Shown here: positions 1-64,000 of the stretch, piece by piece
Numbering within the stretch: position 1 is the first letter of the stretch
Layout: each line of letters opens with the position of its first letter
Source of the DNA: a bacterium SCSIO 12643
GTDB lineage: Bacteria > Bacteroidota > Bacteroidia > Flavobacteriales_G > Salibacteraceae
Length of the DNA stretch: 64,000 bases
NCBI GenBank assembly: GCA_024398135.1
Contig: CP073750.1
Location: 2,356,001-2,420,000, forward strand
Reading direction: 5' to 3'
Notes under the pieces: model-generated
What the model saw: only the letters and a program-made list of their open reading frames with translations
The model's database searches: none
What the model was told of the DNA's origin: nothing
Translations under genes and position numbers: made by a program

Positions 1-1082
1 TGAACATTTATCTGATCATATCGATAGTTGTTCTTTTGAGCTATGGCTCATTATTATGGTGGTTTCGAAGAGGCATTGGGAATCTGAATGAGAAAACGAG
101 TAATACAGATAAACCATCTATAAGTGTAATTGTAGCTCTTAAAAATGAAGAGAAAAATGTTCGGAGCATGGTGCGATCCTTGAATGAAATAGATTACCCA
201 GATGAATTGTTGGAAATTATTTTAGTAAATGATCATTCTACTGATGGAACCCAAGAAAGGTTAAATGCATTCCAATCAAATGCAATTCAGGTATACTTAA
301 ATGAAGGTAAGGGTAAAAAATCCGCAATACTCACCGGGGTAAAAAAAGCAAAAGGTGACTGGATCGCGGTGACTGATGCAGATTGTAAAGTGCCACAGCT
401 TTGGTTGAAATCATTGACCAAATCAATAACGAGACAAATCAAAATGGTTTTAGGTCCGGTATTTATTCAAAATGAAAGTAAGGGATTTCTGGAAATATTC
501 CAGCAAATAGAGTTTTTAGGCCTTCAGGGAGCAACAGCTGGTTCAGCTGGGGTAGAACATCCAATATCTGCAAATGGCGCAAATATGTTGTTTCATAAAG
601 TGACCTTTAATGAAATTCAGCCATATGAAGATAATATCGATTTGAACACAGGAGATGATCAATTCCTAATGATGAAGATGGTGTCCGAAAAAGGTGCAGA
701 AGCCGTAACTTATTGTTGGGAACAAAATGCAAGTGTTTTAACGAAAGCAGTTCCAACCTGGAGTAAGTATTTTACACAAAGAATTAGATGGGCATCCAAA
801 GGAACCGCATATAAAGATTTAACCATAGTCTCTATTGGGGCTTTGGTGATATTATCTTCTTTGTGGGTGGGAATCAGTATTGTTTTTGGTTTGAGTAGTA
901 GAGATTATTTATTAAGTCTTGGTGTTCTGGGGGGGAAGCTCCTTATAGATTTAATAATCATAAAACCCACTTTGAAGTTAGCACAGGGCAAAGTCAGTTT
1001 CTTCCAGTATCTATTCTCAGGGATATTTTACCCTTTCGTAGTGGTTGTTTCAGCTTTAGCTGGAATTTTTAGAAGAATTTAA
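1..1082 (+). CDS. Family 2 glycosyltransferase, membrane-bound (5' end cut by window)
   Basis: Predicted processive-type GT2 enzyme that adds sugars from a nucleotide donor to a polysaccharide or lipid at the inner membrane. Counting from the TTG at 36, the GT2 fold shows VNDHSTDGT (about 64-72), DADC (114-117), GDD (206-208) and QRIRW (248-252), the usual donor, metal and acceptor motifs. About three hydrophobic segments follow at the C-terminus. The reading frame stays open back to base 1 and encodes a hydrophobic stretch; bases 1-2 (tg) could be the end of an ATG whose A lies just outside, so the start is probably upstream of 36. It converges on the fatty acid transporter with a 4-base overlap. 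The sugar substrate cannot be told. Confidence 0.85.
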   Translation, partial: NIYLIISIVVLLSYGSLLWWFRRGIGNLNEKTSNTDKPSISVIVALKNEEKNVRSMVRSLNEIDYPDELLEIILVNDHSTDGTQERLNAFQSNAIQVYLNEGKGKKSAILTGVKKAKGDWIAVTDADCKVPQLWLKSLTKSITRQIKMVLGPVFIQNESKGFLEIFQQIEFLGLQGATAGSAGVEHPISANGANMLFHKVTFNEIQPYEDNIDLNTGDDQFLMMKMVSEKGAEAVTYCWEQNASVLTKAVPTWSKYFTQRIRWASKGTAYKDLTIVSIGALVILSSLWVGISIVFGLSSRDYLLSLGVLGGKLLIDLIIIKPTLKLAQGKVSFFQYLFSGIFYPFVVVVSALAGIFRRI

Positions 1083-2446
1083 AAAATTAAAAGCCCGACC
1101 GCGAAAATGATAAGACCGATAATGAAAAGGAATAAAGAATAAGGTAGAATCTGTTTCGCTTTGAGATTCGTAATTCCCAATAGCGGCAATGCCCAAAAAG
1201 GTTGTAACATATTGGTGAGTTGATCCCCATAAGCAAAAGCTAAAATGTTTTTAGCATATGGAGCGCCAATATCATGTGCAGTTTGAATCAATAAAGGTCC
1301 TTGAATAGCCCATTGCCCTCCACCACTTGGGACTAAAATATTAACAACACCGGCACTGAAAAAAGTAAAGAAGGTAAACGATGTAGGACCTGAGATAGAT
1401 GAAATGTAATTGGAAAACATAGAAATAAGCTCAGAATCTCTCATGATTCCCATGATTCCAAAATACAAAGGGAATTGAATAAGTATTCCGGAAGCCCCAG
1501 AAATAGCTTCATCTACGGCTTTTAAGAATCTATAGAAGTCGCCATGAAAAAGTATACCCAGGCTCAATAACAAAAGATTGATATTGTTAGGAGTGAAGAA
1601 GTGGTCAAATCCCGTAACCCAAAATATTTTGTATAAAACATAAATAAGTAGAATTGAGCCAAATGAGAAGCTGAGGATTTTAGAATGATCCAATTTTTCA
1701 GCACCAGAAATCATTGGAACGGAGTCCACTTCAAAATGTGAATTGAGCTGAATTGGTGTTGAAGGGCTTTTTTTACCTAAAAAGAATAGTGCTATAGGAA
1801 CAATCAACAAGAGCAGAACCGAAATAAATATATTTAAAGATGAAAATACAGTTTCACTATATATAATCGCTTGAGGAAGTTCGTTGGTAAATGATGCTGT
1901 TGGAAATAAGGAAGCCAAATGTCCAGATTCAGCAACTTTTGCCAATGAAGATCCAGAAAAACCCCCATGCCATACCATCAGTCCCGAATAACCAGCGGCA
2001 CCAATTAATGGGTAGTTAATCTTCCAATTATTTTTTAAAGCTTGTTCTGCAACCTTCCGAGCTAATATGGCCCCAAAGATGAGTCCTAGGCCCCAGTTAA
2101 AGAAAGCTACGGACATAGTCAAAAATGCAACAACAGAAGCAGCTATGGAAGTATTGTTTAAGTGGACAACTACCGAATTGATGAAATGGTTAATAGGTTT
2201 GCTTAATGCTAAAACATGCCCAAGTACAAGCATCAACATCATTTGCATTGCAAAAACGATCAGATTGTTGTTCCAAAGACCGTTTTCCCAGTATTTTAAA
2301 ACGGTTAAGGGTTTGAATTCTCCAGGGGTTCCTTTACCAAAAAGAAGTGCTAAAATAAATGCCAAAAAAGAAAGCACTATTGCTATCGTAAAAGGTGACG
2401 GCAATAGTGCTTTATATACTTTAACGAACTTATTGGTAAAGCTCAT
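1079..2446 (-). CDS. Short-chain fatty acid transporter, AtoE family
   Basis: Integral membrane protein of 455 aa expected to import short-chain fatty acids such as acetoacetate or butyrate. The whole length resembles the AtoE/TIGR00366 family: LPSPFTIAIVL near the N-terminus, GHVLALS, NWGLGLIFGAI, GGFSGS and a C-terminal PSGGGQWAIQGP motif followed by AYGDQLTNMLQPFWALP. It is strongly hydrophobic, with around a dozen membrane segments. The ATG at 2446 is preceded on its strand by the DUF3127 gene only 9 bases away, so the two may be cotranscribed. Family assignment is firm; the actual substrate is inferred from E. coli AtoE. Confidence 0.9.
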   Translation of the reverse strand: MSFTNKFVKVYKALLPSPFTIAIVLSFLAFILALLFGKGTPGEFKPLTVLKYWENGLWNNNLIVFAMQMMLMLVLGHVLALSKPINHFINSVVVHLNNTSIAASVVAFLTMSVAFFNWGLGLIFGAILARKVAEQALKNNWKINYPLIGAAGYSGLMVWHGGFSGSSLAKVAESGHLASLFPTASFTNELPQAIIYSETVFSSLNIFISVLLLLIVPIALFFLGKKSPSTPIQLNSHFEVDSVPMISGAEKLDHSKILSFSFGSILLIYVLYKIFWVTGFDHFFTPNNINLLLLSLGILFHGDFYRFLKAVDEAISGASGILIQFPLYFGIMGIMRDSELISMFSNYISSISGPTSFTFFTFFSAGVVNILVPSGGGQWAIQGPLLIQTAHDIGAPYAKNILAFAYGDQLTNMLQPFWALPLLGITNLKAKQILPYSLFLFIIGLIIFAVGLLIF

Positions 2447-2455
2447 GAAATTTAT

Positions 2456-2803
2456 TTAGAACGGTAAATCATCATCATCTCCACCTGCAGCAATTGGAGG
2501 AGGAGTTGGAAGAGGTTCAGGGCTTGCTGGTGCAGCAGTTCCGGCTTTCTCCATTTTCCATGCTTGTAAATTTACATAATATCTACCGTTGTACTCATTA
2601 CCTCTAATGTTAAAATGAACTGTAACATCATCATTAACATTGTAAGTATCTAAAACCGTTGTTTTGTCTTTAAAGAACTCAAATTTCACATCTTGAGGAT
2701 ATTGCTCCTGAGTTGTGATAACGAATTCTCTTTTAGAAAAACCACTATCGAAAGTTTGCGTATCGTTAATTACTTTAATTCGTCCCTGTAATTGTAAATC
2801 CAT
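2456..2803 (-). CDS. DUF3127 domain protein with SSB-like acidic C-terminal tip
   Basis: Protein of 115 aa. Residues 1-87 match the DUF3127 family of Bacteroidota, a predicted OB-fold-like domain (DLQLQGRIKVI at the start, FDSGFSKREFV, YYVNLQAWKME near the end). A proline/alanine-rich linker follows, then the terminus GGDDDDLPF. That acidic tip ending in LPF closely resembles the DDDIPF tail by which bacterial single-stranded DNA-binding protein recruits DNA repair and replication enzymes. The gene lies between the flavin reductase and the fatty acid transporter on the same strand, with gaps of only a few bases. Function is not established; a nucleic-acid-linked role is an inference from the tail and fold. 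Confidence 0.8.
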   Translation of the reverse strand: MDLQLQGRIKVINDTQTFDSGFSKREFVITTQEQYPQDVKFEFFKDKTTVLDTYNVNDDVTVHFNIRGNEYNGRYYVNLQAWKMEKAGTAAPASPEPLPTPPPIAAGGDDDDLPF

Positions 2804-2806
2804 GTG

Positions 2807-3712
2807 TTATTGATCATTAAAAGCCAGAAGTGTCTTCCAGGCCAGTTCTATTTGATTATTATTAATATGTTCTTTTGCTATTTTATGTAATTCTTCTTCT
2901 AATTGAGCCGCGTTATCTTCATGTTCAATAAAAATTTCGCTTAGTTCATATAGTTTGTAGTCATTTACATCTAATTCAGAAGGAAGTTGTTCAACATTTC
3001 CCAGACGTCCTAAATCATTTCCGGTTAGAATTTTAGAATTTCTAATATCCTCAGGAATTTGATCTACTCCAATGCCTAAAGTACGAAGTGGTTTCTCGAT
3101 TTCAAATAAAGCATCTCCATTGGCACGACAATACCAATCACCACCCATTCTACCAACAAGGTCAATCTTGGTCTGATCAATGACTCCATTTTCATCCAAA
3201 ACATTTGGATCAATATGAAACATCACAACCTCGCAAATAACCAGATTTCCAGCACCACCTTCAGTACCTAGTTCAACAATATCTACCACTTTACACTCCA
3301 TAGAAACCGGAGACTCTTTTACTCTAAGTGGTTTAACCAGTTGACTTTCTAAGGGTGTCAATCCGGACTTAATAAATTCATTAACTCCGAGACCATATTC
3401 GGTACTTGAAAGAGACATTTGTTCTACAATAGCATGATTCACCACGCTAATCACAACTTCTCCGGTAGCTTTTACATTCTCAAGAGTATGTTTGGTCGTA
3501 TTGTCACGTACTCTCCTTGATGGAGAGAAAACGACTATCGGAGGATTCGCTCCAAAACCATTGAAAAAGGAAAAAGGACTCAAGTTAGGATTGCCGTCTT
3601 TATCTACGGTACTTGCAAATGCGATAGGACGTGGTCCAATTGCACCCAACATGGTTCCAAAAATTTTAGGCGTATTCTCCGCCTTTGGATCTATTTGAAC
3701 AAAATTTTCCAT
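2807..3712 (-). CDS. Flavin reductase-like FMN-binding protein
   Basis: About 301 aa. The N-terminal two thirds match the flavin reductase-like split-barrel family (flavoredoxin type), which binds FMN and either reduces free flavin or uses it for electron transfer. Visible marks are RPIAFASTVDKDGNPNLSPF and FNGFGANPPIVVFSPS. The frame is open to a start at 3745, but a clear promoter (TTTG at 3750-3747 and TACCTTTG at 3727-3720 on the minus strand) lies inside that extension, so the ATG at 3712 was chosen. That ATG is only 7 bases beyond the -7 element, which implies a very short or absent leader. The gene heads a likely three-gene unit with DUF3127 and the transporter. The substrate is unknown. 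Confidence 0.85.
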   Translation of the reverse strand: MENFVQIDPKAENTPKIFGTMLGAIGPRPIAFASTVDKDGNPNLSPFSFFNGFGANPPIVVFSPSRRVRDNTTKHTLENVKATGEVVISVVNHAIVEQMSLSSTEYGLGVNEFIKSGLTPLESQLVKPLRVKESPVSMECKVVDIVELGTEGGAGNLVICEVVMFHIDPNVLDENGVIDQTKIDLVGRMGGDWYCRANGDALFEIEKPLRTLGIGVDQIPEDIRNSKILTGNDLGRLGNVEQLPSELDVNDYKLYELSEIFIEHEDNAAQLEEELHKIAKEHINNNQIELAWKTLLAFNDQ

Positions 3713-3719
3713 AGAAAAG

Positions 3720-3750
3720 CAAAGGTAAAATGCCCATTGAGACATTCAAA
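3720..3750 (-). promoter_or_regulatory. Bacteroidota-type promoter for the flavin reductase unit
   Basis: On the minus strand TTTG (3750-3747) is followed after 19 bases by TACCTTTG (3727-3720), an exact match to the TAnnTTTG -7 consensus with an upstream TTTG box. It lies 7 bases before the ATG at 3712. Confidence 0.7.
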
Positions 3751-3824
3751 TAATCATATAGGTATTTGTACGCCAAGCTGTAGATTTTATCAACAAAAAA
3801 AATATTCAAAAAGATGAATTTTCG

Positions 3825-3854
3825 TTTGCAATAAATAAAAGATGACTATCTTTG
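3825..3854 (+). promoter_or_regulatory. Promoter of tRNA-Leu
   Basis: TTTG at 3825-3828, an 18-base spacer, and TATCTTTG at 3847-3854 match the Bacteroidota promoter consensus. The mature tRNA begins 11 bases after the -7 element, which leaves a few bases of 5' leader for RNase P to remove. Confidence 0.7.
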
Positions 3855-3864
3855 CCGGCCGATT

Positions 3865-3946
3865 GCGGATGTGGTGAAATTGGTAGACACGCTAGACTTA
3901 GGATCTAGTGCCGCGAGGCGTGAAGGTTCGAGTCCTTTCATCCGCA
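3865..3946 (+). tRNA. tRNA-Leu (anticodon TAG)
   Basis: 82 bases fold as a class II (long variable arm) tRNA. The acceptor stem GCGGATG (3865-3871) pairs with CATCCGC (3939-3945) and A3946 is the discriminator base. The D-loop contains GGTAGAC. The anticodon stem-loop is CTAGA-CTTAGGA-TCTAG, giving anticodon TAG. A variable arm TGCCGCGAGGCG follows, then the T-arm with GGTTCGAGTC. A complete CCA is not encoded. It has its own promoter and a terminator directly downstream, so it is a one-gene unit. It reads CUA/CUN leucine codons. Confidence 0.96.
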
Positions 3947-3957
3947 CACTAAGAGAA

Positions 3958-3989
3958 AGAGCTGTATTTAGTAAATGCAGCTCTTTTTT
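3958..3989 (+). terminator. Rho-independent terminator after tRNA-Leu
   Basis: AGAGCTGTATTT pairs with AAATGCAGCTCT (one G-T pair) across a short loop, followed by a run of T residues. Confidence 0.85.
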
Positions 3990-3995
3990 TGTGGC

Positions 3996-4023
3996 TTGCA
4001 TTTAGGTTGAAGTGCTACCTTTG
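3996..4023 (+). promoter_or_regulatory. Promoter of the small membrane protein-aroB-aroA unit
   Basis: TTG at 3996-3998, a 17-base spacer, and TACCTTTG at 4016-4023. The first ATG (4029) comes only 5 bases after the element, so the mRNA is probably leaderless or nearly so. Confidence 0.65.
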
Positions 4024-4028
4024 CGAAG

Positions 4029-4430
4029 ATGAAAAGACGTTTGAGAATTTACGGATTTGGATTGGCTTTAGGAACCATATTAGCCTGGGCACTGTTTCTG
4101 AGAGGAAGAAACACAAAGAATTACACTGCCTGGACTCCCAACAATAGAATACTGGAAGAAATTAGATTATCAGATTTAGAAAAGACAGATGCATTTTGGT
4201 GTCAAATGAAATGCTATGGGTTTTCAAGTATTGAATACGATGCGTTAGTTAACGATGGGAATGTCAATTTTAGGAAGAGTCAGGTGGAAAACTGGCCACG
4301 AATGTATCAGGTGGAGTTGGAAACAGAGGATAAAGGAACGCTCATCATTGAATATTCTAAAACGGAGGGCAAGCATTTTGAGATTATTCGAGTGGTGAAA
4401 GAAGGTTCACAAATCAATTGCGATTGCTAA
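4029..4430 (+). CDS. Small membrane-anchored protein of unknown function (possibly DUF4258-like)
   Basis: 133 aa. The N-terminus has a basic start (MKRRLR) and one hydrophobic segment (about residues 8-24), so the rest probably faces the periplasm or stays at the membrane. The soluble part has WCQMKCYG in the middle and ends in the cysteine pair NCDC, giving four cysteines that could pair or bind metal. I recall similar proteins annotated as DUF4258 in Bacteroidota, but this is not certain. The stop overlaps the aroB ATG by one base (TAATG), which indicates cotranscription with the shikimate genes. No function can be assigned. Confidence 0.75.
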   Translation: MKRRLRIYGFGLALGTILAWALFLRGRNTKNYTAWTPNNRILEEIRLSDLEKTDAFWCQMKCYGFSSIEYDALVNDGNVNFRKSQVENWPRMYQVELETEDKGTLIIEYSKTEGKHFEIIRVVKEGSQINCDC

Positions 4431-5515
4431 TGAAAAAGATTAACGCAGGATCGTATCAGGTATACTTTGATCAGGCTTTGGAGCAAATGGTAGAATTTGT
4501 CAATTCAAATTATCCAAATGCAAGACGCTATATTATTGCTGATCATAACACATTAACGAATTGTTTGCCAGTTATCGATAAATATCTGGGCCAGATTCAA
4601 GTAGAACAGCAGGTATTTAATATTGAGCCGGGAGAGGATAGCAAATCCATTGATTTGGCACATCAACTTTGGGAGAATTTTACGGATTTGAATATCGGTA
4701 GAAATGATTTGATCATCAATATCGGAGGAGGAGTGGTCAGTGATTTAGGTGGGTTTGTTGCAGCTACCTATAAACGCGGAGTAGATGTGATTAATATTCC
4801 AACTTCGTTATTGGCAATGGCCGATGCTTCGATTGGAGGGAAAGTCGGGATCAATTTTCATCAGCTAAAGAATCAGTTAGGCTATTTTTCTAATCCCAGA
4901 GGAGTATTTGTTCATCCTGAGTTTTTAAACACATTACCGGATAGGGAGCTGATTTCCGGGTATGCAGAAATGATCAAGCATGCTTTAATTGCAGATTCTG
5001 ATGCCTGGACAAAGATTTTGAATCAGGGAGCTCCAACTATTGAAATGATCTCAGATTTATTACCCGGATCAATTGAAATAAAAAATGGGTTTGTAAAACA
5101 AGATCCTTTAGATCAGGGAGTGCGAAAGGTGTTGAATTTTGGTCATACGATTGGTCATGCGATCGAAACACTTTTTATGGATTCCGATACGGAAGTATTA
5201 CACGGTGAAGCGGTAGCTGCGGGCATGATTGCAGCAGCATATATATCGAATAAACGATCTGGCTTGAGTGATAGTGATTTGAATAATATCACAAAGCTTT
5301 TGATCAAAGTGTTTGACCTGGAATTTGTTTTATGGTTGATGTCTGAGAATTTGGCTTTGCCATTAAAACATGACAAAAAGAACGAGAAGTCGGAATTGAA
5401 ATTTGTTTTACTGGAGTCCATTGGAAAACCAATCTATGGTCAAAATGTGTCTATGGAAATGGCATTAGAGGCTTTTGAATATGTTCAGGCTGAAGTTGAA
5501 AAGAAACAGGCTTAA
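4430..5515 (+). CDS. aroB: 3-dehydroquinate synthase
   Basis: Cytosolic NAD- and zinc-dependent enzyme, about 361 aa, that converts DAHP to 3-dehydroquinate, the second step of the shikimate pathway. It shows the NAD-binding GGGVVSDLGGF, the region IPTSLLAMADASIGGK and the metal-site segments GYAEMIKHALI, FGHTIGHAIE and LHGEAVAAGM. The frame opens at a TTG at 4418, but the ATG at 4430 sits in a TAATG overlap with the preceding stop and begins where family members do. aroA follows 7 bases later, so the two shikimate enzymes form one unit. Confidence 0.95.
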   Translation: MKKINAGSYQVYFDQALEQMVEFVNSNYPNARRYIIADHNTLTNCLPVIDKYLGQIQVEQQVFNIEPGEDSKSIDLAHQLWENFTDLNIGRNDLIINIGGGVVSDLGGFVAATYKRGVDVINIPTSLLAMADASIGGKVGINFHQLKNQLGYFSNPRGVFVHPEFLNTLPDRELISGYAEMIKHALIADSDAWTKILNQGAPTIEMISDLLPGSIEIKNGFVKQDPLDQGVRKVLNFGHTIGHAIETLFMDSDTEVLHGEAVAAGMIAAAYISNKRSGLSDSDLNNITKLLIKVFDLEFVLWLMSENLALPLKHDKKNEKSELKFVLLESIGKPIYGQNVSMEMALEAFEYVQAEVEKKQA

Positions 5516-5522
5516 ATGATCC

Positions 5523-6725
5523 ATGAAGGTAATCGCTCCAAAACATATTTCGGAAGCAGCTATAGAACTTCCTGCTTCTAAAAGTATTTCGAATAGATTG
5601 CTAATTATCCAGGCTATTTCTGGCGAGGGTAAAATCAGTGGACTTTCCGATGCTGATGATACGCGTATTCTTTACGATGTGTTGCAATCAGATGGAGATG
5701 TAATCGATGTTGGGCATGCCGGAACGGCCTATAGATTTTTAACTGCATTTTACGCCATATCTACGAAAGAAGTGATATTAACTGGTTCTGATCGGATGAA
5801 AAAGAGACCGATTGGACCATTGGTAGAAGCTCTGAAAGCTTTAGGTGCGAATATTTATTACCTGGAAGAGGAGGGATTTCCTCCATTAAAGATTAATGGA
5901 AAAGAGCTTGAGGGCGGAACAGTTAAATTACCCGGGTTTATTAGTAGTCAATTTATATCAGCTTTAATGCTGATAGCCCCCCAAATGTCCAAAGGATTAT
6001 GGATTGAAGTAGAGGGGGATATGGTATCCAGACCTTATATCGAGATGACCGCTGCTTTAATGAGAGAATGTTGTATTGACGTAAGGGTGGATTCTCAGAA
6101 GATTTATGTTTCAAACGGAAATTATTCTGTAGGTGAGAAGATCGTAGAAAAGGATTGGTCTGCAGCTTCGTTTTGGTATCAGATGGTCTTACTTGGAAAG
6201 CTAAGTAAGCTAGAATTGATGGGGCTAACTTCCGAAAGTATTCAGGGAGATGCGTATGTGAAGAATCTCTTTGAGGAATTCGGAGTGAAAAGTGTTTTTT
6301 CCGCTGAAGGAGTGACTCTGGAATTTGAAGAAGCTAAATATTCTCTTGAGAAAGATTTTGATTTTACGCATATTCCGGATTTAACACAACCTTTTGTAGT
6401 TTCGATGGCTGGAATTAATAATTCTGTAAAAGTGATTGGAATAGATCATTTAAAGATCAAAGAAACAGATCGTCTGAACGCTTTAAAGTGTGAACTGGAA
6501 AAACTGGGTGCCAAAGTTGAAGTTTTTGAAAATGGATTGTCTTTGAAGTACGGAACAACCAGAGGAGGAGATATTGATACCTATGAGGATCATAGAATGG
6601 CCATGTCATTTGCGCCTTTGGCACTAGTTCATGGCGAAATGGAAATTGAAAACCCGGACGTAGTGAGTAAATCTTACCCTAACTATTGGCAACAATTGGC
6701 CAAATTGGGCTTTACATTTAAATAA
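5523..6725 (+). CDS. aroA: 3-phosphoshikimate 1-carboxyvinyltransferase (EPSP synthase)
   Basis: 400 aa, slightly shorter than E. coli AroA (427). It joins PEP to shikimate-3-phosphate in the chorismate pathway. Motifs are LPASKSISNR near the N-terminus, GHAGTAYRFLTA (family usually GNAGTAMRPLTA), KETDRL, and YEDHRMAMSFA near the C-terminus. The conserved catalytic Asp segment appears as HIPDLTQPF. The AGTA loop differs from the textbook sequence (His before Ala, Tyr and Phe in place of Met and Pro), which I believe is seen in other Bacteroidota. It directly follows aroB and converges on the HhH protein gene with a 5-base gap. Confidence 0.95.
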   Translation: MKVIAPKHISEAAIELPASKSISNRLLIIQAISGEGKISGLSDADDTRILYDVLQSDGDVIDVGHAGTAYRFLTAFYAISTKEVILTGSDRMKKRPIGPLVEALKALGANIYYLEEEGFPPLKINGKELEGGTVKLPGFISSQFISALMLIAPQMSKGLWIEVEGDMVSRPYIEMTAALMRECCIDVRVDSQKIYVSNGNYSVGEKIVEKDWSAASFWYQMVLLGKLSKLELMGLTSESIQGDAYVKNLFEEFGVKSVFSAEGVTLEFEEAKYSLEKDFDFTHIPDLTQPFVVSMAGINNSVKVIGIDHLKIKETDRLNALKCELEKLGAKVEVFENGLSLKYGTTRGGDIDTYEDHRMAMSFAPLALVHGEMEIENPDVVSKSYPNYWQQLAKLGFTFK

Positions 6726-6730
6726 GCTGA

Positions 6731-8815
6731 TTAGAATTTAAATCGGACCTGTGCGCGAATATCAGTTCTGCGCGGTTCTTGAATAAGTTCTGTTCCCGAT
6801 CCAAAAGTCGTTTCATGACTTAAGAATGTTCTTGACGCCTTGATCCAGAACTCAAAATTTCTGGATAGTTTGTAGTGGTAGACTAAAAATGCTCGTGTAC
6901 CTCTTCTATAAAATGCGGGTACACTGAAATAATACAGAACATCATTTTCATATGCATAAATTCGTGCGTTATAGTCATCGACATCAAACAATGCAATTCT
7001 TCCGGTTAAGGTAGATTTAAAATCCATAAACTTAAACTGGAAATCCTGATAGATCACAAAACCTTTTCCGTTTGGAACCCCAGGATAATCTGAGGTACTG
7101 GTTTCAATTCTACTGTTTAATTTTAATTTATCGGATGCCTTATAAGTCATGTGGAATCTAAGATAGCTTCTGGATACATCTCTTAAACTATGAATGGCTT
7201 CATCCATGTTGGCATTGTTTTTTTGAGTCTCTTTTCTGTAACGTGTATACACGTTTAGTGATCTGGAAACTTGCCATTGTAGTCGCAACATATAGTCTAA
7301 ACCTTCAGAAGGTCCATCCGCTCTGTAAGATAGCCAGTCAAATTGGTATTTGTCTACATATCCGGTAAGAACCACACCTTTTAATACGTCCGCTTTAAAC
7401 CCAACATATGTCCCTTTTTCATTATTGTTATCTGACCTTTCGCCAAATGAATTGGAATAGATACTCTGAAAATTTGGTTGGAAGTTTCTATTGATGATAG
7501 AAACACTTACGCGGTCATCCAACTGAATTAAAGCGCCTGCCAGATATGCCCAGCCACCGTTATTACTCATGGAAACTTCGCCAAAGAAGTTGATGTTTTT
7601 TAGTAGAATATTCGCATCTAAGCCCGCATTATACCATTGATTGGTATCCAAAAGAAATTTCTGATAGAGCTGTGGAGAACGGTCGAAATCTGCACCATAT
7701 TTGGAATGAATCACTCGAGTTCCCAGTTTAACTGATTTTTTACTCCAACTTAAATTGGCGCCCATAATTTCTTCAGAAATCGCTTTTTTGTCTGCAATTT
7801 CTCCCGGAGTTCTGTGAAGGCCGGATTCTTGCAGCGAGGTAAAAGCTCTATCCTGCGCATTTAATGTATCCTGGTCTGCAAGGTTGGCATCAATATTTTT
7901 TTTGGAATAGAATCCAGTAAGTTCAAAATCCTTAATCTGAATGGTAGTACCTGCTCCACGTAAAAAGTTGTTTTCGTTTCTTGAAGTATATGGGGATAGC
8001 TTACGCGCATAGCGGATGACATTCAAAGCATCTGCGGTTTTACGATAGCTAAAGCCAGACCAGAACGTTAATCCTTGTCCAAATTGCCCGTGAAAGTCAC
8101 CAATAGCCAGTTGTTTTACAATACCAATTTTTGATGCAAATAAGTGCGCGGAGTAGAAATCAAACCCATTGGGATTACTCCCTTTAAAAAACTCTTCACC
8201 GGGGTCTTTTTCTGCGGTAAAACCAAACGAAAGTTGGTCACTATGTTTAAATCTGTATCTTAAATACAAGCGATTGGGATCCCCCATATAACGACTGTTT
8301 TCACTTGTGGTACTGTCTCTTGGCGCATACCCTTCCTGCTCCTCTAATACACGGCCCCATAGAGACATCACCTCATGTGTTCCAAATTTGAAAGAACGTT
8401 TGAGATTAAACTGATCCGGTTTTTGACTGGAGGCAACTTTAACAAATGGAATTAGATTCTGTATGGTAACAAAATCAAATCCCTCTAAATTTCTTAATTC
8501 ATAAATCGTTAACAAATCTCCGTTTTTTATACGATAAGTGATTAGTGTTCTTACTTGAAAAGGTGTCAGGAGATTTAGTGATTCCAGTTCATCCTGTGAT
8601 GCAGTATTGATGTTTAATGGGTGATCAAAATAATAAGTGAGAATTTCAATCAAATTGGAGAAGTCAATTGTAGATGATTCATACTGCTGTGCAATAAATT
8701 CTATTCGCTGTTGAATCACATCATTTTTAAGCTCTTTTTGCTGCCCAAATCCCAAAGCTGGGAATGTGAGTAAAAAGCCTAGAGCCAGATATATGTATAG
8801 ATTACGAAATGACAT
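6731..8815 (-). CDS. Helix-hairpin-helix protein with outer-membrane barrel-like body
   Basis: 694 aa. It has an N-terminal signal peptide ending near GFGQQK. Residues about 70-135 hold paired ComEA-type HhH motifs (NINTASQDELESLNLL, then LLTIYELRNLEGFD). The remainder is rich in alternating aromatic and polar residues and ends in RTDIRAQVRFKF, as expected of an outer-membrane beta-barrel. This combination is common in Bacteroidota and its role is not known; HhH domains bind DNA in ComEA, but that cannot be assumed here. Its ATG overlaps the stop of the upstream gene by one base, so both are probably translated from one mRNA. Confidence 0.75.
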   Translation of the reverse strand: MSFRNLYIYLALGFLLTFPALGFGQQKELKNDVIQQRIEFIAQQYESSTIDFSNLIEILTYYFDHPLNINTASQDELESLNLLTPFQVRTLITYRIKNGDLLTIYELRNLEGFDFVTIQNLIPFVKVASSQKPDQFNLKRSFKFGTHEVMSLWGRVLEEQEGYAPRDSTTSENSRYMGDPNRLYLRYRFKHSDQLSFGFTAEKDPGEEFFKGSNPNGFDFYSAHLFASKIGIVKQLAIGDFHGQFGQGLTFWSGFSYRKTADALNVIRYARKLSPYTSRNENNFLRGAGTTIQIKDFELTGFYSKKNIDANLADQDTLNAQDRAFTSLQESGLHRTPGEIADKKAISEEIMGANLSWSKKSVKLGTRVIHSKYGADFDRSPQLYQKFLLDTNQWYNAGLDANILLKNINFFGEVSMSNNGGWAYLAGALIQLDDRVSVSIINRNFQPNFQSIYSNSFGERSDNNNEKGTYVGFKADVLKGVVLTGYVDKYQFDWLSYRADGPSEGLDYMLRLQWQVSRSLNVYTRYRKETQKNNANMDEAIHSLRDVSRSYLRFHMTYKASDKLKLNSRIETSTSDYPGVPNGKGFVIYQDFQFKFMDFKSTLTGRIALFDVDDYNARIYAYENDVLYYFSVPAFYRRGTRAFLVYHYKLSRNFEFWIKASRTFLSHETTFGSGTELIQEPRRTDIRAQVRFKF

Positions 8816-9648
8816 TATTTTTTTCGTAAAGTATATTGAAGGGAAATTTGCGAAACGTATCCAATATAGGTTTGATGGCTAAAACCTAAATCGAGATTGA
8901 AATTCTTAAGCTCAACACCTAAGCCACCATTAAAATGGAAATCATACGTATTTAATCCACCTCTAAAGAACAATGCGTCTATCGGGTGATATTCGATTCC
9001 AACTTTAAGATTTGGGTCTAAATCAATATTTTTTTCTACATCTACAACCGCAAATAGTTTTTTAGAAAATTCATAATTTAATCCCAGACGAATGATCATC
9101 GGGATTTTTTCTTCAATATCTCCGGAAAGAGAGCTGTTAGGTAAATTATAAACATGAGCTCCAAGGGTCAATTTTTCCGAGACATTAGCCAGAAGGCCAA
9201 TTTCAGCTGTCAATCCATCTTTATTTGGCGTTTGTGCCTCGGCAATTGAAACCAATAAATAATCCAGTTGAACCCCGAGAGACACATTTTTGGAAATGTT
9301 GAGTCCGTAGGCCAATCCAAATTTGTTTTCATTGTAATCTGAAAAGCCAAATTGTTGTACCGTTAGTCCAAAGGTTCCTAATTTAATCGGAATGGCCATG
9401 TTAAAGTTTTTCAAGCCCAATTCGGATAGTCCAAATCTGTTTTCATATGCAAAACCAAATCCGAATTCTTTTACATGTGCCAGAGCAGCCTGATTGTTGT
9501 TTGAAGACCATATGTCGGTTAAAGTTACATTGGCATGTCCTAAACCTAGAGATCTTGCTCCAACACCGGAGTTACCTATTGCTAAAATTGAGTTGCTGCT
9601 GATCAGCAAAATTGAAATCAGAATAGGAGAGAGAAACCTGTATAACAT
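8815..9648 (-). CDS. Predicted outer-membrane protein (PorV/PorQ-like repeat barrel)
   Basis: About 277 aa. The signal peptide (hydrophobic run LISILLISSNSILA) is followed by GVGARSLGLGHANVTL, a start typical of the PorV/FadL-like proteins of Bacteroidota, and by repeated antiparallel strands ending in ISLQYTLRKK. The frame opens at a GTG at 9654, but the ATG at 9648 fits the signal peptide better. It is the first gene of a two-gene unit with the HhH/barrel protein, and the pair may act together at the outer membrane. The specific function is unknown. Confidence 0.65.
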   Translation of the reverse strand: MLYRFLSPILISILLISSNSILAIGNSGVGARSLGLGHANVTLTDIWSSNNNQAALAHVKEFGFGFAYENRFGLSELGLKNFNMAIPIKLGTFGLTVQQFGFSDYNENKFGLAYGLNISKNVSLGVQLDYLLVSIAEAQTPNKDGLTAEIGLLANVSEKLTLGAHVYNLPNSSLSGDIEEKIPMIIRLGLNYEFSKKLFAVVDVEKNIDLDPNLKVGIEYHPIDALFFRGGLNTYDFHFNGGLGVELKNFNLDLGFSHQTYIGYVSQISLQYTLRKK

Positions 9649-9954
9649 GGTCACAAATTAAATTAAAAAATCCATTCATTGATGATGTGATTCGATTATC
9701 AAAGGGTTAATCTTTTTCATCTATATCAAAATAAAAGATATTTAAGTCCTTTATTTAAGCGTTGAAATTCAATAACTGATAAAAATCATAAAAATAAATG
9801 AGTAAAAAACAAAAGGTTTTTGGTTTTAATATGTTGTATTTGAGCTGTTTAAATGTTTGTTTTGAGCTGGTTTATTTTTTGTGAAATAATTGTTATTTAC
9901 TCGAAATGTCGGTTTATTTTTGTCATGAAATTGTAATACGCAAAACTTATTGAT
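9649..9954. other. Divergent intergenic region upstream of the nos-region cytochrome
   Basis: 306 very AT-rich bases between the outer-membrane protein gene and the cytochrome c gene. No gene was found. It holds a Crp/Fnr-like palindrome (9776-9789) and two -7-like elements on the plus strand, TGTATTTG at 9835-9842 and TATTTTTG at 9915-9922. The first would give a leader of roughly 100 bases before the ATG at 9955. Confidence 0.6.
9776..9789 (+). promoter_or_regulatory. Crp/Fnr-family-like operator upstream of cytochrome c
   Basis: CTGATAAAAATCAT contains TGA-N6-TCA and is identical over 13 bases to the site upstream of nosZ. Its centre is 52.5 bases before the -7-like element TGTATTTG at 9835. 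The regulator is not in the window. Confidence 0.5.
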
Positions 9955-10437
9955 ATGAAATTGAAAGCATTTTTATTTGTAGGATTAATTGGAGTAATGG
10001 CTTCATGTGGTGGAGAATCAAATGCTCCTGCTACTGAATCTAAGCCTGCGGCTGCACCTGCTCAAGAGGAAGCAGTAGTTGAAACTTCTGCGGATGTTGA
10101 TCCTATGGAAAACGTTGGAATAGGACCAATTGATGAATTAGAATTTGATGAAGAAATTGACGAAGCGTTAGCTGCAAGTGGAAAAGAAGTTTTTGAAGCA
10201 AAATGTACAGCTTGTCATAAAACCAATAAAAGATATATTGGGCCATCTCCACAAGGAATTTATGAGAGACGTAATCCGGCTTGGGTAATGAATATGATTC
10301 TAAACCCAGATGAGATGGTTGCGGAAGATCCGATCGCAAAAGCTTTATTGGCTGAATATGCTTCGCCAATGGCAAACCAAAATTTAACTGAAGATGAAGC
10401 TCGTGCAGTAGTGGAGTATTTCAGAACGATTGAGTAG
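9955..10437 (+). CDS. Class I cytochrome c lipoprotein
   Basis: 160 aa. It has a lipoprotein signal with a lipobox at GVMASCGG (Cys about 18), then an acidic, alanine/proline-rich linker, then a cytochrome c domain. The single heme site is CTACHK (about residues 83-88), with a likely Met ligand in ASPMANQ (about 140), and the C-terminus EARAVVEYFRTI is typical of small class I cytochromes. It should be membrane-tethered, facing the periplasm, and could pass electrons to nitrous oxide reductase encoded just downstream. A strong terminator follows, so it is a separate unit from nosZ although both carry the same kind of operator. The electron donor role is inferred from position. Confidence 0.88.
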   Translation: MKLKAFLFVGLIGVMASCGGESNAPATESKPAAAPAQEEAVVETSADVDPMENVGIGPIDELEFDEEIDEALAASGKEVFEAKCTACHKTNKRYIGPSPQGIYERRNPAWVMNMILNPDEMVAEDPIAKALLAEYASPMANQNLTEDEARAVVEYFRTIE

Positions 10438-10458
10438 TATAAACTACCTAAAGTATTG

Positions 10459-10493
10459 AAGCCTCTGTCTTTAAAGACAGAGGCTTTTTTTTT
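10459..10493 (+). terminator. Rho-independent terminator after cytochrome c
   Basis: Near-perfect hairpin AAGCCTCTGTCT/AGACAGAGGCTT with a TTAA loop and nine T residues. It separates the cytochrome gene from nosZ. Confidence 0.92.
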
Positions 10494-10505
10494 GGATTCT
10501 TTTTT

Positions 10506-10519
10506 ATGATAAAAATCAT
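10506..10519 (+). promoter_or_regulatory. Crp/Fnr-family-like operator upstream of nosZ
   Basis: ATGATAAAAATCAT has perfect ATGAT/ATCAT half-sites (TGA-N6-TCA). Its centre is 51.5 bases before GACCTTTG (10564-10571), a one-mismatch -7 element, which suits activation from about -62 to -65. Confidence 0.6.
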
Positions 10520-10611
10520 CGATCCTTCTAAGATAAATCATGAACAAAACTTTTATAATAGAAGACCTTTGTGTCTCTTAAGGTGAAGTAATGCACTAAG
10601 AGAATTAAAAC

Positions 10612-12624
10612 ATGTCCAAATTTAGTTTTAATAAAAATCAAGTTATGTTAAAAAAAGCACTGTATGGATTGGCAATAGCCAGTGTCGCCTTCTCTAGTTG
10701 TGGCGGACCTTCAGCAGATGGAGGTAAAAAAGCAACTACAGGAGCTCTAGGTAGCTCGGTGGCCGAAAAAGCTTATGTAGCACCAGGTGAGTATGATGAA
10801 TTTTATGCTTTCATCTCAGGTGGATTTAGTGGTCAGTTGGCCGTTTATGGATTACCATCTGGACGTTTGTTCAGAGTGATTCCGGTATTCTCTCAAGATC
10901 CGGAAAAAGGTTATGGTTATAACGAAGAAACCAAGCCATTATTGAATACTTCTCATGGTATGGTTCCTTGGGGAGACGCGCACCATCCGGATATCTCACA
11001 AACAGGAGGTAAAGTAGATGGTAGATGGGTGTTTATTAATGAAAACAACACTCCGCGTATTGCACGTATTAGTTTGAAAACTTTTGAAACTGAAGAAATT
11101 ATTGAAATTCCAAATTCAGCAGGTAATCACAGTTCTTCATTTGTTACTGAAAACTCTGAATATGTGGTAGCAGGTACACGTTTTTCTGTGCCAATTCCAC
11201 AAAGAGATATTCCAATTTCAGAATATAAAGGGAATTTCCAGGGGTCTTTATCATTCTTAAGTATTGATAAAGAAGATGGAGATATGGATTTGGCTTTCCA
11301 AATTAGAATGCCAGGTTTTGATTATGATCTTTCTCACCCAGGTCGTGGAAAATCTCATGGATGGTTTTTCTTTACTACATATAATACTGAGGAAGCGCAC
11401 TCTCTTTTAGAAGTGAATGCATCTCAAAACGATAAAGATTTTATCGCGGCTGTAAACTGGAAATATGCTGAGCAATTAATTGCTGAAGGTAAATTCACTG
11501 AAGAAGCTGTAAAATATGCAGAGAATGAGTGGGATGAAAGCACTCATATGGCTACTAGTACTATTAAGAAATCAGTAAAAGTATTAGACGCTTCAAAATT
11601 ACCAGGATTGGTATATTTCTTACCTACACCAAAATCACCGCATGGTTGTGATGTTTCTCCGGATGGTGAATACATTATTGGTTCAGGTAAATTAGCAGCA
11701 GAATTAACTGCACACTCTTTCACCAAAATTGAAAAAGCAATTGCTGAAAAGAATTTTGACGGGGAAGCTTACGGTATTCCAATCTTAAACTATGAAGCTA
11801 TTAACGCTGGAGCTGTGAAGAATCCAGGTTTAGGTCCATTACATACTGAATTTGATGGTAAAGGAAATGCATATACTACTTTCTTTATCTCATCTGAAGT
11901 TGTAAAATGGAAATTAGGAACCTGGGAAGTGATTGACCGTCACCCGGTATATTATTCAGTAGGTCACTTGATGATTCCTGGTGGTAACTCAAGAGAGCCA
12001 TTTGGTAAATACTTAGTGGCAATGAATAAAATTACTAAAGATAGATATCTATCTACAGGTCCTGAGGTTTGTCAATCAGCTCAGTTATTCAATATTGAGG
12101 GAGATAAAATGGAATTGTTGTTAGATTTCCCAACAGTGGGAGAACCGCACTATGCAGCAGGTTGTCCGGCTGATTTGGTTCATCCAAATACAACTAAAAT
12201 TTTCAAACTGGAAGAAAACAATCACCCTTACGTAACTAAGTCTGAGAAAGAAGCAAGAGTGGTTCGTGATGGTAATGATGTTCATATCTATATGACCATG
12301 ATTCGTTCTCACTTTGCACCTGATAATATCGAAGGTGTAAGAGTAGGTGATAGAGTATTCTTCCACATTACTAACCTGGAGCAAGATTATGATGTGCCTC
12401 ATGGATTCTCAATGATCGGAGCAAACACTTCTGAGTTATTGATTATGCCAGGTAGAACTGAAACGTCAATGTGGTATCCAAAAGAAGTTGGAGTATGGCC
12501 ATTCTATTGTACAGATTTCTGTTCAGCACTTCACCAGGAAATGCAGGGGTACGTAAGAGTATCTCCAAAAGGGTCAAATACACCATTGACTTATACATTG
12601 GATGATGATCCATTAGACATGTAA
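10612..12624 (+). CDS. nosZ: Nitrous oxide reductase, Sec-dependent (clade II-like), predicted lipoprotein
   Basis: 670 aa. It reduces N2O to N2 in the periplasm as the last step of denitrification. The N-terminus lacks a twin-arginine motif and instead has a Sec lipoprotein signal ending at AFSSCGG (Cys about 30), the mark of clade II-like enzymes and of membrane anchoring. The beta-propeller carries the His-rich CuZ segments (DAHHPDIS, NHSSSF, HGCDVSPDG, LHTEFDG). The C-terminal cupredoxin domain has DVPHGFSMIG and the CuA motif CTDFCSALHQEM (about 630-642). Start: ATG at 10612 has an AAGAGA stretch upstream; ATG at 10645 is an alternative that keeps the signal peptide. It is flanked by terminators, so it is a one-gene unit. 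Confidence 0.97.
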   Translation: MSKFSFNKNQVMLKKALYGLAIASVAFSSCGGPSADGGKKATTGALGSSVAEKAYVAPGEYDEFYAFISGGFSGQLAVYGLPSGRLFRVIPVFSQDPEKGYGYNEETKPLLNTSHGMVPWGDAHHPDISQTGGKVDGRWVFINENNTPRIARISLKTFETEEIIEIPNSAGNHSSSFVTENSEYVVAGTRFSVPIPQRDIPISEYKGNFQGSLSFLSIDKEDGDMDLAFQIRMPGFDYDLSHPGRGKSHGWFFFTTYNTEEAHSLLEVNASQNDKDFIAAVNWKYAEQLIAEGKFTEEAVKYAENEWDESTHMATSTIKKSVKVLDASKLPGLVYFLPTPKSPHGCDVSPDGEYIIGSGKLAAELTAHSFTKIEKAIAEKNFDGEAYGIPILNYEAINAGAVKNPGLGPLHTEFDGKGNAYTTFFISSEVVKWKLGTWEVIDRHPVYYSVGHLMIPGGNSREPFGKYLVAMNKITKDRYLSTGPEVCQSAQLFNIEGDKMELLLDFPTVGEPHYAAGCPADLVHPNTTKIFKLEENNHPYVTKSEKEARVVRDGNDVHIYMTMIRSHFAPDNIEGVRVGDRVFFHITNLEQDYDVPHGFSMIGANTSELLIMPGRTETSMWYPKEVGVWPFYCTDFCSALHQEMQGYVRVSPKGSNTPLTYTLDDDPLDM

Positions 12625-12649
12625 TGATGTAAATTAAGAGGATAGAAAA

Positions 12650-12676
12650 GGCGAGTGTTTTTATCTCGCCTTTTTT
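12650..12676 (+). terminator. Rho-independent terminator after nosZ
   Basis: GGCGAG pairs with CTCGCC across a 9-base loop, followed by TTTTTT. The downstream nos genes therefore probably need their own promoter. Confidence 0.88.
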
Positions 12677-12730
12677 GTGCCTTTTGTCACTTATAAAACT
12701 GTAAAGAATCATGTTTTAAAATAGTATAAC

Positions 12731-12774
12731 ATGATGAAATTCATAGTTTTATATTGGGTGTTGAGATAATTTTG
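12731..12774 (+). promoter_or_regulatory. Crp/Fnr-like site and -7 element for the nos accessory operon
   Basis: ATGA-N6-TCAT at 12731-12744 (inner bases not symmetric) lies 29.5 bases, centre to start, before TAATTTTG at 12767-12774, an exact TAnnTTTG. This spacing is 22 bases (about two helical turns) shorter than at nosZ and would place the site near -42, as in class II Crp/Fnr activation. It is weaker in symmetry than the other sites. Confidence 0.45.
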
Positions 12775-12811
12775 AATCATGTGATCCAATAAAATTTTTA
12801 AGTCACTGATT

Positions 12812-13402
12812 ATGAAAAAGTCTAGAATTTTGATGATAATAGGTCCTTTGTTTTTACTAGGTCTATTTGTTTATCCGTTGTGGAATATCCGATTAGAAGC
12901 TCCACAATATCCAATTCCTTTGGGAATGTACATTCACATCAATAAAATTACGGATGAACTGCCGCACGATGTGAAAAATATTAACCTCATGAATCATTAC
13001 GTGGGAATGAAAGAAATTCCGGAACATATGCTGGAGTTTGATTTATTTCCTCCAATTATAATTGCGATGGTGATCATCGGAGTTTTAATTGGATTTAAAG
13101 CAAATTATAAATGGTTTCTGGGGTGGTTTATCTTAATGTCTTTGTTAGGAATAGCAGGAGTTTACGATTTTTATCTTTGGGAATATGATTATGGACATGA
13201 TCTGGATCCTAAAGCGATTATGAAGTTTACGAATCCGGATGGAACTCCAATGGGCTTCCAACCCCCACTGTTTGGTTCCAAAGTAATCTTAAATTTCGTA
13301 GCACATTCTTACCCTGCAACAGGAGCATATTTAATGTTTGTGGGGATGATGATGACATTAGCTGCTTTCTTTGTGGGAAAAGCCGAAGAAGCTAAAAAAT
13401 AA
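12812..13402 (+). CDS. Uncharacterised nos-cluster membrane protein with His/Met-rich loop
   Basis: 196 aa. One N-terminal membrane segment (about residues 5-26) is followed by a loop of about 45 residues that should face the periplasm, then three hydrophobic segments near 80-97, 103-120 and 165-187. The loop carries several histidines and methionines, with LPHDVKNINLMNHYVGM as its most distinctive part, residues suited to copper or heme binding. It is the first gene of the nosL-D-F-Y run. I recall similar small membrane proteins beside clade II nosZ, without a tested role. It could deliver copper or electrons to NosZ; this is inference. Confidence 0.8.
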   Translation: MKKSRILMIIGPLFLLGLFVYPLWNIRLEAPQYPIPLGMYIHINKITDELPHDVKNINLMNHYVGMKEIPEHMLEFDLFPPIIIAMVIIGVLIGFKANYKWFLGWFILMSLLGIAGVYDFYLWEYDYGHDLDPKAIMKFTNPDGTPMGFQPPLFGSKVILNFVAHSYPATGAYLMFVGMMMTLAAFFVGKAEEAKK

Positions 13403-13504
13403 ATGAAGATGAGTGATTAAAAGATTTGAGCCTTTTTGAGGCAATCGGGAGGGCTCAATCTTTACTTTTACATACTAAATTATCAATCAATAAAACAATT
13501 TAAA

Positions 13505-13948
13505 ATGCGCAATATATTTTCGTGGGTATCGATATTTCTATTCATGTTTTTAACCTCTTGTTCTGTTGAACCTGAACAGATTAATTATGGAAATGATCAA
13601 TGTGATTTCTGTAAAATGGGAGTAGTGGATAAATCACATTCGGCCCAATATGTGACTCAAAAAGGTAAACAATTCAAGTTTGATGCAGTAGAATGTATGA
13701 TTCGTAAGATTTCTGATCCGGCAGTCAAAGAATCTGAATTGGCATATATTCTGGTGGCTGATTATAGCAACCCGGGAAATATGGCTGATGCAAAAACTGC
13801 AACATTTTTGGTGAGTAAGGCAATAAAGAGCCCAATGGGTGCATATTTATCTGCTTTTTCTGATAATGCGGTTGCAGTTAAAACCCAGGAAGAAGTAGGT
13901 GGAAAGGTTTACAACTGGGAAGAAATCAAAAAATATATAGCAAAATAA
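13505..13948 (+). CDS. nosL: NosL copper chaperone lipoprotein
   Basis: About 147 aa. It is the outer-leaflet or periplasmic copper(I) carrier that supplies the CuZ centre of NosZ. The lipobox FLTSCS follows a hydrophobic signal, and the copper-binding CDFCKMGV motif and a downstream VECM are visible. The frame is open from 13436, but the region before the ATG at 13505 does not look like a signal peptide, whereas translation from 13505 gives a standard lipoprotein N-terminus. nosD starts 3 bases after the stop, so translation is probably linked. Confidence 0.93.
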   Translation: MRNIFSWVSIFLFMFLTSCSVEPEQINYGNDQCDFCKMGVVDKSHSAQYVTQKGKQFKFDAVECMIRKISDPAVKESELAYILVADYSNPGNMADAKTATFLVSKAIKSPMGAYLSAFSDNAVAVKTQEEVGGKVYNWEEIKKYIAK

Positions 13949-13951
13949 ACC

Positions 13952-15196
13952 ATGAAAAGGGCTTTTATATTTCTGGTGTTTACATGTTTCTATTTTGGGA
14001 GTTATGCCAAACAAATAGAAGTATGCCCGACATGTGAGGTAACAACCATTGCAGCTGGAATTGCAATGGCACAAAAAGGAGACGAAGTTCTCATTAAAGA
14101 AGGAACATATAAAGAACATGACCTGGAAGTCATGACTTCAATAAAATTAGTGGGGGAGGGCAACCCGGTAATTGATGGAGAACAACTCGGAACCATTTTA
14201 AGAGTTCAAACAGATAGTTTTTCCGTGGAGGGAATAAGCTTTATCAACGTAGGACATAGTTACACTAAAGATTATGCGGCTATTCTTGTAGTGAGGTCTA
14301 ATCATTTTAGAATCGCACATAATTACCTTGAAAATGTGTTTTTTGGAATCCTCGTGGAGAAATCACATTATGGTGTGATCGAACATAATGAGGTAGTAGG
14401 AACCAAAAAGAGCGAAGCTAATTCAGGAAACGGAATTCATATCTGGCATTCATCAGATTTAAAAATCAGGGAGAATAAGTTGCATGGAATGCGTGATGGA
14501 TTGTACTTCGAATTTGTTGACAATGCTGAGATTTATAATAATCTGAGCTTTGAAAATATCAGATATGGATTGCATTTTATGTTTTCCAACAATGATGAAT
14601 ATTACAATAATAGATTTACCAGAAATGGTGCAGGAGTGGCGGTTATGTTTTCCAAGTTTATTGTAATGCATCATAACCGATTTGAATACAATTGGGGGAC
14701 TGCATCTTATGGGTTATTGCTGAAAGAAATTTATGATGCGGAGATTTACGAGAACATTTTTGAACAGAATACCATTGGAATCAATGGAGAAGGTTCAACA
14801 AGAATTAATTACACGAATAATCAGTTTTTAAGAAATGGTTGGGCTGTAAAGATTACAGGGGCATGTTATGATAATATTTTTCTGGAAAATGATTTCTCAC
14901 ACAATGCATTTGATTTAGCATTTGATGGGCATTTGAATGGAAGTAAGTTTGATCATAATTATTGGAGTGATTATACCGGGTACGATTTAGACAAAAATGG
15001 GATTGGAGATGTGCCTTACAGACCTGTAAAACTATTTTCGTATATCGTGAATCGCACACCGGAAACCATTATATTATTAAGAAGTCTGTTTGTTGATATG
15101 ATCAACTTCTCAGAAAAAGTTTCACCGGTATTTACACCAGACAATCTATTAGATAATCACCCATTGATGGTACGTCCTGAGGTGATTTTAGAATAA
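13952..15196 (+). CDS. nosD: NosD periplasmic nos maturation protein
   Basis: 414 aa. It has a Sec signal peptide ending near GSYAKQ, then a right-handed beta-helix built of short repeats (IRENKLHG, AEIYNNLSF, HHNRFEYN, EIYENIFEQ), characteristic of CASH/NosD proteins. NosD works with the NosFY transporter in assembling the copper-sulfur CuZ cluster. A CPTC motif follows the signal, and the C-terminal DHNYWSDYTGYDLDKNGIGD is typical of the family. It lies between nosL and nosF. Confidence 0.95.
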   Translation: MKRAFIFLVFTCFYFGSYAKQIEVCPTCEVTTIAAGIAMAQKGDEVLIKEGTYKEHDLEVMTSIKLVGEGNPVIDGEQLGTILRVQTDSFSVEGISFINVGHSYTKDYAAILVVRSNHFRIAHNYLENVFFGILVEKSHYGVIEHNEVVGTKKSEANSGNGIHIWHSSDLKIRENKLHGMRDGLYFEFVDNAEIYNNLSFENIRYGLHFMFSNNDEYYNNRFTRNGAGVAVMFSKFIVMHHNRFEYNWGTASYGLLLKEIYDAEIYENIFEQNTIGINGEGSTRINYTNNQFLRNGWAVKITGACYDNIFLENDFSHNAFDLAFDGHLNGSKFDHNYWSDYTGYDLDKNGIGDVPYRPVKLFSYIVNRTPETIILLRSLFVDMINFSEKVSPVFTPDNLLDNHPLMVRPEVILE

Positions 15197-15215
15197 ACGA
15201 ATTAAAATATAAACC

Positions 15216-15923
15216 ATGATAGAAGTTCAACAGTTGCACAAAACATTTGGGAAACTTACCGTGCTCGATGGTTTGGATTTGAAGATTAAAGAAGGAGGCG
15301 TTTTTGCTGTGCTCGGGCCAAATGGTTCTGGGAAAACCACTTTAATTAAATGTATTTTGGGGATGGTCATTCCTCAAAAAGGAGATATCATTTTTGATCA
15401 TGAAAATATCATAGGTAAATCTGATTATCGAAACAAGATTAACTATATGCCTCAGATTGCGAATTTTCCCGCAAACCTGACGGTGATTGAGCTTATTCAA
15501 ATGGTCAAGAACTTAAGACCTAAAGAAGCGAATGAGCAGAATCTGATTTCATTGTTTGGAATTGAACCTTTCCTAAACAAGAAGCTTGGAAATTTATCCG
15601 GAGGTACAAAACAAAAAGTGAATATCATTTTGGCTTTTATGTTTGAAAGTGACCTGATTATTCTGGATGAGCCCACAACAGGTTTAGATCCGATCGCTCT
15701 GATTCATTTGAAAGAGTTGATCGAGAAAGCTAAAAATCAGGGGAAGACGATTTTGATTACCACGCATATAATGAGCTTGGTGGATGAAATTGCAGACGAG
15801 ATTGTATTCTTACTTGATGGTAAAATTTATTTTAAAGGTAGTGTGCAGGAATTGAAGACCGAAACTGATGAGAAGGATCTGGAGCACGCTATTGCTAACT
15901 TATTAACGAAGAAAAATGTTTAA
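15216..15923 (+). CDS. nosF: NosF ABC transporter ATPase
   Basis: 235 aa ATP-binding subunit that powers the NosFY transporter, thought to supply a sulfur species or otherwise drive CuZ assembly through NosD. Walker A is GPNGSGKTT (about 34-42), the signature is LSGGTKQKV, Walker B is LIILDEPTTGLDP and the switch histidine is TTHIMS. It follows nosD by 19 bases, and its last 8 bases overlap the start of nosY. Confidence 0.95.
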   Translation: MIEVQQLHKTFGKLTVLDGLDLKIKEGGVFAVLGPNGSGKTTLIKCILGMVIPQKGDIIFDHENIIGKSDYRNKINYMPQIANFPANLTVIELIQMVKNLRPKEANEQNLISLFGIEPFLNKKLGNLSGGTKQKVNIILAFMFESDLIILDEPTTGLDPIALIHLKELIEKAKNQGKTILITTHIMSLVDEIADEIVFLLDGKIYFKGSVQELKTETDEKDLEHAIANLLTKKNV

Positions 15924-16698
15924 GATATTAAAATATAGTTTTTACGACCTGATGCGTAGTAGATGGAGCTATGTGTATTTCGCTTTTTATCTGGCATTGG
16001 GATTTGTTTTATTGTTTTTGAATAACGATGTTTCAAAAGCCGTGATTACTTTGATGAATATTATCATCGTACTTACGCCTTTAATTGGAACTATTTTTGG
16101 CGTGATGTATTTCTATAACTCGAAGGAGTTTACGGAGTTGTTATTGGCCCAGCCCATTAAACGAAGTAAAATCTTTATGGGGCAGTTTGTTGGAGTAGCA
16201 TTATCACTCGCTTTGAGCTTGTCTCTTGGATTAGGGATTCCATTTTTATTGTACGGAATATTTCAATCCAATGCCATATTTGACTTTGGACTTCTATTGG
16301 TTGTTGGGTGTTTTTTAAACTTCATTTTCGTGGCTTTAGCTTTTAATATTGCTTTGTCAAATGAGAATAAGATTAAAGGTTTCGGATATGCTATTCTGAT
16401 GTGGTTGTTTTTAGCGGTCATTTATGATGGGATGTTTTTGATCTCTCTAGTGGTATTTGATGACTATCCTTTGGATAAATTCTCGCTTATTGCTACAATG
16501 TTTAATCCAATAGATTTATCTCGAATTTTGATTTTGTTGAAGTTGGATATATCTGCATTACTAGGGTATACAGGAGCGGTATTTAAACAATTCTTTGGGA
16601 CAGGATTAGGTTTATTTGTCTCATTAGGAGTATTGTCTTTATGGGTAATATTTCCAATTTGGAGAATCAATGTGAAATTAAAGAAAAAGGATTTTTAG
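15916..16698 (+). CDS. nosY: NosY ABC transporter permease
   Basis: 260 aa with about six membrane segments. It is the membrane partner of NosF, with the ABC-2 type fold and the family feature FTELLLAQPIKRSKIFMGQF after the second segment. It overlaps nosF by 8 bases and is followed 1 base later by a lipoprotein gene, so all are likely on one transcript from about 12780. Confidence 0.93.
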   Translation: MFKILKYSFYDLMRSRWSYVYFAFYLALGFVLLFLNNDVSKAVITLMNIIIVLTPLIGTIFGVMYFYNSKEFTELLLAQPIKRSKIFMGQFVGVALSLALSLSLGLGIPFLLYGIFQSNAIFDFGLLLVVGCFLNFIFVALAFNIALSNENKIKGFGYAILMWLFLAVIYDGMFLISLVVFDDYPLDKFSLIATMFNPIDLSRILILLKLDISALLGYTGAVFKQFFGTGLGLFVSLGVLSLWVIFPIWRINVKLKKKDF

Positions 16699-16699
16699 T

Positions 16700-17215
16700 A
16701 TGAAAGTGTCAAAAGTGATATATGGATTAATGATGGTTTTAGCTTTGGTAGCTTGTAATCAAAATCCATCTCAATCAAATACGAATGCCGAAGTTGCGAA
16801 TGAAGAGCCTACACAGGCAGAAATGGCGGCAAAAACCGAGCGCTTAATTTCTCAGTTGATTAAGCCTGAAGATTTAGGGTTACAGGGGAACGAAAACAAG
16901 AAATGGGTCATCAATCCTGAGAGTTATAAAAAGTTGATGCAGGTAAAACAGCAGATTTATGCGATCTCAGGATATATGGATTCATATGAGATTGCCAGAT
17001 TCAATGAAATCGGTAATGAAATCTTAAATTTTGTCGAAACAATTCCAGAATTAGAAGATGCTCAGGCAAATGCTGAGATGCAAAAAGTCCTGAAAATCAC
17101 TAAAAATCAGTGCTTGAAGCTTATAGAGAGTGATTTGCAAAATGCTCAGGTAGCGGTAGTTAACTTGAGTATTCTCTATGATGAAGTGCCCAAATATTTC
17201 GTATCTAAAAAATAA
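16700..17215 (+). CDS. Lipoprotein of unknown function at the end of the nos operon
   Basis: 171 aa. It has a clear lipobox, LALVACNQ (Cys about 19), then a low-complexity Ser/Asn/Glu linker and a mainly helical, charged domain (IYAISGYMDSYEIARFNEIG, LKITKNQCLKLIESDLQNAQ). No heme, iron-sulfur or obvious copper motif is present. The ATG lies 1 base after the nosY stop, which ties it to the nos genes. I do not recognise the family; a role in NosZ maturation or anchoring is only a positional guess. Confidence 0.75.
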   Translation: MKVSKVIYGLMMVLALVACNQNPSQSNTNAEVANEEPTQAEMAAKTERLISQLIKPEDLGLQGNENKKWVINPESYKKLMQVKQQIYAISGYMDSYEIARFNEIGNEILNFVETIPELEDAQANAEMQKVLKITKNQCLKLIESDLQNAQVAVVNLSILYDEVPKYFVSKK

Positions 17216-17297
17216 AAGAAACAATATTTTTTTGCATTACTGTTTGTATTACATTTATCGGTTATAAAAAAAGGGAAGTTTTTTAGTACAAACTAGT

Positions 17298-18362
17298 ATG
17301 TATAAAACTATTAATGGAATTCAGCACATCGGAGTTGGGGTGCCAGATCATGCTGAGTCCTGGAAGTGGTATCGTCAGAATTTCGGGATGGATATCTGCT
17401 TTTTTAATGGCGCTGCGGAAGCGCCTCTAATGCAGATATATACCAGAGGGGATGTGATTAACAAACAGGCTGCGATGATATCCAATTTGCATGGTGGATG
17501 CGCCATGGAGATTGTTACACCAATTTCTTTTAAATCATCAGACGCAAAGTTCAAATATGAATTGGGTGATTTAGGTATTTTCAGTGGCATTATTAAGGCT
17601 CCTGATTTGCAATTTGCGCATAAAAAGTTTACGGAAAACAGTGTAAACATCTTAGGAGATATTAAGAAATCTCCAATCGGAAAAGAATCATTTTTTATCA
17701 CCGATCCCAATGGATTATTTTTTCAAATAACCGTTGGAAATAACTGGTTTATTCAACCTAAAAAGGGAGTCACTGGAGGACCTGTAGGTGTGATGATTGG
17801 AGTTTCGGATATTGATGAGTCGTTAAAATTATATGCCGATATTCTAGGGTACGATAAAGTATTAATGGATGAAATAGGTGTATTTGAAGATTGGAAAGAT
17901 ATACCTGGCGGACATAAGAAGTTTAGACGGGTATTACTCACACAGTCAAATAAACCTGGAGGTGGATTTGCGAATCTAACCGGTGAGACTTTTATTGAGT
18001 TGGTACAAGCTTTCGATTATACGCCTAGAAAGATTTTTAAAGATCGAATTTGGGGAGATAAGGGATTTGTACATCTAGGGTTTGATGTGAGAGGGATGAA
18101 AGATCTGGGAAAGGACCTTGCTGCTAAAGGTTTTGGTTTTACCTGTGATACAGATGATGCATTAACGATGGGAGGTTCAACTCAGGTGCATTGTACATAT
18201 ATCGAAGATCCCGATGGTATTCTGATCGAGCTGATTGAAGTGTTTAAAATTCCGATTATTGAGAAGCTAGGGATTTATTTGAATGTAGAAAAAAGAAATC
18301 CTCAAAAGCCTCTACCAAGCTTTATGTTAAAAGCAATGCGTTTTTCCAGAGTTCGAGATTAG
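17298..18362 (+). CDS. Two-domain VOC (glyoxalase/dioxygenase fold) protein
   Basis: 354 aa with two vicinal-oxygen-chelate modules, starting INGIQHIGVGVPDHAESWKW (about 4-23) and GGPVGVMIGVSDIDESLKLY (about 160-180), each closing with a DPNG or DPDG loop (ITDPNGLFFQITV; IEDPDGILIELIE). VOC proteins are metal enzymes, including extradiol dioxygenases, glyoxalases and epimerases. Metal ligand candidates are His 10 in the first module and the HLGFD and final ELIE segments of the second. The reaction cannot be told. It follows the nos operon after an 82-base gap without a clear terminator. Confidence 0.75.
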   Translation: MYKTINGIQHIGVGVPDHAESWKWYRQNFGMDICFFNGAAEAPLMQIYTRGDVINKQAAMISNLHGGCAMEIVTPISFKSSDAKFKYELGDLGIFSGIIKAPDLQFAHKKFTENSVNILGDIKKSPIGKESFFITDPNGLFFQITVGNNWFIQPKKGVTGGPVGVMIGVSDIDESLKLYADILGYDKVLMDEIGVFEDWKDIPGGHKKFRRVLLTQSNKPGGGFANLTGETFIELVQAFDYTPRKIFKDRIWGDKGFVHLGFDVRGMKDLGKDLAAKGFGFTCDTDDALTMGGSTQVHCTYIEDPDGILIELIEVFKIPIIEKLGIYLNVEKRNPQKPLPSFMLKAMRFSRVRD

Positions 18363-18431
18363 CTAGTTAAGTATTTAAATACATTGTAGTTAACCCTAGA
18401 TTTAGAATAAAAGACCTTTTGGTGTTTAATA

Positions 18432-18447
18432 GGTGACTAAAATCACC
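18432..18447 (+). promoter_or_regulatory. Crp/Fnr-like operator upstream of the fasciclin gene
   Basis: GGTGACTAAAATCACC is a perfect 5-base inverted repeat around a 6-base spacer (TGA-N6-TCA). Its centre is 51.5 bases before TAATTTTG (18491-18498), the same distance as at nosZ. Confidence 0.55.
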
Positions 18448-18490
18448 GTTTAGGCTATCATTTGTCATGATGCAATGAATAGGCAGTGCC

Positions 18491-18498
18491 TAATTTTG
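18491..18498 (+). promoter_or_regulatory. -7 promoter element of the fasciclin gene
   Basis: TAATTTTG matches TAnnTTTG and lies 34 bases before the ATG. No TTG box is found at normal spacing, which fits an activator-dependent promoter served by the palindrome at 18432-18447. Confidence 0.5.
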
Positions 18499-18532
18499 GT
18501 AAGCAGAAAAAAAATCATTAAAAACTGTTATC

Positions 18533-19117
18533 ATGAAAAAGTCTTTTTTAATTGTTGCAATTGCAGCAACATCAATAGCTTTTACCTCGTGTGGGGGCGG
18601 GGAACAGGCAGCGGCTCCTGAAGCTGCACCGGCTCAAGAAGCCAAAACTGAAGTGAAAACACATGGACAATCTGGAGTGGTTGATGATGTGAGTCAGGCA
18701 AATATTCTAAACATTGCAATAGGGTCACCAGATCATTCAACATTGGTTGCTGCGGTTCAAGCTGCACAAATCGAAGATGTATTGGTAAATGCAGGACCAT
18801 TAACCGTGTTTGCACCAACAAACGCTGCATTTGATAAATTACCAGCGGGAACAGTAGAAGAGTTGGTTAAACCTGAAAACAAAGCCAAATTGGCGGGTAT
18901 TTTAACAGCGCATGCTGCACCAGGTAAATTTGATGATAAAGGGTTGAGAAAAGAAGCAAGAAAAGGACGTAAGTTATATATGGCTTCCGGAGACTATATC
19001 GAAGTTACTGTTGAGAACGATGAGGTGTTTGTAGGAGGTGCTAAAGTACTTGGGTATGCACCAGCAAGTAATGGAATGGTTGTTGTTGTAGACGGTGTCA
19101 TACTACCGGCTAAATAA
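18533..19117 (+). CDS. Fasciclin-domain lipoprotein
   Basis: 194 aa. The signal peptide ends in a lipobox (AFTSCGGG, Cys about 20), followed by an Ala/Glu/Pro linker and one FAS1 domain from about residue 60. The FAS1 marks are PDHSTLVAAVQAAQ, LTVFAPTNAAFDKLP (H1 box) and the closing NGMVVVVDGVILPA (H2 box). FAS1 proteins are surface or periplasmic adhesion-type modules; a function in bacteria is seldom proven. The promoter region resembles that of nosZ, so it may respond to the same signal. A strong terminator follows. Confidence 0.9.
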   Translation: MKKSFLIVAIAATSIAFTSCGGGEQAAAPEAAPAQEAKTEVKTHGQSGVVDDVSQANILNIAIGSPDHSTLVAAVQAAQIEDVLVNAGPLTVFAPTNAAFDKLPAGTVEELVKPENKAKLAGILTAHAAPGKFDDKGLRKEARKGRKLYMASGDYIEVTVENDEVFVGGAKVLGYAPASNGMVVVVDGVILPAK

Positions 19118-19191
19118 AATTTATTCGAAATACCCGAATCAAGATATAAATTAGTTGGATTAGATTTAATTAAGATTCGAGATTGAGAGAG

Positions 19192-19217
19192 AACTCCGGG
19201 ATTCCCGGAGTTTTTTT
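19192..19217 (+). terminator. Rho-independent terminator after the fasciclin gene
   Basis: AACTCCGGG pairs with CCCGGAGTT across a 3-base ATT loop, followed by a T run. Confidence 0.9.
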
Positions 19218-19223
19218 ATGCAT

Positions 19224-19255
19224 AAAAAAAGCCAATGATTTCTCATCGGCTTTTT
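19224..19255 (-). terminator. Terminator for the secreted protein gene (minus strand)
   Basis: AAAAAAAGCC-AATGA and TCATC-GGCTTTTT form a hairpin around TTTC with an A run on the plus strand, that is, a T run in the minus-strand RNA. It lies about 20 bases beyond the stop at 19276. Confidence 0.75.
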
Positions 19256-19275
19256 CATTTAAATGTCTTTTGGAA

Positions 19276-20094
19276 TTACTTTCCTTTCTTTCTCAACGCT
19301 ACGCTAGTACAATTATCAATGTTCAATGTTTTTAAAGCCAATTGAATTGCTGTGCTGTGCGTTTTTGCTGTACCTACCACTTTGTCTTCATAAGTGATTT
19401 GAGAATTCGTTAAATCCCAGTAAAAAATGTATTGATCATTTACTCTAATGAACCTTTTACCATTATACTTACCAATGTAGATATTGTTAGTTGTAAGGTT
19501 GTATTCAGTACCTTTTGGCTCGTATAATTGAGCTAAGAATTCATTCTCATCTTTTGAATAAATATCGCAGTAACATCTGCCTTTAAAAACTTCCTCTTCG
19601 ATTTGAGTAATAGATAAATAGGTTACTTTCCATCCTTTAGCAGTTTTGATACTTACCAATTCCATTAAACTGGTTTCTTCAGATAAAGTTTCGCCATCTT
19701 TAGTAGTAGCTACTTTTACTTCAAAACTTGAAATACCGGTTTTACTACGAACATTTAAGTAATTGATGTTTGCAATAGTCCATGTTCTTGAAATAGAACC
19801 TTGCCCGATTAATTTTAACGTAGCATCACGCAATTGTTTGTAATCAAAATTGTTTACGTCACCACGGCCATCAATTCCTACGTGGATGATAGACCCTTTA
19901 AAAGCCTGGCTGAAATTCTGGATAAAATGATCCGGAGTTCCTGACTCAGACATGGTGTTAAACGTATTTTGAAAAGTTGTTTCAATAAACGATTTATATT
20001 CTGCTTTTAAATCACCACCCTCATTTTGGGCAAAAGTGAATTGTCCAAGACCTAAGAAGATGGTTAAGAGCACTAAAAGACGAGCGTTTTTCAT
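19276..20094 (-). CDS. Secreted protein of unknown function
   Basis: 272 aa with a standard signal peptide cleaved after FTFAQ. The mature part begins with a charged helix, and its middle (about 80-160) has alternating strands that could be an NTF2-like or lipocalin-like fold. A cysteine pair, GRCYCDIYS, lies near residue 193 and another Cys near the end. The C-terminus is basic (ALRKKGK). No known family is recognised. It stands alone between two terminators and the paaE gene and is probably periplasmic. Confidence 0.7.
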   Translation of the reverse strand: MKNARLLVLLTIFLGLGQFTFAQNEGGDLKAEYKSFIETTFQNTFNTMSESGTPDHFIQNFSQAFKGSIIHVGIDGRGDVNNFDYKQLRDATLKLIGQGSISRTWTIANINYLNVRSKTGISSFEVKVATTKDGETLSEETSLMELVSIKTAKGWKVTYLSITQIEEEVFKGRCYCDIYSKDENEFLAQLYEPKGTEYNLTTNNIYIGKYNGKRFIRVNDQYIFYWDLTNSQITYEDKVVGTAKTHSTAIQLALKTLNIDNCTSVALRKKGK

Positions 20095-20153
20095 TGGTAT
20101 AAAATTTTATATGCTACGAAAGTATATTATTATCAGTATTATCCTAAAAAAAA

Positions 20154-21221
20154 TTAATCATCGAAGCTTACAACAACTTTTTCGGATGTTGGATGTGCCT
20201 GACACGTTAAAACATATCCGGCTTCCACTTCTTCATCAAGTAAAGAATAGTTCATGGTCATATTCGCAGTCCCCTCAAGCAATTTAGCTTTACATGTACA
20301 ACAAACCCCGCCTTTACATGAAAATGGTAAATCGATTCCGGCTTCTACTCCGGCTTGAAGAATATCCATTCCTTCAGTTTTTAACTCAAAATCGTATTCT
20401 TCATCATCTACGATAATTTTCACCTGAGCGTTCACTTTTTCAGATTCAGGAATCTCTTCAGCTTGTACTTCTTGCTTGTTTCCTGATGCATGGAATAGCT
20501 CAAAATGTACTTTGTGCTCATCTACATTATTTGAATCCAGGAAGCTCCTAATGTCTTCGGTCATTTTTTCAGGACCACACATGAAAAATTCATCCACCTG
20601 TTGAACATTAAATAACAGATTGTGCCAGATATTTAATTTTTCAGAATCAATACGTCCGTAAAAAGCATCAATTCCTCTGTTTTCCTGACTAAAAACCAAT
20701 TGTAAATTGAAACGTGATGGATATTTGTTTTTGATTTTGTCTAGCTCTTTTCCAAAGATGATAGAGTCCACATCCTTATTCCCGTAAATCAAAGTAAACG
20801 AACTGTTTTTTTCAGTTTGAAGTACATGTTTGATAATGCTTAGTAATGGAGTGATACCACTACCTGCGCCAAATGCCAAATATCTTTTTTGGTTGTCAGC
20901 TTTATATTCACTGTGGAAATGACCAGTAGGTTGCATCACATCCAAATGATCACCAATATTCAATTCGTTATTCGCATACGTAGAGAAAATCCCGGAAGGA
21001 ACCTGCTTGATCGCTACACGAAGTTCATTCTCATGCGGAGCAGAACAAATAGAGTAGGCACGTCTTACATCTTCATTATTAATCGTAGTCTTCAAAGTGA
21101 TGTATTGTCCAGGAATAAACTGGTAATCATCCTTTAAATTATTTGGAATTTCAAATGCTACAGATACGGTATCTGCAGTTTCCTTTCTAACGTCTTTTAC
21201 TAGTAATGAATTAAAGTGCAT
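20154..21221 (-). CDS. paaE: Phenylacetyl-CoA epoxidase reductase subunit
   Basis: 355 aa electron-transfer subunit that moves electrons from NAD(P)H through FAD and a 2Fe-2S cluster to the PaaA di-iron site. The order is a FAD domain with RAYSICSAP (about 55-63), an NAD domain with GAGSGITPLLSI (about 113-124), and a plant-type ferredoxin domain at the C-terminus with CKGGVCCTCKAKLLEG and a distal Cys (LTCQAHP). It faces away from paaA across a 223-base promoter region instead of following paaD as in E. coli. Confidence 0.92.
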   Translation of the reverse strand: MHFNSLLVKDVRKETADTVSVAFEIPNNLKDDYQFIPGQYITLKTTINNEDVRRAYSICSAPHENELRVAIKQVPSGIFSTYANNELNIGDHLDVMQPTGHFHSEYKADNQKRYLAFGAGSGITPLLSIIKHVLQTEKNSSFTLIYGNKDVDSIIFGKELDKIKNKYPSRFNLQLVFSQENRGIDAFYGRIDSEKLNIWHNLLFNVQQVDEFFMCGPEKMTEDIRSFLDSNNVDEHKVHFELFHASGNKQEVQAEEIPESEKVNAQVKIIVDDEEYDFELKTEGMDILQAGVEAGIDLPFSCKGGVCCTCKAKLLEGTANMTMNYSLLDEEVEAGYVLTCQAHPTSEKVVVSFDD

Positions 21222-21240
21222 ATTTCCATAAAATTTCCCG

Positions 21241-21248
21241 CAAAAGTA
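21241..21248 (-). promoter_or_regulatory. -7 promoter element of paaE
   Basis: TACTTTTG on the minus strand, 19 bases before the paaE ATG. No TTG box is seen at normal spacing. Confidence 0.5.
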
Positions 21249-21444
21249 TCATTTATGCGCAAAGAGGATTTCTCTTCAACCGTTTCTTTTTATATGTATC
21301 AATAATTGAGAATCTTACCATAAATATCAAGGATTAAAATTATCTCCTCGCGCGTATGTATTTTTGTGAAATATTTTATGGGTTTTTGTCATAAAGTTTG
21401 CGTATAATATTTTATAAAATTGTGACATAATAAATTTATTAGCA

Positions 21445-22380
21445 ATGACTGAAGAAAAATTAGAACAGAATTTTCAGGATCGGATCGATGCAGAAATGAA
21501 AATTGAGCCGAGAGAATGGATGCCGGAAGGGTATCGTAAGCATTTGATCCGTCAGATATCTCAGCATGCACATAGTGAGGTGATTGGAATGCAACCGGAA
21601 GGGAACTGGATCACCCGCGCTCCTTCTTTGAGAGCGAAAATGGTGTTGATGGCTAAGATTCAGGATGAAGCCGGTCATGGGTTGTATTTATATAGTGCGT
21701 GTGAAACATTGGGTATAAGTAGAGATGAACTTATAGAACAATTGCATTCAGGTAAAGCAAAGTATGCGAGTATATTTAATTATCCAACTTTGAACTGGGC
21801 CGATATGGGCGCTGTAGGGTGGTTAGTTGATGGTGCGGCAATCGTAAATCAGGTTTCACTGCAAAGAACATCTTATGGACCTTATTCCAGAGGGATGATC
21901 AAAATTTGTAAAGAGGAAAGTTTTCACCAACGTCAGGGATATGAGATTATCGCTAATATGGCTAAGGGAACACCAGAACAAAAGCAAATGGCGCAAGATG
22001 CGTTAAATAGATTCTGGTGGCCGTCATTGATGATGTTTGGTCCACATGATTCGGATTCTCCAAATAGCGGAAATGCGATGAAATGGAAAATTAAAAGAGA
22101 AAGTAATGACGTATTACGTCAAAGATTCATTGATAAAACAGTTCAGCAAGCTGAAGTAATTGGTTTGACTGTGCCGGATTCGGAATTAAAATGGAATGAA
22201 GAAAAAGGAAGTTATGATTCTGGAGAAATAGACTGGGAAGAGTTTTATCAGGTAATTAATGGTAATGGTTTGGCAAATCGTCAACGTGTGGCACAACATA
22301 AAAAAGCGCACGATGAAGGTGCCTGGGTGAGAGCTGCAGCCAAAGCCTATTCAGAAAAGCATAAAGAAGTTTTAGTTTAA
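21445..22380 (+). CDS. paaA: Phenylacetyl-CoA epoxidase catalytic subunit
   Basis: 311 aa di-iron oxygenase subunit that forms the ring-1,2-epoxide of phenylacetyl-CoA, the oxygen-using step of aerobic phenylacetate breakdown. The ferritin-like iron ligands are visible as [11 protein letters not shown] and [13 protein letters not shown], with further family signatures [20 protein letters not shown] and [14 protein letters not shown]. It heads the paaABCD unit, and paaB starts 11 bases later. Confidence 0.96.
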
Positions 22381-22391
22381 ATACAGGAGAT

Positions 22392-22685
22392 ATGTCAGTA
22401 GATAATAATCAAGGTCAACTTTGGGAAGTTTTTATTCAATCTAAAAATAACTTGCCATACAAACATGTAGGAAGTATTCATGCTTCAGATAAAAACATGG
22501 CATTGCAAAATGCACGTGATTTATACACAAGAAGAGGTGAAGGAAGAGGAATATGGGTTGTGCCATCAAATTGTATCGTTGCTTCTGATCCTGTAGATGA
22601 AGCTTCATTTTTTGATCCATCAGAAGATAAGGTGTATCGTCACCCTACTTTTTATGTAATGCCTGAAGGTGCTAAAAATATTTAA
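22392..22685 (+). CDS. paaB: Phenylacetyl-CoA epoxidase subunit PaaB
   Basis: 97 aa structural subunit that bridges PaaAC dimers. It begins WEVFIQSKNNLPYKHVGSIH and continues NARDLYTRRGEGRGIWVVP, which is the family core. It sits between paaA and paaC with gaps of 11 and 3 bases. Confidence 0.95.
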   Translation: MSVDNNQGQLWEVFIQSKNNLPYKHVGSIHASDKNMALQNARDLYTRRGEGRGIWVVPSNCIVASDPVDEASFFDPSEDKVYRHPTFYVMPEGAKNI

Positions 22686-22688
22686 GCT

Positions 22689-23447
22689 ATGACGGATAAA
22701 GAGATGTTATTCCAATATTGCCTAAGAATGGGAGATACACATAATGTGCTGGCGCATAGAATGGGTGAATGGTGTACCAATGGGCATATTTTGGAAGAAG
22801 ATATTGCGATGACCAATATTGCTTTAGATCATATTGGAGCAGCACGTGCCTGGTTGACTTACGCAGGTGAGGTTGAAGGTAAAGGACGTACAGAAGACGA
22901 TTTAGCTTATTTCCGTGATGAGCGAGCATATTTCAATATGTTAATAGCTGAGTTACCAAATGGAAATTTTGCAGATACCATTGCACGTAATTTTATGTTT
23001 GATGTATTTTCCGTTTTATATTATTCAGAACTTCAAAATAGTTCTGATGAAACGATTGCCGGGATTGCAGCTAAAGTTTTAAAAGAGGTGAAGTATCATT
23101 ATAAACATTCTGCCGATTGGGTTTTACGTTTAGGTGATGGAACCGAAGAAAGTCATCAAAAAATGCAAGATGCCATTGATGAAGTTTGGAGATTTACCGG
23201 AAACATGTTTGAAATGGATGTGGTTGATCAAACTTTAGCCGATGCAGGTGTTGGAGTAGATGCGTCTGAGTTACAGGCCACGTGGTTAAATCTGGTTCAA
23301 AAAACAATCGAAGAAGCTACATTAAAGTTACCGGAAAACAATTACATGATATCAGGAAGTAAAGAAGGAATGCATACAGAAGCATTAGGTCATATGTTGG
23401 CGGAAATGCAATCCTTAGCACGTGCCTATCCTGATGCTAAATGGTAA
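22689..23447 (+). CDS. paaC: Phenylacetyl-CoA epoxidase structural subunit PaaC
   Basis: 252 aa ferritin-like partner of PaaA that lacks a working metal site in the family. MGDTHNVLAHRMGEWCTNGH, IALDHIGAARAWL and KEVKYHYKHSADWVLRLGDG are clear family segments. It follows paaB by 3 bases and precedes paaD within the same unit. Confidence 0.95.
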   Translation: MTDKEMLFQYCLRMGDTHNVLAHRMGEWCTNGHILEEDIAMTNIALDHIGAARAWLTYAGEVEGKGRTEDDLAYFRDERAYFNMLIAELPNGNFADTIARNFMFDVFSVLYYSELQNSSDETIAGIAAKVLKEVKYHYKHSADWVLRLGDGTEESHQKMQDAIDEVWRFTGNMFEMDVVDQTLADAGVGVDASELQATWLNLVQKTIEEATLKLPENNYMISGSKEGMHTEALGHMLAEMQSLARAYPDAKW

Positions 23448-23458
23448 AAAGAAAAAAG

Positions 23459-23956
23459 ATGACAGTAGAAAAAATATCATTAGATACCGTTTGGGAAGTC
23501 TTGAATAAGATTCCTGATCCGGAAATTCCTGTCATTTCAATTGTTGAGTTAGGGGTAGTTCGTGATGTGAGCCTTGAGAATGATCAGGTTTTGATCACGA
23601 TTACCCCAACTTATACAGGCTGTCCGGCCACAAATATTTTTGAAGCTGATATTTTAACTTCTATGAAGGAATTGGGGATAGAGAATGCCCAAATAAAATA
23701 TCAGTACCAACCCGCCTGGACTACAGATTGGTTATCTGAAGAGTCCAGAGAAAAATTAAGAGTTTACGGAATTGCACCACCAGATGGTAAAACCAGTGAT
23801 AAAAGATATTTACTTGGCGAAACACCAACGGTTAAATGTGTACAATGTAACTCTGAAAACACCAGAATGATCAGTCCATTCGGTTCAACCGCATGTAAAT
23901 CCCTATATCAATGCAATGAATGCTTAGAGACATTTGATTATTTCAAGTGTATTTAA
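23459..23956 (+). CDS. paaD: Phenylacetyl-CoA epoxidase maturation protein PaaD
   Basis: About 165 aa. A MIP18/DUF59 domain (IPDPEIPVISIVELGVVRDV; TPTYTGCPAT) is followed by a zinc-ribbon-like tail with paired cysteines (CVQCNSENT, YQCNECLETFDYFKC). PaaD is thought to help insert iron or iron-sulfur into the epoxidase complex. The frame opens at an ATG at 23441 overlapping the end of paaC, but the ATG at 23459, after an A/G-rich stretch, matches the usual N-terminus better. No paaG, paaZ, paaJ or paaK follows. Confidence 0.92.
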   Translation: MTVEKISLDTVWEVLNKIPDPEIPVISIVELGVVRDVSLENDQVLITITPTYTGCPATNIFEADILTSMKELGIENAQIKYQYQPAWTTDWLSEESREKLRVYGIAPPDGKTSDKRYLLGETPTVKCVQCNSENTRMISPFGSTACKSLYQCNECLETFDYFKCI

Positions 23957-23977
23957 TCTATAAATAAGTATACCTGA

Positions 23978-24760
23978 TTAAGGTCTATGATCAAATCTCA
24001 TATGTTTCACACTATCACCAGAATCTCGTAACTCTTCTAGGGCACGAATTCCAATATTGATATGTAAATCCACAAACTTAGAAGTAACGGATTTGTCGCT
24101 GGCATCTGTTTTAACCCCGCTTGGAATCATAGGGTTGTCACTGACTAACAATAAGGCTCCTCTAGGAATTTCATTCGCAAAACCAGCAGTGAATAAAGTC
24201 GCTGTTTCCATGTCTATTCCGATGGCACGTGCTTCAGTAAGTCGTTTTTTAAATACTTCATCGTGTTCCCAAACTCTACGATTAGTAGTAAAAATAACTC
24301 CGGTCCAATAATCTGTTTTGAATTCTTTCATTGCAGAAGAAACGGTTCTTTGGAGCCTGAAAGATGGAAGTGCAGGTACTTCTTGAGGAAGATATTCATT
24401 ACTGGTGCCTTCTCCACGAATCGCAGCCATAGGAATGATGAAATCACCCAGTGCTGTTTTCTTCTTTAAGCCACCACATTTTCCCAAAAACAGAACGGCC
24501 TTGGGCATAATTGCAGATAATAAATCCATGACCGTTGCAGCCATTGCGCTACCCATACCAAAATTGATTATGGTAATATTATCATGGGTTGCGGTTTGCA
24601 TGGCTTTGTCTTTGCCAATAATTTCTACATTGTATTTATCGGCAAAGATGTTTACATATCCGATGAAGTTGGTCAGTAAAATGTACTCCCCAAAATCTTC
24701 GAGGGGAGTACCAGTATATCTAGGTAACCAATTGGCTACGATTTCTTCTTTTGTTTTCAT
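23978..24760 (-). CDS. amn: AMP nucleosidase, short form
   Basis: 260 aa. It hydrolyses AMP to adenine and ribose-5-phosphate. It carries the nucleoside phosphorylase fold: INFGMGSAMAATVMDLLSA, AVLFLGKCGGLKK, IGIDMETATLFTAGF (substrate Glu) and LLLVSDNPM. It lacks the N-terminal regulatory half of the E. coli enzyme (484 aa), as is usual in Bacteroidota. It lies next to purE and purK on the same strand, so it belongs to a purine block. Confidence 0.88.
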   Translation of the reverse strand: MKTKEEIVANWLPRYTGTPLEDFGEYILLTNFIGYVNIFADKYNVEIIGKDKAMQTATHDNITIINFGMGSAMAATVMDLLSAIMPKAVLFLGKCGGLKKKTALGDFIIPMAAIRGEGTSNEYLPQEVPALPSFRLQRTVSSAMKEFKTDYWTGVIFTTNRRVWEHDEVFKKRLTEARAIGIDMETATLFTAGFANEIPRGALLLVSDNPMIPSGVKTDASDKSVTSKFVDLHINIGIRALEELRDSGDSVKHMRFDHRP

Positions 24761-24790
24761 AAAGGGGTTTTAAAAGGGTAGAAAGATATA

Positions 24791-25273
24791 TTATAAATCT
24801 TTAGCAGACTCCAGAACTTTGTGCTTTAGACTTTCCATATAATCTTGCAATCTTTTTAAAAGTTTAGGATCATGACTGCCAATCATTTTTGCAGCTAGAA
24901 TACCAGCGTTTTTGGCGCCATCTAAAGCTACAGTAGCTACAGGAATCCCGCCAGGCATTTGTAAAATTGATAAAACAGAATCCCATCCATCAATAGAATT
25001 TCTGGATTTCACAGGAACTCCAATAACTGGAAGTGGAGTTAATGAAGCGGTCATTCCCGGAAGATGTGCCGCACCTCCAGCTCCAGCAATAATCACTTTA
25101 AGGCCTCTGTCTACAGCTGTCTTTGCATATTCAAACATAAGCTCTGGGGTTCTATGTGCAGAAACGATATTGATTTCGAAAGGAACTTCAAGTTCGTTTA
25201 AGATATCTGCAGCTTCCTGCATAATTGGCAAATCAGATTTGCTGCCCATGATGATTCCAACCTGTGGTTTCAT
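24791..25273 (-). CDS. purE: N5-carboxyaminoimidazole ribonucleotide mutase
   Basis: 160 aa class I PurE. It moves the carboxyl group of N5-CAIR to give CAIR in purine synthesis. It has the signatures GIIMGSKSDLPIM, SAHRTPELMFEYA, IIAGAGGAAHLPGM and the GVPVKSR loop. It follows purK on the same strand with a 30-base gap, so the two consecutive enzymes are expressed together. Confidence 0.96.
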   Translation of the reverse strand: MKPQVGIIMGSKSDLPIMQEAADILNELEVPFEINIVSAHRTPELMFEYAKTAVDRGLKVIIAGAGGAAHLPGMTASLTPLPVIGVPVKSRNSIDGWDSVLSILQMPGGIPVATVALDGAKNAGILAAKMIGSHDPKLLKRLQDYMESLKHKVLESAKDL

Positions 25274-25303
25274 AAATGAATGTTTTTAATTTTTTATAAA
25301 TAG

Positions 25304-26449
25304 TTACGCAATTACCTTCAGCGTATTTTTAACTTTTAATGCGATTTCTTTTGCCGTTTCTAACGTTTCCGCCCCAATGGTTACATGTCCCATTTTTCTA
25401 TATGGTCTGGTAAACTTTTTTCCATACAGGTGAATATGTACTCCCGGCATTTCAAGAACTTCTTTTAATCCTTCGTATTTTGCTTCACCATCATAACCTT
25501 GCTCCCCCAATAAATTGACCATAACAGATGGTTCTACCATTCTCGTGTCCCCAAGTGGAAGATTTAAAACACTTCTCATGTGCTGTTCAAATTGAGAAGT
25601 TACATTTCCTTCAATACTTTGATGTCCACTGTTGTGCGTACGTGGTGCAATTTCATTTACAAGTACCTGTCCATCTTTTGTTACAAACATTTCTACAGCA
25701 AGCAGGCCAACAATTTGCGTTTTCTCAACAAGATTTTCTGCGATTTCACGGGCTTTGGCTTCTATTTCTTTAGCTACATTAGCCGGAGCAAATAAGAAAT
25801 CAACCAAATTGGCCACAGGATCGAATTCTAATTCAACGACTGGATAAGATTTTACTTCTCCATTCTCGTTTCTGGCTACAATTACACTGATTTCTTTATC
25901 AAAGTCTACAAACTTTTCTAAAACAGAAGGTGCATCAAAAGCATTGTCCAACTGTGCAGGATCTTTTAGCGGAGTAACCCCTTTGCCATCATAACCACCC
26001 TTTCTCATTTTTTGCATGAATGGAAATTCATCGACATATTGTTGAATTCCAGCTTTGTCTTCTACCAAATAATAATCAGATGTAGGTATTTGGTGCTTGG
26101 CATAAAATTCTTTTTGAAGTCCTTTATCCTGGATCATCTTCAGAATCGATGGCTGCGGAAAAACTTTAATTCCTTCATCCTCCAACTTTTGAAGCGCATC
26201 GGTATTCACATGTTCAATTTCTATGGTAATCAAATCCTTGTCTTTACCAAAATTGTAAACTGCATCAAAATCCTTTAAATCACCATTTTGGAAAGTTGTT
26301 GCAATGTTTTTGCACGGTGCATTTGGATCAGGATCTAAAATATGGACATCCAGATTGTAATTAACAGATTCTTGAATGAACATTCTGCCAAGTTGCCCTC
26401 CTCCGAGGATACCTAGTTTAAACTTACTTGAAGTAAATGAATTTTGCAT
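25304..26449 (-). CDS. purK: N5-carboxyaminoimidazole ribonucleotide synthase
   Basis: About 381 aa ATP-grasp enzyme that makes N5-CAIR from AIR, bicarbonate and ATP. It shows GILGGGQLGRMF at the N-terminus, the ATP-binding segment MRKGGYDGKGV, and NEIAPRTHNSGHQSIEG near the active site. The frame is open to 26476, but the ATG at 26449 (MQNSFTSS) is preferred because a -7 element TATCTTTG lies at 26481-26474, partly inside the longer version. Confidence 0.95.
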   Translation of the reverse strand: MQNSFTSSKFKLGILGGGQLGRMFIQESVNYNLDVHILDPDPNAPCKNIATTFQNGDLKDFDAVYNFGKDKDLITIEIEHVNTDALQKLEDEGIKVFPQPSILKMIQDKGLQKEFYAKHQIPTSDYYLVEDKAGIQQYVDEFPFMQKMRKGGYDGKGVTPLKDPAQLDNAFDAPSVLEKFVDFDKEISVIVARNENGEVKSYPVVELEFDPVANLVDFLFAPANVAKEIEAKAREIAENLVEKTQIVGLLAVEMFVTKDGQVLVNEIAPRTHNSGHQSIEGNVTSQFEQHMRSVLNLPLGDTRMVEPSVMVNLLGEQGYDGEAKYEGLKEVLEMPGVHIHLYGKKFTRPYRKMGHVTIGAETLETAKEIALKVKNTLKVIA

Positions 26450-26473
26450 GTGAATTTGGAAATCTAAAAGCCG

Positions 26474-26530
26474 CAAAGATACGTATTCATGAATTTATTA
26501 CCCTCAAGATTAGGTAAAGTTGTACTTTTG
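26474..26530. promoter_or_regulatory. Back-to-back -7 elements of purK and hpt
   Basis: TATCTTTG on the minus strand (26481-26474) lies 24 bases before the purK ATG, and TACTTTTG on the plus strand (26523-26530) lies 17 bases before the hpt ATG. The two divergent purine genes share this short control region. No strong TTG boxes are seen. Confidence 0.55.
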
Positions 26531-26547
26531 CTCTCCGAATTTTGAAA

Positions 26548-27084
26548 ATGGGTACAATTAAGATCCACGATAAGAGTTTTACAGCTTCCATTTCTGAAGC
26601 TGATATTTTACAAAGAGTAAAAGAAATCGCTGCGGAGATCAGCGAAAATTGCAAGTATAAAAATCCTCTTTTTTTAGCGGTATTAAACGGTAGCTTCATG
26701 TTTGCTGCTGACTTGATGAAAGAAATCGCAATTGATTGCGAAATTCAATTTATCAAGATGAAATCATACGCTGGAATGGAGTCTACCAATAAGGTGGAAA
26801 TGTTGATCGGACCAACGCTTGAAGTAAGCGGTCGTACCGTGATCATTTTGGAGGATATTGTGGATACAGGAAATACTATTAGAGAATTGGTCAAACAATT
26901 ACATCTAGTAACTCCTAATGAGATTAGAATTTGTTCTCTACTCCTTAAGCCGGATAAATATGATGGTGAAATTCCAATTGATTATGTTGGATTTGAAATA
27001 CCAGATGATTTTGTGGTAGGCTATGGATTAGATTATGATGGTTTGGGAAGAAATCTCAGACAGATATATACAGTAACCGATTAA
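26548..27084 (+). CDS. hpt: Hypoxanthine phosphoribosyltransferase
   Basis: About 178 aa purine salvage enzyme that joins hypoxanthine or guanine to PRPP. The PRPP-binding motif ILEDIVDTGNTI and the flexible-loop region KMKSYAGMEST are present, and VGFEIPDDFVVGYGLDYD is the typical C-terminal signature. A TTG at 26542 is in frame, but the ATG at 26548 is the better start. adk follows after 9 bases. Confidence 0.94.
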   Translation: MGTIKIHDKSFTASISEADILQRVKEIAAEISENCKYKNPLFLAVLNGSFMFAADLMKEIAIDCEIQFIKMKSYAGMESTNKVEMLIGPTLEVSGRTVIILEDIVDTGNTIRELVKQLHLVTPNEIRICSLLLKPDKYDGEIPIDYVGFEIPDDFVVGYGLDYDGLGRNLRQIYTVTD

Positions 27085-27093
27085 AGTATCGTT

Positions 27094-27660
27094 ATGATTA
27101 ATTTAGTATTATTCGGCCCTCCTGGAGCTGGAAAAGGAACACAAGCGGTAAGCTTGGTTGAAAAATATAACTTGTATCATTTATCTACAGGCGATGTGTT
27201 TCGCTACAATATTGGCCAAAAGACTGAGCTGGGAATGTTGGCTAAAAGCTATATGGATAAAGGAGATTTAGTTCCGGATGAGGTGACCATAAAAATGCTG
27301 AAATCAGAAGTAGAAAAACAACCTGGTGCTGCTGGATTTATTTTTGATGGATTTCCTAGAACTGTAGCGCAAGCAGAGGCTTTAGATGCTTATTTGTCTG
27401 AAAATGATATGAAAATTGATCATGTTTTAGCATTGGAAGTTCCGGATGAAGAGTTGGTAAAACGTCTATTGAATAGAGGAAAAACCAGTGGTAGAGCAGA
27501 CGATCAAAACGAGGAGATCGTTTGGAACAGAATTAAAGAGTACAACGATAAAACAGCGCCTTTAAAAAACTTCTATGCAGATCAAAGTAAATTAAGATCT
27601 ATTGACGGAGTTGGCGGATTAGAGGAAATCTTTGATAGATTGGTTGTTGCTGTAGGATAA
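27094..27660 (+). CDS. adk: Adenylate kinase
   Basis: 188 aa. It interconverts ATP + AMP and 2 ADP. The P-loop is GPPGAGKGTQA and the AMP-binding segment is FIFDGFPRTVAQAEAL. The LID is the short type without zinc cysteines (RLLNRGKTSGRADDQNEE), which explains the small size. It lies between hpt and obg on the same strand. Confidence 0.96.
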   Translation: MINLVLFGPPGAGKGTQAVSLVEKYNLYHLSTGDVFRYNIGQKTELGMLAKSYMDKGDLVPDEVTIKMLKSEVEKQPGAAGFIFDGFPRTVAQAEALDAYLSENDMKIDHVLALEVPDEELVKRLLNRGKTSGRADDQNEEIVWNRIKEYNDKTAPLKNFYADQSKLRSIDGVGGLEEIFDRLVVAVG

Positions 27661-27696
27661 TGCAGCGGTAATTAAGTGTAATTTTTTTGATGCCAA

Positions 27697-28710
27697 ATGA
27701 GCTATTCCAGAAATCGTAAAAAACAGTCGACAAATTTTGTGGATTATGTGAAGATTTATGGATCTTCTGGTAAAGGTGGTGGAGGCTCTTCTCATTTGAG
27801 AAGAGATAAATTGACTGCTAAAGGTGGCCCTGATGGTGGAGATGGTGGTCGAGGAGGTCATATTATCCTTATTGGAGATAAACAGATTTGGACCCTGATA
27901 CACTTAAGATTTAAAATTCATAATAGAGCAGAAGCTGGTGGGCATGGCGGACAACAAACCAGTACAGGGAAAGATGGAGAAGATATTTATTTAAGAGTGC
28001 CTCTGGGAACGGTGGTTCGTGATCCTGAAACTATGGAAATTCTTACTGAGATTACTCAGGATGGAGAAGAATACATTATGTTTAAGGGTGGCCGTGGAGG
28101 ACTCGGTAATAATAATTTCAAATCCGCAACATTTCAAACCCCGCGATTTGCGCAGCCAGGAGAGGATGGGGAAGATGGGTGGCGGGTGCTGGAGCTAAAA
28201 CTTTTGGCAGATGTAGGACTTGTAGGATTTCCAAATGCGGGGAAATCTACTTTACTTTCGGTGATATCTGCGGCAAAGCCTGAGATTGCGAATTACGCTT
28301 TCACCACACTAGAACCTAATTTGGGTGTGGTGAAATATCGAGGCGATCGCTCTTTTGTGATGGCAGATATTCCAGGGATCATTGAAGGGGCTGCGGAAGG
28401 AAAAGGATTAGGAATTCGATTCTTGAGACATATTGAAAGGAATTCTGTTTTGCTTTTTATGGTTCCGGCAGATGCTGATGATATTAATAAAGAATACGAG
28501 ATTCTGGTAAACGAATTGCGGAAGTATAATCCGGAGCTGTTAGATAAAAAGCGTGTATTAGCAATCACAAAGGCTGATATGTTGGATGAAGAATTGCAAC
28601 AGGCTATTGAGGAGGAGATTAAAGTAGATATCCCGTATCAATTTATTTCTTCGGTAGCGCATATGGGGTTAGACCCATTGAAAGATAAGTTGTGGCAGGC
28701 AATAGAATAG
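27697..28710 (+). CDS. obg: Obg family ribosome-assembly GTPase
   Basis: 337 aa. The glycine-rich Obg fold ([41 protein letters not shown]) occupies the first 160 residues. The G domain follows with [11 protein letters not shown] (G1), [13 protein letters not shown] (G3) and ITKAD (G4). There is no C-terminal OCT domain, as in many Bacteroidota. It acts in 50S subunit maturation and growth control. It follows adk after 36 bases. Confidence 0.95.
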
Positions 28711-28767
28711 TAGCATAGAGTTACAGGATACTTAACCTTAGATTTAAATTTACTAGTTTAAAACAAT

Positions 28768-28775
28768 TACTTTTG
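28768..28775 (+). promoter_or_regulatory. -7 promoter element of mgtE
   Basis: TACTTTTG, 17 bases before the mgtE ATG; no clear TTG box. Confidence 0.5.
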
Positions 28776-28792
28776 GTTCCGATTTAAAAATC

Positions 28793-30157
28793 ATGGAACG
28801 CTTCGAAGTAAATAGTGATTTGGGAGAACGCCTTCAAGCTGTTTTAGCTCAAGGAAATCAGGAAAAACTAAAGGAGTTTTTAGAAGAACTCCATGTGGCG
28901 GATATTGCCGAGATTTTAGATGATTTATCTATCGAAGAGGCTGAAATCATTCTGAGCCAATTAGATGGTGAAGATAGTTCCAATGTCCTGATGGAAATGG
29001 ACGAAGACCAACGTAGAAAGTTGGTGGAGCGTTTGAGTCCTAAGGAAATTGCAGAGAAGATTGTAGAAAATCTGGAATCGGATGATGCTGCAGATTTACT
29101 GGGGGAGCTGGATGATGATATCAAGGAAGAGGTTATCTCGGAGATCGAGGATGTGGATCAGGCGAGTGATATTATTGATCTCTTAAATTATGATGAGGGA
29201 ACGGCCGGAGCGTTGATGGGGAAAGAGATGGTTGTTGTTCAGGAATCCTGGGATATTACACGAAGTGTTCGTGAAATGAGAAAACAGGCTGGGGAGATTG
29301 AGCAGATTTATACCATTTACGTTGTAGATGATAAAGACGTTTTAAAGGGGAGACTTCCATTAAAAAAATTGTTGACCGCAAATGTGCATTCCAAAATGGA
29401 AGATATCCTAATTGAGGATATTCAGGGAGTTCGTACAGAAACATCGCAAGAAGAGGTAGCGCAAATCATGGATAAATATGATTTGGTGGCGTTGCCCGTG
29501 GTAGATGCTTTAAATCGTTTAGTAGGTAGAATTACGATTGATGATGTGGTAGATGTAATTCGTGAAGAAGCGGATAAGGATTATCAGATGGCGTCTGGTA
29601 TTGTGGAGGATATTGAGTATTCCGATTCGATTTGGCAATTAATGCGTGCGCGATTACCCTGGTTGATTATTGGAGTTGGAGGCAGTATGATGAGTGCGAT
29701 TGTTATCGGTGGCTATGAAAAAGCCATTGCAACCATTCCTGCTTTGGCATTTTTTATACCCATGATCACAGCAACCGGAGGTAATGTAGGTGTACAATCT
29801 TCAGCAATTATTGTACAGGGTTTGGCCAATAATACCTTAAAAACGGATGATCTTTTAGGTAAACTCTGGAAAGAACTTCAGCAAGGACTTCTTAATGGTC
29901 TCATTATTTCGGTGTTGGCACTCGTTTTTAGTTTAATCATTTTCAGTGATTTTAATTTAGGAGTTACCATTAGTCTGGCGTTGTTTTTGGTCATTCTATT
30001 TGCATCTATTACAGGGACTTTGATTCCACTGTCACTTGAAAAACTTAATGTAGATCCTGCTTTGGCGACCGGTCCTTTTATTACTACAATGAATGATATT
30101 ACTGGATTGTTTATCTATTTTCTGGTAGGTCAATACATCTATACTTTGATTCTATAA
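28793..30157 (+). CDS. mgtE: Magnesium transporter MgtE
   Basis: 454 aa inner-membrane Mg2+ channel. The order is a cytosolic, acidic N domain (residues about 5-130), two CBS domains (about 135-260; GRLPLKKLL, GRITIDDVVDVI), a plug helix, then five membrane segments. The pore signature TATGGNVGVQSSAIIVQGL and the final TTMNDITGLFIYF are both present. The N and CBS domains sense Mg2+ and close the channel. Its stop overlaps the start of the next gene by one base (TAATG). Confidence 0.95.
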   Translation: MERFEVNSDLGERLQAVLAQGNQEKLKEFLEELHVADIAEILDDLSIEEAEIILSQLDGEDSSNVLMEMDEDQRRKLVERLSPKEIAEKIVENLESDDAADLLGELDDDIKEEVISEIEDVDQASDIIDLLNYDEGTAGALMGKEMVVVQESWDITRSVREMRKQAGEIEQIYTIYVVDDKDVLKGRLPLKKLLTANVHSKMEDILIEDIQGVRTETSQEEVAQIMDKYDLVALPVVDALNRLVGRITIDDVVDVIREEADKDYQMASGIVEDIEYSDSIWQLMRARLPWLIIGVGGSMMSAIVIGGYEKAIATIPALAFFIPMITATGGNVGVQSSAIIVQGLANNTLKTDDLLGKLWKELQQGLLNGLIISVLALVFSLIIFSDFNLGVTISLALFLVILFASITGTLIPLSLEKLNVDPALATGPFITTMNDITGLFIYFLVGQYIYTLIL

Positions 30158-31110
30158 TGCGCGTATTATTTATTGATTCAGTCCATCCCGAGTTGGAGAA
30201 GAGATTGACACGGTCAGGTTATTCATGTGTGGATGGAACTCATTGGGATAGACAAGAAATTTTATCAAAACTCCACGATTATCAAGGCGTAGTGATTCGG
30301 AGTAAGTTTACGATCGATTTGGAGTTTTTGAATGCCGCCAAAGAATTGAAATTTATTGCCAGATCGGGTTCGGGGTTAGAAAACATAGATTTGATTGGAG
30401 CAGAAAAGCATCAAGTTAAAGTTTTTAATTCTCCGGAAGGAAATCGAAATGCGGTTGGAGAACATGCATTGGCAATGCTTCTGATGTTATTTAATAAGTT
30501 GCGACAAGGAGATTTTGAAGTTAGAGCAGCTCAGTGGAATAGGGAAAAAAACAGAGGCTTAGAGTTAGATGGTAAAACGATCGGTTTGATTGGTTATGGA
30601 AATACCGCACAAATGTTTGCCAAAAAACTCAGAGGTTTTGATGTTCAGGTTTTAGCATACGATAAATATGTGCCTGAGTTTCCAAATCAATGGGCAGAAA
30701 GTGTTGAACTCAAAACAATCCAGGAATCATGTGATGTTATAAGTTTTCATGTTCCTGAAACAGATGAAACTAGATTTATGTTTAATGAAGAATTCGTGAA
30801 TAGCTGTGTAAAGCATTTCTATCTCATTAATACATCTCGTGGAAAGGTTGTTGAGACTGCAGCGTTGGTGCAAGGTCTTAAATCTGGTAAAGTCCAGGGA
30901 GCATGCTTAGATGTTTTGGAATATGAAACCAAAGCTTTCCAGAATTTTGTGGCAGATCAGTTGCCAGAAGACTTTACTTATTTAGCACAATCCAATCAAA
31001 CGGTACTTTCACCACATGTGGCAGGTTGGACGCAAGAATCCTATATAAAACTAGCAACGGTTTTATATGATAAAATAATTGCCGAGTTTGGAGAACAGTT
31101 AAGGAATTAA
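30157..31110 (+). CDS. D-isomer 2-hydroxyacid dehydrogenase (SerA-like)
   Basis: 317 aa NAD-dependent dehydrogenase. It has the catalytic-domain start VLFIDSVHPELEKRL, the nucleotide site TIGLIGYGNTAQMFAKKL (last Gly of GxGxxG replaced by Ala), the catalytic Arg in INTSRGKVVE and the His in SPHVAGWTQES. The closest well-known relative is phosphoglycerate dehydrogenase without its ACT domain, but the substrate is not certain. It is translationally linked to mgtE and overlaps the next, convergent gene by 12 bases. Confidence 0.85.
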   Translation: MRVLFIDSVHPELEKRLTRSGYSCVDGTHWDRQEILSKLHDYQGVVIRSKFTIDLEFLNAAKELKFIARSGSGLENIDLIGAEKHQVKVFNSPEGNRNAVGEHALAMLLMLFNKLRQGDFEVRAAQWNREKNRGLELDGKTIGLIGYGNTAQMFAKKLRGFDVQVLAYDKYVPEFPNQWAESVELKTIQESCDVISFHVPETDETRFMFNEEFVNSCVKHFYLINTSRGKVVETAALVQGLKSGKVQGACLDVLEYETKAFQNFVADQLPEDFTYLAQSNQTVLSPHVAGWTQESYIKLATVLYDKIIAEFGEQLRN

Positions 31111-31929
31111 TGATAATCCTATATTGATGTTCAAGATGTAAGCTCCCAATATATCGTTTGCTGTAGTTCGATCTGGATATGCCTTTGGATCCTGACTATT
31201 TTTATCAATTGACCAGTAATTGGTTAATGGGACACCCAGTTCGAGTCCTAAATTCATTAATAGTTTGTGAGAAACAGCGTATTGCTTTCCAAATCCTGTA
31301 GTAAAAATCAAGTTTGACGATTTCGAAGCATAAGGATTTCGACTAAAAACTCCACCTTTAGAAGATGCGTATGCCTGAAAATTTTGATCAGAATAAGCGA
31401 GTGTTTGTAGTACGTATTCCATACCAACGGACCAGTAACTACCTACAGGATTGATATGGTCTCTTCCAAAAAACTTGAATTTCCCACCAAATGAAATAGC
31501 GTTCATTTTGATTCTTTCCGTAGGATAAAAATCTACAAATACTGCTTCACCATACTCATGAATGGTATCTCTGTAAATTTCAGCATCTACCGCTTTACTA
31601 TAGTACTTAACGAAAGCTTGAATTGAGGTCTTTCTATTGAGTACATATTCAATATTTAATGAAGGCTTAATTCTAAAATTGAAAGTGCTGTATTTATCAT
31701 AGTCGGTTTGTATGTTTCCACTGGATGATATCGTATAGTACGGTTCTTTTTCCTGAAAAAGCCCCGGGTTGGCAAATGTGGAAGCTTCTAGTCCAATCAT
31801 AAACCTCTTTCCCAGGAATCCTGGTGCTTGTGCATTGACATGTAATGTAATTGAAAATAAGCCAATCGTAAAAGCAACGAATAACCACTTGTTCCATTCT
31901 CTATTTAAAGTGTGTCGTAAAAAACTCAT
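31099..31929 (-). CDS. Predicted outer-membrane beta-barrel protein
   Basis: 276 aa. It has a signal peptide (hydrophobic run WLFVAFTIGLFSITLHVNAQA), then alternating amphipathic strands such as FMIGLEAST, SLNIEYVLNRKTSIQAFVKY and ISFGGKFKFFG, closing with LNINIGLSLIP. This is the pattern of small Bacteroidota barrels. The function is unknown. It follows the M48 peptidase gene on the same strand by 6 bases, so the pair is probably cotranscribed. Its tail overlaps the convergent dehydrogenase gene by 12 bases. Confidence 0.65.
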   Translation of the reverse strand: MSFLRHTLNREWNKWLFVAFTIGLFSITLHVNAQAPGFLGKRFMIGLEASTFANPGLFQEKEPYYTISSSGNIQTDYDKYSTFNFRIKPSLNIEYVLNRKTSIQAFVKYYSKAVDAEIYRDTIHEYGEAVFVDFYPTERIKMNAISFGGKFKFFGRDHINPVGSYWSVGMEYVLQTLAYSDQNFQAYASSKGGVFSRNPYASKSSNLIFTTGFGKQYAVSHKLLMNLGLELGVPLTNYWSIDKNSQDPKAYPDRTTANDILGAYILNINIGLSLIP

Positions 31930-31935
31930 GGCGTC

Positions 31936-34167
31936 CTATTTTTTGATTTGATTAAAAATGTCGTAGTAATGTGTGTCCAATAATCCATCTGAATCACTCA
32001 TATTGATGCTTCGACTTTCATACATTACCAATTCTCCAGACTCAATATTGAATAAAGAGAAATAGATATAAGTTTCGGTTTTTGGTGTTGCCAAATAATA
32101 GATCCCATATGGTATTCCCACAATGGAGTAGAAGCTAAGTAAAGCAACATATAGTTTGCCGCTTCTAGGGTACGTGGCATTTACGACTCCGGTCCATGCG
32201 AAGTATTTGGTTCCATAACGATCAATAAGGTCTTGAACTTCCTCTGCCGATGAGGTGAGGTCTGTGCGATTTTTCATCATAAACCTTTCGTTAGCCCATT
32301 CATTTATGAGAGAAAAATCATTGTAACGTTGAACATCATTAGAATTGAATTTGTAGTTGGTCAAAATCTCCAAATCCAAATTGGCCATTTTAGCAATGTC
32401 TTCGTAGCTGGTAAGCTGTTCCACTTCTTCTTTTTCAGATTTAATTCTTTTTAGTGCATCCCTCTTATTTAGATTAAGAATGGCATAATACGGATCTACT
32501 AAAATGATTTTATCAATTCCTAAAGACCTTCCATATTTTCTTTTCTCTTTGGCATAAGCTTTTTGTTCATCCAATGATTTTTGGTTGAGCTCATCATCAT
32601 CAGTTTCTGCTAACTGATATTTTCTTTCATCTGATAGTTTTTTGCCTTTTTCAAAAAGTTCTTCTATTTCTGATTCACAATTACAATCTATGAACAAATC
32701 GTAAGCCCACTTTTTATTGTATGTGCTTTCAGATGATGATTCATTAGATTTTTTAGATTTAATACGGTCGTATTTACTCGAAACTTTTTTGACAGTGGTT
32801 TTTTTAGCTGTTGAAGTGGTATCTTTTTTATTTTCAATTTTTACAAAATTGAGATCTCCGTCATCCACTTCATAGTAATAAACCAAATCTCTGCTTAACG
32901 TTTCCAGTCGGTTTTTAATGATTTTATTATCAGGATACTTTTCTTGTAGATAGTAGTTATATCTCAAAGCCAAAAGGGTCATATCCTTTGCTTTTATTTT
33001 ATTGAGTACATAATACACCTGTTGTACGTTCCCTTGTTTCTTTTTGTAATAACCTGTTACCTTTTTTCTATTTTTTGTATTCGCAAAAAGAGCCGTTCCA
33101 TATAGGATTTCTCCAATAGCAAGTTCGGGTAATGGATTGTCAGGATATTCTTTTTTTAGAATATAAGCACTGTATAATGCTTCACTATAGTTGCCATTGA
33201 TCAATTGAAGCCTTAAAACTTCATATCGGGCAGCGGCTCGAACAGCATAAAAATCTTCTTCTGAAACGATAAAATCTTTTCCGGTTTGTTTTTCGGAGAT
33301 TAATATGTTGTCAGCTTTTTTTCTTCTTTTCGCAATATTGGGATGGGTCTGACGAGAATCGTCAATATCCTCTTCTACCTCAATTTCGTTTAACTCTTCC
33401 AAAAAGTACTTGTCTGGGATTTGGTAATTCCCCACTTCCAGAATACTACTATCGAATGGAATTTCATCGAAAGGAAGGTACGAGTATAATAAAACATCAA
33501 AAACGCCATCTACTTCAGCTGGATTGTAATCTGTATTTAAAAATAGTTCTAACCCTTTTTTATCTGCTTCGGTTTCCATTTTTCTGGAAAACCGTGTTGA
33601 AGCTAACTCTTTATCTACATTTTTGATTCTTCGATAATCATCTTTTGCATTTTCAATTTTAGTGTCTTCAATGAAACCTTCCATTACGTGACCTTCCGTG
33701 TAGTGGATTAATTCATGACACAAGACGAAAGCCAATTGCGCTTCATTCTCCAATTGTGCTAATAATCCGGTATTGATGAAAATAATCCCCTGGTCTGTGG
33801 TGAAAGCATTAACTACAGGAGATTTGATAGTATAAATTCTAATGTCTAATGGCACAGATTTGTTTTTTGAACGAATTTCTTCCAACACATTTTCGACATA
33901 ACTGCTAATAGTGTCATTAAAACAAACGCTACCACTCTGTAACAATTCATCAACACCAAAATTTGAAATCTCGTAAAACTTGGATTTCGTTTTATCTTTT
34001 CTACCTGTGTTTGCAGCGGCTTGTGCTTCTTCAATTTTTTTAAGCGTTAGTTTGGTGAAATCATCTGGTATTTCACCTTTAGATTTTAAGCCTGTATAGT
34101 TATTGTCTTGAGCATTTAGGGTGGTTAGGATGGCACAACATATGAATAGCGATAATATATATCTCAT
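31936..34167 (-). CDS. Large M48-type metallopeptidase with C-terminal extension
   Basis: About 743 aa. A signal peptide (LSLFICCAILTTLNAQ) is followed by a zinc peptidase domain with HELIHYTEGH (about residue 145-154) and the third ligand in METEADKKGLELF. This is the M48/HtpX-Oma1 arrangement. The rest, about 500 residues, contains helical repeat-like segments, a Lys/Ser-rich linker and a last domain with SFYSIVGIPYGIYYLATPKT. It is much longer than typical BepA/M48 proteins (about 250-490 aa). It probably acts in envelope quality control in the periplasm. The frame extends to 34215, but the ATG at 34167 gives the proper signal peptide. Confidence 0.8.
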   Translation of the reverse strand: MRYILSLFICCAILTTLNAQDNNYTGLKSKGEIPDDFTKLTLKKIEEAQAAANTGRKDKTKSKFYEISNFGVDELLQSGSVCFNDTISSYVENVLEEIRSKNKSVPLDIRIYTIKSPVVNAFTTDQGIIFINTGLLAQLENEAQLAFVLCHELIHYTEGHVMEGFIEDTKIENAKDDYRRIKNVDKELASTRFSRKMETEADKKGLELFLNTDYNPAEVDGVFDVLLYSYLPFDEIPFDSSILEVGNYQIPDKYFLEELNEIEVEEDIDDSRQTHPNIAKRRKKADNILISEKQTGKDFIVSEEDFYAVRAAARYEVLRLQLINGNYSEALYSAYILKKEYPDNPLPELAIGEILYGTALFANTKNRKKVTGYYKKKQGNVQQVYYVLNKIKAKDMTLLALRYNYYLQEKYPDNKIIKNRLETLSRDLVYYYEVDDGDLNFVKIENKKDTTSTAKKTTVKKVSSKYDRIKSKKSNESSSESTYNKKWAYDLFIDCNCESEIEELFEKGKKLSDERKYQLAETDDDELNQKSLDEQKAYAKEKRKYGRSLGIDKIILVDPYYAILNLNKRDALKRIKSEKEEVEQLTSYEDIAKMANLDLEILTNYKFNSNDVQRYNDFSLINEWANERFMMKNRTDLTSSAEEVQDLIDRYGTKYFAWTGVVNATYPRSGKLYVALLSFYSIVGIPYGIYYLATPKTETYIYFSLFNIESGELVMYESRSINMSDSDGLLDTHYYDIFNQIKK

Positions 34168-34250
34168 AAGATTTGAATTTGACGCCAAAATAGGTGAATG
34201 AAACAAAATTAACAAGCGACAAACTATTGATTTTTATGATAAAAATTGAA

Positions 34251-34282
34251 TTGGTTAATTCGAGTTGCTTCAATTACTTTTG
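34251..34282 (+). promoter_or_regulatory. Promoter of the GT2 glycosyltransferase gene
   Basis: TTG at 34251-34253, a 21-base spacer and TACTTTTG at 34275-34282, 17 bases before the ATG. Confidence 0.5.
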
Positions 34283-34299
34283 CGTCACATTTTTAACAG

Positions 34300-35055
34300 A
34301 TGATCAAAGATAAAAAAGTCGTAGTAGTGATGCCGGCATACAATGCTGAGTTGACCCTGGAGAAAACTTACAATGAAATTCCACGTGATATTGTAGACGA
34401 AGTTATTTTAGTAGATGATAAGAGTAGTGATAACACTTCCTCATTGGCTAAGAAACTAGGCGTAGAACATGTGATCACACATGAAGTAAATAAAGGGTAT
34501 GGTGGAAACCAAAAAAGCTGCTACAATAAAGCGAAAGAAATTAATGCGGATATTGTAATTATGTTACATCCGGATTATCAATATACACCACAACTTATTG
34601 AACCAATGAGTTACATTATTGCAAATGATGTGTATCAGGTGGTTTTAGGTTCGCGAATTCTTGGGAAAGGAGCTTTGAAAGGTGGGATGCCGATTTATAA
34701 GTATATTGCCAATAGGATGTTAACATTATTCCAAAATATTATGATGGGACAGAAGTTATCTGAATATCATACGGGATATCGCGCATTCTCAAGAGAGGTA
34801 TTGGAAAGTGTAGATTATAATATTAATTCTGATGATTTTGTATTCGATAATCAAATGCTAGCGCAAATAGCATACGCAGGTTACGAAATGGCGGAGGTCA
34901 CATGTCCAACAAAATATTTTGAAGAAGCTTCCTCCATTAACTTTAAAAGAAGCTCCATTTATGGATTTGGTGTTTTAGGAACATCCATTAGTTATTTTTT
35001 ACAAAAAATCGGATTAGGGAGTTTCAAGATATTTAAAGGAATTCAATCAAAATAG
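34300..35055 (+). CDS. Family 2 glycosyltransferase, polyprenol-phosphate type
   Basis: 251 aa cytosolic or membrane-associated GT2 enzyme like dolichol/polyprenol-phosphate sugar transferases. It shows VVVMPAYNAELTLEKTYNEI, LVDDKSSDNT, NKGYGGNQKSCYNKA and MLHPDYQYTP in place of the usual DADxQ motif, plus the acceptor segment EYHTGYRAFS. A hydrophobic, membrane-active C-terminus follows. It is followed 41 bases later by a sugar nucleotidyltransferase, which suggests a shared role in surface polysaccharide or lipid-linked sugar production. Confidence 0.88.
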   Translation: MIKDKKVVVVMPAYNAELTLEKTYNEIPRDIVDEVILVDDKSSDNTSSLAKKLGVEHVITHEVNKGYGGNQKSCYNKAKEINADIVIMLHPDYQYTPQLIEPMSYIIANDVYQVVLGSRILGKGALKGGMPIYKYIANRMLTLFQNIMMGQKLSEYHTGYRAFSREVLESVDYNINSDDFVFDNQMLAQIAYAGYEMAEVTCPTKYFEEASSINFKRSSIYGFGVLGTSISYFLQKIGLGSFKIFKGIQSK

Positions 35056-35096
35056 TAGTTTCAGTTATTGAAATAAAACTCTAAAAAAACACTCAA

Positions 35097-36098
35097 ATGA
35101 ATATTATCGTACCAATGGCTGGAATGGGGAAGAGAATGAGACCTCATACTCTTACAACGCCTAAGCCATTATTGCCAATAGCAGGAAAGTCTATCGTACA
35201 AAGGTTGGTTGAGAATCTTGCTGAAATCAGTGATGAACCTATTGAAAGAATTGGTTTTGTTACTGGTAGATTTGGAAAAGAGACAGAAGAGTCATTGTTG
35301 GAGATAGCTAAAGCAGCCGGAGCAGAAGGCAGTATTCATTATCAGGATGAAGCTTTAGGTACCGCACATGCGATTATGTGTGCGCAAGAAGTTTTAGAAG
35401 GGAAAACCATTGTTGCATTTGCAGATACTTTGTTCAAAGCAGACTTTCAAATTGATCATGATGCGGACGGAGTATTATGGGTACAACAAATTGATGACCC
35501 TTCGGCATTCGGTGTAGTGAAATTGAATGATGAAGGAGTGATTACGGATTATGTAGAAAAACCAATAGAGTTTGTTTCTGATTTGGCAATGATTGGAATT
35601 TATTATTTCAAAGATGGAAATGCGTTAAAAACAGAACTTCAATATTTGTTGGATAACAATATCATTAAAGGGGGAGAATACCAACTCCCTGATGCGTTGA
35701 GAAACATGACCGAAAAGGGTGTGAAATTCGTTCCTGGTAAAGTAGATGAGTGGTTAGATTGTGGGAATAAGAATGCTACGGTATACACCAATACTAGAAT
35801 TTTAGCTTTTGATCATGAAAAAGGCGAGAATTTAGTACATGCATCTGCAAAAGTTACAGATTCTGTAATTATTGAACCGTGCTATATTGGAGAAGGAGTA
35901 GAGATATCGAATTCTGTTATAGGACCTGGAGTTTCAATTAGTGACAACACCAAAATATCTGGTTCGGTAATTGATAACTCCATTGTGTATAGTAATACAG
36001 TGATTAGAAATAAGACCATTGGGAACTCCATGATTGGTCATTTCGTAAAATTAGAGGATCAGGTAGAAGATTTGAATATTGGGGATTATAGTGCATAG
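35097..36098 (+). CDS. Sugar-phosphate nucleotidyltransferase with left-handed beta-helix
   Basis: 333 aa. The N-terminal nucleotidyltransferase domain starts MAGMGKRMRPHTLTTPKPLL, with QDEALGTAHAIMCAQ, FADTLFKAD (metal Asp) and WLDCGNK. From about residue 255 there are hexapeptide repeats (VIIEPCYIGEGVEISNSVIG) forming a beta-helix. It resembles RmlA-long/GlmU-like enzymes that make dTDP-, UDP- or GDP-sugars; the substrate cannot be fixed from sequence. The end overlaps the probable GTG start of the next gene by 8 bases. Confidence 0.88.
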   Translation: MNIIVPMAGMGKRMRPHTLTTPKPLLPIAGKSIVQRLVENLAEISDEPIERIGFVTGRFGKETEESLLEIAKAAGAEGSIHYQDEALGTAHAIMCAQEVLEGKTIVAFADTLFKADFQIDHDADGVLWVQQIDDPSAFGVVKLNDEGVITDYVEKPIEFVSDLAMIGIYYFKDGNALKTELQYLLDNNIIKGGEYQLPDALRNMTEKGVKFVPGKVDEWLDCGNKNATVYTNTRILAFDHEKGENLVHASAKVTDSVIIEPCYIGEGVEISNSVIGPGVSISDNTKISGSVIDNSIVYSNTVIRNKTIGNSMIGHFVKLEDQVEDLNIGDYSA

Positions 36099-37836
36099 GC
36101 TAAATACATACATTTTGGGGCTTGGGGTTTTGATGACCTTAAGTTTTACATCCTGTTCTTTAGGAAAGAAAGCTTTAGACGTTTCGGGAGATGCTGAATC
36201 GACCATGAACAGTAGACAAAAAATCATGTATGATGAAGCCTTCTTTAACGCGATGTCGTCAAAATATGCCGGGGACAATGATGTAGCTCTGGAATATTTT
36301 AAGAAATGTCTGACTATTCAACCAAATAGCGATGCGGTAAAATATGAAATGTCGCAGCTTTTTGTGAAGCTTAATGCTTTGCAAAATGCAGAAACGATGG
36401 CTTATGATATTGTGGTTTCTCATCCTAAGAATAGATGGTATTTAGAAAATCTGGCACATATTTATCAATTGTCTAAAAAGTATGTGGAAAGTGCAGAAAT
36501 TTATGAGCAATTGGTTGCAGAGTATCCAAATGAAATTAATTATTATTATGAGTTGGGAGCTGTTTATTTGTATTCAAATAACGCTTCAGGAGCGATTAGA
36601 ACATATGAGAATTTAGAATCTATCATAGGATTTGAAAATTCTCTGGCTGAACAGCTATATAAACTATATGCGCATCAGGGGATGGATACCAAAGCTGAAG
36701 AAAAGCTTTTGGAAATAATCAAAATGAATCCAACGGATGTGAAATATGTAGGAATGCTAGCTTCATATTACAAAGGGAAGGGAGAAACGCAGAAAGCCGT
36801 AGATTTATATGAGAATTTAAAAAGAGATTATCCAAACGATCCATATGTAAAACTTGCACTATACGAGTATTACAGTGAGTTAGGACAGAAAGAAACTGCA
36901 TATGAGAATCTGGAAGCTGCATTTAAATCTAAAGAAGTAAATATTGATTCCAAAGTAGGAATTATGTTGGCCTTAATGGATTTGTCAGAAAGAGATCCAT
37001 CTGTGAAAACGGAGATTTTTGAACTTCTGGATATTATGTCAGAAGTACACGCTGAAGAGGCTAAGACCTGGGCATTATATGGTGATTTTTTATATAACAA
37101 TAAGCGGAAAGCGGAGGCAAGAGAAAAGTTTTTAAAATCAATTGATATTGACGATAGTAAATACCAGGTTTGGAATCAGGTGTTATTTATTGATTCAGAA
37201 TTAAATGATGTAGACGCCATTGTAAAACATAGTGAAGCATGTTTGGAACTTTTTCCAAATCAGGTTTTACCCCATTACTTTAGAGGAGTTGGAAAACTTC
37301 AAAAGGAAGAATACAATGAAGCGATAGAATCGTTAGAAATGGCTAAAGAACTGGCAGTTGGAATGACCGAATTGGAAATTCAGATTTTGGCGAATTTAGG
37401 TGATGCCTACTATCAGGTGAATAACTATCAGAAATCATGGTTGTCATATGATCATTCATTGAGAATGAATCCAAACAATGATTATGTGTTGAATAATTAT
37501 GCCTATTTCTTGAGTGTTCAGGGAGAGCAATTGGAAAAAGCTTTGGAAATGTCAAAGCAGACCGTAGATAGAAACCCTGATAATGCTATATATTTAGATA
37601 CTTATGGGTGGATTTTCTATAAGATGGGTAATTACGCAGAAGCAGAAAAAAATCTGTCTAAAGCGGTGAAATCAGATAAAGGTAGATCTGGTGAAATACT
37701 AGAACATCTGGGTGATGCCCAATTCAAGTTAGGTAAAACCGATCAGGCGGTAGATAGTTGGAAGTCTGCGAAGCAAGTTGGAGGAGGATCTGATGGGTTA
37801 GAGAATAAGATTAAGAATAGAAAAATTGCGGAGTAA
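36091..37836 (+). CDS. Tetratricopeptide-repeat lipoprotein
   Basis: About 581 aa. It has a lipobox (TLSFTSCSLG) and then a run of TPR units across almost the whole length (for example NDVALEYFKKCLTIQPNSDA, ENLAHIYQLSKKYVESAEIY, NAIYLDTYGWIFYKMGNYAE). The frame opens at a TTG at 36079; the GTG at 36091, overlapping the previous stop, leaves a good lipoprotein signal and is preferred. It is the first of three envelope genes (with the DUF4292 and LytM proteins) that occur together in Bacteroidota. A scaffold role in envelope assembly is inferred. Confidence 0.85.
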   Translation: MHRLNTYILGLGVLMTLSFTSCSLGKKALDVSGDAESTMNSRQKIMYDEAFFNAMSSKYAGDNDVALEYFKKCLTIQPNSDAVKYEMSQLFVKLNALQNAETMAYDIVVSHPKNRWYLENLAHIYQLSKKYVESAEIYEQLVAEYPNEINYYYELGAVYLYSNNASGAIRTYENLESIIGFENSLAEQLYKLYAHQGMDTKAEEKLLEIIKMNPTDVKYVGMLASYYKGKGETQKAVDLYENLKRDYPNDPYVKLALYEYYSELGQKETAYENLEAAFKSKEVNIDSKVGIMLALMDLSERDPSVKTEIFELLDIMSEVHAEEAKTWALYGDFLYNNKRKAEAREKFLKSIDIDDSKYQVWNQVLFIDSELNDVDAIVKHSEACLELFPNQVLPHYFRGVGKLQKEEYNEAIESLEMAKELAVGMTELEIQILANLGDAYYQVNNYQKSWLSYDHSLRMNPNNDYVLNNYAYFLSVQGEQLEKALEMSKQTVDRNPDNAIYLDTYGWIFYKMGNYAEAEKNLSKAVKSDKGRSGEILEHLGDAQFKLGKTDQAVDSWKSAKQVGGGSDGLENKIKNRKIAE

Positions 37837-37837
37837 C

Positions 37838-38659
37838 ATGAGACAGTTTTTGGGGCTGATGTTAATGGCGGTAGTACTGGTTTCCGGATGTAAGTCTTCC
37901 CAAAATGCGGGTGATGGTACAAGAAGAGTGGGCAATAGGAAAGTAAGTTACATCATTCAGGAAGTAAAGAAAAGAGAGGAGCACGCACCAAGAACGCTAA
38001 GCTTTAAAGCAAGTACTGAGGTTAAGACAGCTGAAAAAAATACATCTTTTAAAACGTCTGTTAGAATGGTTAGAGATAGCGTGATTTGGATGTCTATTAC
38101 TGCCTATAGTTATGAAGTAGCTCGAATCATAGCCACTCCGGACTCTTTAAAGTATGTGAGTCGTACCGAGAAGAAATACTATGTAGGAGATTATAGTTTT
38201 ATCAATCAAAAACTAGGGGTGAAGTTTGGTTTTGAAGACTTGCAATCATTGCTATTGGCCAGAAGTTTTGGTTTGGATAAACCGGAAACTGTTACCAAGA
38301 GAAATACCAGAAAGAATTATGTTTTGAGTACTTTGAAACAACAACAGATTGAGCGCATTCAAAGAGGTAAAGAAGTGGAAATTGAGGATGGTGTGGAAGT
38401 GCTGTACACCAATTGGATAAATCCAGAGAATTTTCAAGTGGAGAAAGTGTCTCTATTGGATGTGAATACTCAAAATAACGCAAGTATTCAATATTTGACT
38501 TTTGAAAACATCAGTGGGTTCGATATTTTATCTGCATTCAATATGCATATTATTGCAAAAGGAGATGTTGAAATACATTCAGAATTGAGCCGTTTTCATG
38601 TAAATGAAACATTAAAATTTCCGTTTAAGATTTCCTCAAAGTATGCGCAGATTAAGTAG
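37838..38659 (+). CDS. DUF4292 lipoprotein, LolB/LolA-like fold
   Basis: About 273 aa lipoprotein (lipobox VLVSGCKS). The domain resembles DUF4292, whose predicted fold is the open barrel of LolA/LolB lipoprotein carriers: TSVRMVRDSVIWMSITAYSY near residue 80 and a repeated-strand C-terminus ending LKFPFKISSKYAQIK. It may take part in lipoprotein insertion or lipid handling at the outer membrane. The ATG at 37838 lies 1 base after the TPR gene; a TTG at 37826 is less likely. It overlaps the LytM gene by 17 bases. Confidence 0.82.
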   Translation: MRQFLGLMLMAVVLVSGCKSSQNAGDGTRRVGNRKVSYIIQEVKKREEHAPRTLSFKASTEVKTAEKNTSFKTSVRMVRDSVIWMSITAYSYEVARIIATPDSLKYVSRTEKKYYVGDYSFINQKLGVKFGFEDLQSLLLARSFGLDKPETVTKRNTRKNYVLSTLKQQQIERIQRGKEVEIEDGVEVLYTNWINPENFQVEKVSLLDVNTQNNASIQYLTFENISGFDILSAFNMHIIAKGDVEIHSELSRFHVNETLKFPFKISSKYAQIK

Positions 38660-39866
38660 TTTCTTATTGGTTTTATTCTTGTGGATTGGATTTGGAAATA
38701 TTCCAGATATCCAGGCCCAAAATAAACGTGCGGTTTTAGAGCGTAAGAAAAGCCGTTTGAAAAGTGATATTGCTTATAAGAATACCCTACTAAAGAAAAA
38801 CGAGAAGGAGCAAAGTAATACCCTAAATCAGCTGATTTTATTACAGGATAAAATTTCCAAACGTTTGGAGTTAATTGCGACCATCAATAGTGAAGTCAAA
38901 TTCTTGAATTCTGAAATCGATAAGAATGAGGAATTAATTATGTCAATGGAGCGTGACATAGACAAGCTTAAAGCGGAATATGCAAGAATGATTCAGTTCG
39001 CTTATCGAAATAGAAGTAGCTACGACAAGATTATGTATGTATTTGCTTCTGAAGATTTCAATCAGGCATATAAGAGATTGAGATACCTTCAACAATATTC
39101 TGAGTTTAGAAAAAAGCAAACCGAGGATATTAAAAGACTAGAGAATATCTTGATGAAGAAAAATGCGGAGCTTTTAGCAGAGAAGGCAGATAAAGAAGCT
39201 TTGCTTTTAACCGAGAATAAGGAAAAATCTATTCTGGCTGGAGAGAAAGAGCAACAACAACAGGTATATGCAAGTTTGCAAAGTCGCGAAGAAGAATTGA
39301 AAAAGGAGATCCGTGAGAAGCAAAAAGAGCGTCAACAAATGCAATTGGCGATTGAAAGAATTATTGCTGAAGAAGTAAGATTAGCGCAGAAAAAGAATAC
39401 TTCAAAATCGGGAGAATGGAGTTTAACACCGGAGTCAAAAGCGCTAGCGAATAGCTTCACAGCGAATAAAGGACAATTGCCATGGCCGGTTGAAAAAGGA
39501 ACGATCACGGATAAATATGGGGTGCATGCACATCCGGTTTTAAAATCAATTAAAATAAATAATCATGGTGTTGGGATTAGTACAAATCCTGGAGCGACAG
39601 CAAGAGCAGTCTTTGATGGAGAAGTTTCCAGAATTATAGTGATTCCTGGAGCAGGTAAAGCAATTATTGTAAGACATGGTGATTATTTGACCGTTTATGG
39701 GAATCTGAAAGAAGTTTATGTTGCAGCCGGGGATAAAGTGAAAGTGAAACAAATTTTAGGAGAAATCATTACGATTGATGGAAAAACGGAGTTGCAGTTT
39801 GAGATTCATAAAGGAGTAAATGCAACGACATTAGATCCTGCGTTGTGGCTGTATAAGGGAAGATAG
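38643..39866 (+). CDS. EnvC-like LytM-domain protein with degenerate active site
   Basis: 407 aa. Order: signal peptide (to IQAQNK), a long coiled coil (about 25-255, rich in Lys/Glu/Gln), then an M23/LytM domain (about 285-405). The zinc ligands are mostly lost. In the HxxxD region it reads NHGVGIST (Asp replaced by Gly), the HxH Tyr-His-Leu stretch reads TVYGNL, and the usual LHFEI reads LQFEIHKG. By analogy to E. coli EnvC and NlpD, such domains do not cut peptidoglycan but switch on cell-wall amidases at division. It closes the TPR-DUF4292-LytM unit. Confidence 0.88.
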   Translation: MRRLSSFLLVLFLWIGFGNIPDIQAQNKRAVLERKKSRLKSDIAYKNTLLKKNEKEQSNTLNQLILLQDKISKRLELIATINSEVKFLNSEIDKNEELIMSMERDIDKLKAEYARMIQFAYRNRSSYDKIMYVFASEDFNQAYKRLRYLQQYSEFRKKQTEDIKRLENILMKKNAELLAEKADKEALLLTENKEKSILAGEKEQQQQVYASLQSREEELKKEIREKQKERQQMQLAIERIIAEEVRLAQKKNTSKSGEWSLTPESKALANSFTANKGQLPWPVEKGTITDKYGVHAHPVLKSIKINNHGVGISTNPGATARAVFDGEVSRIIVIPGAGKAIIVRHGDYLTVYGNLKEVYVAAGDKVKVKQILGEIITIDGKTELQFEIHKGVNATTLDPALWLYKGR

Positions 39867-39965
39867 GACGCTTTTTGAGGAGTCTTATGGATAGAAATTA
39901 ACCCTTAACTTGGAGATAGATCGTATTTACTGATCTGAATAGGTACTTAACCACTAAAGATTCAC

Positions 39966-39973
39966 TAAATTTG
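39966..39973 (+). promoter_or_regulatory. -7 promoter element of tatA
   Basis: TAAATTTG, 16 bases before the tatA ATG; no TTG box at normal spacing. Confidence 0.45.
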
Positions 39974-39989
39974 CGGGAAATTAAGTAAC

Positions 39990-40181
39990 ATGACAAATTC
40001 AATTTTTCTTATGGGAATGCCAGGTGGATATGAGTGGATTATTATTGGAGTTATTATCCTATTACTCTTTGGTGGGCGTAAACTACCTGAATTGATGAAA
40101 GGTATGGGAAAAGGAATCAAAGAATTCAAGGATGCATCAAAAAGTGACGATGCAGCAAAAGAATTAGAAGAGAAAAAATAA
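39990..40181 (+). CDS. tatA: Twin-arginine translocase subunit TatA
   Basis: 63 aa, the usual size. It has one N-terminal membrane helix (WIIIGVIILLLF), then the family hinge GGRKLPELMKGMGKGIKEFK and a short acidic/basic tail. It forms the pore through which folded Tat substrates pass. The Tat machinery is evidently present, so the lack of a twin-arginine signal on NosZ is not for want of the pathway. gatA follows 15 bases later. Confidence 0.93.
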   Translation: MTNSIFLMGMPGGYEWIIIGVIILLLFGGRKLPELMKGMGKGIKEFKDASKSDDAAKELEEKK

Positions 40182-40196
40182 GATTCTGTTTTTTAT

Positions 40197-41618
40197 ATGA
40201 TGACCAATTACACGAATTATTCGTCTTATCGTGGTGCGCTTAACAATGGCGAAATCACCTGTGTGGATCAAGTAAAGAGTTTTCTAAAAGAAATTGACAC
40301 GCAGAAACATTTAAACGCATTTTTAGAAACTTTTGATGAAACTGCTTTGGCAGCGGCTGAAAAAGTGGATCAAAAGATAAAAGCAGGAAGTGCGGGTAAA
40401 TTAGCCGGAATGGTAATTGGGATTAAAGATAACTTATGTTATAAGGATCATAAATTATCTGTATCATCAAAAATATTGACTGGTTTCACATCGTTGTTTT
40501 CGGGAACAGCGGTTGAGCGATTAGTTGCAGAAGATGCCATTATTATCGGGCGTTTAAATTGCGATGAGTTTGCTATGGGCTCTTCCAATGAAAAGTCGGC
40601 ATTCGGACCAGTATTAAATCCTTATGATACTACAAAAGTTTCCGGAGGTTCCTCCGGAGGTTCAGCTGTTGCGGTTGCAGCAAATCTGTGTCATGCATCT
40701 TTGGGTTCAGATACAGGAGGTTCTGTGCGTCAACCAGCCTCATTCACAGGTACAGTTGGATTAAAACCGACATACGGAAGAATTTCTCGTTGGGGTTTAG
40801 TGGCGTATGGCTCTTCTTTGGATCAAATTGGTCCATTTACTAAATCTGTAGAAGATTCGGCATTGTTGTTAGAAGTCATGGCTGGGCCCGATGAATATGA
40901 TACTACGGCAGCGCAAAATGAAGTGGATGCATATGCAGATTTTAAATTTGAAGGTCAAAAGAAAATAGCAGTTTTAAGAGATGCTATTGAAAGTGAAGGA
41001 CTAAGTGATTCTGTCAAAACTAGATTTAATGAAATCATTGAGAAATTAAAGGCTGAGGGTCATGCGATTGAAATAGTTGACTTTCCACTATTAAATCAAA
41101 TGGTACCAACCTATTATGTCGTGAGTAATGCGGAGGCTTCATCCAATCTATCAAGATATGATGGTATTCATTATGGTTATAGAAGCGAAGGTGCAAAGGA
41201 CATCCAGTCGACTTACGTGAAATCAAGAACTGAAGGATTTGGAACTGAGGTAAAGCGAAGAATCATGATGGGAACTTTTGTATTGAGCGCTGGATATTAT
41301 GATGCGTATTTTGCAAAAGCACAAAAAGTAAGACGTTTGATTCAAGATCGAACAAAAGAAATCTTTGAACGATGCGATTTTATTATGACCCCAACAACCC
41401 CACATGTGGCATTTGAGTTGGGACATAATTCGGATAATCCGGTGGCGATGTACCTGGAAGATATTTTCACAGTACATGCAAATCTAGCTGGAAATCCGGC
41501 AATTTCGTTGCCTTTAGGGAAAGATGCATCAGGAATGCCATTCGGAATTCAGGTAATGGCCCCATTCTTTGAAGAGAAGAAGATGTTTGCAATGGCGGAC
41601 AATATGATGGGAATGTAA
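40197..41618 (+). CDS. gatA: Glutamyl/aspartyl-tRNA amidotransferase subunit A
   Basis: 473 aa amidase-signature enzyme. It supplies ammonia from glutamine so that misacylated Glu-tRNA(Gln) or Asp-tRNA(Asn) is converted to the correct form. The Ser-cisSer-Lys triad is visible as GIKDNLC (Lys), SGGSSGGSAVAVAA and GSDTGGSVRQPASF. The start ATGATG at 40197 gives MMTNYT; the second ATG is equally possible. gatB and gatC are not adjacent. Confidence 0.94.
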   Translation: MMTNYTNYSSYRGALNNGEITCVDQVKSFLKEIDTQKHLNAFLETFDETALAAAEKVDQKIKAGSAGKLAGMVIGIKDNLCYKDHKLSVSSKILTGFTSLFSGTAVERLVAEDAIIIGRLNCDEFAMGSSNEKSAFGPVLNPYDTTKVSGGSSGGSAVAVAANLCHASLGSDTGGSVRQPASFTGTVGLKPTYGRISRWGLVAYGSSLDQIGPFTKSVEDSALLLEVMAGPDEYDTTAAQNEVDAYADFKFEGQKKIAVLRDAIESEGLSDSVKTRFNEIIEKLKAEGHAIEIVDFPLLNQMVPTYYVVSNAEASSNLSRYDGIHYGYRSEGAKDIQSTYVKSRTEGFGTEVKRRIMMGTFVLSAGYYDAYFAKAQKVRRLIQDRTKEIFERCDFIMTPTTPHVAFELGHNSDNPVAMYLEDIFTVHANLAGNPAISLPLGKDASGMPFGIQVMAPFFEEKKMFAMADNMMGM

Positions 41619-41691
41619 TTCAATGTGATATTTCTTAACCCTGACCTTTGAGTAGATGAATTATGTCATGTTTCTACGGAAATTTACGACT

Positions 41692-41699
41692 TACATTTG
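41692..41699 (+). promoter_or_regulatory. -7 promoter element of the acyl-CoA synthetase gene
   Basis: TACATTTG, 15 bases before the ATG at 41715; no TTG box at normal spacing. Confidence 0.45.
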
Positions 41700-41714
41700 C
41701 TTAAAATTTAACGT

Positions 41715-43769
41715 ATGCTACATTCTGCAATTATCAATCCCAAGAGCATAGTTGTTATTGGAGGGTCGAATAGTGAATCTAAGCCCGGAGGTAAAATTGT
41801 AACCAATTTATTGGCTGGAACTTTTTCAGGAGATTTATATGTGGTCAACCCCAAAGAGCATGAAGTTCAGGGAATAAAATGTTATAAGAGTGTAGCGGAT
41901 TTACCAGAAGTTGATTTGGCCATTCTGGCTATACCTGCTAAGTTTTGTTTGGATACTGTAGTTCATTTATCTGAACAAAAGAATACAAGAGGTTTTATCA
42001 TTATATCCGCTGGATTTGGAGAATCGGATGAAGTAGGAAAAGAGCTGGAAGAGGCGATTTCCAATCAAGTGAATAAAGTAGGAGGAAGTCTAATTGGTCC
42101 CAATTGTATTGGAGTGATCAATACCTATTATCAGGGGGTGTTTACTTTGCCGGTACCACCTTTATCAAGCGATGGAGTGGATTTGATTAGTGGCTCAGGA
42201 GCTACAGCAGTTTTTATTATGGAAGCCGGAATGCAAAATGGTTTGCGATTTAATCAGGTGTTTTCTGTGGGGAATAGCGCGCAAACAGGGGTAGAAGAGG
42301 TGTTGGAGCATTTGGATGAAACCTATGTTGAAGGAGAGAGTTCAGCGATTAAGCTGTTATATATTGAAAACTTTAGTAATCCAAGAAAGTTTTTAAAACA
42401 TGCTTCTTCTCTTATTCAGAAAGGTTGTAAAATCGCTGCAATTAAATCAGGTTATTCTGCGGCAGGAAGTCGTGCAGCATCCTCACATACGGGTGCAGTG
42501 GCTACAAGCGATTTTATTACACGAGCATTGTTTAGAAAAGCAGGAATTGTCTATTGTAGTAGTCGTTCTGAATTAATTACAGTAGCAGGAATCTTTAATT
42601 ATAAAAAACTTCTGGGTAAGAACATTGCGGTGATTACTCATGCGGGAGGTTCGGCTGTAATGTTGACAGATGCATTGGAAAAAGGAGGTTTATCCGTTCC
42701 ATCAATTGAAGGAGACGATGCGGATGAATTATTGACGTATTTGTATCCAGGGTCATCAGTGTCTAATCCCATCGATTTTTTAGCTACCGGAACTGCGGAT
42801 CAATTGGGAATTATTATTGACTACTGTGAACATAATTTCAATGAAATTGATGGAATGGCGGTAGTTTTTGGTAGTGCAGGTTTGTTTGATGTGGAGAATG
42901 TATACAAGGTTCTGAATGTTAAAATGAAATTTAGTAAAAAACCGATTTATCCTGTTTTACCATCTGTCGTAAATGCACAAAAAGAGATTGGGTATTTTCT
43001 ATCAAAGGGGAGAGTAAATTTCCCTGATGAGGTAGAATTGGGTTCTGCATTGTCCGAAGTAAGTGCAACTCCTGAACCAATGAGTTTAGAAATTGATTTG
43101 CCAGAAATCAATGGAGAATTAATTAGAAAAATTGTTTCAAATTCAGGAACTGGTTTATTGTCTCCGGATGATACCCATAAGATTTTACAAGAAGCAGGAA
43201 TTCCGACAACAGTTGAGACGGTAGTTGACACGGTGGAATCAGCTATAGAGGTGTCACGTAAAATAAATGGCCCGGTAGTTATGAAAGTTGTAGGGCCAAT
43301 TCATAAAACTGATGTGGGTGGAGTCACTTTAAATGTTACCACCGAAGAGATGGTAAGAAGTGAGTTTGAAAGAATGATGCAGATTGATGATGTTACCGGA
43401 GTTTTAATTCAACCACAGTTAGAAGGAATAGAAGTTTTTATTGGGGCACGGAAGGAAGGAAGTTTTGGACACGTTGTGATGTGTGGTTTAGGAGGAATCT
43501 ACATAGAAGTATTTAAAGATATTAGAGCAGGTCTGTCTCCAGTCGGAATAGATGAAGCTCATACGATGATTGATCGACTAAAAATCAATCCAATATTAAA
43601 AGGTTATCGAGGTAAACAGGGGATTAACTTAGACAAGTTTGCAGAGATAATCACGCGTGTATCTGCTTTGGTAGAAGCTGCTCCTGATATTGAAGAAATG
43701 GATCTAAACCCACTAATGGCGTCAGGAGATGAGATATTTACGGTGGATGCCAGAATTATTAAAGGATAA
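41715..43769 (+). CDS. ADP-forming acyl-CoA synthetase (acetate-CoA ligase family)
   Basis: 684 aa fusion of the alpha and beta parts of NDP-forming acetyl-CoA synthetase. N-terminus: CoA-binding Rossmann domain (SIVVIGGSNSESKPGGKIV). Middle: ligase domains with the phospho-His segment SSHTGAVATSD. C-terminus: ATP-grasp domain (VVMKVVGPIHKTDVGGV, ADTVD-like MDLNPLMA). The reaction acyl-CoA + ADP + Pi to acid + CoA + ATP conserves energy, or it can run in reverse to activate acids. With the AtoE-like transporter elsewhere in the window it hints at use of short acids. The substrate is not fixed. Confidence 0.9.
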   Translation: MLHSAIINPKSIVVIGGSNSESKPGGKIVTNLLAGTFSGDLYVVNPKEHEVQGIKCYKSVADLPEVDLAILAIPAKFCLDTVVHLSEQKNTRGFIIISAGFGESDEVGKELEEAISNQVNKVGGSLIGPNCIGVINTYYQGVFTLPVPPLSSDGVDLISGSGATAVFIMEAGMQNGLRFNQVFSVGNSAQTGVEEVLEHLDETYVEGESSAIKLLYIENFSNPRKFLKHASSLIQKGCKIAAIKSGYSAAGSRAASSHTGAVATSDFITRALFRKAGIVYCSSRSELITVAGIFNYKKLLGKNIAVITHAGGSAVMLTDALEKGGLSVPSIEGDDADELLTYLYPGSSVSNPIDFLATGTADQLGIIIDYCEHNFNEIDGMAVVFGSAGLFDVENVYKVLNVKMKFSKKPIYPVLPSVVNAQKEIGYFLSKGRVNFPDEVELGSALSEVSATPEPMSLEIDLPEINGELIRKIVSNSGTGLLSPDDTHKILQEAGIPTTVETVVDTVESAIEVSRKINGPVVMKVVGPIHKTDVGGVTLNVTTEEMVRSEFERMMQIDDVTGVLIQPQLEGIEVFIGARKEGSFGHVVMCGLGGIYIEVFKDIRAGLSPVGIDEAHTMIDRLKINPILKGYRGKQGINLDKFAEIITRVSALVEAAPDIEEMDLNPLMASGDEIFTVDARIIKG

Positions 43770-43770
43770 A

Positions 43771-44532
43771 TTAATCCATTAAGAACTTGTGAACTTCGTC
43801 AAAGAACATCTGGGGATTCTCAGCATGAAGCCAATGACCGGCATTTGGTATTGTAGCCATTTCAGAATTAGGAAAAACAGTCTGAATTTCTGGAATATCA
43901 GTATCTAATACATAAGATGAATTTCCACCACGGATAAATAAGGTGGGGCCATTAAATTCGTTTTGTAATAGTTCTTCACCTACGTAATTGATGTTGTCGG
44001 CTATAGCACTCAAATTAAAACGCCAATCTAGTTTGCCTTTTTCTCTCCAGTATAGATTTTTGAGAAAGAACTGTATGGTTTGTTCTTCATGGATATAAGG
44101 TTTCAAATATTCTTTTACCTCTTGTCTGGATTTAACCCGGTCCATAGGAACAGATTTTAATCCATTAATGATTTGTTGGTGGTGAACAGGGTATTTTTTA
44201 GGTCCAATATCCGCCACTATCAGTTTATTGATCAATTCGGGATAAGTTTGGGCAAACTTCATACTGAGCTTGCCTCCCATAGAATGCCCGATAATATTAA
44301 TGTCGTCCAATAACAAATCATCTGCAAGCTCTTCAAGATCATCCAGCATCAATTGGTAATTGAAATCAGGAGCATGGGGAGAGTGACCGTGATTTCGTAG
44401 ATCAACTAATATCACTTGATAATGTTCTGCCCATTTTTTAGCTAAGGTTTGCCAGTTATCCAGCATACCAAATAAACCATGAAGAATAACAAGTGGTTCA
44501 CCTTCTCCCAGAATCTTATGATGAAGTTTCAT
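43771..44532 (-). CDS. Alpha/beta-hydrolase, YbfF-type esterase
   Basis: 253 aa. It shows the fold's motifs HGLFGMLDNW (oxyanion region), IGHSMGGKLSMK (nucleophile Ser), Asp in IVADIGP or later, and the C-terminal His in NAGHWLHAENP. It resembles the YbfF/PldB group of acyl-ester hydrolases; the natural substrate is unknown. It lies 10 bases downstream of pdxJ on the same strand and is probably cotranscribed. It converges with the acyl-CoA synthetase gene. Confidence 0.85.
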   Translation of the reverse strand: MKLHHKILGEGEPLVILHGLFGMLDNWQTLAKKWAEHYQVILVDLRNHGHSPHAPDFNYQLMLDDLEELADDLLLDDINIIGHSMGGKLSMKFAQTYPELINKLIVADIGPKKYPVHHQQIINGLKSVPMDRVKSRQEVKEYLKPYIHEEQTIQFFLKNLYWREKGKLDWRFNLSAIADNINYVGEELLQNEFNGPTLFIRGGNSSYVLDTDIPEIQTVFPNSEMATIPNAGHWLHAENPQMFFDEVHKFLMD

Positions 44533-44542
44533 AAATGAAAAA

Positions 44543-45259
44543 TTAGAATCGTAATTCTCTTAAATATAGTGCGATGGTGTTTTCTAAACCATAATACAAT
44601 GCGTCAGAAATTAAAGCGTGACCGATAGATACTTCCAACAAATTAGGAATGTTTGAAGCAAAATATTTAAGATTATCCAGATTTAAATCATGTCCAGCAT
44701 TAATCCCCAGACTATGTTTTAATGCTGTTTCAGCAGCAGAAATATATGGTGCGATTGCCTCTTCTTTGTTTGACGCAAACCCTTGAGCGTAATCCTCAGT
44801 GTAAAGTTCAATACGATCTGTGTTGGTTAAAGAAGCATGTTCAATCATCTCATTGTCGGCATCAATAAAGATAGATGTACGTATTCCAGCATCTTTAAAT
44901 TCGTCAATGATTGTTTTCAGATAAGAATGATGTTTGACCGTATTCCAACCTGCGTTTGATGTCAGAACATCTGGTCCATCAGGTACTAATGTCACTTGCG
45001 CAGGTTTATGCTTAAGTACCATTTGAATGAAATCTGAACTTGGATATCCTTCAATATTAAATTCGGTCGTAACAGAATTTGCGAGATCCTCAACATCTGT
45101 AAAACGAATATGTCTTTGATCCGGACGCGGGTGAACTGTAATTCCCTGAGCTCCGTATTTTTCACAATCTAAGGCAACTTGTAATACATTTGGAATATTA
45201 CCTCCACGTGCATTTCTGATTGTTGCAACTTTATTGACATTGACACTTAGTTGAGTCAT
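44543..45259 (-). CDS. pdxJ: Pyridoxine 5'-phosphate synthase
   Basis: 238 aa TIM-barrel enzyme that makes pyridoxine phosphate from 1-deoxyxylulose-5-phosphate and aminoacetone phosphate, the last ring-forming step of DXP-dependent vitamin B6 synthesis. Signatures: [49 protein letters not shown] and [14 protein letters not shown] -7 element (TACTTTTG at 45292-45285) lies 25 bases upstream. Confidence 0.96.
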
Positions 45260-45284
45260 ATTTTTCTATTTTTGAATCGAAATA

Positions 45285-45292
45285 CAAAAGTA
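45285..45292 (-). promoter_or_regulatory. -7 promoter element of pdxJ
   Basis: TACTTTTG on the minus strand, 25 bases before the pdxJ ATG. Confidence 0.45.
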
Positions 45293-45392
45293 ATTGGTTG
45301 AAGTAAGTTCAGGCAGTATTATTGGAAATAATGTACTTGATATTTCGTTAGATTAACTATAAAAGAATTATTAATTAGATCAAAGAAAAATA

Positions 45393-46055
45393 ATGACTGC
45401 ATCTGAAGTGGCTGATATAGAACTTCCTTATTTGGAAACCGTAGACACTTGTGACAAGGCGATGGGATTTATGGACGAGTTTAAATTGTCTCATTACCCT
45501 GTAGTTAATGGATCAGTATTTGTTGGTCTGGTCTATGAAGAAGATATTTTTGAGTTGAGTGATTGGGGTCAAACATTAGCCCAAAGTAAGTTGAGGTTAC
45601 CTTCTGTATCTATTCAGGAATCGGAACATTTTTTATCTGTGGTTAGGAAAGTGCAAACCTCTAAGTTGAGTTGTATTCCGGTTATTGATGAAAAAAATCA
45701 ATACAAGGGATTGATCACACGTGAACGAATTGTGAATGTGTTTGGAAGTGCATCAATTGTGCAAGATGTAGGGAGTGTAATTGAAATAGAATTAGCTCCA
45801 AATGATTATTACCTTACTGAGATCACTCGAATTGTCGAAAGCACCGGAGTAAAAATATTAGGAACCTATATTAGAACCTTGGAAGACAATAATAAGATTG
45901 TCTTAACCATCAAGCTTAATAAGCAAGAGGTGGAGGGAGTTCTGAGTGCATTAGATAGATATGGGTATACTGTATTTGCAAGTTATCAGTTAAAGTCCGA
46001 AAGAAAACATATTCAAGATAGATACGATCATTTAATGTATCTTTTGAATTTGTAG
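45393..46055 (+). CDS. CBS-domain protein
   Basis: 220 aa. Two CBS repeats (about 10-60 and 70-125) are visible through SHYPVVNGSVFVGLVYEEDI and CIPVIDEKNQYKGLITRERI. They are followed by an ACT-like region (VIEIELAPNDYYLTEITRIV). CBS pairs usually bind adenosine nucleotides and act as sensors; no catalytic domain is attached. It heads the envelope-assembly block and lies 9 bases before the BamA/TamA-like gene. This position next to nadK is common in Bacteroidota, but the role is unknown. Confidence 0.85.
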   Translation: MTASEVADIELPYLETVDTCDKAMGFMDEFKLSHYPVVNGSVFVGLVYEEDIFELSDWGQTLAQSKLRLPSVSIQESEHFLSVVRKVQTSKLSCIPVIDEKNQYKGLITRERIVNVFGSASIVQDVGSVIEIELAPNDYYLTEITRIVESTGVKILGTYIRTLEDNNKIVLTIKLNKQEVEGVLSALDRYGYTVFASYQLKSERKHIQDRYDHLMYLLNL

Positions 46056-46064
46056 TAAAACTCA

Positions 46065-47462
46065 ATGGTTCGGTTCGGCTATTTACTTCTTTTTTGTTTA
46101 GGTATAAATAGTGCTCTATTGGCGCAAGCCGAGAATTCTGCGTATGTAATTATAGGGAGCACGCATTTTGTTGGTAATGAGAAAACCAAAATCTTTGTTT
46201 TAGAGAGAGAGTTGACCTATAAAAATGGAGATACTATTGCTTTAAAAGATTTAACTCCCAGACTTATTAGAAGTCGTGAAAACCTATTTAATACCAGTTT
46301 GTTTAATAAAGTGGAATACACTTTTAAAAAGACCGATTCGGTACATGTTCAAGTGGAGTTTGTTTTGGAGGAACGCTGGTATATCTGGCCATTTCCAATT
46401 CTGGAAAATGGAGATCGAAACTTCAATACCTGGTGGGAAACAAAAGACTTTCAAAGGCTGACTTATGGGATTTTTCTGAACTGGTACAATTTCAGAGGTC
46501 GGAATGAAACATTTCAGGTAATGACCAAAGTAGGGTTTGAAAATCAGTTTTCTATTGGATATAATATCCCCAACTTAAATAAGAAGAAAACTCTTGAGTT
46601 ATATATGGCTACGGGGTATGCAGGTTATCGAGAAGTAAACTATATATCGGAAAATAATAAACGCGTTTTTTATAAAAGTGAGGATGGGCCTGGTAGGCAG
46701 GTGTTGTTTGGAAGAGTAAACTTAACCTATCGAAAAAGTTTGAACAGTCGACATCGTTTTGGATTGTCTTATCACAGGATGGAAGTGGATTCGATAATTA
46801 CTGATTTAACCACTAACTATTTAAGCGGAAACGATCAAAAATCAGAATATTTTACCCTAAGTTATTACGGTAAATATGATACTAGAGACTATATCGAATA
46901 TCCGTTAAAAGGGTATAAGGTAGAAGCGTATGTCAATAAATATGGATTAGGACTTTTGGATAATAGTGGTTTAAATGTTTTGACTTGTTCAGGTGGTGTT
47001 TTTTGGCATGTGCCATTAGGAGGAAGATGGTATTTTGCGAATAGCGTAGTCGGTAAAGTATCCTTGTTTGATGATACACCATACTCTATTCAACAAGGAT
47101 TGGGATATAAAGATTATGTAAGAGGATATGAACTTTATGTTATGGATGCAGAATCATATGGTGTGATGAAAACTAATTTAAAGTTCAATTTACTCAAAAG
47201 GAAAGATATGCATTTAAAATGGTTGCCTTTTGAAAAGTTTAATAAGCCTTATTTTGCTTTATATCTGAATGCATATTTTGATATTGGATATGCTGATGAT
47301 CAGTTATATAAAGATTTAAATCCACTCTCTAATAAATGGTTGTTTGGATCTGGAGTTGGGTTAGATGTAACGGCATTTTATGATTTTGTAATGCGTCTGG
47401 AATACTCATTGAATAGAGAAAATGAAAGTGGGTTCTTTTTACATTTTAAAAAGTCAATTTAA
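46065..47462 (+). CDS. Small BamA/TamA-superfamily outer-membrane protein
   Basis: 465 aa. It has a signal peptide (to ALLAQAEN), a single POTRA-like domain (about 25-110, ending in FVLEERWYIWPFP) and a C-terminal Omp85 barrel. The barrel carries DTRDYIEYPLKGYK and the VRGYE motif (about 345-352), the counterpart of the VRGF lid loop of BamA. It is about half the size of the BamA encoded 5 kb downstream, so it is a second, shorter member of the family in the same block. It might handle particular barrel proteins or lipid-linked substrates; this is inference. Confidence 0.82.
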   Translation: MVRFGYLLLFCLGINSALLAQAENSAYVIIGSTHFVGNEKTKIFVLERELTYKNGDTIALKDLTPRLIRSRENLFNTSLFNKVEYTFKKTDSVHVQVEFVLEERWYIWPFPILENGDRNFNTWWETKDFQRLTYGIFLNWYNFRGRNETFQVMTKVGFENQFSIGYNIPNLNKKKTLELYMATGYAGYREVNYISENNKRVFYKSEDGPGRQVLFGRVNLTYRKSLNSRHRFGLSYHRMEVDSIITDLTTNYLSGNDQKSEYFTLSYYGKYDTRDYIEYPLKGYKVEAYVNKYGLGLLDNSGLNVLTCSGGVFWHVPLGGRWYFANSVVGKVSLFDDTPYSIQQGLGYKDYVRGYELYVMDAESYGVMKTNLKFNLLKRKDMHLKWLPFEKFNKPYFALYLNAYFDIGYADDQLYKDLNPLSNKWLFGSGVGLDVTAFYDFVMRLEYSLNRENESGFFLHFKKSI

Positions 47463-47499
47463 TTGGACAACTTTGTCACTGTTGTTAATGCAATAGATA

Positions 47500-48384
47500 A
47501 TGAAAACTGTAGCGATTTTTGGGAAAGAACTTAATCATAAGTACAAAGAGGATATTATTTTTCTTTTGGACTACCTTAAAGAAAAAGGTATTGAAATACA
47601 GATTCATAAGAAGTATTTGAAAAAACTAAAAGAAGAGTTTCTTCTGGATTTATCTCATGCAGTTCCCTTTTCTTCAGCCCGAAATAAAAACCATAGGCCC
47701 GATTTATTTATTAGTATTGGGGGAGATGGTACTTTTCTGGATTCTACTGTGATGCTTAGAGATACTCGGATTCCAATTTTAGGGATTAATACTGGTAGAT
47801 TGGGCTTTTTGGCCCGTGTCAGTTCAGAGGATATTAAAGAGTCAATTGATAATTTTTTGATCAATAATTATGAGATTGAGGAGCGGACGTTGATTGAAGT
47901 ATGTACGGAGAATGACCTTTTTGGAAAAAAGAACTTTGCGCTAAATGAGTTAACAATTCACAAGAATGATAATGCTTCAATGATTATTATTCACACTTAT
48001 GTTAATGGAGAGTTTTTAAATTCATACTGGGCGGATGGATTGATTATTTCTACTCCAACGGGGTCTACGGCATATTCATTAAGTGTTGGAGGTCCTATTG
48101 TGGCTCCTGGTTCTAATAACTTTATTGTGTCTCCAATTGCACCACATAACTTGAATGTGAGACCGATGGTAATTTCAGATAGTTCAGAAATTACTTTGAA
48201 AATAGAAGGGAGAACGGATAAGTCTTTGGTTAGTATTGATTCGAGAATGCAACGAATAGACACCTCTGTAGAGATTAAAGTGAGAAAAGCACCATACCAA
48301 ATTCACTTATTGCAAATGCCCAATCAAACCTTTTTTAAGACACTTCGTCACAAATTGAACTGGGGACTTGACAAAAGAAACTAA
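47500..48384 (+). CDS. nadK: NAD kinase
   Basis: 294 aa. It phosphorylates NAD to NADP with ATP or polyphosphate. The signature GGDGTFLDS (about 75-83), NTGRLGFLA, NELTIHKND and the STPTGSTAYSLSVGGPIV loop are clear. The gene lies in the envelope block between the BamA-like and DUF6089 genes. A good promoter overlaps its 3' end and serves the next genes. Confidence 0.95.
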   Translation: MKTVAIFGKELNHKYKEDIIFLLDYLKEKGIEIQIHKKYLKKLKEEFLLDLSHAVPFSSARNKNHRPDLFISIGGDGTFLDSTVMLRDTRIPILGINTGRLGFLARVSSEDIKESIDNFLINNYEIEERTLIEVCTENDLFGKKNFALNELTIHKNDNASMIIIHTYVNGEFLNSYWADGLIISTPTGSTAYSLSVGGPIVAPGSNNFIVSPIAPHNLNVRPMVISDSSEITLKIEGRTDKSLVSIDSRMQRIDTSVEIKVRKAPYQIHLLQMPNQTFFKTLRHKLNWGLDKRN

Positions 48385-48397
48385 ATCAGTACCTTTG
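48368..48397 (+). promoter_or_regulatory. Promoter overlapping the nadK 3' end, reading into the DUF6089 genes
   Basis: TTG at 48368-48370, a 19-base spacer and TACCTTTG at 48390-48397. The next ATG is at 48619, so transcripts starting here carry a leader of about 215 bases. Confidence 0.6.
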
Positions 48398-48618
48398 CAT
48401 TCTAATAGGGCGAATTGACAAAATAGTTATGATTTTTGACTATTGTCTTAAAATGAATAAGTAACACACAAATAAAAATTGAAATAGACTAAACATCTAC
48501 AACAAGATTTTGTTTCAATATTGAATCGTGGTTTTGAACAAATTTCTGTTGAAAAGTGCGAGTTATTAACAATATTGAAGAAATCTTAAGCTTTAGTTTT
48601 GTTTCAAAATAGCGAATT
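48398..48618 (+). other. Long leader upstream of the first DUF6089 gene
   Basis: No gene is seen. GACAAAATAGT and ACTATTGTC (within about 48419-48449) can form a weak hairpin with a bulge. The rest is AT-rich without evident pairing. It probably serves as an untranslated leader or holds further promoter elements. Confidence 0.35.
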
Positions 48619-49521
48619 ATGAAACAATTTATCACCCTTTTTACAGTTTTGGTTTTTACTTCGATGGTCTCGATGCAAGACGCATATGGCCAACGATGGA
48701 ATCGTTATAAAAAAGAAATTGGTTTTTCTGTAGGAGCAACGAATATGCTAAGTGACTTGGGCGGAGGACCTGGTCCGGGTTCTCGATTTGGTGACTTCCA
48801 AATGCAAAACTCTAGGTTTGCGATTGGTGGATTTTTCAAATACAGATTTCATGATCGTTTTGCTGTGAAATTAAATTTGGTTTACGGTCAGTTATATGCG
48901 GATGATAAAACGACTGAAAATCTTGGTCGAAGATTAAGAAACTTAGATGCTAGAACTAATATTTTTGAATTGTCTGGACAGTTGGAATATTATATTCTAA
49001 AAGAAAAAATAGGCTCTAGATATAAAGTAAAAGGAGTGAGAGGTTATGGATCATCTAATTTTGCATTGTATTTATTCGCTGGTATTGGAGGTGCATATTA
49101 CAACCCACAAGGAACAGATGAAGCTGGTAATTGGGTGAAATTGGCTCCTCTGAATACCGAAGGACAAGGTTTAGCAGGTGCTCCAAAGGATTATAATCAA
49201 TTGGCTTTAGTTTTCCCATTAGGTGTGGGTATAAAATATAACATTACCAAGTATTGGGGAATTCAGTTTGAATCTGGTATGAGGTTTACGACAACTGATT
49301 ATCTGGATGATGCAAGTGGAACGTATTATGACGGAGCAGCGTTAGAGGCTGCATATGGCGTGCAATCAAAAGAGATGGCTGATAAAAGATATAATAATCC
49401 AGAAAGACATGAAGCTGGAGGGATTAGAGGTCATAATGATAAAAAAGATACTTACATGTTTGGTTTACTAACGTTGACATATAGAATTAAGTCAAGAGCT
49501 AGATCAAGGGTAAGATTATAG
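48619..49521 (+). CDS. DUF6089 outer-membrane beta-barrel protein (first copy)
   Basis: 300 aa. A signal peptide (to DAYGQRW) is followed by an eight-strand-type barrel of the DUF6089 family: KKEIGFSVGATNMLSDLGG, FFKYRFHDRFAVKLNLVYGQ, ALYLFAGIGGAYYNPQG, and MFGLLTLTYRIKSRAR at the end. The C-terminus is unusually Arg-rich for a barrel (RARSRVRL). It is followed by a second member, and both precede uppS and bamA, a conserved arrangement in Bacteroidota. The function is not established; it might be a Bam-linked outer-membrane factor. Confidence 0.8.
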   Translation: MKQFITLFTVLVFTSMVSMQDAYGQRWNRYKKEIGFSVGATNMLSDLGGGPGPGSRFGDFQMQNSRFAIGGFFKYRFHDRFAVKLNLVYGQLYADDKTTENLGRRLRNLDARTNIFELSGQLEYYILKEKIGSRYKVKGVRGYGSSNFALYLFAGIGGAYYNPQGTDEAGNWVKLAPLNTEGQGLAGAPKDYNQLALVFPLGVGIKYNITKYWGIQFESGMRFTTTDYLDDASGTYYDGAALEAAYGVQSKEMADKRYNNPERHEAGGIRGHNDKKDTYMFGLLTLTYRIKSRARSRVRL

Positions 49522-49555
49522 ACAATATTTATTTGAACATATCGTTCATGCGGGT

Positions 49556-50371
49556 ATGAGGAAAGTTTTAATATTTACTTTCATTACAATATTCAGTGGC
49601 CCGGCCTTTTCTCAGAAATATGGAGAGGTCGGGTTATTTGTTGGTAGCTCTTATTACTGGGGTGACGTGTATTCTAGTGTGACTAAAAATTCGCATTTGG
49701 CTGTTGGGTTGAACTATCGTCAAAATTTTAATTCAAGGTGGGCCTGGAATTTTTTGTTTAGATCGGCATCTATTTCCGGAGATGATCAAAATTCTGATAT
49801 GGCTTTTGAACAGCAAAGAAACTTGAGTTTTGAATCTAATATTCTGGAGTTTGGATCAACAGTAGAATTCAACTTTTTAGATTTTAAACCTTATAAACCG
49901 CAGAGTTATTTTCAAGAAGTAGACGTGTTTACCCCTTATGTTTTTGCAGGACTTTCTATTTTTTACCACAATCCAAAAGCTGAGTTGGCGGGGAATTTAT
50001 ATGAATTGAAGCCGTTTGAAACTGAAGGTGTTTCTTATTCCAGAGTTGTTATGGCCATGCCATTTGGTTTTGGAATGAAATTTCGGTTATCTGATAGGTT
50101 TTTATTAGGAGTTTCAAGTGAATTTAGATTGACGTTCACCGACTATTTAGATGATGTGAGTACCAGATATCCAAATAACCCGGATGATCTGTCAAAGACA
50201 GCACGTGATTTATCAAATAGAACTTTAGAAGCGCAAGGTGGTAATGGTTCTAGTTGGGGAACACAAAGAGGAAATGAATACAATAATGATTGGTTTTCTT
50301 ATTTGGGTATCACCATCTCTTACAATTTGAAGAAGAACCCTGGTACATGCCATTTTAATCCAAGCAAATAG
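49556..50371 (+). CDS. DUF6089 outer-membrane beta-barrel protein (second copy)
   Basis: 271 aa. It has a signal peptide (to GPAFSQKY) and the same strand pattern as the preceding protein: EVGLFVGSSYYWGDVYS, VGLNYRQNFNSRWAWNFLFR, TPYVFAGLSIFYHNPKAEL and FGMKFRLSDRFLLGVSSEF. The two proteins align along most of their length, so they arose by duplication, but they have clearly diverged. It starts 34 bases after the first copy and 48 bases before uppS. Confidence 0.78.
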   Translation: MRKVLIFTFITIFSGPAFSQKYGEVGLFVGSSYYWGDVYSSVTKNSHLAVGLNYRQNFNSRWAWNFLFRSASISGDDQNSDMAFEQQRNLSFESNILEFGSTVEFNFLDFKPYKPQSYFQEVDVFTPYVFAGLSIFYHNPKAELAGNLYELKPFETEGVSYSRVVMAMPFGFGMKFRLSDRFLLGVSSEFRLTFTDYLDDVSTRYPNNPDDLSKTARDLSNRTLEAQGGNGSSWGTQRGNEYNNDWFSYLGITISYNLKKNPGTCHFNPSK

Positions 50372-50419
50372 AATATATTTGCCGACCAAAAATTGCAAAT
50401 TTGCAATCTATTCTGATTT

Positions 50420-51157
50420 ATGGGAGAAAAACGTCATAAGAAGATATCTGAAGTACCATCACATATAGCTGTAATTATGGATGGTAATGGGCGTTGGGCT
50501 AAGGAAAAAGGTAAAGCCAGAATTTTTGGTCATAAAAATGCACTTACTGCTGTTCGAGAAACTATTGAAGGGGCAGCGGAAGCAGGTGTGGATTACTTGA
50601 CCTTATACGCTTTTTCTTCAGAAAATTGGAATAGACCAAAACTAGAAGTAGCAGCTTTAATGGAGCTGTTGGTGTCCTCGATAAGAAAAGAGTTAGTTAC
50701 CTTAAATGAGAATGATATTAGGTTATTGGCTATTGGGGATATTAGCGCTTTACCTAAAAAGGGGCAGAAGGAGTTGAAAGGTGCAATGGAAAGCACCAAG
50801 AATAATAAAAGAATGACATTGATTCTGGCTTTGAGTTATGGAGCTAGAGCAGAGATATTAGAAGCTGCGAAAAGAATCGCTACCGATGTTAAAAATGGTG
50901 AAATAAGTGTAGCTGATATTGATGAGAATAGATTTGAACAATATCTTGCCACCGATTCTATACCAGATCCCGATTTGTTAATACGAACAAGTGGTGAAAC
51001 CAGAATTAGTAATTTCTTACTTTGGCAGATTGCATATTCTGAATTATTATTTGTCCAAAAGTATTGGCCGGATTTTAGGAAAGAGGATTTAAACAAAGCG
51101 ATTGAAGTATATCAAAAAAGAGAACGTAGATTTGGGAAAACGAGTGAACAGATATAG
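50420..51157 (+). CDS. uppS: Isoprenyl transferase (undecaprenyl diphosphate synthase)
   Basis: 245 aa cis-prenyltransferase. It extends farnesyl diphosphate with isopentenyl diphosphate to the C55 lipid carrier used for peptidoglycan and polysaccharides. Motifs: IAVIMDGNGRWAKEKGK, LTLYAFSSENWNRP, and DPDLLIRTSGETRISNFLLW near the C-terminus. It overlaps the 5' part of bamA by about 14 bases. Confidence 0.96.
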   Translation: MGEKRHKKISEVPSHIAVIMDGNGRWAKEKGKARIFGHKNALTAVRETIEGAAEAGVDYLTLYAFSSENWNRPKLEVAALMELLVSSIRKELVTLNENDIRLLAIGDISALPKKGQKELKGAMESTKNNKRMTLILALSYGARAEILEAAKRIATDVKNGEISVADIDENRFEQYLATDSIPDPDLLIRTSGETRISNFLLWQIAYSELLFVQKYWPDFRKEDLNKAIEVYQKRERRFGKTSEQI

Positions 51158-53792
51158 TTTATTAGGTAGTTTGTTTTTTCTTATCTTATGGGTTTCACCT
51201 TATATTCTTAAGGGGCAAATCAGCAATGCAAATAATTCCAGTATTGAAATTGATTACTCGACCCCTAAAAAATACGTGTTAGGAGGTATCGCTATTACCG
51301 GAACAAAAGTATTAGATCCTAATGCATTGGTGCTATTAACGGGTTTGACTGTAGGTTCCGAAATTAATATTCCGGGAGATAAGGTTTCTGGTGCAATCAA
51401 AAATTTATGGAAGCAAGGACTTTTCTCAGATATTTCTATTTCTGTTCAACGTGTAGTTGGGAATAAAATCTATTTGGAGTTCGCGATCACTGAGCAACCG
51501 AGACTTTCACGGTTCAAACTGAATGGCGTTTCAAAAGGTGAAGCGGATGATATTCGTGAGGATATTAACTTATATAGAGAAAGAATTGTTACTAATAATC
51601 TAATTGTATCTACTAAGGCTAAGATTAGAAGGTTTTACGTAGATAAAGGTTTTTATCATGCTAAAGTAGATATAGTCCAAAAGAACGATACTTTATTCCC
51701 GAATCATCAGATGATGATTATCAACGTGGAAAAGAATAGTAAGGTGAAAATTGAGGACATTGTATTTCATGGAAATACGCAGTTTTCGGATGTGAAATTG
51801 GAACGTTCATTTAAAGAAACGAAAGAAAAAAATAGATTGCGTCCTCTTGAAGATTTTGATGTTTTACTTGGGGATTTGGCAAAAGCAGTTTGGAAACAGA
51901 AAAGTGATACCATTATGCCGATGTTGGTCGGACACTTTTCGAATAAAATTAAGCCAAGAGTATTCAAGAAATCTAAGTTTATAAGATCGCAATACGATAG
52001 TGACAAGCTGTTGTTAATTCAAAAATATAAGGAAGCAGGTTATAGAGATATTAAGGTTGTTACGGATACAATTACGTCACTTGGTGATGAAGATTTACAA
52101 ATTGATGTATATATAGAAGAAGGGAATCAATATTTCTTTAGAGATATTAAGTGGTTAGGGAATGAAAAATATACGTCAGAACAACTTACAAAGATTCTGG
52201 GGATAAAGAAGGGTGACATATACAACACCGCATTATTGGAGCAAAGGTTGTTTATGAATCCATCAGGATTGGATGTGAGTTCACAATATATGGATGATGG
52301 ATATTTATTCTTCCAGGTGACTCCGACTGAAATAAGTGTGGTAGATGATTCAATTGACATTGAAATAAAAATCTATGAAGGTGCACAGGCAAGAATTAAT
52401 AAAATATTTATTACTGGAAACACAAAGACCAGTGAGCATGTAATTCGTAGAGAAATCAGAACAAAACCCGGAGATTTATTTAGTCGTTCTGACATCATGA
52501 GAACACAGCGTGAACTATCTATTTTAGGGTTTCTGGATCCGGAAAAGATGAATGTGATTCCAAAGCCTAACCCGGTAGATGGAACGGTTGATATTGAATA
52601 TGTCGTAGGAGAAAAACCCTCAGATCAAATCGAGCTATCTGGTGGTTACGGTGGTTTTTCTTTAATTGGTACATTAGGGCTGACTTTTAATAATTTTTCT
52701 ACAAAGAATTTCTTTAATAAAAAAGCATGGACACCGTTACCTTCAGGAGATGGGCAAAGGTTGAGTTTAAGAGGGCAAACAAGTGGGCCGATTTATAACT
52801 CCATTAACTTTTCTTTTACAGAACCATGGTTAGGAGGTAAGAAGCCAAATTCATTTACATTTTCAACTTATTACACACATCAGGCGCAAGGTTCTCGAAC
52901 AGCAATCGATAGTGAAACCGGGGCAGTTGTGGATAACCCATTATACAGATCTATGGGGACCTATGGAATTACGATTGGGTTAGGAAAAAGATTAAAATGG
53001 CCTGATGATCATTTTCAATATTATCAAGCGATTTCATACCAGTATTATGATGTGAATAATTGGCCAGCGTTTCAGGGGTTTTCTAAGGGATATGCAAACA
53101 ATATTTTTTATAGAGGAGTTTTAACACGAAGCTCATTGGACGATTTGAATTTCCCAAAATCTGGATCTAAGATTACATTATCAGGACAGTTTACCCCACC
53201 ATATTCGTGGTTTAACAATAAGGATTATGCAAACTTAAGTACGGAGGAAAAATTCAAATTTGTAGAATACAACAAATGGAAGTTTACAGCGGCCTGGTAT
53301 AATAATTTCGTAGATAAGTTTGTAATCTATGCTAAAGTTGGATTTGGAGGTTTATTTACATACACCCCGGAAGTAGGAACAGCGCCATTTGAAAGGTTTT
53401 ATTTAGGAGGATCAGGATTGTCAGGTTTCCAGTTGGACGCCAGAGAGGTAATTGCGCTACGTGGATATGATGATTTATCGTTGTCTCCAACAACGGGGGC
53501 GCCATTTGTAACCAAGTATACTGCTGAAGTGAGATACCCTTTTTCTACGAATCCGAGTGCTATGGTTTACGGGTTAGTTTTTGCTGAAATGGGAAATACT
53601 TTTAATAATCTAGAAACGTTTAACCCTTTTAATAATTATAGATCCGCTGGTGTCGGAGTTAAAGTGTTTTTACCTATGTTTGGTCTGTTAGGGCTTGACT
53701 GGGGATATCGTTTAGATGATGTTCCTGGAAGAGCGAATATGCAACGATCTCAAGTTCACTTTTCCATCGGTGCGAATCTTGGAGAACTTTAA
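51144..53792 (+). CDS. bamA: Outer-membrane protein assembly factor BamA
   Basis: About 882 aa. A signal sequence (LLGSLFFLILWVSPYILKGQ) is followed by five POTRA domains (about 40-450, as in ITEQPRLSRFKLNGVSKGEA and INKIFITGNTKTSEHVIRRE) and the Omp85 barrel with ALRGYDDLSLSP (VRGF-type loop) and GLDWGYRLDD near the end. It inserts beta-barrel proteins into the outer membrane. The frame opens at a TTG at 51102; there is no ATG, and the GTG at 51144 just before the hydrophobic signal is the most likely start. The last residue is Leu, not the usual Phe. Confidence 0.93.
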   Translation: MNRYSLLGSLFFLILWVSPYILKGQISNANNSSIEIDYSTPKKYVLGGIAITGTKVLDPNALVLLTGLTVGSEINIPGDKVSGAIKNLWKQGLFSDISISVQRVVGNKIYLEFAITEQPRLSRFKLNGVSKGEADDIREDINLYRERIVTNNLIVSTKAKIRRFYVDKGFYHAKVDIVQKNDTLFPNHQMMIINVEKNSKVKIEDIVFHGNTQFSDVKLERSFKETKEKNRLRPLEDFDVLLGDLAKAVWKQKSDTIMPMLVGHFSNKIKPRVFKKSKFIRSQYDSDKLLLIQKYKEAGYRDIKVVTDTITSLGDEDLQIDVYIEEGNQYFFRDIKWLGNEKYTSEQLTKILGIKKGDIYNTALLEQRLFMNPSGLDVSSQYMDDGYLFFQVTPTEISVVDDSIDIEIKIYEGAQARINKIFITGNTKTSEHVIRREIRTKPGDLFSRSDIMRTQRELSILGFLDPEKMNVIPKPNPVDGTVDIEYVVGEKPSDQIELSGGYGGFSLIGTLGLTFNNFSTKNFFNKKAWTPLPSGDGQRLSLRGQTSGPIYNSINFSFTEPWLGGKKPNSFTFSTYYTHQAQGSRTAIDSETGAVVDNPLYRSMGTYGITIGLGKRLKWPDDHFQYYQAISYQYYDVNNWPAFQGFSKGYANNIFYRGVLTRSSLDDLNFPKSGSKITLSGQFTPPYSWFNNKDYANLSTEEKFKFVEYNKWKFTAAWYNNFVDKFVIYAKVGFGGLFTYTPEVGTAPFERFYLGGSGLSGFQLDAREVIALRGYDDLSLSPTTGAPFVTKYTAEVRYPFSTNPSAMVYGLVFAEMGNTFNNLETFNPFNNYRSAGVGVKVFLPMFGLLGLDWGYRLDDVPGRANMQRSQVHFSIGANLGEL

Positions 53793-53803
53793 AATTTAAG
53801 ATT

Positions 53804-54325
53804 ATGTTAAAAAACTTCCTAATTATCGTAATGCTATTTGCGGCACCTTCTTTGTTTGCTCAGCGTTATGCTTATGTTGACTCAAAATATATTCTTGAGA
53901 ATATGGATGAGTACAAAGAAGCACAGTTAGAGATAGATGCTATGAGTAAAAGGTGGCAGGAAACCATTGAAGCTAAAATGGCTGAATTGGATAGAATGCG
54001 AAGAGCTTATGAGGCAGAAAAGATTTTATTGACAGATGAATTAAAAAAGCAAAGAGAACAAGAGATAAAAGATAAGGAACAGGAAATTAGAGATTATCAG
54101 AGGGCAAAGTTTGGCGTGAATGGAGAGTTGTTTAAAAAGCGTCAGGAATTAATTCAGCCTTTGCAAGATGATATTTTTAATGCCATTAAGGAATTAGCAA
54201 AAGAAAGGAGTTACGCATTGATTTTTGATAAAGGGACAAATACGAATATACTATTTGCAGATCCCAAGTATGATAAAAGTGATGTGATACTCAAAAAATT
54301 AGGATATTCGGCTGGCGATAAATAA
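53804..54325 (+). CDS. OmpH/Skp family periplasmic chaperone (first copy)
   Basis: 173 aa. It has a signal peptide (to LFAQRY), then RYAYVDSKYILENMDEYKEA, a long charged coiled coil (about 40-130) and a C-terminal YALIFDKGTNTNILFADP. This is the tentacle-like Skp/OmpH architecture that guards unfolded outer-membrane proteins on their way to BamA. It follows bamA by 11 bases, so supply and assembly are linked. Confidence 0.9.
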   Translation: MLKNFLIIVMLFAAPSLFAQRYAYVDSKYILENMDEYKEAQLEIDAMSKRWQETIEAKMAELDRMRRAYEAEKILLTDELKKQREQEIKDKEQEIRDYQRAKFGVNGELFKKRQELIQPLQDDIFNAIKELAKERSYALIFDKGTNTNILFADPKYDKSDVILKKLGYSAGDK

Positions 54326-54370
54326 TATTGCAGCCCTTAGGTTTAAAAGAGATAACAAATAACTAGAATA

Positions 54371-54880
54371 ATGAGAAAGATTTTATTAGCCGTAGCAATT
54401 GTTTTAAGTGTTGTAAGCGTTTCATTTGCGCAGTCCACTAATAAATTTGGACATATTAACTCGCAAGAATTGATGAGTTTAATGCCGGAAAGCCAAACGA
54501 TTCGTACGGAGTTGGAAGCTTATGCTAAACAATTGGAAACACAAATGCAGGCGATGGCCACAGAATATCAGTCTAAAATGACAGAATATCAAACCAATGA
54601 GGCAACTTGGTCTGCATTAATAAAAGATTCTAAGGCAAAAGAAATCGCTGATTTGGAACGTAGAATTACTGAGTTCCAACAAAATGCGCAACAAGATCTT
54701 TCAGCTAAAGAGCAAAGCTTAATTGAGCCGGTAATTAAAAAAGCGCAGGATGCTATTGATGCTGTAGCTAAAGCTAATGGGTATACTTATGTGTTTGATA
54801 CAAGTGTTGGCTCAGTAATTGTTTACCCTGAAGGAGACGATATAATGGCCTTGGTCAAAAAGCATTTAGGAATTCAATAA
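54371..54880 (+). CDS. OmpH/Skp family periplasmic chaperone (second copy)
   Basis: 169 aa. It has a signal peptide (to VSFAQST), then KFGHINSQELMSLMPESQTI, a coiled coil rich in Gln/Glu/Lys (about 45-120) and YTYVFDTSVGSVIVYPEGDD at the end. It is a paralogue of the preceding gene, shifted in the length of its coil. A hairpin terminator follows and ends the bamA-ompH-ompH unit. Confidence 0.9.
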   Translation: MRKILLAVAIVLSVVSVSFAQSTNKFGHINSQELMSLMPESQTIRTELEAYAKQLETQMQAMATEYQSKMTEYQTNEATWSALIKDSKAKEIADLERRITEFQQNAQQDLSAKEQSLIEPVIKKAQDAIDAVAKANGYTYVFDTSVGSVIVYPEGDDIMALVKKHLGIQ

Positions 54881-54886
54881 AAAACT

Positions 54887-54911
54887 AAGCATCCTTTTGG
54901 ATGCTTTTTTT
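54887..54911 (+). terminator. Terminator ending at the murI start codon
   Basis: AAGCATCC pairs with GGATGCTT across a TTTT loop; the T run ends on the base before the murI ATG (54912). Confidence 0.85.
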
Positions 54912-55721
54912 ATGTCTAATAAACAAGCAATAGGTTTTTTTGATAGTGGTGTTGGAGGTTTAACCATCTGGAATGAGGTGGTGAAGATTTTACCTTACGA
55001 AAACACCATTTATATTGCGGATAGCAGAAATGCCCCGTATGGGACTAAGTCTCAAAAAGAGATACAGGATTTAAGTATTTCCAATGCCGAAAAACTTATT
55101 GATTTAGGTGCAAAATTAATTGTTGTCGCATGTAATACAGCAACAACGCAATCCATTGATGTGTTACGTAATAGGTTTGATATTCCGTTTATTGGGATTG
55201 AACCAGCCATTAAGCCAGCAGCCCAGTTGTCTAAAACAAGAACAATAGGGGTCTTAGCCACTCATGGAACATTGGAAAGCGAACATTTCCACAGGACAAA
55301 AGATAGGTTCACATCAGATGTTAATGTGTATACACAAGTTGGAGAGGGACTAGTTGATGCGATTGAAAGAGGGTATTTAAATACGGATTATTTAGACGTT
55401 ATTTTAAGAAGGCATTTAGATGTGTTAAATGAAAAACCAATGGATTATTTGGTTTTGGGATGTACTCATTACCCTTTGTTAATTCCAAGCATAAAAAGAA
55501 TTTTGGGAGATGGCATAAAGATCATCGACTCAGGTGAGGCGGTCGCTAAACAAACCGAAAAGGTATTACGTGAACAAAACTTAATTAGTGAAGTAGAAAG
55601 TTTAGGAAAGCATCAATTATATACCACCGGAGAGATTCCTATTTTGAAAACCATAACATCAGAACTGGGTTATGATGACAATCCGGAGATTTGTTTCTCT
55701 TCTTTATACCAGTCGGAATAG
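54912..55721 (+). CDS. murI: Glutamate racemase
   Basis: About 269 aa. It makes D-glutamate for peptidoglycan. Catalytic acid/base residues lie in GFFDSGVGGLT, VVACNTATTQS (first Cys) and LVLGCTHYPLL (second Cys). The frame extends to a TTG at 54897 inside the terminator stem; the ATG at 54912 gives the normal N-terminus MSNKQAIGFFDSG. Its last 52 bases overlap, tail to tail, the gamma-carbonic anhydrase gene. Confidence 0.94.
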   Translation: MSNKQAIGFFDSGVGGLTIWNEVVKILPYENTIYIADSRNAPYGTKSQKEIQDLSISNAEKLIDLGAKLIVVACNTATTQSIDVLRNRFDIPFIGIEPAIKPAAQLSKTRTIGVLATHGTLESEHFHRTKDRFTSDVNVYTQVGEGLVDAIERGYLNTDYLDVILRRHLDVLNEKPMDYLVLGCTHYPLLIPSIKRILGDGIKIIDSGEAVAKQTEKVLREQNLISEVESLGKHQLYTTGEIPILKTITSELGYDDNPEICFSSLYQSE

Positions 55722-56212
55722 AACAGATAGTTATTTGCAATTCGTTCAATTTCTCCTTGCAAAAGCGCTTCACTTAGGTCTTTAACTTTTTTAGCAGGAA
55801 CCCCTGCCCATACTGTTCCAGAAGGGATATGAGTTCCTTGCAATACAACCGCTCCAGCAGCTATAATTACATTGCTTTCGATAACAACATCGTCCATCAC
55901 AATTGCGCCCATTCCCACTAATACATTTGATTTGATATGGCAACCATGAATTAACGTATTGTGCCCCACTGAAACATTGTCTTCAAGAACGGTAGGTGAT
56001 TTTTGATAAGTGCAATGTAGAACAGCTCCATCTTGAATATTAACCTTATTACCTATTTCGATGGAGTTGACATCCCCTCGAATGACGGCATTAAACCAAA
56101 TGCTACAATCATCACCTGTTTTAACATCACCAATTATTGTTGCGTTTTCAGAGAGATAAACATTTTTTCCAAATTGAGGGGTTTTGTTTCGTACCGTCTT
56201 GATAAGTGCCAT
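55670..56212 (-). CDS. Gamma-class carbonic anhydrase-like hexapeptide protein
   Basis: 180 aa left-handed beta-helix of hexapeptide repeats (IIGDVKTGDDCSIWFNAVIR, IEIGNKVNIQDGAVLH, NVLVGMGAIVMDDVVIE). The three zinc histidines are placed as in the family: LHCTYQ, SVGHNTL and IHGCHI. It may hydrate CO2 or be an acyltransferase-like relative (YrdA type). The ATG at 56212 is served by TACCTTTG at 56242-56235. Its C-terminal 17 codons lie over the end of murI. Confidence 0.9.
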   Translation of the reverse strand: MALIKTVRNKTPQFGKNVYLSENATIIGDVKTGDDCSIWFNAVIRGDVNSIEIGNKVNIQDGAVLHCTYQKSPTVLEDNVSVGHNTLIHGCHIKSNVLVGMGAIVMDDVVIESNVIIAAGAVVLQGTHIPSGTVWAGVPAKKVKDLSEALLQGEIERIANNYLFYSDWYKEEKQISGLSS

Positions 56213-56234
56213 GCTTCGTTTTTTTAAAGGAAGG

Positions 56235-56242
56235 CAAAGGTA
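56235..56242 (-). promoter_or_regulatory. -7 promoter element of the gamma-carbonic anhydrase gene
   Basis: TACCTTTG on the minus strand, 22 bases before the ATG; no TTG box at normal spacing. Confidence 0.5.
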
Positions 56243-56313
56243 TATTATACTTAATTATGAATGAATTAATATCTCAAATAAGGAATCACTAAAAGTAACA
56301 TGGATAAATAAGC

Positions 56314-56321
56314 TAATTTTG
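56314..56321 (+). promoter_or_regulatory. -7 promoter element of the Nfu gene
   Basis: TAATTTTG, 17 bases before the ATG at 56339. Confidence 0.45.
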
Positions 56322-56338
56322 CGGCTTAAAATTAGAAC

Positions 56339-56941
56339 ATGAAAACACCAATATCGATATATGCAGAGATGACACCAAATCCAAAAGCAATGAAGTTTGT
56401 TGCGAATATGCCTTTGTTGGAGGATGGTGTGTTTGAATATGAATCGGCAAATGATGCGACAAACTCACCGTTGGCAAAGGTGTTGTTTACATTTCCTTTT
56501 GTACAATCAGTAATGATCTCTTTTAATTTTGTAACCATAACAATTGTTCCGAGTCTGGAGTGGGATGATGTTGTGATGGAGGTCAGAGAATATCTTACAA
56601 ATTATTTGCAAGCGGGTCAACCAATAATGGATGAAAATGTAGTGGTAGAGGTTGAGGAAAAAGTAGTGGAAAAAGAAGCGGAATTTACACCCTTACCTAA
56701 GCCAGGGGAAGTACGTGATATTGATAAGAAGATTAAGCATATTTTGAGAGAGTATGTGAGTCCGGCTGTTGAAAATGATGGAGGAGCAATTAGTTTTGAA
56801 TCATTTGAAGATGGTGAATTAAAAGTGAAATTAAGTGGAGCCTGTAATGGGTGTCCTTCTTCAAATCAAACATTACAATATGGAATACAGAATATTTTCG
56901 AAAAACTATTACCTCAGGTTAAGAAAGTTTCTTCAGTATAA
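56339..56941 (+). CDS. Nfu-type iron-sulfur cluster carrier
   Basis: 200 aa. The N-terminal Nfu_N domain (AEMTPNPKAMKFVANMPLL, about 8-90) and the C-terminal NifU domain (about 120-200) are joined by an acidic linker. The cluster-binding pair is CNGCPSSNQTLQYGI (CxxC). It carries 4Fe-4S clusters to target proteins. A lipoprotein gene overlaps its 3' end in another frame. Confidence 0.92.
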   Translation: MKTPISIYAEMTPNPKAMKFVANMPLLEDGVFEYESANDATNSPLAKVLFTFPFVQSVMISFNFVTITIVPSLEWDDVVMEVREYLTNYLQAGQPIMDENVVVEVEEKVVEKEAEFTPLPKPGEVRDIDKKIKHILREYVSPAVENDGGAISFESFEDGELKVKLSGACNGCPSSNQTLQYGIQNIFEKLLPQVKKVSSV

Positions 56942-57392
56942 TTCAGGGAATCTTGCCTTGATAATTATTCTACTTTTGGTAGGAAGCTGCACCGAAAAAA
57001 AGAAAGAAAGTGCGGTTGTAGTTCCAAAAAATGTCTCACGAAAAGTTTTAGAATTCCATAAAAATGGGAAGCCCAAAGTGGTAGAATTGTATTCTTCAGA
57101 AAATGGGAAAAAGGTGATTGTGGGATTGGAAGAATTATATGAAGAAGGACAGATCAAAATAAAGGGTGATTATAATGAGAAATACCAAAGACAAGGTGTT
57201 TGGAAGTCCTATTATATGGATGGTACCGAATGGAGTATCGGAGTTTATGAGAATGGGGTAGAAAATGGAGAGAAGAAAGTTTGGTATCCAAATGGGAAAT
57301 TAAGATATCAGGGAGAAATCAAAAATGGGAAACCGGTAGGTACCTGGACATTTTGGGATGATCAAGGAGTAAAAACAGAAAAAGAGTATTAG
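56880..57392 (+). CDS. MORN-repeat lipoprotein (YwqK-like)
   Basis: About 170 aa. An N-terminal basic stretch and hydrophobic run end in a lipobox (LLVGSCTE). The body has MORN-type repeats: GVWKSYYMDGTEWSIGVYEN, GEKKVWYPNGKLRYQGEI, GTWTFWDDQGVK. Such proteins are often labelled YwqK-family antitoxin components, but no toxin is nearby and a membrane-surface role is as likely. The frame is open from 56835. The ATG at 56880 (within the Nfu gene) is the best guess; a TTG nearer the lipobox would avoid the 62-base overlap. Confidence 0.7.
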   Translation: MEYRIFSKNYYLRLRKFLQYNSGNLALIIILLLVGSCTEKKKESAVVVPKNVSRKVLEFHKNGKPKVVELYSSENGKKVIVGLEELYEEGQIKIKGDYNEKYQRQGVWKSYYMDGTEWSIGVYENGVENGEKKVWYPNGKLRYQGEIKNGKPVGTWTFWDDQGVKTEKEY

Positions 57393-57395
57393 AAA

Positions 57396-57427
57396 TAAAA
57401 AAAGGTTCGCTCCCCAGCGAACCTTTT
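57396..57427. terminator. Bidirectional terminator hairpin
   Basis: AAAAGGTTCGCT and AGCGAACCTTTT form a 12-bp stem around CCCC. The A run at its left edge gives a stronger T run on the minus strand than on the plus strand, so it may also end leftward transcription from the intergenic region. Confidence 0.88.
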
Positions 57428-57511
57428 ATATGAGTAGTTATTTTGTAACTACTGCACTACCACCACTCTACGTGTTTCGTTTGTTGGTGCGAGACCAACC
57501 AGTTTGTTTAC

Positions 57512-57536
57512 GGTAGTGCATGTACTACATTTTTTT
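57512..57536 (+). terminator. Possible plus-strand terminator inside the structured region
   Basis: GTAGTG-CATG-TACTAC (one G-T pair) followed by A and a T run. It competes with the longer pairing of 57453-57461 to 57512-57520. Confidence 0.5.
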
Positions 57537-57687
57537 GCAGTTAAGACTAAAATTATTTTTTCAAATAATCCTAAACCGTAAAGTGGTTAGTGTAAATTTT
57601 AGTAAGTGTGTTTTGTTTACGGAACAATATTAAGGCAAAATCTTCTTGTGAGAAAACTTTAAAACTGATATTGGGATTAAAAATAGC

Positions 57688-57719
57688 CAAAAATATTGTT
57701 TTCTAAACAGGTTGACAAA
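57688..57719 (-). promoter_or_regulatory. Possible minus-strand promoter in the intergenic region
   Basis: On the minus strand TTTG (57719-57716), a 20-base spacer and TATTTTTG (57695-57688). A transcript from here would run about 285 bases to the hairpin at 57427-57396. Confidence 0.35.
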
Positions 57720-57789
57720 ATAGTTAAAATTTAGCGATTGAATTATATATCAATTGTGATTTGAAATAAGGAATACAACAATTCAATTG

Positions 57790-57797
57790 TATTTTTG
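57790..57797 (+). promoter_or_regulatory. -7 promoter element of dnaG
   Basis: TATTTTTG ends 5 bases before the GTG start of dnaG, which implies an almost leaderless mRNA. No TTG box is found at normal spacing. Confidence 0.4.
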
Positions 57798-57802
57798 AGC
57801 TT

Positions 57803-59767
57803 GTGATAAAGAAAGAAACCATAGATAGGATTTTTGAAGCAGCCAGGATTGAAGAAGTGATTGGCGAATTCGTCAATCTAAAACGATCTGGAGCTAGTTA
57901 CAAAGGGTTGAGTCCGTTTGCAGAAGAACGTACCCCTTCGTTTATGGTTTCTCCTTCGAAGCAAATATTTAAAGATTTTAGTTCTGGTAAAGGGGGGAGT
58001 GTGGTTACCTTCCTGATGGAGCATGAACAAATGTCTTATCCGGAGGCGCTTCGATATTTAGCTGAAAAATATAATATCGAGATTGAAGAGACGGAATCTT
58101 CTCCGGAACAGGAAGAAGCTAAAAGTCACAGAGAAAGCCTGTATATTGTTTCTGACTGGGCTCAGAAGTATTTCCAAAATAATTTGCATGAAACCGATGA
58201 AGGAAAGGCCATCGGGTTAAGCTATTTTACGGAACGTGGATTTACCAAAGAGACCATAGAAACTTTTCAGTTAGGGTATGCTATAGATCAATTTGATGCA
58301 ATGGTTAAAGCATCAAAAGAGCAAGGGTTTAATTCTGACTATTTATTAGAATTAGGATTACTTAAGGATAAAGGGAAAGGTCTTTATGATGGATTCAAAG
58401 GACGTGTGCTTTTTCCTATCCAAAACCTTTCCGGTAGGACTTTAGGTTTTGGAGGTAGGACTTTAAAGACAGATAAAAAAATCCCAAAATACTTAAACTC
58501 ACCTGAGTGTGATATTTACCATAAGAGTAAAATAGTTTATGGGATATATCAGGCCAAGAAATACATGGTTAAAGAAGATGTTTGTTTTTTGGTTGAAGGA
58601 TATACGGATGTTATATCCATGCATCAGGCTGGAGTAAAGAATGTAGTAGCTTCTTCGGGAACTGCATTAACCAGTGAACAAGTACGTTTGATTGGGCGTT
58701 ATACAAAGAATATTACGATCTTATATGATGCAGACCCTGCAGGAATAAAGGCGTCCTTTAGAGGAATTGATATTATTTTGGCTGAAGGGTTAAATGTTAA
58801 AGCTGCATTACTACCGGAAGGTGAGGATCCTGACTCTTTTGCCAAGGCAAGAAAATTAGACGAAATCCAGACGTACTTTGATTCAAATGTCAGAGATTTC
58901 ATTCTTTTTAAAACACAGTTGTTAAGTGATGAAACGGCTGGAGACCCTTTAAAAAAAGCAGGGCTCATACGAAATATCATTGAGTCAATTTCAATGATAC
59001 CTGATAGTATTACCAGATCAGTATACACCAAAGAATGTAGTTCTTTACTTGATGTGCCAGAAAAAGCTTTGATTTCTGAATTAAATAAAATTCGGGTTAA
59101 AAAGCATAAAGATCAGATAAGAAAAGAAGCGGTAAAAAATGAGCCTCAATTTGATGAGCCACCACCAGAGTTTTTTGACCCGACTTTTAAAAAGGAGGAG
59201 AAAGTTGAAAGTACGACCTATCATCAGGAGAAGGATATTGTGAGATTGATGCTCAATTATGGACGAGTGGAGATTGATGTGGATTCTATAGATGAGGAGG
59301 ATAATGATATTATCATTAAGATGAAGTTGGCTGATTTTGTGGCAGAAGAAATACAAGCTGATGAATTGACCTTTGAAGACGTTGTGCTCCAAAATATTTT
59401 TGATACATATTTAGCGCAATTAAGTAATGACGAAAACAAAGACCCTATATTACATTTAACCTCATTGGAAGATGTGGCCGTAAGAGAATTGGTTTCGGAC
59501 TTAGTATCCGAAAAATATGTACTACATAATTGGCAAAGTCAAAATATTGAAGTGCAAACTGAAGAAAGTAAAATCTTCAGGGCAGTTACGGATGCATTAT
59601 ATGCATTTAAAGCACGGAAGATTAATGTAATTATCCATCAAAAAAGATTGGAACTAAAAGAAATACAAGAAAAAAATGGAGATATTTTAGATGTATTGAT
59701 GGAGTTGCAAAACCTGGGGGAAATCAAGCGTCAATTGCTTTCACAGCAAGGAATCACGATTTTTTAA
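57803..59767 (+). CDS. dnaG: DNA primase with altered zinc-binding motif
   Basis: 654 aa. It makes RNA primers at replication forks. Order: N-terminal zinc-ribbon-like domain (1-100), catalytic core with Toprim (YKGLSPF region to about 430; VCFLVEGYTDVISMHQAG and LYDADPAGIKASF), then a helicase-binding C-terminal domain. The CHCC zinc ligands are all replaced: Ser37, Ala40 (SPFAEERTPSF) and Asp58, Ser61 (KDFSSGKGG), where the family has CPFH and CFGC. The flanking residues are kept, so the fold probably remains without zinc. I recall the same change in other Flavobacteriia. Start is GTG. Confidence 0.94.
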   Translation: MIKKETIDRIFEAARIEEVIGEFVNLKRSGASYKGLSPFAEERTPSFMVSPSKQIFKDFSSGKGGSVVTFLMEHEQMSYPEALRYLAEKYNIEIEETESSPEQEEAKSHRESLYIVSDWAQKYFQNNLHETDEGKAIGLSYFTERGFTKETIETFQLGYAIDQFDAMVKASKEQGFNSDYLLELGLLKDKGKGLYDGFKGRVLFPIQNLSGRTLGFGGRTLKTDKKIPKYLNSPECDIYHKSKIVYGIYQAKKYMVKEDVCFLVEGYTDVISMHQAGVKNVVASSGTALTSEQVRLIGRYTKNITILYDADPAGIKASFRGIDIILAEGLNVKAALLPEGEDPDSFAKARKLDEIQTYFDSNVRDFILFKTQLLSDETAGDPLKKAGLIRNIIESISMIPDSITRSVYTKECSSLLDVPEKALISELNKIRVKKHKDQIRKEAVKNEPQFDEPPPEFFDPTFKKEEKVESTTYHQEKDIVRLMLNYGRVEIDVDSIDEEDNDIIIKMKLADFVAEEIQADELTFEDVVLQNIFDTYLAQLSNDENKDPILHLTSLEDVAVRELVSDLVSEKYVLHNWQSQNIEVQTEESKIFRAVTDALYAFKARKINVIIHQKRLELKEIQEKNGDILDVLMELQNLGEIKRQLLSQQGITIF

Positions 59768-59913
59768 ATGCCTTTGGAGGGTAGGGCCTCTTTCACTATA
59801 TTTATCAAAATTTAACGAATCTTTGGATTTACACCAACCTTTTGGTTTCTATATGCGTTTAATTGAGTGTATTATTGTTAATACGGTTATGTTATTTGTA
59901 TAGTTTAATTTAA

Positions 59914-60483
59914 ATGTTGGTAGATAAGTCCTTATTAGTAGATTGCCAGAACAATGTGAGAAGAGCTCAGTTTGAGTTGTATCGCAAGTGTTACGGTGTT
60001 TTAATGGGGATTTGTTTGCGTTACCAAAGGAACAGTGCAGATGCAGAGGAGTTATTAAACATGGGCTTTCTTAAAATCGTAACAAAATTGGATAAATATC
60101 ATGAAGATATTCCATTTGAAGCGTGGATAAGAAGGATCATGATTAACACAATAATAGACGAATTTAGAAAGAATAAAAAAGCAAAAGCGGCTATTGAGTA
60201 TACTGACTTTAATGGTGTTCATGAATCAAAATCTGTTTCTTTAAATGAGGCAGATATGTCTTTTGATGCTGAGGAGTTGGAGTTAATGATTCAGAGTTTG
60301 CCACCGGTTTCACAGAAAGTGTTTAATATGCACGTGATCGATGGATATAGTCATAAAGAGATAGCTGAGCAAATGGATATTAGTGTTGGGACATCCAAAT
60401 GGCATGTTTCAAACGCAAGAAAAATACTTAGAGGAATGCTTGAAGAAGCAAAATCTAAAACAAAATATTACACGACCGCATGA
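59914..60483 (+). CDS. ECF-type RNA polymerase sigma factor
   Basis: 189 aa. Region 2 (about 15-90) includes RNSADAEELLNMGFLKIVTK and FEAWIRRIMINTIIDEFRKN. Region 4 (about 120-180) has LPPVSQKVFNMHVIDGYSHK, EIAEQMDISVGTSKWHVSNA, a normal helix-turn-helix. It directs polymerase to a special set of promoters, probably for envelope genes. Its last 4 bases overlap the start of the next gene (ATGA), which may encode its partner. Confidence 0.93.
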   Translation: MLVDKSLLVDCQNNVRRAQFELYRKCYGVLMGICLRYQRNSADAEELLNMGFLKIVTKLDKYHEDIPFEAWIRRIMINTIIDEFRKNKKAKAAIEYTDFNGVHESKSVSLNEADMSFDAEELELMIQSLPPVSQKVFNMHVIDGYSHKEIAEQMDISVGTSKWHVSNARKILRGMLEEAKSKTKYYTTA

Positions 60484-61802
60484 ATGACGAAAGTTTAGAT
60501 AAGTTATTTAAAGATGGGCTTTCGGGAAGAGATGTTAATTTTAACATGGATTCTTGGCGAAAGATGGAGGAAATGCTTCCACCTGAGACGAAAGGTGGGT
60601 ATTTTACTAAGAGCACTGCAGCTATGGTTGTGGGGTTCTTATTTGTTGTAAGCGCATCAGTTTTTGTATGGAGTTGGAATACGTCTGGAGATGATGTTCT
60701 GGCTGAGAATATTGTTGAAGTAAACGAGAATACTCCAACAATTTTGGATTCTATTGTGAATGTACCTGGAAAAGAGCATTCGGCAAGTATTGCAAGCGAA
60801 GGGGATTTGAGTTCGAGATCTGAAAATGGTCGTGAAGAATCTTTAACTCAAGAAGATGAATTGACGCAAAACGATGCTTTGTTTGGAGAATCAGAAGTAA
60901 ATGGTCAGAATGTAGTTGCTTCGAATTCTCATAGAAATACGGAGCGTGCTGGAAATTCTGTATCAAATAGAAGTAAAACTAAAACAAATAAAAGAAGTAA
61001 TAGAAATCTTACGAATTTCAGTGCAACAAGTGCTGAGAATGATGTGAGATTAAGCGAAGAAAAGATTGCTTTTTCTGGCAATGCATTCACTAAAATATCT
61101 GGAATAGGAGAATTATCAACGATGTCTCTGGTTCAGGAGGAGGAAGATCAAACATTATTTGTGGATGTTAGTAATGGTAAACTTCCTGTGGCAGATAGAA
61201 ACGCCATTGGAATCATAGGTGGGGTGTCAGTTAATGAAAGCTTGACTGGAACGTCTAATGGAATATCAGGTAGTGAGTTCTTTGGAGTATCGTATGAGCG
61301 ATATTTAAATGGCGGATTTAGTTTAAAATCCAATCTGCTGTATGCTTCAAGAAATCAAGTGAATACTGTGAAAACATTTGATGTGAAATCATATGATTTT
61401 GGAAGTCGTACTGAGCAAACAACAGTTACTGCCCAAAGATTAATGTACATTGAGTTACCAGTTATGGTGAATTATGGATTCAGAAATCATAATATCATGG
61501 CTGGTGGAAGTTTCTCATACTTACTTGGAGGTTTGAATAAAGAATCGACAACATATACTTCATTGACGGAAGATCCTAGATATGAGGATGCTAAGAAATG
61601 GGGATATGCTGATGGTTTCAAACCATATGATATTGCATTAGTTGCTGGATATGAATATAACTTTAATTCAAGATTAAACATGGGACTTAGATTAAACTAT
61701 GGTTTACTTGATATTACAGATGATCAATATTTCGGAACTAAATCATTTGACAATAACGTTCAATTTAGAGTATATCTAACCTATTCACCGTTCCATTTTT
61801 AA
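60480..61802 (+). CDS. One-helix membrane protein with C-terminal beta-barrel-like domain
   Basis: 440 aa. A cytosolic N-terminus of about 40 residues (ESLDKLFKDGLSGRDVNFN, MDSWRKMEEMLPP) is followed by one membrane helix (STAAMVVGFLFVVSASVFVW), a long Ser/Asn/Glu-rich linker (about 70-235), and a domain of repeated strands (ISGSEFFGVSYERYLNGGFS, NHNIMAGGSFSYLLGGLN, FRVYLTYSPFHF at the end) typical of Bacteroidota outer-membrane barrels. The layout resembles an anti-sigma factor fused to a barrel-like domain. It is translationally coupled to the sigma factor. The regulator role is inferred. Confidence 0.8.
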   Translation: MNDESLDKLFKDGLSGRDVNFNMDSWRKMEEMLPPETKGGYFTKSTAAMVVGFLFVVSASVFVWSWNTSGDDVLAENIVEVNENTPTILDSIVNVPGKEHSASIASEGDLSSRSENGREESLTQEDELTQNDALFGESEVNGQNVVASNSHRNTERAGNSVSNRSKTKTNKRSNRNLTNFSATSAENDVRLSEEKIAFSGNAFTKISGIGELSTMSLVQEEEDQTLFVDVSNGKLPVADRNAIGIIGGVSVNESLTGTSNGISGSEFFGVSYERYLNGGFSLKSNLLYASRNQVNTVKTFDVKSYDFGSRTEQTTVTAQRLMYIELPVMVNYGFRNHNIMAGGSFSYLLGGLNKESTTYTSLTEDPRYEDAKKWGYADGFKPYDIALVAGYEYNFNSRLNMGLRLNYGLLDITDDQYFGTKSFDNNVQFRVYLTYSPFHF

Positions 61803-61834
61803 TACGGTAAAACAACATTTCGGGCTCTAAAACG

Positions 61835-61860
61835 TATATTTGTTAAGTAAAATTTTACTT
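61835..61860 (+). promoter_or_regulatory. -7 element and palindrome before the PKD lipoprotein gene
   Basis: TATATTTG (61835-61842) fits TAnnTTTG and is followed by AAGTAAAATTTTACTT (61845-61860), a perfect 16-base palindrome that ends one base before the ATG at 61862. It could be an operator or a weak hairpin over the start. Confidence 0.4.
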
Positions 61861-61861
61861 G

Positions 61862-62986
61862 ATGAGAAGAAGCGCTTTATATATTCTAGGAGTGCTACTC
61901 TTTTTCGCGGCATGTAAAAAACCAGGCCCACCGGAAGAGAGCGGTGTACCCTTGTTTTATATTGATGCGACTATAGGAGGGGAAAAAGTAGAATTGAAAG
62001 CTGGGGATGACGGTTATTACATGCGCCCGACTTATTTTGATGATACCATAGGAATCAGATCATTTGTTGGAAAATTAGGCAAGTTTAGCTGTGTTAATTC
62101 CCAAGTTTGTCCAGAGTCATTTGAGATATTGATTAGAGAAAAAGATGGCGGAAGTAATGGCGGTCATCTAAGTATTGATGAGAATATTAAAGTCGAATCC
62201 TACGGATATAGAGGTCCTGCAACACATTTATTTAAAAGTTATAAAGCAACATTTTTTTCAAAAGCAACTCCGCTTGGTATTTCCCACCATTGGGATTTTG
62301 GAGATGGGAATTCCAGTACGGATGTAAACCCGGTACATTATTATCTAAATGAATCAGATTCTTTGGTAGAACCGGTTTTAACGGTTCAATCCGGTGCTGG
62401 ATGTTCGAATTCTATTTCGTATCCGGTTCATTTTAGAAAAGACTGTTTAGTTGACTTTTATCCTTCAAAGGTTGGAGTGACGTTAAATTGGAATGCAGCA
62501 CCAAAGCAAAATAGAACAGAGTTATGGGATTTAGGTAATGGTTATCTACCTCTAGGTTCCGGAAACCCTATTCCCGGAGATTCGATTTTTAAAGCTTGTG
62601 TGCAATCGACTGATGTACTTACAGGTTGTGTCACCTATAAGTGTAAGAATATTGTTATTGATACGCATCTGGTGGGTTGTGTTGCCAATTATGACATGAT
62701 CAAAGAAACTGTGACTATGGAGGATGTGAGAGATTATCTTGAAGTCACTGTGCGTTGGCGAAATGCTTCCGGTAAATTGTATTCAAGTGATCGATTTGAT
62801 CAACCCAATGAGAGTGTATTTGATATCGTAGGAGTTGAAGATTATAATTTAAATGATCCTGATGGAAATCCTACTAAAAGAGTGACGTTAACCTTTAAGG
62901 TAAGGTTATATGGTGATGATGAAAATGATTATTTAGATTTCGATACGGAAGAAAGTGTTGTTGCGATTTCGTATCCTAAAATTTAA
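61862..62986 (+). CDS. PKD-domain lipoprotein
   Basis: About 374 aa. It has a lipobox (LLFFAACKKP), then a unique N-terminal region (to about 125) and a PKD domain with HHWDFGDGNSSTD, the family hallmark, followed by VNPVHYYLNESDS. A second, looser copy of the motif is ELWDLGNGYLPL near 220. PKD domains mediate surface protein contacts. Ten cysteines suggest disulfides. The function is unknown. The in-frame TTG at 61859 is less likely than the ATG at 61862. It converges on recJ with an 11-base overlap. Confidence 0.82.
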   Translation: MRRSALYILGVLLFFAACKKPGPPEESGVPLFYIDATIGGEKVELKAGDDGYYMRPTYFDDTIGIRSFVGKLGKFSCVNSQVCPESFEILIREKDGGSNGGHLSIDENIKVESYGYRGPATHLFKSYKATFFSKATPLGISHHWDFGDGNSSTDVNPVHYYLNESDSLVEPVLTVQSGAGCSNSISYPVHFRKDCLVDFYPSKVGVTLNWNAAPKQNRTELWDLGNGYLPLGSGNPIPGDSIFKACVQSTDVLTGCVTYKCKNIVIDTHLVGCVANYDMIKETVTMEDVRDYLEVTVRWRNASGKLYSSDRFDQPNESVFDIVGVEDYNLNDPDGNPTKRVTLTFKVRLYGDDENDYLDFDTEESVVAISYPKI

Positions 62987-64000
62987 TATCCTTTACCATA
63001 AGTTGTAAAGTTTCCATGTTATTCCAGTAATTGATATCAATAGAAAATGCGATGTCAAATGATTGTCCGGTAAGTATATGATCTGTGAGATGTCCTAGCC
63101 CAAATGCGATCCCCGGAATTTTGATATCCTTGTTTTCGTTAGTAAGTTCCAGTTTTAAATGTGATTTATCTTGACCAACAGCTCTACAATTAGATGTTCC
63201 AAATATGCCTTTGGAAACAAATGTAGGAGTCATGTTCATAGGTCCGAAAGGTTCTAACTTATCAATAAATTTCTTTAGTAATTGAGATACTTCTGAAAGC
63301 TGAATTTCTACATCGTAATTAATTTCAGGAGTGAATTGTTTTTCGGTCATTTGTTGAGTTACGGTTTCCTCAAACTTGTTTTTAAATCCTGATAATTGAG
63401 ATTCTTTTAAGGTTAACCCAGCAGCATACTGATGCCCGCCAAATTGTAAAATTTCATTTTGACATTGTTCTAATGCATTATAAACATTAAACCCTTTTAC
63501 ACTTCTGACGGATCCACTTAAAACACCATCTTTGGACTTTGTGATAATCACAGTCGGACGATAATGATGCTCAATAACTCTGGAAGCTACGATACCTATG
63601 ACACCTTTATGCCAATCTGGATTGTATAAAACAGTAGTGTTTTTTTCGTTGGTAGAACCTTCTTCATGAATGATTTGTAAAGCTTCTTCAGTAGTACGTT
63701 GATCTTCTTTTTTTCTTTCGGAATTATAATTAGAGATCTGACTGGAAAAAGAAGAGATTTCCTCAGATGAGTTAGCAAGTAGTAAATCAACCGCAGTCTT
63801 CCCAGATGAAATTCTTCCAGCAGCATTGATCCGAGGACCTGCTTGAAAAACCAAATCTGAAATGGTAATTTGCTTACTCTTGCTTTCCAAAATTGAAGCA
63901 ATATTAGGCTTTGGATGAGTATTAATTAGTTGAAGACCTAAAGAAGCTAAAATTCTATTTTCCCCGGTAATTGGAACGATATCACAAGCAATACTGATCG
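62976..64000 (-). CDS. recJ: Single-stranded-DNA exonuclease RecJ (C-terminal part, 5' end off window)
   Basis: About 341 codons are present and the frame stays open to the window edge. RecJ degrades single-stranded DNA 5' to 3' in recombination and mismatch repair. Visible: CDIVPITGENR (end of the DHH domain), then THPKPNIASIL, AGPRINAAGRI, WHKGVIGIVASR and FGGHQYAAGLTL (DHHA1 motif), then an OB-fold C-terminus. The DHH catalytic motifs lie beyond base 64000. The TTG at 63890 is not a start, since coding sequence continues upstream. Confidence 0.93.
   Translation of the reverse strand, partial: ISIACDIVPITGENRILASLGLQLINTHPKPNIASILESKSKQITISDLVFQAGPRINAAGRISSGKTAVDLLLANSSEEISSFSSQISNYNSERKKEDQRTTEEALQIIHEEGSTNEKNTTVLYNPDWHKGVIGIVASRVIEHHYRPTVIITKSKDGVLSGSVRSVKGFNVYNALEQCQNEILQFGGHQYAAGLTLKESQLSGFKNKFEETVTQQMTEKQFTPEINYDVEIQLSEVSQLLKKFIDKLEPFGPMNMTPTFVSKGIFGTSNCRAVGQDKSHLKLELTNENKDIKIPGIAFGLGHLTDHILTGQSFDIAFSIDINYWNNMETLQLMVKDIKF

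Follow-up and report, generated by a model that had tools for sequence, protein, structure and literature searches.

A zinc-less form of the replicative primase DnaG in Bacteroidota

Ribosomal proteins reportedly exist in zinc and non-zinc (C+/C-) forms, a distinction said to go back to Makarova et al. in 2001. The C+ and C- forms of ribosomal protein S4 are the closest analogue of the primase described here, in that the zinc site of a core information protein is disrupted in scattered lineages; those forms are attributed to transfer of genes and to a gene pool in early life, both forms being present in some genomes (PMC3087516). Animal Twinkle, which is T7 gp4-like, has a primase-type zinc domain without cysteines and has also lost primase motif residues and primase activity, according to PMC3610141. 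For DnaG itself, high conservation of the zinc ligands and recognition of the sequence by the zinc domain are described in a review (PMC6163395), and in T7 and plant primases it is reported to be the zinc domain that guides recognition of the template (PMC10557236). In the C. difficile primase, the preferred trinucleotide is reported to depend on one lysine next to a zinc ligand: the Lys form prefers CCC, as Aquifex does, and changing Lys to His gives less CCC and more CTA (PMC5204125).

The DnaG considered here is encoded in a window of 64,000 nucleotides (contig CP073750.1, positions 2,356,001 to 2,420,000, bacterium SCSIO 12643). It is like the DnaG proteins of E. coli, Bacillus and Aquifex (TIGR01391; 2au3, 1d0q) in family score, catalytic motifs and predicted ribbon fold, and has Lys57 in common with the Aquifex enzyme, but all four zinc ligands are replaced and there are accompanying changes at residues 34 and 60. 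Like Twinkle it lacks the cysteines of the primase-type zinc domain, whereas the catalytic motifs are kept. Unlike the case of the C+/C- ribosomal proteins, the genome has one DnaG, the replacing motif is fixed and the catalytic domain follows the family. Searches of an open-licence library turned up no description of zinc-less DnaG in Bacteroidota, judged by title and the start of the abstract.

The dnaG gene and its ribbon domain

The open reading frame at 57803-59767 is DnaG. In profile searches the protein scored 417.7 bits against TIGR01391 (cut-off 283.6), PF01807 (CHC2 zinc finger) matched residues 3-97 with 97.3 bits (cut-off 24.9), PF10410 matched residues 381-419 with 28.0 bits (cut-off 20.6), and Toprim families matched as well. 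The catalytic motifs GRTLGFGGR (211), PKYLNSPE (228), EGYTD (265) and YDADPAG (308) are present, the last two supplying the EGYxD and DxD of Toprim. Residues 431-654 are presumably the helicase-binding region expected for the family. The gene and its parts are as follows.

57803..59767, + strand: dnaG, replicative DNA primase, 654 aa, GTG start, the genome's only PF01807 gene
57803..58114, + strand: N-terminal ribbon domain, residues 1-104, without zinc ligands (PF01807 match; AlphaFold2 model against 1d0q)
58130..59092, + strand: catalytic (RNA polymerase) domain, residues ~110-430 (profile matches, motifs, model)
59093..59764, + strand: C-terminal part, residues 431-654 (PF10410 match just before)

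The search of the whole genome for a second, zinc-type DnaG gave one PF01807 match only, so there is no zinc-type copy as a back-up. Two other genomes were unusual in this respect. One (L330, G186) has, beside a zinc-less DnaG, a second PF01807 protein in a 251-aa open frame with CCCC, perhaps of mobile-element origin. In the other (L088, G276) the DnaG frame is broken, the ribbon lying in a 158-aa frame and the catalytic domain in a separate ORF, which may be a frameshift or an assembly error.

Alignment to the Aquifex primase (2au3) places Ser37, Ala40, Asp58 and Ser61 at the Cys, His, Cys and Cys positions, and the codons are AGT, GCA, GAT and TCT. The surrounding TPSFxVSPSKQIFK and GxGG are retained, and residues 1-105 contain no Cys and a single His (H74). 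Both the replacement of the four ligands and the keeping of their neighbours had been noted beforehand in the sequence, and both were confirmed. Because S, A, D and S stand at the CHCC positions, the ribbon is best described as a homologue of the CHC2 zinc finger and not itself a zinc finger. The residues that distinguish it are listed below, with their occurrence in other hosts. Host counts are from a set of 267 genera (132 zinc-less and 135 intact, one sequence per genus), which left out genome duplicates (L001, L032, L020 and others), proteins of <450 aa and the short or long-branched L061, L077, L065, L006, L090, L131 and L179.

57902..57904, + strand: Lys34; K/R in 87% (family-weighted) of zinc-less hosts, mostly Leu/Ile in intact ones
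57911..57913, + strand: Ser37 (AGT), ligand 1 Cys position; Ser in all zinc-less sequences read
57920..57922, + strand: Ala40 (GCA), ligand 2 His position; variable among zinc-less sequences
57971..57973, + strand: Lys57, preceding ligand 3; K in 132/132 zinc-less and 115/135 intact hosts
57974..57976, + strand: Asp58 (GAT), ligand 3 Cys position; D in 112/132 and C in 20/132 zinc-less hosts
57980..57982, + strand: Ser60; S in 131/132 zinc-less hosts; among intact hosts 96% (weighted) have Gly
57983..57985, + strand: Ser61 (TCT), ligand 4 Cys position; S or T in all zinc-less sequences read

Occurrence in hosts and phages

DnaG was read in 399 host genomes or records, many of which were chosen by motif so that the counts are not frequencies. 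CHCC was found in 187 and a zinc-less S-x-[CD]-[ST] in 212, 169 of the latter retaining no ligand residue and 43 retaining one (Cys58 or His40). Two or three of the four ligand residues were found in none of the 399. DnaG is thus like the C+/C- forms in having two discrete states. Two further genomes of the window's genus (L343, L344) have SSDS. Sequence error, chance and a pseudogene were considered as explanations and rejected, given the SSDS of the same genus and the 212 zinc-less genomes or records, the window's included; sequence error was one of two outcomes that the original prediction had named as fatal to it. The zinc-less DnaG is a genuine form of a core enzyme, and it is widespread.

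The sample was built up in stages. An even draw of the window's class comprised 149 genomes, 148 with a match, to which five further genomes of the class were added; 120 of the 152 readable ones are CHCC and 32 are zinc-less, the latter occurring in 14 of 64 families. Targeted searches and a motif scan with named records brought the total to 399. From a set of 228 genomes DnaG was read for some members (the 30 best matches, 29 chosen low scorers and others drawn), which gives no frequency for the phylum. The ribbon was unreadable in L088, L229, L329 and L366, which were dropped before counting, as were L212 (not DnaG) and L330 (the second PF01807 protein). The motif scan fixed the Asp58 type and the GKGG end and gave at least 119 loci. 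Since its pattern left residues 37 and 40 free, the presence of Ser37 in 115/115 readable records among the 119 loci listed is an independent check. Zinc-less names among the matches listed include at least 30 genera of Flavobacteriaceae, Chryseobacterium (the His being kept in 9/11 of those listed), Mucilaginibacter, Crocinitomicaceae and Cryomorphaceae. Two loci with non-Bacteroidota titles were without DnaG, and one was a false match.

By kinship label, the window's own family (f1) is zinc-less in 25 of 26 genomes, while the two other families of its order that were read (f43, f96) are CHCC in 7/7. Zinc-less forms are also found outside the window's class (f15, f17, f28, f32). Five families are mixed in state (f1, f2, f9, f53, f74) but no genus is. 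The expectation that the same change would be met in other Flavobacteriia held in so far as it is general in f5, the Flavobacteriaceae (14/14 genomes, one with a DnaG catalytic domain identical to that of Zobellia uliginosa); it failed in implying that the host belongs there too, since f5 shares the class of the window's genome and is of a different order. A CHCC genus was seen within f1 (L335, G366), the catalytic domain of which groups with f96 of the same order, pointing to transfer, misplacement or contamination.

The replacements follow a rule. With families weighted, zinc-less hosts have S37 in 100%, S/T61 in 100%, S60 in 98%, K63 in 98% and K/R34 in 87%. Residue 58 is always Asp or Cys, residue 48 is more hydrophobic, and residue 40 is unconstrained, with T, S, N, K, A, H, V, G or R. 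At most positions of the ribbon, conservation among the zinc-less forms is strong. Because of the weighted conservation of S37, S/T61, S60, K63 and K/R34, the pattern looks like selection on a defined alternative and not like decay. The codon type of Ser37 (AGY or TCN) varies within f1 and f7 and was given no weight.

Phage primases have both forms. Eight named phage records were read of 168 matching. Three of them are from Flavobacterium phages and one is from a Cellulophaga phage (L419-L422, Duneviridae); the primases of these four are all zinc-less, like those of the Flavobacteriaceae read, and differ in being annotated at >1000 aa. The other four records, one from a Porphyromonas phage and three from gut phages, have CHCC. 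Among the best 80 of 450 viral matches to the zinc-less alignment, a set which overlaps the eight records through a contig of the length of phage laban6-1, 24 are zinc-less and 56 CHCC. All 24 have Ser37, Asp/Cys58 and Ser/Thr61, but at the accompanying positions the rule is less strict than it is in hosts (Lys57 21/24, Ser60 20/24, Lys34 12/24). One viral sequence (L459) is SCCS, with two Cys. These few records hint that the type of primase head goes with the host.

Origin of the zinc-less state

A tree of the catalytic domain without the ribbon was made from 239 rows, the named Flavobacteriaceae being thinned to 12. It has 24 changes of state, at least seven of which are forced by well-supported branches. 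For 69 rows, hand-chosen to include both states of the mixed families, the catalytic domain gave 12 changes, at least five of them forced in the same way, and a single zinc-less clade was rejected (lnL cost 336, p-AU 1.4e-5). This bears on the original prediction, which took the zinc-less state to be one old lineage trait, inherited vertically. Such inheritance would agree with the uniform state of f5 (14/14) and of nearly all of the window's family (25/26), but it is contradicted by the rejection of one clade, by the five mixed families, by the intact state of f43 and f96 (7/7) within the window's own order and by the zinc-less forms outside the class, and is now hardly credible. As far as the sequences can tell, it gives way to recurrent, rule-bound loss of the ligands. 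Whole-gene paralogy was also considered and is not supported, the catalytic domain mostly following the family labels.

The ribbon gave a different picture when it was analysed alone. For the same 69 rows the ribbon tree has four changes instead of 12, with the zinc-less rows clustering, and one zinc-less clade was not rejected (p-AU 0.18). In f1, f2, f53 and f74, zinc-less rows have their top ribbon match in a zinc-less ribbon of another family, though many more rows compete among other families' zinc-less ribbons in this comparison. Such results would be expected if the zinc-less ribbon had a single origin or a small number of origins and recombination then carried it around as an N-terminal segment, perhaps through primases of phages or elements, without moving the catalytic domain; the presence of both forms in phages would fit as well. 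However, when 16 state-correlated columns were removed from the ribbon, the number of changes rose from four to 11, the clustering loosened, and f2, f53 and f74, the three mixed families tested, were not rejected as clades. In 5/5 mixed families, zinc-less rows share on average more ribbon identity with the intact form of their own family than with the zinc-less forms of other families. Furthermore, in f17 and f28 the zinc-less ribbons are placed with intact ribbons from outside the class (98/98), which indicates at least two origins. Transfer of the segment is thus the less probable account, with a minor but real share of the credence, and these comparisons favour repeated convergent change. 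Because one zinc-less clade is still compatible with the ribbon data (p-AU 0.20), 'convergent' is a less secure term here than 'recurrent on the catalytic-domain tree'. An alternative concerning origin and one concerning metal or function can hold together.

Fold, metal and template reading

An AlphaFold2 model was made from the window protein and 67 zinc-less relatives. Its mean pLDDT is 90.7, with values of 86-92 per ten-residue block over residues 1-90. Over 97 residues the model ribbon superimposes on zinc-bound 1d0q at 1.2 A, with a Z of 17.2, an agreement which may echo known zinc-bound folds, and Foldseek gave 0.8 A over 92 columns. Against 2au3 the model has Z 34.1 and an rmsd of 8.6 A over 399 residues, the two domains being oriented differently. 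The ribbon fold is therefore predicted to be kept without the zinc ligands, a prediction on which the AlphaFold2 model is silent as to stability without metal.

Another metal, or zinc held on other residues, might in principle take the place of the CHCC site. Ser, Asp and Ser/Thr are possible oxygen ligands, and residue 58 in hosts is solely Asp or Cys. Zinc bound by other residues was the second outcome named as fatal to the original prediction, and it was looked for: a pair of Cys elsewhere within residues 25-75 was found in 0/132 zinc-less hosts, and the ribbon of the window's DnaG contains a single His and is free of Cys. Given that residue 40 is free, that residue 58 is Cys in 20/132 and that there is no other Cys pair, a replacement metal appears unlikely, and we give the idea very little weight.

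The lysine that apparently sets specificity in C. difficile would correspond to Lys57 of the window protein, judging from the description in that paper and the 2au3 alignment. The suggestion that template recognition may differ from that of other bacteria was left unsupported, the fold being predicted unchanged and Lys57 being present in 132/132 zinc-less hosts. A metal-free ribbon which still reads the template is the likeliest mechanism. A domain usually described as requiring zinc can apparently do without it.

We consider it probable, with good though not complete confidence, that the window's DnaG is a working replicative primase and that its N-terminal ribbon, the part that reads the template, can fold and do its work in the absence of zinc. 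The looser rule in viruses counts against this reading, as does the review's account of conserved zinc ligands and of a zinc domain that recognises sequence (PMC6163395). Hydrogen bonds of hydroxyl and carboxylate side chains, together with the more hydrophobic residue 48, would replace zinc as the pin between the knuckles. Surface residues such as Lys57 would still let the ribbon read single-stranded template, and the ribbon would pass the first nucleotides on to the catalytic domain. Many lineages would have arrived at this state separately, by convergence. The ribbon could instead be a relic, with priming being site-independent, or primase activity could have been lost as in Twinkle, for which the animal protein is a precedent (PMC3610141). 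Twinkle, however, has lost catalytic motif residues that the window's DnaG keeps, this DnaG is the only one of its genome, and most zinc-less ribbon positions are strongly conserved, so that a relic is very doubtful.

A natural replicated experiment is at hand in related genera with and without the ligands, including bacteria that can be grown, and in their phages. It makes testable the role of zinc beyond folding, the residues that set priming sites and the matching of phage and host primases. It also calls for caution in the design of drugs against the zinc site of primase.

The presence of the four-cysteine zinc module of DnaX, the clamp loader, was compared with the state of DnaG. In 79 chosen readable Bacteroidota genomes the module is all-or-none, with four Cys in 48 and none in 31, and in five genomes DnaX has a longer spacing with 4 Cys. 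DnaG is also zinc-less in 26 of the 30 genomes with a zinc-less DnaX and a known DnaG state. For 78 chosen genomes, the combinations of DnaG and DnaX are zinc-less with zinc-less in 26, zinc-less with zinc in 22, zinc with zinc in 26 and zinc with zinc-less in four. A kinship-aware pairs test of DnaX against DnaG gave nothing on just three supported pairs. The association is suggestive, and coupling is not claimed. It is conceivable, and we put it forward tentatively as something that may well be wrong, that the zinc-free head is a stable alternative state, reached convergently many times and matched in phages, as part of a move of the Bacteroidota replisome, DnaX included, away from zinc, with reading independent of metal and possibly other rules for priming sites.

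Other proteins of the window's genome were also inspected. Its DnaX (L508, G000:C1:826231-827262) is without the four-cysteine zinc module. LigA, the DNA ligase, keeps its Cys4 site (L516 and L507 being the L36 and LigA entries), and ribosomal protein L36, compared with the C+ form, looks to be of the zinc-less type.
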